Of a stretch of 36,365 nt of DNA, positions 1-36,365 are shown piece after piece. The notes beneath the pieces were generated by a model that did no database searches, was not told the origin of the DNA, and saw nothing but the letters and a program-made list of their open reading frames with translations. Each line of letters opens with the position of its first letter. Within the stretch, counting starts at the first letter, position 1. This stretch comes from Oscillospiraceae bacterium (GTDB lineage Bacteria > Bacillota > Clostridia > Oscillospirales > Ruminococcaceae): positions 1 through 36,365 of the forward strand of contig JAAVIF010000070.1 in NCBI GenBank assembly GCA_014799365.1. Reading direction: 5' to 3'. Both the position numbers and the translations under genes were made by a program.

Positions 1-17
1 GGCGGATATGTACGTTC

Positions 18-116
18 AATACAATATCTGAGGGAGCTTCGCTCCCTCACGCTGCCGCTATTGCGGCAGCGCATTTAAAAAGTAGCTTGTCTACTTTTTA
101 AATGGATATTAGTATT
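18..116. repeat. Element J: three abutting perfect hairpins enclosed by an outer stem (cloverleaf)
   Basis: Outer AATACAATATC (18-28)/GATATTAGTATT (105-116); TGAGGGAGC/GCTCCCTCA (29-49); CGCTGCCGC/GCGGCAGCG (50-71); CATTTAAAAAGTAG/CTACTTTTTAAATG (72-104). Confidence 0.85.
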
Positions 117-224
117 ATTAGTGAATCGCTGTGAAAGTTACTTTCATAGATTAAGACAATGTTTCTTGAAAAATCTTACATGTTTTTAAAAATTTTTTTG
201 GAAATTTGCCGTATTATTAAAATC

Positions 225-313
225 GGGGCTGTCGTTTTAGGACAGTCCCCCATGCTTAATCCAATCCCTTTAAAACTGTGAGTATTTCGTCAGTTTAAAA
301 ACGGATTGGTATA
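225..313 (+). repeat. Element A: two-hairpin element with degenerate linker
   Basis: GGGGCTGTC/GACAGTCCCC, linker CATGCTTAAT, then CCAATCCCTTTAAAACTG (261-278)/CAGTTTAAAAACGGATTGG (291-309), end TATAAT. Confidence 0.7.
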
Positions 314-314
314 A

Positions 315-797
315 TTATTCCCGGCTTCTTTTATCCTTTGCCGCGATTCTTACCGCCGCTTTGGTCATTTCCTTTATCACCCTCGGCCGCAGCTTTTCGC
401 ACTTTTCAAAATACTCCTCTTCATCACGTGCAAATTCGGGTCTTATTGTTTCTATCGCGCTTCTGGTAAGCTCCCACAGATTGCTGTCCGTGGGCGTCAG
501 ATTGAATCGGTCGACTACCGTTTTCAGTTCTTGATTTATAAGCTCACCAACAATAAAGGTAAAGCCCCGCATTACCGAGGGCGGCTCCTCCTGCGGCGGT
601 TCGGGCGCAGAAGACTGAAATTCCTCTACGGGCAGTCCCGTAAGCTCCGACATCTCTTCCGCGATAGTCACCGTGGGCGGCTTTAACAGCGGAGGTGCTT
701 TTCCCTTTAACTCTTGAAGAGAGGGGGAAACCATTTTCTTGACGGGCTCGGTGCCTACTAAATCAAGTACGTGTTTGGTTTTCGCGCTTCGTGCCAT
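315..797 (-). CDS. Small protein next to ParA; C-terminal half possibly a degenerate ComFB-like domain
   Basis: 160 aa ORF; RBS-like AGGAGAG upstream of ATG; C-terminal stretch FIVGELINQELKTVVDRFNLTPTDSNLWELTRSAIETIRPEF resembles from memory the ComFB pattern (..EIVxExLdxxmxxf..CxCxxCxxDvxALaLNxLpPxYv) without the cysteines. Confidence 0.6.
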   Translation of the reverse strand: MARSAKTKHVLDLVGTEPVKKMVSPSLQELKGKAPPLLKPPTVTIAEEMSELTGLPVEEFQSSAPEPPQEEPPSVMRGFTFIVGELINQELKTVVDRFNLTPTDSNLWELTRSAIETIRPEFARDEEEYFEKCEKLRPRVIKEMTKAAVRIAAKDKRSRE

Positions 798-839
798 GAT
801 TTGCCGCTCTCCTTTAATTTTTGGTTAAAAATGGGATTG

Positions 840-892
840 CCCCCCGAACCTTTTCAAATCATCCGTTACATTTTAATTTGAAATACAGTAAA
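840..892 (-). repeat. Element K: possible decayed copy between the parA-like gene and the 315 ORF
   Basis: AATGGGATTGCCCCCCGAACC resembles AATGGATTGCACCCTAAACGC of element F; followed by TTTCAAAT/ATTTGAAA (852-859/876-883). Confidence 0.4.
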
Positions 893-912
893 ATATAACT
901 GCATCGTAAAAT

Positions 913-1746
913 TTAATACTCCTGTTCTTCGGGCAGCGGGTGCTTTCTCGGTCTTCCCCTGCCCTGCTTCTTTTCGACTCTTACGGGTTTTTCCATACCC
1001 AATACCTCATATATAAGGTCGGTATATTCCTTTGCCGCCTTAGACTTAGGCGCGTACTCCATAATGGTTTTGGCGTGTGCGGGTGCTTCCGCGATAACGA
1101 CGCTGTTGCTTATCTTCTGTTCAAACACGTCCGTATCAAGCTGCTCCGCGATCATATTAGCCAAGTCCTCAACCTCCTTGGTCAATATAAGACGGGGATT
1201 GTACTTGTTGAGCAGTATACCTCTTATTTCAAGCGTTTTATTATAGTACTTCTTTACCGCAAAAATAGTTTCCTTAAGCTGTGCGATCCCTTGCAGGGAA
1301 AGTATTTCGGGCACCATTGGTATGATCAGCTCGTTAGCCGCGGTATACGCGTTTATGGTGAGAATAGACAGGGCCGGCGGCGTATCTATAATAATGAAGT
1401 CGTAGTCGTTTTCCACGGAACCCAGCTGTTCTCTGAGTATATATTCCCTGCCGACCGTTGTCAGCTCCAGCTCGCAGCCCGATAAGAGAATATTTGCGGG
1501 AACAACGTCGCAGCAGCCCACATGCTGAACAGTGTCGTAAAGGTTTACGGTACCCTTGAAAACATCGTAAATAGTATAGCAGTCGTCTGCGTTCGCGCCC
1601 AAGCTGAACGAAAGGTTTCCCTGAGGATCCAGGTCTATCGCCAAAACCCTGTTGTTCATCGCGGTAAGACATCCGCAAAGCGAGCTGCAGGTGGTTGTCT
1701 TTCCCACACCGCCCTTTTGATTTGTAACGGCAATCACTTTCGCCAT
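913..1746 (-). CDS. ParA/Soj-family P-loop ATPase
   Basis: MAKVIAVTNQKGGVGKTTT deviant Walker A, DYDFIIIDTPPALSILTINA Walker B region; QKGGVGKTTT is Soj-like rather than FlhG-like. Confidence 0.95.
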   Translation of the reverse strand: MAKVIAVTNQKGGVGKTTTCSSLCGCLTAMNNRVLAIDLDPQGNLSFSLGANADDCYTIYDVFKGTVNLYDTVQHVGCCDVVPANILLSGCELELTTVGREYILREQLGSVENDYDFIIIDTPPALSILTINAYTAANELIIPMVPEILSLQGIAQLKETIFAVKKYYNKTLEIRGILLNKYNPRLILTKEVEDLANMIAEQLDTDVFEQKISNSVVIAEAPAHAKTIMEYAPKSKAAKEYTDLIYEVLGMEKPVRVEKKQGRGRPRKHPLPEEQEY

Positions 1747-1975
1747 ATTTTCTTTTTTGCTTAAAGCCGATCCCCCGAAAATCGAAATTTATCCCTTTTT
1801 CTTTTTCGGTACGTCTTCTTTAAGCTTCTCCTTTTTTGTTTTTGTTTCGGCTTCCTCAGAACCGTATCAACAAAACCCGCACGTGTCCTTCGGCGGCTTT
1901 TATGAAATAGGTTTCCCGCTTTCCCTGCACGGAAGCCCTGTCTTTATTTTACAGCAAACCTGTCATAAGCCGACG

Positions 1976-2022
1976 AAACACCGTACAAGCATACAGTCTT
2001 AGTGCGGTGTTTCTCTTTTTTT
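1976..2022 (+). terminator. Intrinsic terminator-like hairpin
   Basis: AAACACCGTAC (1976-1986) / GTGCGGTGTTT (2002-2012), 11 bp with one G-T, followed by CTCTTTTTTTATTTTT on the + strand; on the - strand only TTT follows. Confidence 0.6.
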
Positions 2023-2095
2023 ATTTTTCCTTTCACAAGGGGCAGTACCCGGAGTTTATGAGAAAATCCGCGGTGTAAGCTCTTCGTTTTTTCGA

Positions 2096-4087
2096 TTAAA
2101 TTATCGTATTTCCCATATCGAGATCGGGTGCGGAGGAGGGATCGTAAATGTGATAGTTGGACTTGCCGTTTTTCTTAACGAAGTACATTGCTTCGTCCGC
2201 CGCGCCTACCAGTTTTTCGGCGTTGGTTCCGTGTTCGGGAGCAAGCGCGATGCCTATGCTGGCGTTGACGTTAAGGATTACCTTTGCGGTCTCACAGTTA
2301 TATCCCGAATACAAAGCGTCTATGATGCTCATTGAGAAATCGTCGCAGTTTTCGACCTTATCCTTGCCCGTTACGCAAAGCACAAATTCGTCTCCGCCGA
2401 AGCGTCCGGCGATTCCGTCCTTGCCCACGCATTCCTTGATAGTGTCTGAAACATACTTGATAACTTCGTCGCCTACATTGTGTCCGTAACGGTCGTTGAT
2501 AAACTTGAAATCGTCTACGTCGATAAACAGTATAGCGTATTTTTCGTTTGCTCTCTTAAGATCAAGTATTTTTTGCAGCTCCTTAAGGAAGGTGCTTCTG
2601 TTGTAAAGCTGTGACAGGAAATCGTAGCTTGCCTTCTGGGAAAGCTGAAGACTGGATTTCTTCTTGTTGTTGATGTCGGTCACCATTCCCATGATTTTTA
2701 TTACGGAGCCGCTTCTGTTGGAAACCGCGCTTGTTTTGATATTGACCCAGATTTCCGTATTGTTCTTGGTCTTGACCAAAAATTCGTTTTCGACGTATTC
2801 TCTCAGACCCTCGTTAAGTGCGTTCATATCTTTAACAAAGTGTCTTGCGTCCACCTCGCTCATAAGGGAAGCAAGGAAAGAATTGTCGAAAATATTTGCC
2901 CTTTCATAATCCAAAGCAAAAGTATCCTTGAAGTTCTGGGAAACGAAAAGCGATTTTTCGTTCAGATCCCATTCAAACAGCATGCTTTCCGACAGCGAAG
3001 CAATAGTTCTGTGTACGTCCTCCGAAACGTAAAATTCGTCCAGCAGCGAGTTAAAGGCTTCGGAAATAACTTGGAATTCATACGCCTTAAAATTGGGCAG
3101 ACGCTTTTGGCGGTCGCCCGCGTTGATTTCTTCCATAGCCGAGGTCACCATGCCGATAGGGGTAATGGCGCGGCGGTATATAGCGAAAGCAATAATAGAG
3201 TCTATTACGATAAATACCGCAAACACGATAAGACCGATTATCAGCACGGGAATTACGTCGAACGAAGCGGCGGAAGCGGGATAGTAAGCGATCCAGAGCC
3301 ATTCGCTGTCGCTTATCCTTCCGTACGCGCCGTAGTAGCCGTTTTGGTCAAAGGCGGCGTATCTGTTGTTTTCTCCGATGCTTGCAAGCGAATCGGCGGT
3401 TATATTTGCGGGAATCTCCCAGTCGGAGCTTCTTACAACGTTTCCGTTAACGTTAAGCGCGTTCCCTGAGGCGTCCATAAAGGTGATGACGCCCTTTGTA
3501 TTGAAAAACGAAGTGGAGTTGAGACTTACGCAAAGCGGCATAGTGTCAATTACCGCGCCGATATAGCCTTTTCCGCCGGTAGCGGTGGTGATCTCTCTGA
3601 TTATGTAAATGTAGCTTGCTGTACCCTCATATTTAGCGTTATCAAAGGAAATATCGCTTATATAAAAGCTGTTTTCGGATACTGCCGACAGCTTGTCAAA
3701 ATCCTTGTAGGTCTGTGAAAGCGAGCTTTGCTCCGCGGCGGCGACCGAGTAACCGTTGCTGTCCATAATTATCAGATCCTTAAGCGTTGAATCCGACTGT
3801 ACGCGGGAGACAAGCAGTTCGTCCACCTTGTCTTTGATAGCGTTGTAATCTCCGCCCGCCGCGCGTTTTATAATATCCATCTGACCCATTGTCGCCAGAT
3901 CGGTGGAATATCGGTCAAATATAATCGTCTGAGACTTTGCGGCACTGTAAGAGACAGAGGCGGTCTCGTTTGCCACCATTTCGCCGTAAAAGCTTTCGTA
4001 GCCCGCGCTTCCTATGATACCGACTATCAAAGCGGGCAGCACTATTGACGAGATGATTAAGATTTTGAACACTGTTTTCAGTTTCAT
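2096..4087 (-). CDS. Membrane diguanylate cyclase: extracytoplasmic sensor, HAMP, PAS, GGDEF
   Basis: N-terminal TM, ~250 aa extracytoplasmic region, second TM, HAMP-like segment, PAS-like segment, GRFGGDEFVLCV. Confidence 0.95.
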   Translation of the reverse strand: MKLKTVFKILIISSIVLPALIVGIIGSAGYESFYGEMVANETASVSYSAAKSQTIIFDRYSTDLATMGQMDIIKRAAGGDYNAIKDKVDELLVSRVQSDSTLKDLIIMDSNGYSVAAAEQSSLSQTYKDFDKLSAVSENSFYISDISFDNAKYEGTASYIYIIREITTATGGKGYIGAVIDTMPLCVSLNSTSFFNTKGVITFMDASGNALNVNGNVVRSSDWEIPANITADSLASIGENNRYAAFDQNGYYGAYGRISDSEWLWIAYYPASAASFDVIPVLIIGLIVFAVFIVIDSIIAFAIYRRAITPIGMVTSAMEEINAGDRQKRLPNFKAYEFQVISEAFNSLLDEFYVSEDVHRTIASLSESMLFEWDLNEKSLFVSQNFKDTFALDYERANIFDNSFLASLMSEVDARHFVKDMNALNEGLREYVENEFLVKTKNNTEIWVNIKTSAVSNRSGSVIKIMGMVTDINNKKKSSLQLSQKASYDFLSQLYNRSTFLKELQKILDLKRANEKYAILFIDVDDFKFINDRYGHNVGDEVIKYVSDTIKECVGKDGIAGRFGGDEFVLCVTGKDKVENCDDFSMSIIDALYSGYNCETAKVILNVNASIGIALAPEHGTNAEKLVGAADEAMYFVKKNGKSNYHIYDPSSAPDLDMGNTII

Positions 4088-4134
4088 AGTTTGTTTACCG
4101 GTCCTTCCTCTATAAAAGAGAATTCATTTAATAA

Positions 4135-4163
4135 AATGTATAAACAAGATTTACGACGGTCAA
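4135..4163 (-). promoter_or_regulatory. Candidate sigmaA promoter for the GGDEF gene
   Basis: On the - strand TTGACC-17-TACATT; the -35 lies in a CTCTTGA/TCAAGAG hairpin. Confidence 0.45.
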
Positions 4164-4196
4164 GAGCTTTTTTTCACGCCTCTTGATCACCGCATG

Positions 4197-4862
4197 TTAC
4201 GTATCCTCGCTTTTAAGGTTGTCAAGCTGTACCCTGAACACATATTTTGCAAAGGTCTCTTCAACCGCGGGGGTTATATTCGTAAAGCGGCAGCCGTAGC
4301 CGGTAACGTCCCCCGCGGCATTGGTCTGCACTCTTATTATTTCAGCTCTTATATCCACATGTTTGTTTTCCAGCATGATCGTCAGCGTCAGAATATCCGC
4401 CTTTTGCAGCGGTTCATCGCATATGCAGAGGAATATCCCTCCGATATTCAGGTCCTTTATCTGTGCCATTGCCGGAGTTTCCTGCGGGATCCTTGTGCCG
4501 TTTCTTTCCACGGCGTTGATTATACAGTCAATATCCGCTTCCACCTTGTAATATCTGCGGCGTTCCTCCATAACGCGAGAATTTGCCGTTTTCATCACCA
4601 CATTAAGCTGGTAATCCGTGGAAACGGTCACGTATGACGGGTATTTTACCCGTTCGCCGCTTTTCATTTGCGCAATAACGTCGACCTCGTTTCCCGTTTC
4701 GACCTCGGGAAGACCGCGGCCTTTTATTATCAGCAGCATATCCGATCTTCCGGTGTGGCTGTTTTGCAGCGAAAACTGTTTATTTGTAGCGGAAATGATC
4801 TTCGCGTGTGTTTCATCGGGAGTCAAAATATCAAGCTTGACTATCCGTTCTCTTGAAAGCAT
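4197..4862 (-). CDS. YcgR-like PilZ-domain protein (c-di-GMP receptor)
   Basis: EERRRYYKV (RxxxR-type) and DLNIGGIFL (DxNxxG variant of [D/N]xSxxG); the ATG at 4862 has AGGAG at proper spacing, so it is preferred over the longer ORF start at 4901. Confidence 0.85.
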   Translation of the reverse strand: MLSRERIVKLDILTPDETHAKIISATNKQFSLQNSHTGRSDMLLIIKGRGLPEVETGNEVDVIAQMKSGERVKYPSYVTVSTDYQLNVVMKTANSRVMEERRRYYKVEADIDCIINAVERNGTRIPQETPAMAQIKDLNIGGIFLCICDEPLQKADILTLTIMLENKHVDIRAEIIRVQTNAAGDVTGYGCRFTNITPAVEETFAKYVFRVQLDNLKSEDT

Positions 4863-5077
4863 ATAAATTCTCCTAAAAAAGCTTGTGTATGATAATGTCA
4901 AAAACCGACTTACAGCTTCATGCTGTGAGGTATCTTATTTTTGCGGTATGCCGAGTCCGCTTTTCCGAAATATTGTCTTTTTCTTTTGGTGTAAAATTTA
5001 TGGAACCGCAATCGTAAAAGCCGCTGTCGGATCAAAAAATTTTTTTTACATTGGCGCAGCGTATAAGATATAAAACA

Positions 5078-5106
5078 ATTATACCTTAATTTTTCGGATA
5101 AATCAA
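5078..5106 (-). promoter_or_regulatory. Candidate sigmaA promoter for the PilZ gene
   Basis: On the - strand TTGATT-17-TATAAT. Confidence 0.6.
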
Positions 5107-5230
5107 GGGGTTATATTGAAATTTGATAAAAATATTATAAAAAAATTTTTAAATTTCTGTAAATTTGCGATAAAAAAATTATCCTATGTGATAATTACCG
5201 AAATTTTCCGTATATGTATATTTTTTCTTC

Positions 5231-5260
5231 TTTACAACAGCACCCCAAATATAGTATAAT
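5231..5260 (+). promoter_or_regulatory. Candidate sigmaA promoter for the 5320 ORF
   Basis: TTTACA-18-TATAAT, about 60 bp upstream of the ATG. Confidence 0.5.
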
Positions 5261-5319
5261 ATTCTCAGAGAAACTAAAATCAAGGAGATTTTAGGAGAAA
5301 AAAACGGAAAGGCGGCGTT

Positions 5320-6045
5320 ATGGACACTTATTTTCATTCATACACCGAAAAGTACATAAAACGCCGCACAAGGGCTATCGTTCTCACCGTAACTCCTCTT
5401 GCGCAGTTTTGCATGATGATCATCTGGGCGTTGATGTTCAACATGAAGCTTGTCACAGACCGCGATTTTTTTCTTTCCTGCGCCGCGGCGGTAGGCGCGT
5501 GCGTTCTTGCGGGCATGCTGCTTTGCTGGATATACTGCGCCGTATGCGAGCGTTACATAAGGACAAACCGGCGTTATACCTATTTTGAGGTGCTTCAAAA
5601 GGCGGCGGTGTTCAGCAAATACAAAGGAAGCTATACGCTTTTCGGCAAAAGGACCGTTCTGCGTGAGGTGTGCGTTATACCGCTGAAAAATTACGACAGG
5701 GCGTATCTTGACGAAAGAAAAAAGCATTTAATTTTGATCGGAGAAATAAGAATTTATCAGGGAGAAAGCAACGGTCTGGGCTATCATGTAAAGGACGGTT
5801 TTCCCGTATTTGACAAGTGGTGGTACAACGAGGCGGAAAAGTCCTATAAAAAGGAGGGATTTATACGTCTGCCAATGGATTTTGAGCATCCCGGCAGGAT
5901 CGCCGCGGCTTTGGATACCGCCAAAAGAGAATTTGAAAGGATACCTCCCAAAAAAGAATACGTTTTCAAGGAGGCGGATATAGTGCGCAAGCGCAGAGAG
6001 CTGAAAAGACTCGCCGAAGCGGCGCGGTATACGGTGAATTGGTAA
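5320..6045 (+). CDS. Membrane protein of unknown function
   Basis: 241 aa ORF with upstream AGGAG, two hydrophobic helices near the N-terminus (VLTVTPLAQFCMMIIWALMF; LSCAAAVGACVLAGMLLCWIYC), soluble C-terminus. Confidence 0.75.
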   Translation: MDTYFHSYTEKYIKRRTRAIVLTVTPLAQFCMMIIWALMFNMKLVTDRDFFLSCAAAVGACVLAGMLLCWIYCAVCERYIRTNRRYTYFEVLQKAAVFSKYKGSYTLFGKRTVLREVCVIPLKNYDRAYLDERKKHLILIGEIRIYQGESNGLGYHVKDGFPVFDKWWYNEAEKSYKKEGFIRLPMDFEHPGRIAAALDTAKREFERIPPKKEYVFKEADIVRKRRELKRLAEAARYTVNW

Positions 6046-6262
6046 TTTATTCTTCGTGCCGGATTTTGCGCATATTTTGCTGTGTGTTTTTCGGGGCAGC
6101 TTCAAAAATCGTGACATCAAACAAAAATTTATTGAAAAGTTTGTTGATTTTTACGAAACGTGTTTTTGTCTCTTCTCAATCAATAATATCGGCAATATAT
6201 TTTGATTCATTGGTAAAAATATAAAAATTTCACAAAATATTGCAAAAAATTTTAAAAAGCGG

Positions 6263-6291
6263 TTGTTTTTTTCTTTTTATTGTTGTATAAT
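6263..6291 (+). promoter_or_regulatory. Candidate sigmaA promoter for the flagellar operon
   Basis: TTGTTT-17-TATAAT about 170 bp upstream of flgB. Confidence 0.6.
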
Positions 6292-6458
6292 TATCTGTAC
6301 CGTAGTTTTGTACAAGAAAGAAGCGCGAAAAATATGTACCTATTTAACAAGGACTTGCGCGGGGACAAAACGCGGACAGAAAAAAATAAATTCAAAATGA
6401 AAAAGGATATATTTATAAGGCAGGGACGCAAAACCTTTTATTTGAAAGGAGAAAGTAA

Positions 6459-6830
6459 ATGGCTCTTTTTGATACCACAGGCTTTCGCATATTGGAAGAG
6501 GGCTTGCAGATTGTCAACCAGACTCAGCGAGTGATCGAACAAAATATTGTAAATCAGGATACCCCGGGTTATAAGTGTAAGTATGTTTATTTCAGCGGCG
6601 TGCTGAGGGACAAGCTGAACGCTTCCGAGGATACTAAGTTCAAAAAGGAGCTTCATTTGTCGAGCTATATTTATACCGACGACAACACTTACGACCAGCC
6701 CGACGGAAATAATGTGGATAACGATACACAGCAGGCTTTGTTCGTTAAAAACGCACTGCTTCAGGACGCTCTTATAAATCAGATGAACAGCGAGTTTACT
6801 TTGATGCGCACCGCAATGAGCAGGAACTGA
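6459..6830 (+). CDS. flgB: Flagellar basal-body rod protein FlgB
   Basis: Rod-protein motif (IVNQDTPGYKCK), operon position, RBS AAAGGAG. Confidence 0.95.
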   Translation: MALFDTTGFRILEEGLQIVNQTQRVIEQNIVNQDTPGYKCKYVYFSGVLRDKLNASEDTKFKKELHLSSYIYTDDNTYDQPDGNNVDNDTQQALFVKNALLQDALINQMNSEFTLMRTAMSRN

Positions 6831-6908
6831 GCATAACCGCAAGTAATAAAGCTCGTTAAAACGCATTAGGAAAATATTTAATTACTTTGAGAAAGGAAGT
6901 TGCTTAAA

Positions 6909-7418
6909 ATGGCATTTCTCAGCAATCTTGATATAGCCGTTTCGGGGCTCAGTGCCCAAAGGCTCAGAATGGACATCATCTCCCAGAACGTAAACAACGC
7001 AACTACCACCAGAACCTCTGACGGTACGCCTTATGTAAGGCAGGTAGTGGTATTTTCGGCGGACGAAGGTTATGACAATCTTGACATAAGAGGCTTTATT
7101 AACAGAAAGACGCGTACTCTTGTTTCGGGCAAGATGCCCTTCAGCAGCGTGCTTCAAATGAGCATGTCGGAGCGAAATCAGCGTACGGGACACGGCGTTG
7201 TTGTCACCTCCATTGAGGAGGATCAGACTCCCTTGACTCCCGTTTATGATCCGTCGCACCCCGACGCGGACGAGGACGGCTACTACTATCTGCCCAATGT
7301 GGACGTAGCGGAGGAGCAGTACGACTGGATCGAGGCCAGCAACTCCTACAAGGCCAGCCTTACCATTTTCAACGGCATGAAGAAAATGGCTCAGCAGGCT
7401 TTGACGATAGGCGAGTAA
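6909..7418 (+). CDS. flgC: Flagellar basal-body rod protein FlgC
   Basis: FLSNLDIAVSGLSAQRLRMDIISQNVNNATTTRT...; EASNSYKASLTIFNGMKKMAQQAL C-terminus. Confidence 0.96.
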   Translation: MAFLSNLDIAVSGLSAQRLRMDIISQNVNNATTTRTSDGTPYVRQVVVFSADEGYDNLDIRGFINRKTRTLVSGKMPFSSVLQMSMSERNQRTGHGVVVTSIEEDQTPLTPVYDPSHPDADEDGYYYLPNVDVAEEQYDWIEASNSYKASLTIFNGMKKMAQQALTIGE

Positions 7419-7465
7419 TTTGTTGTTTTTTGATTTTATATTATTCGCAGAAAGGAAAAAAGGTT

Positions 7466-7792
7466 ATGTTTATAGTTCCCATTTCATCTGTCGTTACTCC
7501 CTTGGAGTCAGTGGCAAGGGTGTTTGACGAATATAATGAGACCGCGGCTGCCGAGGAGCAGAGTGTTGCCGCTCCCACGTTTTTCGACGTGTTTTCGGGT
7601 ATATTCAACAACGCGGTAGACGCCAATATGCAGAAGCAGGAGGATATTATGCAGCTTATGCTGGGTGATACCAACGGCTTGGAACAGATACAGGCGAATA
7701 TAAAAAAGGCGGAGATAGCCACCGAGCTTCTTGTCAACGTTAAAAACGCCGTTGTGGATTCTTACAACGAGATAATAAAAATGAGCATTTAA
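7466..7792 (+). CDS. fliE: Flagellar hook-basal body protein FliE
   Basis: IQANIKKAEIATELLVNVKNAVVDSYNEIIKMSI C-terminus typical of FliE; position between flgC and fliF. Confidence 0.93.
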   Translation: MFIVPISSVVTPLESVARVFDEYNETAAAEEQSVAAPTFFDVFSGIFNNAVDANMQKQEDIMQLMLGDTNGLEQIQANIKKAEIATELLVNVKNAVVDSYNEIIKMSI

Positions 7793-7828
7793 TACTAAAT
7801 TATAAATTATCACAAAATTCAGCAGCTT

Positions 7829-7960
7829 ATACTAATCTCAATATAAAATTCAACTAAAAATTCAAATCGTTATTTTAGATTGAGATTACACCCGAAACAC
7901 TATTCTCAAACTAAACCATATAATTTTGCGATATTTTTAGTTTGAGAATAGTATTAAATT
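7829..7960 (-). repeat. Element B: two-hairpin element between fliE and fliF
   Basis: TAATCTCAAT (7833-7842)/ATTGAGATTA (7879-7888), linker CACCCGAAACAC (7889-7900), TATTCTCAAACTAAA (7901-7915)/TTTAGTTTGAGAATA (7936-7950), end GTATTAAAT. Confidence 0.92.
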
Positions 7961-8044
7961 GCATTTGCGGCATAGTTTTGCGATTTCGGCATTGCTTTCC
8001 GCAAAAATATTCTCGGCATAAAGCGATAAAAAAGAGGTTGTTTG

Positions 8045-9727
8045 ATGGATAAAGTAAAAGAAACTCTTGCTAAGATAGGAAATTTTTTCAAGAGTAAATT
8101 TTCTTCTCTCAGCAAAAAAACGATTATTATCATTTCCGCCGCGGTGGCAGTTGTTTTGGTCTCCGCCATCGTACTGTCGGCTATCATGAGCCAGGTTCAC
8201 TACGAGGTGCTTTTCAACGGCGCGTCGGCAAGCGAGGCAACGGAAATAGTTACATATGCGAGAGAAACTCTCGGGATTACCGATATAAAAATAAACGCCA
8301 ACGGCGATATACTTGTACCCGATAAAATGGTGGAGGAAGTCAGAGTCAGCATGAGCATGGCGGGCTTTCCCAAATCCACATTTAACTATAACATATGGTC
8401 AGACGGAGTTACAATGTTTTCCACCGACAAGGAGCTGCGCGAGATCGAGAAGCAGCAGCTTCAGGAGAACTTAAGAGCCACGCTGAAAACCTTTACCAAC
8501 GTAGACAGCGCGATAGTGCTCCTCGGTATTCCCGAAAACAATAACTACGTGCTGTCCGACTCCGAGATCGAGCCGTCGGCGGGCGTGTCTCTCGTTTTAA
8601 GAGACAGTCTCACATCGGAGCAGATCGACGGAATGTACAATCTTGTGGCCAATTCCGTTCCCGGACTTAAGAGAATCAATATAACCATTACCGATCAGAA
8701 CGGAATCCAGCTTTCTCCCGAAATGACCACCAGCACCGCCAAGGAGGAAGAGGAAAAGCTTGAGATATACTATCAGAGGCTCAATTACCGCAACAGGCTC
8801 AAGGAAGAGTATGAGGAAGCGATAAGGTCTGTAATGCTGAACACCTTCGACGGTATTAACGTATCCGTGGGACTTAACCTTGACTTTGACAAGATGGTGA
8901 CCGAGCAGACTGTATACAATGGCTCAAATGTTGATGAAAACGGCTTTGAGTCCGGCATCGTAAGCGATGAGCATACAAAAAGCGCGGCCGGCGGCATAGC
9001 GGCACAGGGCGGCCTTGTGGGAACCACAGTGGACGCGGATATAAGCCCCGATTATCCCACCTTGGAGGTTGGCGAGGACGGAGAATTTTATCAGGAATAC
9101 GCGCATGACATCAATTACCTGGTAAACGAAACAAAGCGTCAGATAGAAAAGGACGGATACAGCATTGCTACTCTTTCCGCCGCGGTTGTGGTAAGAAGCA
9201 ACAACGATCTTACGGGCGACGAGGAGACCCGCTGGCGCAACACCATTGCCAACGCTATCGGGGCGGATATTGCCAATGTTTCCATTAAAACGACGCCTTT
9301 CATAGAAACGACCAATCCCATTATAGACAGCGACGTTATCAATGTAAGCGGCGTAAGCAGCCAAAGCATGGTAATGATAGCGATCATCACCATTCTCGGT
9401 ATCGTGCTTATCGTTCTGCTTATCCTTGCGCTTAACGCTCCCGGTTCAAGAAAGAAACGCCGCTCACCCGCTCACCTTGTTTCCGCTCCGATCCCTGCGG
9501 CAGACGGAACGGACGGCTACGGCTATGCGGCGGGAAGCGAAGGAGGAGACCAGAATATGCCGAATCCCGGTAGATTTGAAGAGAGCGAGTTCGAGCTTAC
9601 CAGCTTAAGCGAGGAAATGCCCGAGACAAGAGACGAAGCTCTTAAGCGTGAGATCCAAGACTTCTCGAAGAATAATCCCGAGATCGTGGCTCAGCTGATA
9701 AGAAGCTGGATAAGAGGGGACGAATAA
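8045..9727 (+). CDS. fliF: Flagellar MS-ring protein FliF
   Basis: YEVLFNGASASEATEIVTYARETLGI..., GVSLVLRDSLTSEQIDGMYNLVANSVPGL, two terminal TM helices. Confidence 0.97.
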   Translation: MDKVKETLAKIGNFFKSKFSSLSKKTIIIISAAVAVVLVSAIVLSAIMSQVHYEVLFNGASASEATEIVTYARETLGITDIKINANGDILVPDKMVEEVRVSMSMAGFPKSTFNYNIWSDGVTMFSTDKELREIEKQQLQENLRATLKTFTNVDSAIVLLGIPENNNYVLSDSEIEPSAGVSLVLRDSLTSEQIDGMYNLVANSVPGLKRINITITDQNGIQLSPEMTTSTAKEEEEKLEIYYQRLNYRNRLKEEYEEAIRSVMLNTFDGINVSVGLNLDFDKMVTEQTVYNGSNVDENGFESGIVSDEHTKSAAGGIAAQGGLVGTTVDADISPDYPTLEVGEDGEFYQEYAHDINYLVNETKRQIEKDGYSIATLSAAVVVRSNNDLTGDEETRWRNTIANAIGADIANVSIKTTPFIETTNPIIDSDVINVSGVSSQSMVMIAIITILGIVLIVLLILALNAPGSRKKRRSPAHLVSAPIPAADGTDGYGYAAGSEGGDQNMPNPGRFEESEFELTSLSEEMPETRDEALKREIQDFSKNNPEIVAQLIRSWIRGDE

Positions 9728-9788
9728 CGGCTCCGTGATGATTTAAACAAAATCTGTTCGGAAACAAATCCCGAAGGAGGAAAATAAA

Positions 9789-10799
9789 TTGGCAGATATT
9801 CAAGAAATAACTCCTATACAAAGAGCCGCTATGGTTTTGTCAGCCATTGGCGCAGCCAATGCGTCTGAGGTATACAAGCATTTCAGCGACGACGAGATCG
9901 AAAGGATAACCGTTGAAGTCGCAAAAATGGATTACTGGCCCGTTGAAGTGGTGGGCGGAGTACTTAATGAATTTTACGAGCTGTGCCTGACCCAGAAGGT
10001 TATTTCCGAGGGCGGCGTTGAATACGCGAGAGAAATCCTTGAAAAAGCGTTCGGCGAGGAACAGGCGAAAGCACTGTTTGAACGTATTACAAAGCAGCTT
10101 AAGACCAAGGCCTTTGCTTTTGTAAGAAAAGCGGACTATAAAAACCTTTTGGCAATGGTTCAGAATGAGCACCCTCAGACGATCGCGCTTATTCTCTCCT
10201 ACTGCCGAAGCGACCAGGCCTCGGCGATACTGTCTGAGCTGCCCAAAAGCATTCGTATCGAGGTAGTTGAGAGAATAGCAAAAATGGACAACGCAAGCCC
10301 CGAGTTTACAAAATCCGTAGAGGAGACGCTGGAGCGCAAATTTGCCATGCTGGTCACCACCGAGAGCATGGAGGTCGGCGGTATCAACTATATTGCGGAC
10401 GTTATGAACAAGGTGGATCGTTCCACCGAAAAGTTCATTTTCGACGAATTGGCTCTCCGTGACCCGAAGCTGGCAGAAGAAATCCGTCAGAAGATGTTCG
10501 TATTCGAGGATATTGCTAATCTCGATTCCATGTCCATACAGGCATTTATCAACGAAGTGGACGCAAAGGACCTTGCAATCGCTATCAAGGGCTCTACCGC
10601 CGATGTTGCCGAGGTTATTTACGCCAATATGTCCACACGTAAGCGTGAAGCTACTCAAACCGACGTTGAATATCTGCACAACGTTCGTATGCGTGACGTT
10701 GAAGAAGCGCAGCAGCGTATCGTTGCCATTATCAGACGTCTTGAAGAGGAAGGCGTCGTTACCATTTCCAAGAGCGGACAGGACGAGATCATTGCTTAA
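9789..10799 (+). CDS. fliG: Flagellar motor switch protein FliG (TTG start)
   Basis: ITPIQRAAMVLSAIG..., NEHPQTIALILSY, TTG preceded by GGAGG. Confidence 0.98.
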   Translation: MADIQEITPIQRAAMVLSAIGAANASEVYKHFSDDEIERITVEVAKMDYWPVEVVGGVLNEFYELCLTQKVISEGGVEYAREILEKAFGEEQAKALFERITKQLKTKAFAFVRKADYKNLLAMVQNEHPQTIALILSYCRSDQASAILSELPKSIRIEVVERIAKMDNASPEFTKSVEETLERKFAMLVTTESMEVGGINYIADVMNKVDRSTEKFIFDELALRDPKLAEEIRQKMFVFEDIANLDSMSIQAFINEVDAKDLAIAIKGSTADVAEVIYANMSTRKREATQTDVEYLHNVRMRDVEEAQQRIVAIIRRLEEEGVVTISKSGQDEIIA

Positions 10800-10956
10800 A
10801 GGCTGCTTGCGATCGGAACACCGCATGTATTTTCGGCAAGGCTGTTTGCGCACTTTTAACGCTTCTTAATCTTTTAACTGAATTGACTATAATGAGGCAA
10901 TATTACGGTTGAAGACGGATACGGTTACAGATATAATTTACAGTTAGAGAATCATT

Positions 10957-10989
10957 TTATTGCCCGAAACAGTTTTTTTCGGGCAATAA
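10957..10989 (+). terminator. Perfect 13-bp hairpin downstream of fliG, no clear U-tract
   Basis: TTATTGCCCGAAA / TTTCGGGCAATAA with 7-nt loop. Confidence 0.4.
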
Positions 10990-11009
10990 TATTTGATTGA
11001 CAAAAAATA

Positions 11010-11109
11010 AACTAATTTCATTTTATTGAAAATAGTTATGACACCCGAAGCACTATTAACCAATTAAAAAAACATTTTTCCAATTTTTAAATGGTTAATA
11101 GTATTAAAC
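11010..11109 (-). repeat. Element C: two-hairpin element between fliG and fliH
   Basis: AACTAATTTCA/TGAAAATAGTT, linker CACCCGAAGCAC (11042-11053), TATTAACCA (11054-11062)/TGGTTAATA (11092-11100), end GTATTAAAC. Confidence 0.88.
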
Positions 11110-11130
11110 TTTTGACGAGGAAACAAATCA

Positions 11131-12297
11131 ATGTTTGAAGTTATCAAAGGAAGCAGCCCTTTTAAAAATATAGTTATAGAGGGCGACGCAATAATAAACA
11201 ATAAAATAGCGGGACTTGACGACTGTAAACCCGAGATGAAGAATGACGGTGAGGATAAGGAGAACGGGACGGTCTCCGAAAACGAATCGGAGGAAAAAGA
11301 AGTCGCCGAGGAGGAAGTACTTCCCAAGATAGACTTTCAAGAGCTTGAGGAGTTAAGGGAGCAATACCGCCGAGAGGGACAGGAGTACGCCGTTGCGCTG
11401 CATAAAAAAGCGGATCAGGAGCTTGAGGAGGCCAAGGCGGAGGCGGAAAGGCTTGTTGAGGAATCCAAGGAAAAGGGAAGAAGACTGCTTGCCCAAATTG
11501 ACGAAAAATCCGCTTTGGCATTTGACGAGGCTAAGAAAAAAGGTCTTGAAGAGGGCTACGGCGAGGGTCTTAAAAAGGGCGAGGAGGACGGCTATATTCA
11601 AGGGCTTAAGAAGTGCAAGGAGACCTTGCTTGACCTGAAAAAGCTTTGCAGCGATATTGAGCAGGAAAAAGCTGAGCTTGTGGCCGAAAACCGCAGGGGC
11701 ATTTTTGATCTTGCTCTGGAAGTGGCTGAAAAGGTAACCATGACGGTGTTCAGCCAAAAGGACAAGAAAGCTCTTGAAAAGATGATAACCGCCGCCGCAA
11801 AGGAGTTCCGCAGCGCGAAAAACATAAGAGTAACTCTTTCCAAGCTGGATATGAGCGAGGACGTGGAGGCCGATTTCAAAATACTGGAAAAGTGCTTTTC
11901 ACCTACCGTAAATGTGGAATTTGAAGCGATCGACGGCGAATCGGGCACGCTTATGCTTGAAAGCGACGGCGAAATACTTGACGCGGGAGTTTCCACTCAG
12001 CTGAAGATGATCGGAGAATTGGGCAGAGGAAGATTCAGAGACAAGGAAGAAGAAAGCGGAAGTGAAGCCGATGAAGCCGACGACGGTAAGGAAACTAAGC
12101 CGACCAAGACAGCAAGAGCCGCTAAAAACACAAAGGCCGCAAAGTCGGTAAAGACGGAAAATAAGCCCGCTCAGCCCGACGAAGCGGTTCAAGCGGCCGA
12201 GATCGGGGAAGCCTCCGAACCTGTCGAACCGATCGGTGAAATGCCCGACGATGCCGTGCAGGCGGCTGCCGAGACTGCGGAAACCTCGGAGGAATGA
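11131..12297 (+). CDS. fliH: Flagellar assembly protein FliH with long C-terminal extension
   Basis: Coiled-coil AKAEAERLVEESKEKG..., GYGEGLKKGEEDGYIQG, FDLALEVAEKV; located between fliG and fliI. Confidence 0.9.
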   Translation: MFEVIKGSSPFKNIVIEGDAIINNKIAGLDDCKPEMKNDGEDKENGTVSENESEEKEVAEEEVLPKIDFQELEELREQYRREGQEYAVALHKKADQELEEAKAEAERLVEESKEKGRRLLAQIDEKSALAFDEAKKKGLEEGYGEGLKKGEEDGYIQGLKKCKETLLDLKKLCSDIEQEKAELVAENRRGIFDLALEVAEKVTMTVFSQKDKKALEKMITAAAKEFRSAKNIRVTLSKLDMSEDVEADFKILEKCFSPTVNVEFEAIDGESGTLMLESDGEILDAGVSTQLKMIGELGRGRFRDKEEESGSEADEADDGKETKPTKTARAAKNTKAAKSVKTENKPAQPDEAVQAAEIGEASEPVEPIGEMPDDAVQAAAETAETSEE

Positions 12298-12304
12298 CGC
12301 CGTT

Positions 12305-12400
12305 TAACACCGATCCCTTTTATAACCGCGGGATCAGTGTTTCGGGTGCGATCCATTTAAACTGTGATATTACGTCAGTTTAAATGGAGCGGTATAAAAC
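12305..12400 (+). repeat. Element D: two-hairpin element between fliH and fliI
   Basis: ACCGATCCC (12309-12317)/GGGATCAGT (12330-12338), linker GTGTTTCGGGTG (12337-12348), GATCCATTTAAACTG (12350-12364)/CAGTTTAAATGGAGC (12376-12390), end GGTATAAAAC. Confidence 0.9.
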
Positions 12401-12421
12401 AATTATTTAAAGGAACATTAC

Positions 12422-13729
12422 ATGGATTTAAAAGGATTTGCCAGCGCGCTCGACGGCTTTGAGCCAAGGCGCAGCATGGGAAAAATAGAAAAGATCATTG
12501 GAATGACGGTGGAAGCCAGCGGCCCGCAGTGCAATATAGGGGACGTTTGCCGAGTTTATAAAAAGGGCAATACGGAAGACTATATTTTCGCGGAAGCGGT
12601 AGGTTTTCAGGCAGATAAGGTGCTTTTGATGCCCTATACCGATATAGAGGGCATAGGCCCGGGAAGTATTGTGGACAACACGGGCAAGCAGCTTATGGTC
12701 AAAACGGGCAATGCGTTGATAGGCCGTATCGTTGACGCCATAGGAAATCCCTTGGATAACGGCGGAGAGATTTATTACACCGACGAGATGCCGATCTCGG
12801 GAATACCCGTCAATCCTCTCGCAAGACCAAAGATCGCCGAGCCTATCGAGCTTGGCGTTAAAGCGATAGACGGACTTTGCACCTTGGGAAAGGGGCAGAG
12901 AATCGGAGTCTTTGCAGGCTCGGGCGTAGGCAAAAGTACTCTCATGGGCATGATAGCGAAAAAGGTCAAGGCGGATCTCAACGTTATCGCGCTGGTGGGA
13001 GAGCGCGGACGTGAGGTAAGAGAATTTATAGAAAACGATTTGGGCGAAGAGGGCATGAAACGCTCCGTGGTGGTTGTCGCAACAAGCGATCAGCCCGCCA
13101 TGATGAGAAGCAAGTGTCCCCAGACGGCCACCGCGATAGCGGAATATTTTATGCAGCAGGGTAAGGACGTATTACTTATGATGGATAACCTTACCCGTTT
13201 TGCCATGGCCAAAAGAGACGTAGGTCTTTCCATAGGCGAGCCGCCTATAATGCGCGGTTACACCAGCTCAATATACAACGATATGCCCAAGCTGCTTGAA
13301 AGAGCGGGCTGCTTTGAGGGCGGAAGCATTACGGGAATATATGCGGTACTGGTAGAGGGCGACGACACCAACGAACCCATATCCGATACCGTAAGAGGTA
13401 TTATCGACGGACATATAGTGCTTTCAAGAAAATTGGCGGCGCAGAACCACTATCCCGCTATCGACATACTGCCGAGCATAAGCAGACTTATGAGCATTAT
13501 CTGCGACAAGGAGCATAAGGAAGCGGCGGCAAGACTGAGAAATCTGCTGGCCTTATACAATCAAAACTATGACCTTATCGCGATAGGAGCATATAAAAGC
13601 GGAACAAATCCTAAGCTTGACGAAGCAATAGACAAGATCGACAAAATAAACGGCTTCTTGATGCAGGCGGTGGACGAATCGTTTGATTTGGCGGATACCG
13701 TAAGATTGCTTAAGGAAGCGGTCAATTAA
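12422..13729 (+). CDS. fliI: Flagellum-specific ATPase FliI
   Basis: GVFAGSGVGKSTLMGMIAK Walker A; VALVGERGREVREFIENDLG; DILPSISRLM. Confidence 0.98.
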   Translation: MDLKGFASALDGFEPRRSMGKIEKIIGMTVEASGPQCNIGDVCRVYKKGNTEDYIFAEAVGFQADKVLLMPYTDIEGIGPGSIVDNTGKQLMVKTGNALIGRIVDAIGNPLDNGGEIYYTDEMPISGIPVNPLARPKIAEPIELGVKAIDGLCTLGKGQRIGVFAGSGVGKSTLMGMIAKKVKADLNVIALVGERGREVREFIENDLGEEGMKRSVVVVATSDQPAMMRSKCPQTATAIAEYFMQQGKDVLLMMDNLTRFAMAKRDVGLSIGEPPIMRGYTSSIYNDMPKLLERAGCFEGGSITGIYAVLVEGDDTNEPISDTVRGIIDGHIVLSRKLAAQNHYPAIDILPSISRLMSIICDKEHKEAAARLRNLLALYNQNYDLIAIGAYKSGTNPKLDEAIDKIDKINGFLMQAVDESFDLADTVRLLKEAVN

Positions 13730-13833
13730 GGGCTATCTGAAAAGCCGCAATTTGCACAATTTCTACTGATTGCTTTGTTTTCAGACACGCCCAAAACCGA
13801 GAATTGAAAATTTGCTTCGGAGGGACTTCAACG

Positions 13834-14283
13834 ATGAAAAAATTTCAATTCACCCTCGACAGGATAAAGCAGTACCGAATGCAGCTTGAGGAAATGGAAA
13901 AAAACGATCTCGCCGCGCTACGGGCGGAGCTGTTGGTGCTTCACGAGGAGGAAGCCGAAATAAAAAAGGCTATTGCGGATAAAACCGAGGAGCTGAGAAG
14001 AATCTACCGGCGAGGGGCCTACCCCAATGAGATCTCAGTGGCTAACAGGTATCTTACCTTAAGAAAACAGGACCTTGAAATGAAGCGGCAGGAGATAGCC
14101 GAGAAGAACAGAGAGATAGAAAAAAAGCTTGAGGACGTACTGGAGGCCACCAAAGAGGTTAAAAAGCTTGAAAAGCTGGAGGAACACCAGCTTGAGGAAT
14201 ACCGGGAGCAGGAGACCAAGGAAAACGAAAATTTTTTGGAAGAATTTTTCGGAGGGTCAAGGCAAAGCGCGGCAGAAAAGTAA
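13834..14283 (+). CDS. fliJ: Flagellar chaperone FliJ
   Basis: KKFQFTLDRIKQYR N-terminus, coiled coil throughout; ATG at 13834 preceded by GGAGGG. Confidence 0.88.
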   Translation: MKKFQFTLDRIKQYRMQLEEMEKNDLAALRAELLVLHEEEAEIKKAIADKTEELRRIYRRGAYPNEISVANRYLTLRKQDLEMKRQEIAEKNREIEKKLEDVLEATKEVKKLEKLEEHQLEEYREQETKENENFLEEFFGGSRQSAAEK

Positions 14284-14408
14284 AAAAAGAGATAAGCAAG
14301 GCGGATTGTTCGATGAAGCTTTTTAAAAAATTCTGCGTTTTGTCCAATTTTTAATGGCGAAATGTCATTTTTTTTGGTGAAAGAATATACTTTTTTGTCT
14401 GAAATTTG

Positions 14409-14437
14409 TTGACTTTTTATACAAAAAAGTGTATAAT
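14409..14437 (+). promoter_or_regulatory. Candidate sigmaA promoter upstream of fliK
   Basis: TTGACT-17-TATAAT, near consensus. Confidence 0.75.
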
Positions 14438-14530
14438 TATTACCGTGAACACTTGCGGCTAATTTTAACCAAGGTTGAACAGGGTTTATCCCTTTTCAAT
14501 AAATAAATCTTTGAGAAAGGAGGTACAAAT

Positions 14531-16747
14531 TTGACGGACATAAGTATAGGCGCAGGCTTTGTCACACCACAGAACGTGCAGGCTTCCATGCCGGTGCAGC
14601 AGATCGGCTCAAATCCTTCAAGCGGCAGCTTTATGCAAAGCTTACAGCAGAACAAGGCTGTTGACACGGATATTGGGCTGTCGGGCAATGCGGCAAACGG
14701 TTCTGCCGGCTCGGTAAGCTCTTCCGCAGCTCAGACGGCAGCGGACGCAAGCTCCGAAAACGCGGTTTCGCAGACGGTCGAAAGCACTTCCGATACATAT
14801 GACGCTTCGGCATCGGGCGAGGCAGGCTCCGCGTACGAAACGGCGCAAAAGGTTGAGTACACTTCATCCGGAAACGTTAAGGTCGACGAGGAAGCCGTCA
14901 AGGAGCTGAACGATTTGTCCCAGAACGCAAAGGATAAGATCATAGTGACCGATGAAAAGCCAAGCTTGCTCGAACAAGCCAAGGACGCTCTCGAAAAGGC
15001 AATGCTGAAAGCTTTTAAGGACTTGAACGACCCCGAGAAGGAAAAAGAGGAGTTTGAGGAAAAGGCACTGATCTTCCTTATGAAGCTTGTGGATAAAATC
15101 AACGGCAAAACGGAGAAGAAAACCGCTTTGACCGATGATAAGGACGAGGACGAGGAAAAAATCGGCGGAGCTCTTTTGCAGATTATCGACAGCATGCTGA
15201 AAAATGCCGAGAAAAATGCGGAAGAAAACGGAGTTGTCGGAGTGGAGAAGGACGAATGGATCGAAGATACCGATTTTGTGGATTCCGCTTCCTCTGAGGA
15301 CACCGCTCGGCGGATACTTAGCATTAACCTCGGAAGTTTGTATGCTGAACCGATACCGACTCAAGCACCGATCCCCGAGAATTACCGCATTTACAATCCC
15401 TTGACACCGCGTGTTCAGTCCGTAGGCTCGGGCGATATATCCGACGGCAGGGACAACTCGCAGTTAGACTTAGGTCTTGACGCTAACGTTCCTCTGACGG
15501 TGGAAGCGGTCAATGACACCGTTGGCGTAAATCAAGCGGAAGCGAATAATACGGTATTCGGACAGGAAAACGTTATAAGCACGGAAATTCCCGCTGTTAT
15601 GACGGAGGCTAACGCTCAAACCGCCCAAACAGAGAATACGGTAAACGTTGACTTAAGCAAAGCGGCGCAAACTGAAAATCCCGTATCTGTACCTGCAACA
15701 GCACAGGTTATTCCCGAAACGGAAAATCAACCTGCAAACAGCTTTGATTTCGGACGGCCGGAGGAAAACAGCATTGCTTCGTATGCCGAAGGCGCGGAGA
15801 CAATGACCGAAACGGCGGCGGAAGCATCGGATTACACCGGGGAAACGGTGACACCGCAGACCTCTCCCGAAGCTGCTTCGGCGCAGCTTAAAGAGTTAAG
15901 CGAGAACGTCGGCGAGGAGGGTATTCCGAATTTACAGGCTTGTGAGGCATCGGAGCCGAATGAAAGCCCGACGGTTTTACAGACAGCGGAAAACGAGGAA
16001 TACGAGCAGATCGCGCAGAACATTTTCAAGCAGGTTACCGAAACGGTTAAGGCGGTTCTCGAAGTTAAGGTTCACGAAGAGAATGCCGAAGCCTCCATAC
16101 AGCTCAACGCACCCGAAAAGCAGGAGGAAACCGAGGACGAGTTTGAAGAGCTTGCAAGACTTTTCGGAATGAAGAAAAAGGAAAAGAAGCCCGAGCTTCC
16201 CGAGGAAGAGGAAGAACAGGCGGAGACTGTCAGACCCGTTAAGCGGGACGAAGCGGTCAAGGTTCCCGTTGAGGAAATAAGCACCGTATCCTCCAAGATA
16301 ACGGACGTGCCGATCGCAAGAGCTTTTGAGCCTACCGAAAACGGAGTTAAACAGATCGTTACTCAGATAGTTTCCGAGGTTTTGAACAATCTTCCCGAAG
16401 AGGGCGGAGAAACTACCGTGATGATGACACTGAATCCCGAAACCCTTGGCAGGATATCCGTAAAGCTTGTGGAAAACGCCGGCAAGATCAGCGTTACCAT
16501 AACTGCGGAAAGCAAGGAAACGGCGGCTATATTGGCTTCAAGAGCCGAAAGCATGCAGGAAAGCATGAGGGACAGCGGAACACAGCTTGAAAAGTATCAG
16601 GTAGTTTACGGCGCGGAGCAGGACGGCAGAGCGGAGCAGCAGAATTACGACGGAAGCAGCAAAAATCCCTACGTCAGAGAGGTTGAGGAACACGACGACG
16701 AAAACGAGGGACAGTTTGCGGAGATTCTCGGCAATGAAGCGGTTTAA
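14531..16747 (+). CDS. fliK: Flagellar hook-length control protein FliK (TTG start)
   Basis: C-terminal GETTVMMTLNPETLGRISVKLVENAGKISVTITAES hook-length domain; low-complexity N-terminus; RBS AGGAGG. Confidence 0.92.
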   Translation: MTDISIGAGFVTPQNVQASMPVQQIGSNPSSGSFMQSLQQNKAVDTDIGLSGNAANGSAGSVSSSAAQTAADASSENAVSQTVESTSDTYDASASGEAGSAYETAQKVEYTSSGNVKVDEEAVKELNDLSQNAKDKIIVTDEKPSLLEQAKDALEKAMLKAFKDLNDPEKEKEEFEEKALIFLMKLVDKINGKTEKKTALTDDKDEDEEKIGGALLQIIDSMLKNAEKNAEENGVVGVEKDEWIEDTDFVDSASSEDTARRILSINLGSLYAEPIPTQAPIPENYRIYNPLTPRVQSVGSGDISDGRDNSQLDLGLDANVPLTVEAVNDTVGVNQAEANNTVFGQENVISTEIPAVMTEANAQTAQTENTVNVDLSKAAQTENPVSVPATAQVIPETENQPANSFDFGRPEENSIASYAEGAETMTETAAEASDYTGETVTPQTSPEAASAQLKELSENVGEEGIPNLQACEASEPNESPTVLQTAENEEYEQIAQNIFKQVTETVKAVLEVKVHEENAEASIQLNAPEKQEETEDEFEELARLFGMKKKEKKPELPEEEEEQAETVRPVKRDEAVKVPVEEISTVSSKITDVPIARAFEPTENGVKQIVTQIVSEVLNNLPEEGGETTVMMTLNPETLGRISVKLVENAGKISVTITAESKETAAILASRAESMQESMRDSGTQLEKYQVVYGAEQDGRAEQQNYDGSSKNPYVREVEEHDDENEGQFAEILGNEAV

Positions 16748-16854
16748 GCTTTGACGGTGCGCTTCTGCACAAAGAGGTATGACAAAGAAAATTCCTTTAC
16801 AGAGAATTTCAATTTAAGCAATTTGCCCGAATCAAAGGGCGGAAAGGAGAAAAT

Positions 16855-17709
16855 ATGGCATACAGTACAGAACCTGTAACCAGCGTTGATGACGTTAGAA
16901 GCAAATACGCGAAGTATTTTGAACAGGACAACAGCAAGTCGATAGTATCGATAGACACGTTTTTTCAGCTTTTGATGGCGGAAATGACCAACCAGGACCC
17001 CTTGGAGCCTACCAGCAATACCGAATTCGTATCTCAGCTCGCTAACTTTACCGCGCTCCAGACCAACAGCGACAGCCTTTACTACAACACTGTAAGCTAT
17101 GCTTCGGGTCTTGCGGGAAAAACAGTTACGGTAGCTACCAACGCGGGTACGGACAAGGACGGAAAGGTCAAGCTTAATGTTGAAACGGGCGTTGTTACGG
17201 GCGTGGACATCAGCGATGAAAACAGTATTGAAATTATCGTTAACGGAAAGCGTTACGGCCTGGGCTCGGTAATGAACGTTGCGGGAAATTCCACGGGAAG
17301 CACAGTTTCGGCTACCGACGGAGCGTACGCGGTAAGCCTTATCGGTAAGAACGTAATGCTTAAGGCGGAGAATGCCGACGGTCAGACGATCATTGACAGC
17401 GGCGTTGTTGAAAGCATTGAGGTTGAAAACGGCGTATACCGTATAGTAATGGGCGGCTTGTCCTATCCTTTGGACAGTGTTATCAAGGTCGGCAATTCGG
17501 CAAGCAGCGTAGGCGGTACCGAAAGCTCGGACAGCAGCGGCAGTAAGAACGAAAGCACCGACAGCGCGGCGGCTCAGTCGAGAGCAAGAGCGGCATCGGA
17601 AACAAGGCCCGCCGAAAACAGCGAAGTGACCAAGTCCGAACAGCGTGAAACCGAAACCTCGATAATAAACACATCGGAAAACGATGAACTGAAAGAATTA
17701 TTTTCATAA
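16855..17709 (+). CDS. flgD: Flagellar hook assembly/capping protein FlgD
   Basis: DTFFQLLMAEMTNQDPLEPTSNTEFVSQLANFTALQ. Confidence 0.97.
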   Translation: MAYSTEPVTSVDDVRSKYAKYFEQDNSKSIVSIDTFFQLLMAEMTNQDPLEPTSNTEFVSQLANFTALQTNSDSLYYNTVSYASGLAGKTVTVATNAGTDKDGKVKLNVETGVVTGVDISDENSIEIIVNGKRYGLGSVMNVAGNSTGSTVSATDGAYAVSLIGKNVMLKAENADGQTIIDSGVVESIEVENGVYRIVMGGLSYPLDSVIKVGNSASSVGGTESSDSSGSKNESTDSAAAQSRARAASETRPAENSEVTKSEQRETETSIINTSENDELKELFS

Positions 17710-17733
17710 CCTGACGAAAGGCGGGTGATAGTT

Positions 17734-18153
17734 ATGCTTTTGAGCGAGTTTTTACAAGCCAGAAATCAAAGCATAATAAATCAGCCTGTTGAAAGCGGGA
17801 AAAATAATATTGTCGGCACCGAGGTTAATTCTCAGAAGGTCAACGAAAAGGGAAATTCCTTTGCGGATGAGCTTCGTACAATGCTGTCGGGGAAAAGTCA
17901 GGTTCAATTCAGCAATCATGCCATTAAAAGGCTTGAAAGCAGAGAGATCGATGTGACTGAAAATGACGCGTTGGAGAGGCTTAACAAGGGTGTTGAATTG
18001 GCGGCGCAGAAGGGCTGCGGTCAGTCGCTTATATTGGTGGACGGCACGGCGTATATAGTAAGCGTTGCGAACAACAAGGTTATTACAACAGTATCACAGG
18101 CAGATTTAAAAGAAAACGTATTTACAAACATAGACTCTACCGTAATCGTGTGA
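17734..18153 (+). CDS. Flagellar operon protein (TIGR02530-like)
   Basis: VQFSNHAIKRLESREIDVTENDALERLNKGVELAAQKGCGQSLILVDGTAYIVSVANNKVIT; located between flgD and flgE. Confidence 0.88.
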   Translation: MLLSEFLQARNQSIINQPVESGKNNIVGTEVNSQKVNEKGNSFADELRTMLSGKSQVQFSNHAIKRLESREIDVTENDALERLNKGVELAAQKGCGQSLILVDGTAYIVSVANNKVITTVSQADLKENVFTNIDSTVIV

Positions 18154-18243
18154 TGTCGGACCGAAAGGAAACATCTCCGCCCCGAATGACGGACGGGCGG
18201 TAATTATAAAGGTTAGAGTCAGAGCAGAAAGGATTATAAGCTT

Positions 18244-19887
18244 ATGATGAAATCACTTTACTCCGGTGTGGCAGGTCTTAAGGTTCACAACCAGAGAATG
18301 GACGTTATCGGTAACAATATTTCCAACGTAAATACCACAGGTTACAAGGCAAGTGCGGTAACCTTCAAGGATATTTTCTATCAGAACAAATCCTATGCTA
18401 CCTCAGGCGACATTATGAAGGGCGGTACCAACGCCAATCAGGTAGGTTACGGTGCAAGCCTCGGCTCTATCGGACAGGTAATGACACAGTCGGGTCTTAC
18501 TTATTCCGACAGCGTTACAGACTGCGCTATCCAAGGCGAGGGCTTCTTCCAGGTAATGGACCAGGTGGGCAACATCTACTATACCAGAAACGGTAACTTC
18601 CATATCGACAACGTAGGCAACCTCTGCGACGCAAACGGAAACATCGTTCTCGGCGTAAGCGGCGACCCCACGGGAGTAGCGGCATCAAGCAACAGAATCA
18701 ATCTTTACGTTCCTCCTATCGACAACAGAAGAGCAAGCGTTGAAAAGGTGTATAAGGACGGTCTTGACGAATATACATACACTATTACCGCAAACTCCTA
18801 CGGTGATAACGGCAATATTTCCTTTACCATTATAGATATAGATGACGACGAAACTCCCTTTGCGACACAGAACGACAGAACCATAACCGTAAGAATAGAC
18901 TTGGATCAGGACTTCCTTTCTCCTACCGAAACTCCTGCGGCAAACGAAACAAGAAAAACTCTTGAACAGGCGATAAACGACGCTCTCACCGTGGGCGGCG
19001 TTGAGCTTCCCGGCGAAGTGCTTCCTTTGAACTTTGAGTATACCAATATGCCTGCCGATACGCATGCAGTGGCTGCTACCAATACACTGAACTTTGCGGG
19101 TACCGATGAGGCAAATCCCCTTAATCCTCCTCTTTCGCTTACATTTACTGCAGCGGAGGCGGGTGCGTTTGCCAATAACTATGAAATTAACATCGTGGCT
19201 TACACGCCTCAGGGCAATGATACAAATACAAACGGCGGCGTAAAGGCAAACTGGACAGAAAATGTTCTTACTATCAGAGTTCCCAATACAAGAGCTTCCT
19301 CCGCTGCCGATATTAACGCTGCAATTGCCGCAGCGGCAGGCGAAAATAACAGAAGAGTACTTACGGTTGCCACAACCGATACAATCAGCGCGGTTCAGGC
19401 CGGTGCAATCGGCGACACCAACTTAAGACTGGGTCTTCAGGGCGGTAAGGACAACTTCTTCAAGAGCATTGCGGAAACAATGGACACCGTTAAATTAGTC
19501 GGCGGTTCTGTCGCGGCGGATCAGACCACAAAGGACCTGGAATCCATATTCATTGACGACGACGGCGTTATTTACGGCGTACATACCGTTCACGGCACTA
19601 TCGCGATGGGCCGTATCGACTTGGTTGTATTTGAGAACCCCGAAGGTCTCGATCAGGTGGGTACATCTTACTGGAAAGAGTCTTTGAGCTCAGGTGCGGC
19701 TATTACCAAGAAGGCAAACGACGTAGGTACAGGTTCTATCGTATCTACCGCGCTGGAAATGTCGAACGCCGACCTGTCGCAGGAAATTTCCGACATGATC
19801 ATCACACAGAGAGGCTTCCAGGCCAACTCCCGTGTAATCACAGTTACGGATACCATGCTTGAAGAGCTTGTAAACCTTAAGAGATAA
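18244..19887 (+). CDS. flgE: Flagellar hook protein FlgE
   Basis: MKSLYSGVAGLKVHNQRMDVIGNNISNVNTTGYKAS N-terminus and SNADLSQEISDMIITQRGFQANSRVITVTDTMLEELVNLKR C-terminus. Confidence 0.97.
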   Translation: MMKSLYSGVAGLKVHNQRMDVIGNNISNVNTTGYKASAVTFKDIFYQNKSYATSGDIMKGGTNANQVGYGASLGSIGQVMTQSGLTYSDSVTDCAIQGEGFFQVMDQVGNIYYTRNGNFHIDNVGNLCDANGNIVLGVSGDPTGVAASSNRINLYVPPIDNRRASVEKVYKDGLDEYTYTITANSYGDNGNISFTIIDIDDDETPFATQNDRTITVRIDLDQDFLSPTETPAANETRKTLEQAINDALTVGGVELPGEVLPLNFEYTNMPADTHAVAATNTLNFAGTDEANPLNPPLSLTFTAAEAGAFANNYEINIVAYTPQGNDTNTNGGVKANWTENVLTIRVPNTRASSAADINAAIAAAAGENNRRVLTVATTDTISAVQAGAIGDTNLRLGLQGGKDNFFKSIAETMDTVKLVGGSVAADQTTKDLESIFIDDDGVIYGVHTVHGTIAMGRIDLVVFENPEGLDQVGTSYWKESLSSGAAITKKANDVGTGSIVSTALEMSNADLSQEISDMIITQRGFQANSRVITVTDTMLEELVNLKR

Positions 19888-20061
19888 GCTTTAAGCGGTA
19901 TTAAACAGCTTTAAGCGGCGCAGGGAAGCGCGGGCTAAATAAAAAACATATTGACGAAAACGGCGTCCGGTCGTAAAAAAAATACGGTCGGCCGCCCCTT
20001 CGTTGATATTATAATCAAAAAAGGAACAGCATCGGGACAACCCGATGAGAATAATGAGAAT

Positions 20062-20280
20062 ATGATTTATTTAACAAAATTAGGCGGAAAGCAGTTTTTG
20101 CTCAACGAGGAGCAGATAGAGTCGGTTTCACAAAGTCCGGATACAATTATTGTGCTTAGCAACGGACACAGCTACATCGTTCAGGAGTCAATGGACGAGA
20201 TCATGGAAGAGATCATTAAATTTAATCGCAACAGCAGACGAATAGCTTCAAGAAGAAGCGACAATTCGGATTTACAATAA
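20062..20280 (+). CDS. flbD: FlbD family protein
   Basis: MIYLTKLGGKQFLLNEEQIESVSQSPDTIIVLSNGHSYIVQESMDEIMEEIIKF. Confidence 0.9.
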   Translation: MIYLTKLGGKQFLLNEEQIESVSQSPDTIIVLSNGHSYIVQESMDEIMEEIIKFNRNSRRIASRRSDNSDLQ

Positions 20281-20366
20281 ATAAGTATATTATTCCCTGC
20301 GGAAAATACTCGATAGGGAAAAAGATAAACCAAGCAGAAAAATTCCTGTAAATGGAGGGCTTTCCT

Positions 20367-21146
20367 TTGAATATTACGATTATCATAGGCTGGGTCTTAG
20401 CCTTCGGTCTTACAATATTCGGTATATTAAGCGGCGGTGAAATAAGCGACTTTATCGACCCCGCAAGTATATTTATTACCGTGGGCGGTACTTTGGGCGG
20501 ACTTATAGCCAGCTTCCCCATGTCAACTTTGGCGGCTTTGCCCAAGCTTTTGAAAATTTGTCTTTTTCCGCCGAAGTACAATCCTCAGAAGTACATAGAC
20601 GAGATAGTGGAATACGCAAGAGTCGCAAGAAGCCAGGGTATACTTACCCTTGAAGACAGCGCGAACAAAGCGGCGGATCCCTTTATGAAAAAGAGTCTTT
20701 TGCTTCTGGTAGACGCAAACGACGCGGAAAAGATACGTGAGATGTTAGAGGAGGCCATAAGCTTTACCGACGACCGACATGCAGCCAACAAGGCGTTTTT
20801 TGAAAAGGGCGTTGCATTGGGTCCCGCTTTCGGTATGTTGGGTACTCTGGTAGGACTTATCAACATGCTTGCCGCAATGGAGGAAAGCTCGGACGGCTTG
20901 GGAAGCGCGATGGCTACCGCGCTTGTAACCACATTCTACGGCTCGCTTCTCGCTAACGTTATATTTGGTCCTTTGGCGAGTGCGCTTGAAAACGCAAATA
21001 ACAGCGAAATACTCTGTATGCAGATAATATGTCAGGGCTCTATGGCGATTGCCGCAGGCTCAAACCCCGCGCTTATAAGAGAAAAACTCGAATTTATGCT
21101 TGCGGATAAGGATCTCAAGGGCAGCGGCAATAAGGCGGAGGAATAA
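20367..21146 (+). CDS. motA: Flagellar motor stator protein MotA (TTG start)
   Basis: SIFITVGGTLGGLIASFPM; FGMLGTLVGLINMLAAM; GGAGGG before TTG at 20367. Confidence 0.96.
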   Translation: MNITIIIGWVLAFGLTIFGILSGGEISDFIDPASIFITVGGTLGGLIASFPMSTLAALPKLLKICLFPPKYNPQKYIDEIVEYARVARSQGILTLEDSANKAADPFMKKSLLLLVDANDAEKIREMLEEAISFTDDRHAANKAFFEKGVALGPAFGMLGTLVGLINMLAAMEESSDGLGSAMATALVTTFYGSLLANVIFGPLASALENANNSEILCMQIICQGSMAIAAGSNPALIREKLEFMLADKDLKGSGNKAEE

Positions 21147-21329
21147 TTTTAGGCTGAAAAGGGATTACTCTTAAGTTGATTCGGTGACAGTCTTCGTCCC
21201 GCAAAGAAAATACTCCTAAAAAATTTCACTGAGAGCGAAAGAAAAAATTTTTTCCGATAATTTCACGTCAAAAACAGGTTATTTCGCGGCTTTTTACGGT
21301 CTTGTACGAGTTAAAGGAAAAATTTTGGG

Positions 21330-21358
21330 TTGCAACTTTTTGAAATTTATGTTATACT
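21330..21358 (+). promoter_or_regulatory. Candidate sigmaA promoter upstream of motB
   Basis: TTGCAA-17-TATACT about 30 bp upstream of the motB start. Confidence 0.65.
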
Positions 21359-21389
21359 GTAATGCGACAAAAAAGAAGGGAGGGCCCGT

Positions 21390-22466
21390 ATGGCGAAAAA
21401 AAAGGAGCGCAGCAAGATAGATCCCAATGCGTGGATGAACACGTATTCGGACATGGTAACCTTGCTGATGTGCTTTTTCGTACTGCTTTATGCGGCTTCC
21501 ACGCCCAATGAGGTAAAATGGCAATATATATTTCAAAGCTTTACTTCTTCGGGTACATATATAAATCCGTTCGTTACTGCCGAGGACCCCAACCGCGTAC
21601 CCGTTAAGGATAATGATGGAAACAGCTTGGAGCCTGCCGGCAGCGATATGGACGAAAACGACAATCAGATAACAAACAGCGAGCTTCCCAGCAATTTCAA
21701 CGATCTTGCGGGCTGGGTCAGCGCGGCTGTGGCTGCCAGCAGTGAGTTCAGCGAAGATCAGATAAGCGTTTCCGTAAGCTCCAGCGGCGCGATTACAATA
21801 CGTTTTAAGGATTCGGTGCTTTTTGCGCCCAACAGCGCAGAGCTTACCGCACAGGGACGCAGGGCGGTAGGAATGTTTGTACCCGCTTTAAGGTCACTTA
21901 ACGAATACATTGCAAATATAAATATAGGGGGACATACTGCGTATGTACCCGGTCCTTCCAATGTAAACGACTGGACATTGTCCTCAGCGAGAGCATGCTC
22001 GGTTCTTGGTTATATGGAATGGCGCGTGACCGTAGATCCGTCTAAGTATAAGTCGGAAGGATACGGACCGTATTCTCCCATTGCCGACAACGATACCGAA
22101 GCGGGCAGAGCGCAAAACAGACGAGTTGAGCTTGTTATTATAAGAAATAACAATAACAGACACAGCAACGCCACCATTGAGGACATCTTAAAATATGATT
22201 ACGGTATCATGCAGACCGGAAACGGCGGCAGCGGACCCGATAATGACAACAACGCTCAGCAGATCATTGCAAATTTGGAGAGCAAATATAATACAACGAT
22301 AGACAGCAGCGGCAACGTTCTCGGAAACGAGAGCGGACCCGAGATTCAAGGTGCGGTTACGGGTATTCCCGACGACATAATCCACCCTGTGGACGAGGAA
22401 GGCAATATCATAACCGATGCTTCCGAAAACACGGTTCCTCCTGAGGAGGAACCGGCGGAGGAATAA
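21390..22466 (+). CDS. motB: Flagellar motor stator protein MotB
   Basis: WMNTYSDMVTLLMCFFVLLYAAS TM with conserved Asp; OmpA-like GHTAYVPG...LSSARA...NRRVELVI. Confidence 0.95.
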   Translation: MAKKKERSKIDPNAWMNTYSDMVTLLMCFFVLLYAASTPNEVKWQYIFQSFTSSGTYINPFVTAEDPNRVPVKDNDGNSLEPAGSDMDENDNQITNSELPSNFNDLAGWVSAAVAASSEFSEDQISVSVSSSGAITIRFKDSVLFAPNSAELTAQGRRAVGMFVPALRSLNEYIANINIGGHTAYVPGPSNVNDWTLSSARACSVLGYMEWRVTVDPSKYKSEGYGPYSPIADNDTEAGRAQNRRVELVIIRNNNNRHSNATIEDILKYDYGIMQTGNGGSGPDNDNNAQQIIANLESKYNTTIDSSGNVLGNESGPEIQGAVTGIPDDIIHPVDEEGNIITDASENTVPPEEEPAEE

Positions 22467-22497
22467 GCTTTTGGGTGTAAAACGCCGTGTTATCCCA

Positions 22498-22588
22498 AGC
22501 CCATTTCAGGCTCCTTTGAAATTCAAATGCGGAAATGGGGCTGCACCCGAATACTGACAGCTTTTTATAAAAAGGATCGGTATAAAAC
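22498..22588 (-). repeat. Element E: two-hairpin element between motB and fliM
   Basis: AGCCCATTTC (22498-22507)/GGAAATGGGGCT (22531-22542), linker GCACCCGAATACT (22543-22555), CTTTTTATAAAAAG core with TACTGA/TCGGTA, end GGTATAAAAC. Confidence 0.75.
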
Positions 22589-22685
22589 GCGCGGCCGTTG
22601 GCAGTTTATTTCGATTGCATAATTGCGGAGACGGTCAAAAAGCAAAACATATTTTTTAAATAAAGTTACGAAAGGGGAGATAGTT

Positions 22686-23684
22686 TTGGCGGATACCTTA
22701 ACGCAGGAACAAATAGACGCCTTACTAAATCAAGCTCTTTCGGGAGAAGTTATTCAAAGGTCCGAAGAACCCGAGCGAAATGTAAAGGAATATGACTTCC
22801 GTTCTCCTAAAAAGTTTACCAAAGAGAAAATACGCAGCATTGAAACTATTTTTGAAGGCTACGCAAGACTCTTGTCCTCATATTTAACGGGACTTTTACG
22901 ACTGTACTGTAAGGTCACGCTTATTTCCATCGAAGAGCAAAGATATTTTGAGTACAACAACGCTTTGCCCGATTACGTTATTATGGGACTGCTTGACTTG
23001 GGTATTGAAGAAAAGGAAATAGAGGACTTCACCACCATTCTGCAGCTTTCCAATTCATTGACTTATACGATGATAGACCGACTTTTGGGCGGTACGGGCA
23101 CAAGCACGGAGCTGGACCGCGATTTTACCGAGCTTGAAACAAGCGTAATGTCCAAGGTGGTTACCGATATGGCGAAATTCCTTAAAGAGCCGTGGAAGGC
23201 GTACCTGAATCTGGAGCCTAAGGTAACGACGCTTGAAACCAACTCGCGTGTCATTTCAACGGTAGGCTATGACGAAACGATGATCATAGTGGCGTTGGAG
23301 GTTACGGTAAACGACAACAAGTCCATTATCTCGGTATGTATACCCGCTCTGAATCTTGACGAGCTGATGCAGAAGTTTGTTACCAAAAACAACAAGATAG
23401 CAAGAAAGAACGTTGACGTAAACAGAGAGCAAGAACGCAAGGAAACTATCATGAACACGCTCAATCAGAGCTCCCTGACATTAACGGCGGTGTTAAGCGA
23501 AACGCAGCTTCAGATGTCCGATGTGCTGCATTTGCAGGTCAACGATATTATTCCGTTGGATAAGAGCATAAACGGAAACGTGGTGCTTCGAATAGGCGAC
23601 GCAAATTGGTTTGACGGCAAGCTTGGTGTTTATAACAATAAAAAGGCTGTTAAAATCGAAAATGTATATAGAATTGAGGTTTAA
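22686..23684 (+). CDS. fliM: Flagellar motor switch protein FliM (TTG start)
   Basis: LTQEQIDALLNQ CheY-P binding peptide; MIDRLLGGTG; GGGGAGA before TTG at 22686. Confidence 0.97.
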   Translation: MADTLTQEQIDALLNQALSGEVIQRSEEPERNVKEYDFRSPKKFTKEKIRSIETIFEGYARLLSSYLTGLLRLYCKVTLISIEEQRYFEYNNALPDYVIMGLLDLGIEEKEIEDFTTILQLSNSLTYTMIDRLLGGTGTSTELDRDFTELETSVMSKVVTDMAKFLKEPWKAYLNLEPKVTTLETNSRVISTVGYDETMIIVALEVTVNDNKSIISVCIPALNLDELMQKFVTKNNKIARKNVDVNREQERKETIMNTLNQSSLTLTAVLSETQLQMSDVLHLQVNDIIPLDKSINGNVVLRIGDANWFDGKLGVYNNKKAVKIENVYRIEV

Positions 23685-23687
23685 CAT

Positions 23688-24854
23688 ATGGCAAATGTTG
23701 ATTTCACAGATGTGCAAAAGGACGCGATAGGCGAAATACTTAACATAAGTATGGGCAGCGCGGCAACTGCGGTATCAGAGATGCTGAGTGCCAAGGTTTG
23801 GATAACCACACCAAGGGTTGAAGTGAAAACCGCAAAGGAAATGGAATATCACAAGCTTGAACCGGCAGTTTGCGTCAAGATACAATATGTTAAGGGCTTG
23901 AGCGGCACAAACATGATGGTATGGAAGCAGGACGACGTTCAGCTTATCCTGAACCAGCTTATGGGTCAGCCGTTGGAGGTTTCTCCCGATTTTGAATTTG
24001 ACGAGCTTAACATAAGCGCGGTATCAGAGGTAATGAACCAAATGATGGGCGCAAGTGCTACCGCTTTGTCCAACTTCCTGGGCTTTACTATCGACATATC
24101 CACACCGCAGGCGGTGATAATGGACGAGGTAAGCAGCAACTTTGACGTGAACGAGTTTGACCCCGAGGACCCGGTTGTTTCGGTCACCTTCGATCTCGAA
24201 ATTGACAATGTAATCAAATCGGAATTTGCTTCGGTAATGGGAATAGATTTGGCGAAAACCATTGTTTCAAAAATGCTGGGAGAAGACGACTCCTCTGCTT
24301 CGGAGTCCGCGCCGGCACCTGCGGCAGCACCGGCTCCCGCACCCGCGCCTGCTCCCGCTCCCGCGCAAGCCGCTCCCGCATCGGCACCCATGCCCGCGGC
24401 GGATCCCGCGGCTATGGGACAGCAAGTGCCGCCGTCTCCTTACGGTGCGCCGATGCCTTATCCTTACCCCTATCCTATGCCCGCACCCCCTCAGGGAGGC
24501 TACGGTTATCCGCAGCCCACGCCTATCAACATACAGAACGCGCAGTTCCAAAGCTTTGACGAACCCTCTGTCAAGCTTTCGGGAGAACAGAGAGATAACC
24601 TTAATCTTCTTATGGACGTTCCTCTGCAAATATCCGTTGAGATAGGAAGCGCGAGACGCAAGGTAAAGGATATACTGGAATTTTCCCAGGGTTCCATTAT
24701 CGAGCTTGAACGTCAGGCGGGAGCACCCGTTGACATCGTGGTAAACGGAAACTTAATTGCCAAGGGTGACGTGGTAGTAATCGACGATAACTTTGCGGTT
24801 AGAATCACAGAGATTATCAAGTCGAAGCTGATCGATACCTTAAGCAGAGAATAA
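23688..24854 (+). CDS. fliY: Flagellar motor switch phosphatase FliY (CheC-like domain + linker + FliN/SpoA domain)
   Basis: CheC signatures DAIGEILNISMGSAATAVSEML and SAVSEVMNQMMGASATALSNFL; C-terminal LLMDVPLQISVEIGSARRKVKDILEFSQGSIIELER. Confidence 0.96.
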   Translation: MANVDFTDVQKDAIGEILNISMGSAATAVSEMLSAKVWITTPRVEVKTAKEMEYHKLEPAVCVKIQYVKGLSGTNMMVWKQDDVQLILNQLMGQPLEVSPDFEFDELNISAVSEVMNQMMGASATALSNFLGFTIDISTPQAVIMDEVSSNFDVNEFDPEDPVVSVTFDLEIDNVIKSEFASVMGIDLAKTIVSKMLGEDDSSASESAPAPAAAPAPAPAPAPAPAQAAPASAPMPAADPAAMGQQVPPSPYGAPMPYPYPYPMPAPPQGGYGYPQPTPINIQNAQFQSFDEPSVKLSGEQRDNLNLLMDVPLQISVEIGSARRKVKDILEFSQGSIIELERQAGAPVDIVVNGNLIAKGDVVVIDDNFAVRITEIIKSKLIDTLSRE

Positions 24855-24963
24855 GGCTGCGAGGCTCGAATAACGGCAAGATTAAATCGAAAAGTATTTC
24901 TTTGCGGTTTAACATTTTAAAATTTTAAAAAAACTCCCTATAAGGAAGGAATGGTATTTTAAT

Positions 24964-25326
24964 ATGGACAAAAAGATTATGCTGGTTGACGACGCTGCTT
25001 TCATGAGAATGCTTATCAGAGACGCACTGACGAAAAACGGCTACACAAACATCATTGAGGCATCGGACGGCGCACAGGCAGTTGATACCTACGGTGCCGA
25101 AAAGCCCGACCTTGTAATTATGGACATCACCATGCCCAATAAGACAGGTATTGAAGCTCTTCAGGAGATCAAGTCGAAGGATCCCGGCGCAAAGGTTATC
25201 ATGTGCAGCGCGATGGGTCAGGAAGCAATGGTTGTTGAAGCTATCAGATTGGGCGCGCTTGACTTTATCGTAAAGCCCTTTAAGGCGGACCGTATAATCC
25301 AGACTGTTTCCAAGATATTAGGTTAA
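24964..25326 (+). CDS. cheY: Chemotaxis response regulator CheY
   Basis: KIMLVDDAAFMRMLIRDAL; LVIMDITMPNKTGIEAL; KVIMCSAMGQ; FIVKPF. Confidence 0.97.
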   Translation: MDKKIMLVDDAAFMRMLIRDALTKNGYTNIIEASDGAQAVDTYGAEKPDLVIMDITMPNKTGIEALQEIKSKDPGAKVIMCSAMGQEAMVVEAIRLGALDFIVKPFKADRIIQTVSKILG

Positions 25327-25368
25327 TTTTGCGGAGCGGGATAAGAAAGACAACATGAGGAAATGCAG

Positions 25369-25397
25369 GCAAAGGAAAAATCCCTTTGCTTTATTTC
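25369..25397 (+). terminator. Weak terminator-like hairpin downstream of cheY
   Basis: GCAAAGG / CCTTTGC followed by TTTATTT. Confidence 0.35.
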
Positions 25398-25544
25398 CGT
25401 TTACGGCAGTTGAATTTATCACGGCTTTTAAAAAAGCGCAGATACATAATGAGTCGATAAGGACACATAATTTAATTGCCTTAGGTCGTTTTGATACGGT
25501 GGTTATCGGCCGAAGAGCTTTAAACAAATTAAGGAGTAAAAGCT

Positions 25545-26003
25545 TTGGATTGGATCGTATGGTTTTTGTCGCTTTTGGGAGTGCTGGGACTTATCGTTCT
25601 TTTGTTCTACGCGTTAAAAAAGCTTAACAAAAGAGTAAGCATAGGCACGGGAAGCAAGCTCAGAGTGCTTGATCGGGTCAATCTCGGCAGGGACGGAATG
25701 CTGCTTGTGGTAAGCGTTGACGGTAAGCTTATGCTGATCGGTGTAACGCCCCAAAGAGTGGAAAAGCTGTGTGATCTGGAGTCCACCGAGGAGGAGTATC
25801 TCTCGGGCGGCGAAACGCAGGATTTTAAATCGGTTTTGGCTTCCGTGCTTTGGAAGAAGCCGCAGTCGGAGCAGAGCAAAAACGCTGCGGATTCGCAGAC
25901 GGAAACGCAAGGCGCATTCGGCAGCGATTCCGCGGAGGATAACGGCGTCGATCAAAACCGATCCGGTGATTCCGAAGATCGGGATGATGCTGTAAAGCAT
26001 TGA
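25545..26003 (+). CDS. fliO: Flagellar biosynthesis protein FliO/FliZ (TTG start)
   Basis: Single TM then LRVLDRVNLGRDGMLLVVSVDGKLMLIGVTPQRVEKL; upstream of fliP; AAGGAG before TTG. Confidence 0.88.
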   Translation: MDWIVWFLSLLGVLGLIVLLFYALKKLNKRVSIGTGSKLRVLDRVNLGRDGMLLVVSVDGKLMLIGVTPQRVEKLCDLESTEEEYLSGGETQDFKSVLASVLWKKPQSEQSKNAADSQTETQGAFGSDSAEDNGVDQNRSGDSEDRDDAVKH

Positions 26004-26161
26004 GCCGGTATTAAGAGCGGAGTGGCTCATATATCGAAAAATCATCGGTTATGAAACGGTGCTTTCCGCTAATGAGCGAATGAAGAAAAACGACCGCATA
26101 GGCTATGACGCCGCGGCGGCGCATTTGTAAACAGATTCCGAAGAAAGGGTTTTTATTTAAG

Positions 26162-27127
26162 ATGAAGGAGCTTCTTAAAAAAGCGGTACAACAGAATAAA
26201 AAGCTCTTCGTCAAATTCTTTGTTTCTCTCGGGGTTTGTCTTTCGCTTGTTATAGGGTGCTGCGTGATGTCCATAAGCGTTTCGGCGGCGGACGGCGGCA
26301 ATGAGACCGCGCCCGTTGAGGCGGCGGGGGGAAATAACGGCGGCAATACAAGCGCGACCGATTCTTCCGGTATTGATCTTGACGATATTACTTTGGGCGA
26401 CGACCGTTCGGCTTTGTATGATCTGATAGGCATTGACGCTTCCGAGCCGATAGAGGTAATGATACTTATTACGCTTCTGTCATTGGCTCCGTCGCTTCTT
26501 GTAATGCTCACCAGCTTTACGCGTATAATAATCGTGCTGAGCTTTCTCAGAAACGCAATGCAGACCAATACGACTCCGCCGAATATGATCCTGACGGGTA
26601 TAGCACTATTTCTGACGATTTTTATAATGTGGCCTGTATTCAGTGAGATAAACGAAACCGCTTACGTGCCTTACGCCAACGGGGAAATATCCACCTCGGA
26701 AGCGATAGACAGAGCGGGGAGACCCTTAAAGGAATTTATGCTTAAGCAGACCACCAACGGCAACATGAAATTCTTTCTGGATCTGCAGCAGGTGACTGTT
26801 TATTCTCAGGACACCGTTGATACCGACGAGCCTGTTGCGGTAAATATAGAAGAAATCAATTTGCAGAATTATCAGGAGCAGCTCGGCTTTCAGGTAGTGG
26901 TTCCCGCGTTTATAGTGAGCGAGCTTACAAGAGCCTTCCAAATGGGCTTTATGCTGTTTATTCCTTTTCTTATAATAGATCTGGTAGTATCCTCCACTCT
27001 TATGTCAATGGGTATGATGATGCTGCCGCCGGCAATGATCTCACTACCATTTAAAATACTGCTGTTCGTTCTTGTGGACGGCTGGCAGATGCTGATCGGC
27101 TCGCTGGTGACATCGTTTAATTTGTAG
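26162..27127 (+). CDS. fliP: Flagellar type III export protein FliP
   Basis: LTSFTRIIIVLSFLRNAMQTNTTPPNMILTGIALFLTIFIMWPV; signal-peptide-like N-terminus. Confidence 0.97.
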   Translation: MKELLKKAVQQNKKLFVKFFVSLGVCLSLVIGCCVMSISVSAADGGNETAPVEAAGGNNGGNTSATDSSGIDLDDITLGDDRSALYDLIGIDASEPIEVMILITLLSLAPSLLVMLTSFTRIIIVLSFLRNAMQTNTTPPNMILTGIALFLTIFIMWPVFSEINETAYVPYANGEISTSEAIDRAGRPLKEFMLKQTTNGNMKFFLDLQQVTVYSQDTVDTDEPVAVNIEEINLQNYQEQLGFQVVVPAFIVSELTRAFQMGFMLFIPFLIIDLVVSSTLMSMGMMMLPPAMISLPFKILLFVLVDGWQMLIGSLVTSFNL

Positions 27128-27174
27128 CACGGCAAACAGACCGAAAACACTTTGCGGTGCGGAAAGGATATTTT

Positions 27175-27447
27175 ATGACGCAGGAACTTGTAATGCAGAT
27201 TTTTACCGAAGCGATTTGGCTTGCGTTTAAAATGGGCGTTCCGCTGCTGGTGGTAGGAATGCTGGTCGGCTTGATAATAGCGATTCTTCAGGCGGCCACG
27301 CAGGTTCATGAGCAAACTTTGACCTTTGCGCCCAAGGTAATTATAGTGGCCTTGACTTTGCTGGCGTTAGGTCCGTGGATGCTCAATTCCTTGATAGATT
27401 TTACGAGAAACATATTTGAGCTGATGACCTCAACGCCGCTGTTGTAG
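27175..27447 (+). CDS. fliQ: Flagellar type III export protein FliQ
   Basis: VGMLVGLIIAILQAATQVHEQTLTFAPKVIIV; RBS GGAAAGGA. Confidence 0.96.
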   Translation: MTQELVMQIFTEAIWLAFKMGVPLLVVGMLVGLIIAILQAATQVHEQTLTFAPKVIIVALTLLALGPWMLNSLIDFTRNIFELMTSTPLL

Positions 27448-27494
27448 CGGACAGTTCAACCGTTGAGGAAACGCGGTAAAAGAGGTACGGAACA

Positions 27495-28289
27495 TTGAAC
27501 GCAATATGGGATTTAATTGTGAATAACTTTGTGACGTACCTTATGGTAATTGCGCGAATATCGGGGATATTCACCTTTAACCCTATTTTTTCCCGTCAGA
27601 ATATACCTATGCGGATAAAGGTCGGAGCTACGCTCGCTTTATCGGCAGTAGCTATTGCCTATATGGAAGACGGCAGCGTGCAGTATGTCTTTCACGGCGT
27701 ACCCGGATTTGTGATGACGCTTCTTAAGGAGCTTGCGATAGGGCTTGTACTTGGTTTCATGATAAATCTTATCCTAACGGTGATCGTTTACGCAGGCGAG
27801 GTTATGGATAACCAGATAGGCTTCGGCATGGCAAAGGCAATGGACCCGATGACGGGTGTGCAGATGCCGCTGTTTGCCAATTTGTTCAACTATATGTTTA
27901 TCCTTTATTTCTTTATAGTAGGCGGCCATTTAAAGTACATCGAGCTTTTTGTGACCTCTTACGATATACTGCCGATGAATTACGGCTTTGATCTTGACAG
28001 TTTGAATTTAGTCTCCTTTATTGTGAATTATTTCGGTACGGTCCTTACTCTGGCGGTAAAATTCGCCATGCCGATATTAGCGGCGGAGCTGATAACGGAA
28101 TTTATTATCGGCGTAATGATGAAGGCTGTTCCGACGATTCAGATATTTGTTGTTAATATTCAGCTTAAGATAGTTGTGGGTATGCTGGTGCTTTTGGCTG
28201 TGGCAAAACCTATGTCGGATTATCTTGAATATCTCTTGGGTATTATGTTTACGAACTTGAACAGCGCGCTGGGGCTTATCGGAACGTAA
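27495..28289 (+). CDS. fliR: Flagellar type III export protein FliR (TTG start)
   Basis: ARISGIFTFNPIFSRQNIPMRIKVGATLAL; GEVMDNQIGFGMAKAMDP. Confidence 0.96.
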   Translation: MNAIWDLIVNNFVTYLMVIARISGIFTFNPIFSRQNIPMRIKVGATLALSAVAIAYMEDGSVQYVFHGVPGFVMTLLKELAIGLVLGFMINLILTVIVYAGEVMDNQIGFGMAKAMDPMTGVQMPLFANLFNYMFILYFFIVGGHLKYIELFVTSYDILPMNYGFDLDSLNLVSFIVNYFGTVLTLAVKFAMPILAAELITEFIIGVMMKAVPTIQIFVVNIQLKIVVGMLVLLAVAKPMSDYLEYLLGIMFTNLNSALGLIGT

Positions 28290-28515
28290 AAGCGTTTTGT
28301 ATGCTTGAATTTTGGCGCGGCGTCGGATAACGCAAAGAGCGATTTTCAGCCAATAAATCAAAGACAAACACAATTTTAACTTAAAAGAAGCTTATAATTA
28401 CTTTAAAAGTAATTTACCATATATTTCGAGGCGGGTAACAGAGCGTATTTTTATAAGCGAGTAGTTTTTGTTATCTGCGATAAACGGTCGAGGCCTTTTT
28501 CAAGGGGGGATTTTT

Positions 28516-29670
28516 ACGGCAGGCGAGGATAAAACCGAAAAGGCCACCCCGAAAAAACGCCGAGATATGCGCGAAAAAGAAGGCATGGCACTTCAAAGCA
28601 ACGAGGTAATGCTTGCAATATCGGTGCTTGCCACGTTTCTGTCCCTGCGGGTTTTGGGCGGATATATGCTAAGCACGTTGGGCGATGTGCTGACCTCCTA
28701 TCTGGGCAGCGTGGGCAAGGACTTTGAATTCAATATAGAGTTCATTCAGCGCAACGCTTTGGAGATATTAAAATGCGGTATTCTTATAATCGGACCCGTG
28801 GCCGTGATCATCATGGCGGCGGTGGTTATAACGGTTATGGCGCAGACAAGAGGTTTGTTCAACACCAAGGCATTACGGCCGAAGTTTTCCAGATTGAGCC
28901 CAATACAAGGAGCGAAGCGGCTTTTTTCGGCACAGGCTATTGTGGGAGTTATAAAGGGAATCGTTGAGCTTACCATAATAGGAATAATCACCTATACGCA
29001 GATACAATCGCGTCTTGCCGATTTTGCTTTAATGCCTGACATGGAGCCTATACAATCGATACACTACATAGCCAAATCGATTTTTGATATAGTAATGCTT
29101 ATCTTTATAGTGCTTGCCTTTGTGGCGGCGGCGGACTTTATTTTCCAATGGTGGCAGTTTGAGAAAAAGCTCAAGATGTCAAAGCAGGAGGTAAAGGACG
29201 AGTATAAGCAGATCGAAGGCGACCCTCAGATAAAAAGCAAGATAAAGCAAAAGCAGCGCGAAATATCACAGCGCAGAATGATGCAGGAGGTTCCCACCTC
29301 GGACGTAGTAGTAAGAAACCCCACGCACTATGCAGTCGCGCTCAAGTATGAATCAAAGGACGCCTTCAGCGCGCCCCGCGTAGTAGCAAAGGGACAGGAC
29401 GCCTTGGCACTTAAGATAGTGAAAATTGCCGAGGACAACAATGTTTATATAACCGAAAACCGACCTCTTGCGCGCAGTCTTTACGATAACGTAAAGTTGG
29501 GCGCGGAGATACCTCCCGAAATGTATAACGCGGTGGCGTTGGTACTTAAGGAGATGTTTGCCGTTAAAGGCATCAAGCCTGTTTTCAACCGTGCCGTACC
29601 CGATCAGAGGGGCAGAATGGTAAGGCAAAGAAAGAAGCTTATAAGACAGGAGCATACCAATCCATTTTAA
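28516..29670 (+). CDS. flhB: Flagellar export apparatus protein FlhB (start uncertain: ACG at 28516, or TTG at 28468)
   Basis: AGEDKTEKATPKKRRDMREKEGM N-terminus; VVVRNPTHYAVALKYE (NPTH autocleavage motif); GGGGGG six nt before ACG. Confidence 0.92.
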   Translation, partial: TAGEDKTEKATPKKRRDMREKEGMALQSNEVMLAISVLATFLSLRVLGGYMLSTLGDVLTSYLGSVGKDFEFNIEFIQRNALEILKCGILIIGPVAVIIMAAVVITVMAQTRGLFNTKALRPKFSRLSPIQGAKRLFSAQAIVGVIKGIVELTIIGIITYTQIQSRLADFALMPDMEPIQSIHYIAKSIFDIVMLIFIVLAFVAAADFIFQWWQFEKKLKMSKQEVKDEYKQIEGDPQIKSKIKQKQREISQRRMMQEVPTSDVVVRNPTHYAVALKYESKDAFSAPRVVAKGQDALALKIVKIAEDNNVYITENRPLARSLYDNVKLGAEIPPEMYNAVALVLKEMFAVKGIKPVFNRAVPDQRGRMVRQRKKLIRQEHTNPF

Positions 29671-29753
29671 ACTGACATAATATGCACAGTTTAAAAATGG
29701 ATTGCACCCTAAACGCTAATCCCACAGCTTTGACAGGGATTAGTATTAGATAC
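29654..29753 (-). repeat. Element F: two-hairpin element at the flhB/flhA junction
   Basis: AATCCATTTTAAACTG (29659-29674)/CAGTTTAAAAATGGATT (29687-29703), linker GCACCCTAAACGC (29704-29716), CTAATCCC (29716-29723)/GGGATTAG (29736-29743), end TATTAGATAC. Confidence 0.92.
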
Positions 29754-29900
29754 AAACGGCAGTGGATCGGCAGAGCTGATCTGTATATTTGTTTGATAAA
29801 AAAAATCGCATTTTTGACGATATTAACCTAATACACGCAATGCTTCCGTCTTTTCGGGAAGCGGCGCATTGGAATTCAAAATTTTAACGGAGGACGGAGA

Positions 29901-31985
29901 ATGTTCAAAAAAATAGTCGGCAACGTTTTCGCCGTATTTGTAATATTTATCGTCCTCGCCATAATCATACCCCTTAACAATATCGCCGGCGGTGCGCTCC
30001 TTGATTTCCTGCTTTTGGTCAATATATCGCTGTCGATAGTTATCCTGCTGATGACTATGTACATAAAGGAGCCGTTGGAGTTTTCGGCGTTTCCGACCAT
30101 ACTGCTTATTACCACCGTATTCAGGTTATCTCTGAATATATCCACAACAAGAGGTATATTGAGCACAGGCTACGCGGGTTCGGTCATCGAGACCTTCGGC
30201 AACTTCGTAATGGGCGGTGACCCGATCGTCGGCTTTATCATCTTTATAATCATAGTTTTGGTTAACTTTCTTGTTATCACAAAAGGTTCCGAGCGTGTCA
30301 GCGAGGTTGCGGCGCGTTTCACCCTGGACGCAATGCCCGGTAAGCAAATGGCTATCGACGCGGACTTGAACACGGGCGCGATCACCGACGAGGAGGCAAA
30401 GATAAGAAGAGCCAACGTACAGAGGGAAAGCGATTTCTTCGGTGCTATGGACGGTGCTACCAAGTTTGTTAAGGGCGACGCGATCATTTCGATAATTACC
30501 GCGCTGGTAAACCTTATCGGCGGCGCGGTAATAGGTATGATAAACGGCGGCGACTTTAACTCGGTTCTTTCAACTTACTCCTTGGCAACGGTAGGCGACG
30601 GTTTGTGTTCGCAGATCCCCGCTCTGCTTATTTCGGTTGCGACAGGTATGGTAGTTACACGTTCCGCTTCAACGGGAAGCTTTAACAGCGACATTAAGGT
30701 TCAGTTCACCAGAAACCCTACCGTAATGTTTATTACGGGCATGGTTTGTATCGTGCTTATGCTTATCCCCGGATTCCCCAAGCCGATTTTGTTTATACTT
30801 GGCGTGGCTTTGATACTTGCGGGCTTCGCGATTTCAAGAAACCGCAAAAAAGAGGAGACCGCTTTGGCGGAAGCGGAGGAGCAGAAGCGCATCGAGGAAA
30901 TCAAGGCGGCCAACGCGCAGGGCGACAGTAACTATTACAGAGATATAGACAATGTATTTAAGCTGCTTAACGTTGAACAGATAGAAATGGAATTCGGTTA
31001 CAGTCTGCTTCATTTGGTCGACGAGAAAAGCGGCGGTAACTTTATAGACCGTGTTGTATTGTTCCGAAAGCAGTTCGCGGTGGAAATGGGTATGGTAATA
31101 CCCTCGGTCCGTATGAGAAACAACCCCGAGATCAACCCCAACCAGTACATAATCAAGATCAAGGGCGAGGAGGTCGCGAGAGGCGAGATACTTGTAGATC
31201 ACCTGCTTGCTTTGGACAACGGAGAAGTAACCAAGCCCGTTGAGGGTATTGACACAATAGAGCCCGCTTTCGGTATTCCCGCAAAGTGGATAAGCGAGGA
31301 CAAAAAGGTAATGGCGGATATTGCCGGTTATACGCTTATTGACCCCGTATCCGTTATGATAACTCATCTGTCGGAGGTAATAAAGGCGCACTGCTCCGAG
31401 ATACTCAGCAGACAGGACGTGCGCACAATGGTGGAAAACGTCAAGAAGACCGATTCCACTATCGTAGAGGACCTTGTACCCAATGTTATTTCCTACGGTT
31501 ACTTGCAGAAGGTGCTTTGCATGCTTTTGCGCGAGGGCGTTCCCATAAGAGACATGGAAACTATTCTGGAATGCCTCGGCGATCACGCGGCTAACCTTAA
31601 GGATATCGAGGTTACCGTGGAATACGTGAGACAGTCGCTTAAGCGTACTATTACAAGGCGTTTTGCCGACGGCGGTTCGTTAAGAGTTATTACTCTTGAC
31701 CCGAGAGTTGAGGATATTATCCTGCAGGGCGTTAAGAAAAACGGCAGCGGCGGAAGCGTGCTTTCGATAGATCCCGAAATAGTGAACGCGATCGTTGCGT
31801 CCACCAACGAGGAAATAGACAAGGTAAAGGACGTTTTGCCGTCGATAGTAATATTGATGTCGCCCTTTACAAGAGTTTATTTCAAAAAGCTGTTAGACCA
31901 GTTTATGCCGGGAATCACGGTTTTGTCTTACAGCGAGATAGATAACAGCACTCAAATTCAGGCGGTCGGAAACATAACGGTATAA
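29901..31985 (+). CDS. flhA: Flagellar export gate protein FlhA
   Basis: TVFRLSLNISTTRGILSTGYAG; RFTLDAMPGKQMAIDADLNTG. Confidence 0.98.
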   Translation: MFKKIVGNVFAVFVIFIVLAIIIPLNNIAGGALLDFLLLVNISLSIVILLMTMYIKEPLEFSAFPTILLITTVFRLSLNISTTRGILSTGYAGSVIETFGNFVMGGDPIVGFIIFIIIVLVNFLVITKGSERVSEVAARFTLDAMPGKQMAIDADLNTGAITDEEAKIRRANVQRESDFFGAMDGATKFVKGDAIISIITALVNLIGGAVIGMINGGDFNSVLSTYSLATVGDGLCSQIPALLISVATGMVVTRSASTGSFNSDIKVQFTRNPTVMFITGMVCIVLMLIPGFPKPILFILGVALILAGFAISRNRKKEETALAEAEEQKRIEEIKAANAQGDSNYYRDIDNVFKLLNVEQIEMEFGYSLLHLVDEKSGGNFIDRVVLFRKQFAVEMGMVIPSVRMRNNPEINPNQYIIKIKGEEVARGEILVDHLLALDNGEVTKPVEGIDTIEPAFGIPAKWISEDKKVMADIAGYTLIDPVSVMITHLSEVIKAHCSEILSRQDVRTMVENVKKTDSTIVEDLVPNVISYGYLQKVLCMLLREGVPIRDMETILECLGDHAANLKDIEVTVEYVRQSLKRTITRRFADGGSLRVITLDPRVEDIILQGVKKNGSGGSVLSIDPEIVNAIVASTNEEIDKVKDVLPSIVILMSPFTRVYFKKLLDQFMPGITVLSYSEIDNSTQIQAVGNITV

Positions 31986-32134
31986 CAAATGCCGATGCCC
32001 CACGCCTCTCAGGCGGCGGGTTCCGGCTCTCGGTTCGGCGGGGGACAAAATCACCGGCCGAATCTCGTAGCTGCTTCGCAATTCCGGCAGCTTAAACAAG
32101 CTGCGCTTTAATAAGACGAAAGGTAGGGTAAGGC

Positions 32135-32887
32135 ATGGCGGACACACAGACCCAGCTTGCGCTTTTCGAGCAATATCGTCAAACCAAGGATATTGGACTC
32201 AGAAACGACATTGTGCTCAGATACATGGACCTTGTGAAATACGTTGCCATATCCACCCGAGGAGCGTATGACAAGTACGCGGAGGTTGACGATATAGTAA
32301 ACGAGGGTGTTATCGCTCTTATAAAGGCGGTGGAGACCTACGATCTGCAGAAGGGCGTTAAATTCGAGACCTACGCGGCAATACTTATAAAGGGTCAGAT
32401 AATCGACTTTGTACGCTCACAGGACTGGATACCGCGTCCCGTAAGGCACTTCGGAAAAAATCTCGATGCCGCTTATAACGAGCTGTATTCAAGCTTGGGA
32501 CGTTCCCCGACCAATCAGGAGCTGGCGGACCATATGGGAATACCCAAGGAAAAGCTGCTTAAGTCAATGGCAAATCTGGCCGACGCAACCACGCTTTCCT
32601 TTGAGGAATTGTTATACGAGGATAACTTTGAAAACAACTGTCAGAACAGCATAGGCGATACCGCCGATCAGCCTCTTTACGACAAGGAGCTGCGGCAGGT
32701 ACTGGCAATGGCGATAGATGAATTGAAGCCCAAGGAGAAGCAGGTTATTTCTCTTTATTATTACGAAAGGCTTAAATTCGGAGATATTGCGAAGGTTTTG
32801 GGAATAACCGAATCGAGAGTTTGTCAGATACATTCCAAAGCGATGCTTTTGCTTAAACGTAAGCTTCAGGATTATATGGACGCTTAG
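32135..32887 (+). CDS. fliA: RNA polymerase sigma factor for flagellar genes (SigD/FliA)
   Basis: Region 2 EVDDIVNEGVIALIKAVETYDLQKGVKFETYAAILIKGQIIDFVRSQDWIPRPVR; region 4 KPKEKQVISLYYYERLKFGDIAKVLGITESRVCQIHSKAML. Confidence 0.97.
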   Translation: MADTQTQLALFEQYRQTKDIGLRNDIVLRYMDLVKYVAISTRGAYDKYAEVDDIVNEGVIALIKAVETYDLQKGVKFETYAAILIKGQIIDFVRSQDWIPRPVRHFGKNLDAAYNELYSSLGRSPTNQELADHMGIPKEKLLKSMANLADATTLSFEELLYEDNFENNCQNSIGDTADQPLYDKELRQVLAMAIDELKPKEKQVISLYYYERLKFGDIAKVLGITESRVCQIHSKAMLLLKRKLQDYMDA

Positions 32888-32926
32888 AACATATCTTTAC
32901 AAATCGAAAGAAAGGATAATGTTAAT

Positions 32927-33676
32927 ATGAACAGAGGCTATTATACCGCCGCGCAGGCGATGATAAACCAGCAGCGAATATTAGACGCCGTTTCCAACAA
33001 CGTTTCCAATATAAACACCGCGGGCTACCGCAAGGACGAGATAGTTTTAAATACCTTTCAGGAGCAGCTTTTCCTTGTAAATAAAAGAACGGAGACATCG
33101 GGCACCAGCTATCAGACCTATGTTGATATTTCCAAGACCAATTTGGAGCAAAGCGGCTTCGAGTTTACCGACAGCCCCTTTGACGTGGCAATGTACGGCA
33201 ATATGTATTTTAACGTGCGCTACGGCAAGGACCCCGACGGCGGGATATTCCAGACCCGCAACGGCCAGTGGGGATTGGACGCCGAGGGTTATCTGTGGCT
33301 TGACGGAGCGGGCAGAATACAGGGCGAAAACGGCGATATTTATATTGGCAACGATGATTTTACCATTGACGAAACGGGAGTTATCAGAAATGCCGATAAC
33401 GATATTATAGATACTCTGCTGCTTACATATATTCCTCCCGAAGCGGACGTGCATAAGGAGGGGGATAACCTGTTTCTATACGAGGGAGACCCGGTTCAGA
33501 TACCCGACGACGAGGAATTTGTGGTGGTTCAGAGAGCTTACGAAAAGTCCAACGTAGACGCGGTCAAGGAAATGACCCAAGCTATGGAGGCTTACAGAAT
33601 GTACGAGGCGGCAAGCCGTATTTTAAGAGGCTTTGACAGCATAAATCAGGAAGCGGCAACGATCGCGGAGCTTTAA
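32927..33676 (+). CDS. flgF: Flagellar basal-body rod protein, FlgF/FlhO-like
   Basis: RILDAVSNNVSNINTAGYRKDE N-terminus; VVQRAYEKSNVDAVKEMTQAMEAYRMYEAASRILRGFD C-terminus. Confidence 0.88.
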   Translation: MNRGYYTAAQAMINQQRILDAVSNNVSNINTAGYRKDEIVLNTFQEQLFLVNKRTETSGTSYQTYVDISKTNLEQSGFEFTDSPFDVAMYGNMYFNVRYGKDPDGGIFQTRNGQWGLDAEGYLWLDGAGRIQGENGDIYIGNDDFTIDETGVIRNADNDIIDTLLLTYIPPEADVHKEGDNLFLYEGDPVQIPDDEEFVVVQRAYEKSNVDAVKEMTQAMEAYRMYEAASRILRGFDSINQEAATIAEL

Positions 33677-33730
33677 TAAACTGAAAATCCACAATTTATA
33701 TAAAAGTATATAAGAAAGGACTGATGTATC

Positions 33731-34480
33731 ATGAATATAGCTTTCTATTCGGCGGCAACAGGCATGATCGCCCAGCAGGGAGGAATGAACGTTACCGCAA
33801 ATAACATCGCAAACGTTAATACCGTCGGCTATAAGGCGTTAAGACCCAGCTTTGCGGACTGTATCTACACCGAGCAAAGGGCTACCGAACCCGAATGGGA
33901 CACGGGACACGGTCAGTATCTGAATAAGACCGACTTTTTGTGGGAGATAGGCGGCTTCACGGGAAGCGACCAGCCTTTGGATTACGCATTGCCCAACGAC
34001 GGCTTCTTTATGGTGAGAGATTATAACGGAAGAGATTATCTTACCAGAGACGGTGCATTTCAGATAACAAACGTAGGGGATCACTGGGAGCTTGTTAACG
34101 CAAACGGCGACTTTGTACTGGATTACGACGGAAATCACATTACCGTTCCTTTTAAGGTGGAGCTTGACGAAGAGGGCGTTGAAACAATCAGCAACGAAAT
34201 AAACTACGCGGAGCTTACCGAAAATATAGGCGTATTTACCGTTCCCAACAACTGGGGCTTGGCTCAGGACGACGGAAACCACTTTTTGGTTACCGAGCGT
34301 TCGGGCGATCCCGTTCCCGACAGAGACGCCGATAAGTTAGAGTTTTACCTTGAACGTTCCTCTGTTGATCTTTCGCAGGAAATGGTGAATATGATAGTTT
34401 CACAGCGCGGCTATCAGCTTAACGCAAAGATCGTGCAGACTGCCGACGAAATGCAGCAGATAGCGAATAATTTAAGATAA
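33731..34480 (+). CDS. flgG: Flagellar basal-body rod protein, FlgG/FlhP-like
   Basis: GGMNVTANNIANVNTVGYKALRPSF; SSVDLSQEMVNMIVSQRGYQLNAKIVQTADEMQQIANNLR. Confidence 0.9.
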   Translation: MNIAFYSAATGMIAQQGGMNVTANNIANVNTVGYKALRPSFADCIYTEQRATEPEWDTGHGQYLNKTDFLWEIGGFTGSDQPLDYALPNDGFFMVRDYNGRDYLTRDGAFQITNVGDHWELVNANGDFVLDYDGNHITVPFKVELDEEGVETISNEINYAELTENIGVFTVPNNWGLAQDDGNHFLVTERSGDPVPDRDADKLEFYLERSSVDLSQEMVNMIVSQRGYQLNAKIVQTADEMQQIANNLR

Positions 34481-34493
34481 GGTTTTGACCTTT

Positions 34494-34554
34494 AATACCG
34501 ATCCCATTTTAAACTGACGCAATGATCACAGTCGTAAAGGGATCAGTATAATAC
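34494..34554. repeat. Element G: solo-hairpin derivative between flgG and cheC
   Basis: AATACCGATCCCATTTTAAACTG ... CAGTCGTAAAGGGATCAGTATAATAC; shares ATTTTAAACTG arm and GTATAATAC end, no linker. Confidence 0.7.
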
Positions 34555-34583
34555 ACATATTACAAAAGAAAAGAGGTGTTAAT

Positions 34584-35207
34584 ATGCCACTTGAAAAATA
34601 TGAGGATCTGACAGATATTCATCTCGATGTGCTTAAGGAAGTGGGAAATATCGGATCGGGCAATGCCGTTGCCGCACTTTCCACCTTGATAAATAAAAAT
34701 GTTGAGATCGATATGCCGAACATAAGCATTGTTAGATTCCAGGAGGCGACCGACTTTTCGGGAGGCGCGGAAAAAATCATGGCTGGCGTTATGTCCAGAA
34801 TGGCGGGCGGCATAGAGGGCATGATCCTTCTCCTTATGGACAAGGATTTTGTAAATACGCTTGTTAGTGTATTTTTCAACCAGGAGGTCCACGGTCTTTT
34901 GGACTTGGACGACGAGAAAATTTCCGCTTTATCCGAGGTGGGCAATATACTTTGCGGTACATATGTTTCCGCTATCGGACAGATGACGGGAATCGATGTA
35001 AAATTAGAGTCCCCCTGCTTCCAGGTCGATATGGCGGGCGCGCTTATGAGTGTTCCCGTTATCGAGTTCGGCGAGGTGGGAGACAAAATCCTTTATATAG
35101 ATAAACGTTTAGTTATAGACGGACAGTGTATGAACGCCGAGATATTCCTTATCCCGACGATAGATTCTTTGGAAAAAATAATGAAAGAGCTTGGAATAGA
35201 TGTCTAA
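34584..35207 (+). CDS. cheC: CheY-P phosphatase CheC
   Basis: DVLKEVGNIGSGNAVAALSTLINKNVEIDMP; ALSEVGNILCGTYVSAIGQMTG. Confidence 0.95.
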   Translation: MPLEKYEDLTDIHLDVLKEVGNIGSGNAVAALSTLINKNVEIDMPNISIVRFQEATDFSGGAEKIMAGVMSRMAGGIEGMILLLMDKDFVNTLVSVFFNQEVHGLLDLDDEKISALSEVGNILCGTYVSAIGQMTGIDVKLESPCFQVDMAGALMSVPVIEFGEVGDKILYIDKRLVIDGQCMNAEIFLIPTIDSLEKIMKELGIDV

Positions 35208-35306
35208 CTAATATCGGTTTAAAAAGTGGATAAAATGGCTTTTTAAACCAATATTAGTGCTTAGGGTATAATCTCAACTTAAAAAGGTCAGAGCCTTTTC
35301 AAGTTG
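35207..35306 (+). repeat. Element H: two-hairpin element between cheC and cheD
   Basis: ACTAATATCGGTTTAAAAAG (35207-35226)/CTTTTTAAACCAATATTAGT (35239-35258), linker GTGCTTAGGGTA, CAACTTAAAAAGG (35275-35287)/CCTTTTCAAGTTG (35294-35306). Confidence 0.92.
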
Positions 35307-35401
35307 AAAGGCTTAAAGCGTTCGATTCGGATTTGCTTTTTGCCGGTCACAGCTTTGACATAGGACAAAACCAAAGTCAAAACGGTGATCAACACCATAG
35401 T

Positions 35402-35442
35402 CACTATTGCCGGTTAAAAAATTTAATTGGTTAACACAGTAT
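35402..35442. repeat. Element L: possible decayed half-element upstream of cheD
   Basis: CACTATTGCCGGTTAAAAAATTTAATTGGTTAACACAGTATAAAATT resembles element C CACTATTAACCAATTAAAA...ATGGTTAATAGTATTAAAC. Confidence 0.35.
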
Positions 35443-35654
35443 AAAATTGGCTTGCGTTTGAATATTGTTAGGCTTATTGTGTTTTTTTAAGCTTTTTGCT
35501 GTATGCTTCCAATAAGCGACGACCTTGTTAAGGTGAAATTATGTTTATACCTAACGGCTGACGGTTACTTGTCTTAATGGCGGCGGTTTTCGGCAAAGAG
35601 CTCAAGAAAAAGCAGGCTGTAAAGATTTCCAATAGGAAAGGAAATATCGTTAGT

Positions 35655-36134
35655 ATGAGCAATATAACTGTTGGCATATCCGACTGGAAGGTTTGCAGAC
35701 CGACGGACGTGCTTATAACCTACGCTTTGGGGTCCTGTGTAGGCACCTGCCTTTTCGACCAAAAGGCAGGTGTCGCGGGACTGTCACATATAATGCTGCC
35801 GGACAGCTCAAATCTGGGCGGCAAGGACGTTAACCGCATGAAATTCGCGGATACCGCCCTGCCCGATATGGTGAGGGAAATGGTAAAAATGGGCGCGGAT
35901 CCGCGTAGAATACAGGCAAAGATAGCGGGCGGTGCTTTAATGTTTGCCGCAAGGAGCGAACAGTTCAACATAGGCGAAAGAAACGTCGCGGCGGTAAAAC
36001 AGGCACTTGCCAAGCTCAGGATACCCATAATTGCTTCCGATACGGGACTTAATTACGGACGTACCGTGTACTTTTACGGCGCGGACGGTAAGGTGGTAAT
36101 AAAATCTACCGTTAAGGGAGTAAATGTGCTGTAA
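35655..36134 (+). CDS. cheD: Chemoreceptor glutamine deamidase CheD
   Basis: LITYALGSCVGTCLFDQKAGVAGLSHIMLP (catalytic Cys/His context); KIAGGALMF; ATG at 35655 preceded by GGAAAGGAAA. Confidence 0.95.
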   Translation: MSNITVGISDWKVCRPTDVLITYALGSCVGTCLFDQKAGVAGLSHIMLPDSSNLGGKDVNRMKFADTALPDMVREMVKMGADPRRIQAKIAGGALMFAARSEQFNIGERNVAAVKQALAKLRIPIIASDTGLNYGRTVYFYGADGKVVIKSTVKGVNVL

Positions 36135-36249
36135 TTTTCGCAGAGCTGCATTTCGGTGAAGAGCTGAAGGTACCGTCAATCATCTTTTTAAAAGAGAAAG
36201 TGTACAAAAAAACGGACAGATGTTTTTGTGCGTCGGACATGTAATCAAT

Positions 36250-36365
36250 ACTAATACTAATATCGGTTTAAAAAGTGGATAAAATGGCTTTTTAAACCGA
36301 TATTAGTGCTTAGGGTGTAACTCTGTTTTGATTGTAGACTTTGTTCTATTTTGTCTACAATCAAA
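36250..36365 (+). repeat. Element I: two-hairpin element downstream of cheD, reaching the window end
   Basis: ACTAATATCGGTTTAAAAAG (36256-36275)/CTTTTTAAACCGATATTAGT (36288-36307) perfect 20 bp, linker GTGCTTAGGGTG, TTTGATTGTAGAC (36327-36339)/GTCTACAATCAAA (36353-36365) perfect 13 bp. Confidence 0.93.

Follow-up and report, generated by a model that had tools for sequence, protein, structure and literature searches.

A genus-restricted, MITE-like repeat with a twin-cloverleaf fold at a contig edge of an Oscillospiraceae genome

Several described systems resemble the repeat reported here. Bacterial MITEs are short, non-coding elements with terminal inverted repeats and a short target duplication, and they occur in many dispersed, near-identical intergenic copies. 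The IS1031 subgroup of the bacterial IS5 elements has a TNA target. Duplications of 3 bp are also made by PIF/Harbinger elements (TWA), by NuwaII (TNA) and by bacterial IS5 (ANT) (PMC4482050). The bcr1/bcr repeats of the Bacillus cereus group are genus-restricted, chromosomal sequences of 100–400 bp with features of mobile elements, TTTAT direct repeats and no identified enzyme, and for bcr1 a conserved structure has been predicted (PMC2267715). REPINs, REP doublets moved by the Y1 enzyme RAYT, place two palindromic units around a spacer in many intergenic copies, and their folding in single-stranded DNA has been proposed (PMC3116915).

The element described here lies at the left edge of the window, by which we mean the whole 36,365-nucleotide contig that was analysed (JAAVIF010000070.1). 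It shares the general features of MITEs, yet differs from them in having two cloverleaves of three hairpins in tandem, with a fold that is kept although the sequence is replaced, and in that no parent insertion sequence was found with four Pfam families and in 805 kb of the host. Like the bcr repeats it is confined to one genus; it is set apart from them by description, having TTA/TNA duplications and a twin cloverleaf, and its flanks show TTA with variable neighbours and no TTTAT direct repeats. Compared with REPINs, it is much larger, carries three hairpins per unit, is associated with TNA duplication and resides in a host assembly in which no Y1 gene was found. It has the 3-bp duplication of PIF/Harbinger and IS5-type elements, whereas its terminal repeats begin TACTAAT and no associated transposase was found. 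No described element of twin-cloverleaf design was found among the open-access papers searched. We conclude that the element is MITE-like and unusual in architecture; its mobility, its structure and its restriction to one genus are well supported.

Anatomy and fold of the element

Folding of window positions 18–116, as DNA and as RNA, reproduced what the initial annotation had proposed, namely three directly contiguous hairpins (29–49, 50–71 and 72–104) closed by an outer stem (18–28/105–116), in which one bulged base is consistent with arms of 11 and 12 nt. Against a background of dinucleotide shuffles, the minimum free energy was −40.8 kcal/mol for DNA (shuffles −13.5 ± 2.2; z = −12.2) and −62 for RNA (shuffles −32.3 ± 3.2; z = −9.3). 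None of the 200 shuffles folded as well in either case, bearing out the view that such a four-way junction is unlikely by chance; structured homologous copies are plentiful.

Matches at contig termini nearly always kept the right flank, indicating that the repeat extends to the left of the window. Complete copies indeed run on for 78 nt further leftward, taking in another cloverleaf of three hairpins and the opposite terminal repeat. They define an element of 192 bp plus a 3-bp TTA duplication (195 nt; family I), of which window positions 1–117 are nt 79–195, window position 1 being element position 79 (Table 1). Its two tandem cloverleaves, each an outer stem with three hairpins, are separated by a conserved spacer. 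The order in complete copies is TTA, TACTAATATCC, hairpin 1 (TTTGGACAG..), hairpin 2 (CCTTCGG..), hairpin 3 (CCGCC..GGCGG), GGATATGTA, CGTTC, AATACAATATC, hairpins 4, 5 and 6, GATATTAGTA and TTA, with TACTAATATC on the left and GATATTAGTA on the right as terminal inverted repeats. The hairpins leave no room for a gene, and the element is non-coding.

The resemblance noted earlier between the outer stem with the TTTAAAAAG arm and smaller elements is genuine for window positions 35205–35271 and 36252–36365, which, read on the minus strand, both start with TAA and TACTAATATC followed by the TTTAAAAAG hairpin, one T of the end being lost in the 35205 copy. The two GC-rich hairpins had been taken for an insert into this simpler core; both are, however, constant in the two-cloverleaf element, whose topology is old in the genus, so that the difference from the simpler elements may reflect either gain or loss. 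The earlier interpretation thus stands for the non-chance fold and the match to smaller elements, and is not supported in the form proposed for the inserted hairpins.

Table 1. Coordinates of repeat features in the window
Feature	Position	Strand	Basis
Family I, right-hand 117 nt (nt 79–195)	1..117	+	Alignment with complete copies L033, L036, L037 and others
First cloverleaf outer stem, 3' arm GGATATGTA; 5' arm and hairpins outside the window	4..12	+	Complete copies, pair counts
Inter-cloverleaf spacer GTACGTTCAATACA, nearly invariant in closer carriers	10..23	+	Alignment A1
Second cloverleaf outer stem, 5' arm	18..28	+	Fold; pairs with 105–116
Hairpin 4 (loop: TTC in this copy, GAA in others)	29..49	+	Fold, loop comparison
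Hairpin 5 (loop: TATT in this copy, AATA in one other)	50..71	+	Fold, loop comparison
Hairpin 6, TTTAAAAAG arm	72..104	+	Fold, pair counts
Right terminal inverted repeat GATATTAGTA, also outer-stem 3' arm	105..114	+	Agrees with TACTAATATC at the left end in complete copies
TTA target duplication, right copy	115..117	+	Flank counts; orthologous empty site with single TTA
Family II element adjoining the stop of the CheC-like gene: left unit, spacer and a degenerate right unit	35205..35271	+	Sequence comparison
Family II element with TAA end, cut by window edge	36252..36365	+	Sequence comparison

Copies, target sites and related families

When window positions 1–140 were compared by BLAST with the host assembly (2.69 Mb, 100 contigs, 86.5% complete), at least 40 places, of 116 candidates, were scored, so the segment is far from unique; most matches were 97–100% identical over nt 1–117. 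Left-half copies of family I likewise occupy at least 40 places. By hand count, about 48 of the 200 host contig ends fall in a family I element, which therefore probably caused many of the assembly breaks, the one at the window's left edge among them; in practical terms, family I accounts for about one quarter of host contig ends. The left end of the present contig lies inside family I and its right end inside a family II element (see below).

A structure-aware search with covariance model R1 detected the twin cloverleaf in 14 of the 71 genomes of the genus, and a 20-mer including the spacer, scanned against genome contigs from 84,980 species, matched five MAGs of the genus. Copies in genome G014 are about 70% identical and keep the two-times-three-hairpin plan. 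The 195-nt DNA query gave no match in the searched genomes from other genera of the order, the element had none in plasmid and phage collections, and a spacer 19-mer had none in the viral contigs scanned. One record titled Bacteroides sp. (JAMPHV010000008.1; L050, genome G007) carries the genus-restricted elements; its title is probably a mislabel, as genome placement puts the record in the window's genus.

Among distinct family I copies, TTA flanks 49 of 50 on the left and 44 of 47 on the right, and the copies without it look like mis-assigned positions or decayed ends. Empty sites were sought by joining the flanks of copies in genome G015 and comparing them with the host, and the reverse comparison was also made. 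An orthologous host site that lacks a G015 copy carries a single TTA (...GTTTTTTCT TTA TTTTAACACAAAGC...; L104 vs L211), indicating insertion by 3-bp duplication. For a host copy, G015 has a length-exact empty site that is partly N (L027 vs L259), and the reverse comparison gave several further, diverged empty sites in which the triplet itself is not resolved.

The ends TACTAAT/ATTAGTA are common to family I and to a simpler family of one or two hairpins at about 150–190 sites (family II), which duplicates TNA; its duplications matching left to right are TAA (23), TTA (4) and TGA (1). With two mismatches allowed, the family II spacer TTAGTGNTTAGGGTGNAA gave 97 forward and 89 reverse matches, compared with 24 in a control. 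Where family II elements are nested in family I or in one another, they duplicate TGA (L042), TAA (L044) or TTA (L130) of the invaded repeat. One-hairpin elements with TACTAAT/ATTAGTA ends are also present. Together, the shared ends and TNA duplications point to a superfamily of non-coding, TNA-duplicating elements of rising complexity. Unlike family II, family I uses TTA only, so for family I taken by itself the TTA at one end may be the element's own. The relative G032 (98% complete) holds about 102 family II sites and only two weak family I matches, so the two families spread independently.

Three family II elements built of two units around TTAGTGCTTAGGGTGTAA, or around a variant of this spacer, lie in the window (35205–35271, 36252–36365 and about 29655–29748, minus strand), the last two being cut by or close to gene boundaries. 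Single-hairpin elements or remnants with TACYRAT-type ends lie at 34493–34551, with TAA at both flanks, and at about 252–314. A 163-bp element on host contig C50 (L220:8595–8757), with ends TTATACTAATTC...TTTAGTATTA and a GC-rich interior, folds as a single long imperfect hairpin, unlike the other classes, and is possibly the remnant of a larger element.

Family I copies are intergenic, and the orientation of neighbouring genes is near random (left, 29 plus and 23 minus; right, 34 minus and 22 plus). This lack of a strong orientation bias led us to reject a cis-regulatory role. Preferred insertion at stop codons was likewise set aside, the 6 of 51 copies that lie in phase directly at the stop of a long frame being judged not special. 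The window copy adjoins a ParA-type gene region, and the remainder of the contig is a flagellar/chemotaxis cluster (FliF, FliK, FlhA, CheC, CheD). Several family I copies directly follow hairpins with T tracts that resemble rho-independent terminators (left flanks of L046 and L043; L020 and L042).

Conservation and evolution of the fold

In 19 diverse copies, a structure of 79 mutually compatible pairs was paired in 95.6% of cells, compared with 38–44% when the partners were slid. Changes on both sides affected 25 of the 79 pairs (4–6 in slid controls) and 128 cells (6–13 slid), counts that are not independent events because the copies are related by descent. A hand-corrected alignment, which counts one G in two pairs, gave 1465 of 1516 cells as Watson-Crick; in it, 28 pairs occur as two or more Watson-Crick types, versus 1–5 when slid. 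Very diverged copies in genomes G024, G067, G079 and G084 keep the two-times-three-hairpin topology. Several diverged copies have entirely different stem sequences with ends and spacer core still recognisable, and some are decayed and fold only partly. The outer stems, whose arms are three hairpins apart, also covary. Compensatory change has preserved the fold across wide sequence divergence within the genus. We discarded a rule of joint change in all four stem arms, which is true of most carriers and fails in G079 and G024, where the stems of the two cloverleaves differ.

The 50 near-identical host copies show 28 differences from their consensus, 18 of them in the 38 unpaired positions and 10 in the 157 paired positions. 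All 10 stem changes, a small number, are one-sided and none is compensated, suggesting that compensation accumulates as lineages diverge and not within a set of fresh copies, which would be seen if only copies capable of folding become sources.

In five of the six hairpins the loop is found either way round over an intact stem. This is the signature of template switching, for which loop inversion and the creation of compensatory changes are both documented (PMC8794818). The loop of a host terminator next to one copy is likewise inverted from one species to another (L046 vs L275, the G015 orthologue). Template switching therefore seems general here, and the perfection of the hairpins may be partly mutational. 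At stem positions of the window strand, G-T outnumbers A-C by 14 to 4, a weak hint that this strand is the folding one, uninformative as to RNA or single-stranded DNA.

The mobilising enzyme and competing explanations

Searches with PF01609, PF01797, PF13359 and PF13586, together with end-pair scans of draft assemblies, found no autonomous partner, and when 805 kb of the host was scanned for paired ends, no transposase was found enclosed by them. Y1_Tnp was found neither in the host assembly (86.5% complete) nor in the draft genomes G015, G073, G014, G079 and G084; such genes are present in G060, G088 and G032, with a fragment in G007, and the element's ends do not lie around them. Nor do these ends flank the DDE_Tnp_4 and DDE_Tnp_1_2 genes of G007, G032 and the host, or the PF13359 and PF13586 loci in relatives. 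The PF01609 match sits in what we take, from reading the protein, to be an IS256-type gene. Open reading frames between two elements at L053 and L120 were rejected as candidates, since the elements on either side are separate ones and the frames do not resemble transposases. In G007, two pieces of a DDE_Tnp_4 gene (L183, L184) lie beside an unrelated repeat (GCAAGGAAACCGATAGACGGTTAACTCC, CCTATGACGATAGGCGGTTAAATATT) that is present more than once. Draft assemblies tend to lose multi-copy elements, so the absence of a mobiliser from them is not proof.

Taken as a whole, the segment is probably the right half of a 192-bp, gene-free, non-autonomous MITE-like element that is mobilised in trans and whose folded strand is relevant to its movement. 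The shared TACTAAT ends would be used by an enzyme acting in trans, which would make 3-nt staggered cuts at TNA and would probably come from an element that these draft assemblies lack. The twin cloverleaf would be formed by one strand, for which single-stranded DNA at replication or transposition is the likeliest state, and we infer that this fold is what the transposition enzyme recognises. Only copies that fold well would keep spreading, such that source copies hold their pairing and dead copies drift, while template switching in the hairpins during replication would flip loops and may help to re-perfect the arms. To go further and propose a class of transposable element, with a folded twin cloverleaf as substrate, an undescribed structure-recognising enzyme, 3-bp TNA duplications and source copies selected for the fold, is a tentative step that we consider unlikely to hold in full.

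The main rival for the covariation is that template switching re-copies the arms and inverts the loops without selection, making the perfect hairpins largely mutational and the element an ordinary palindrome-rich MITE. The two loop orientations over intact stems, the flipped terminator loop and the documented products of template switching (PMC8794818) all fit this account, which we regard as possible, if somewhat unlikely: stem changes in the 50 young copies are uniformly one-sided, albeit in small numbers, the outer stems covary despite three hairpins between their arms, and the two-times-three-hairpin plan persists with its exact junctions in very diverged copies. Such maintenance may also act alongside selection. 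A different route of movement, similar to that of IS200/IS605, REPINs or PATEs, would have a Y1 (HUH) enzyme act on the folded strand, with TTA serving as target and element end instead of being a true duplication. Two palindromic units around a spacer recall REPINs (PMC3116915), and a bulged base in the stems, the strand-specific TTA of family I and the Y1_Tnp genes of some relatives are compatible with it. We nonetheless find it decidedly improbable, because family II, with the same ends, duplicates a varying TNA target, which is unexpected for HUH insertion, and family I shows TTA on both sides of the element and a single TTA when the site is empty; moreover, Y1_Tnp was not found in the host and draft genomes named above, and the Y1 loci elsewhere are without the element's ends.

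A structured non-coding or cis-regulatory RNA (attenuator, stabiliser or sRNA gene), spread as a repeat through that function, would account for the strong RNA fold, the compensatory changes in the stems and the excess of G-T over A-C (14 vs 4) on one strand. Its chances appear slim, given the near-random orientation of neighbouring genes, the dozens of near-identical copies at unrelated genes, carriage by just 14 of 71 genomes of the genus and an Rfam search in which no family scored above the gathering threshold. That the segment is a cluster of rho-independent terminators is barely credible: the hairpins are GC-rich and several copies adjoin host terminators (as in the left flanks of L046 and L043), but the terminator scan (5 sites versus 2.7 expected in 2 kb) scored hairpin 29–49 alone within the segment, on the minus strand and with a poor T tail. 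The GC-rich hairpins do not each have a T run, and precise ends with a target duplication are at odds with such a cluster.

Returning to the proposed trans-mobilised, fold-dependent element, few mobile repeats give such clean evidence of a multi-junction fold that is kept while the sequence is replaced, and here that evidence is accompanied by empty sites and loop inversions. The genus thus provides a natural test of whether a transposition system can recognise DNA by its structure and not by its sequence, and of how far template switching alone maintains hairpins.
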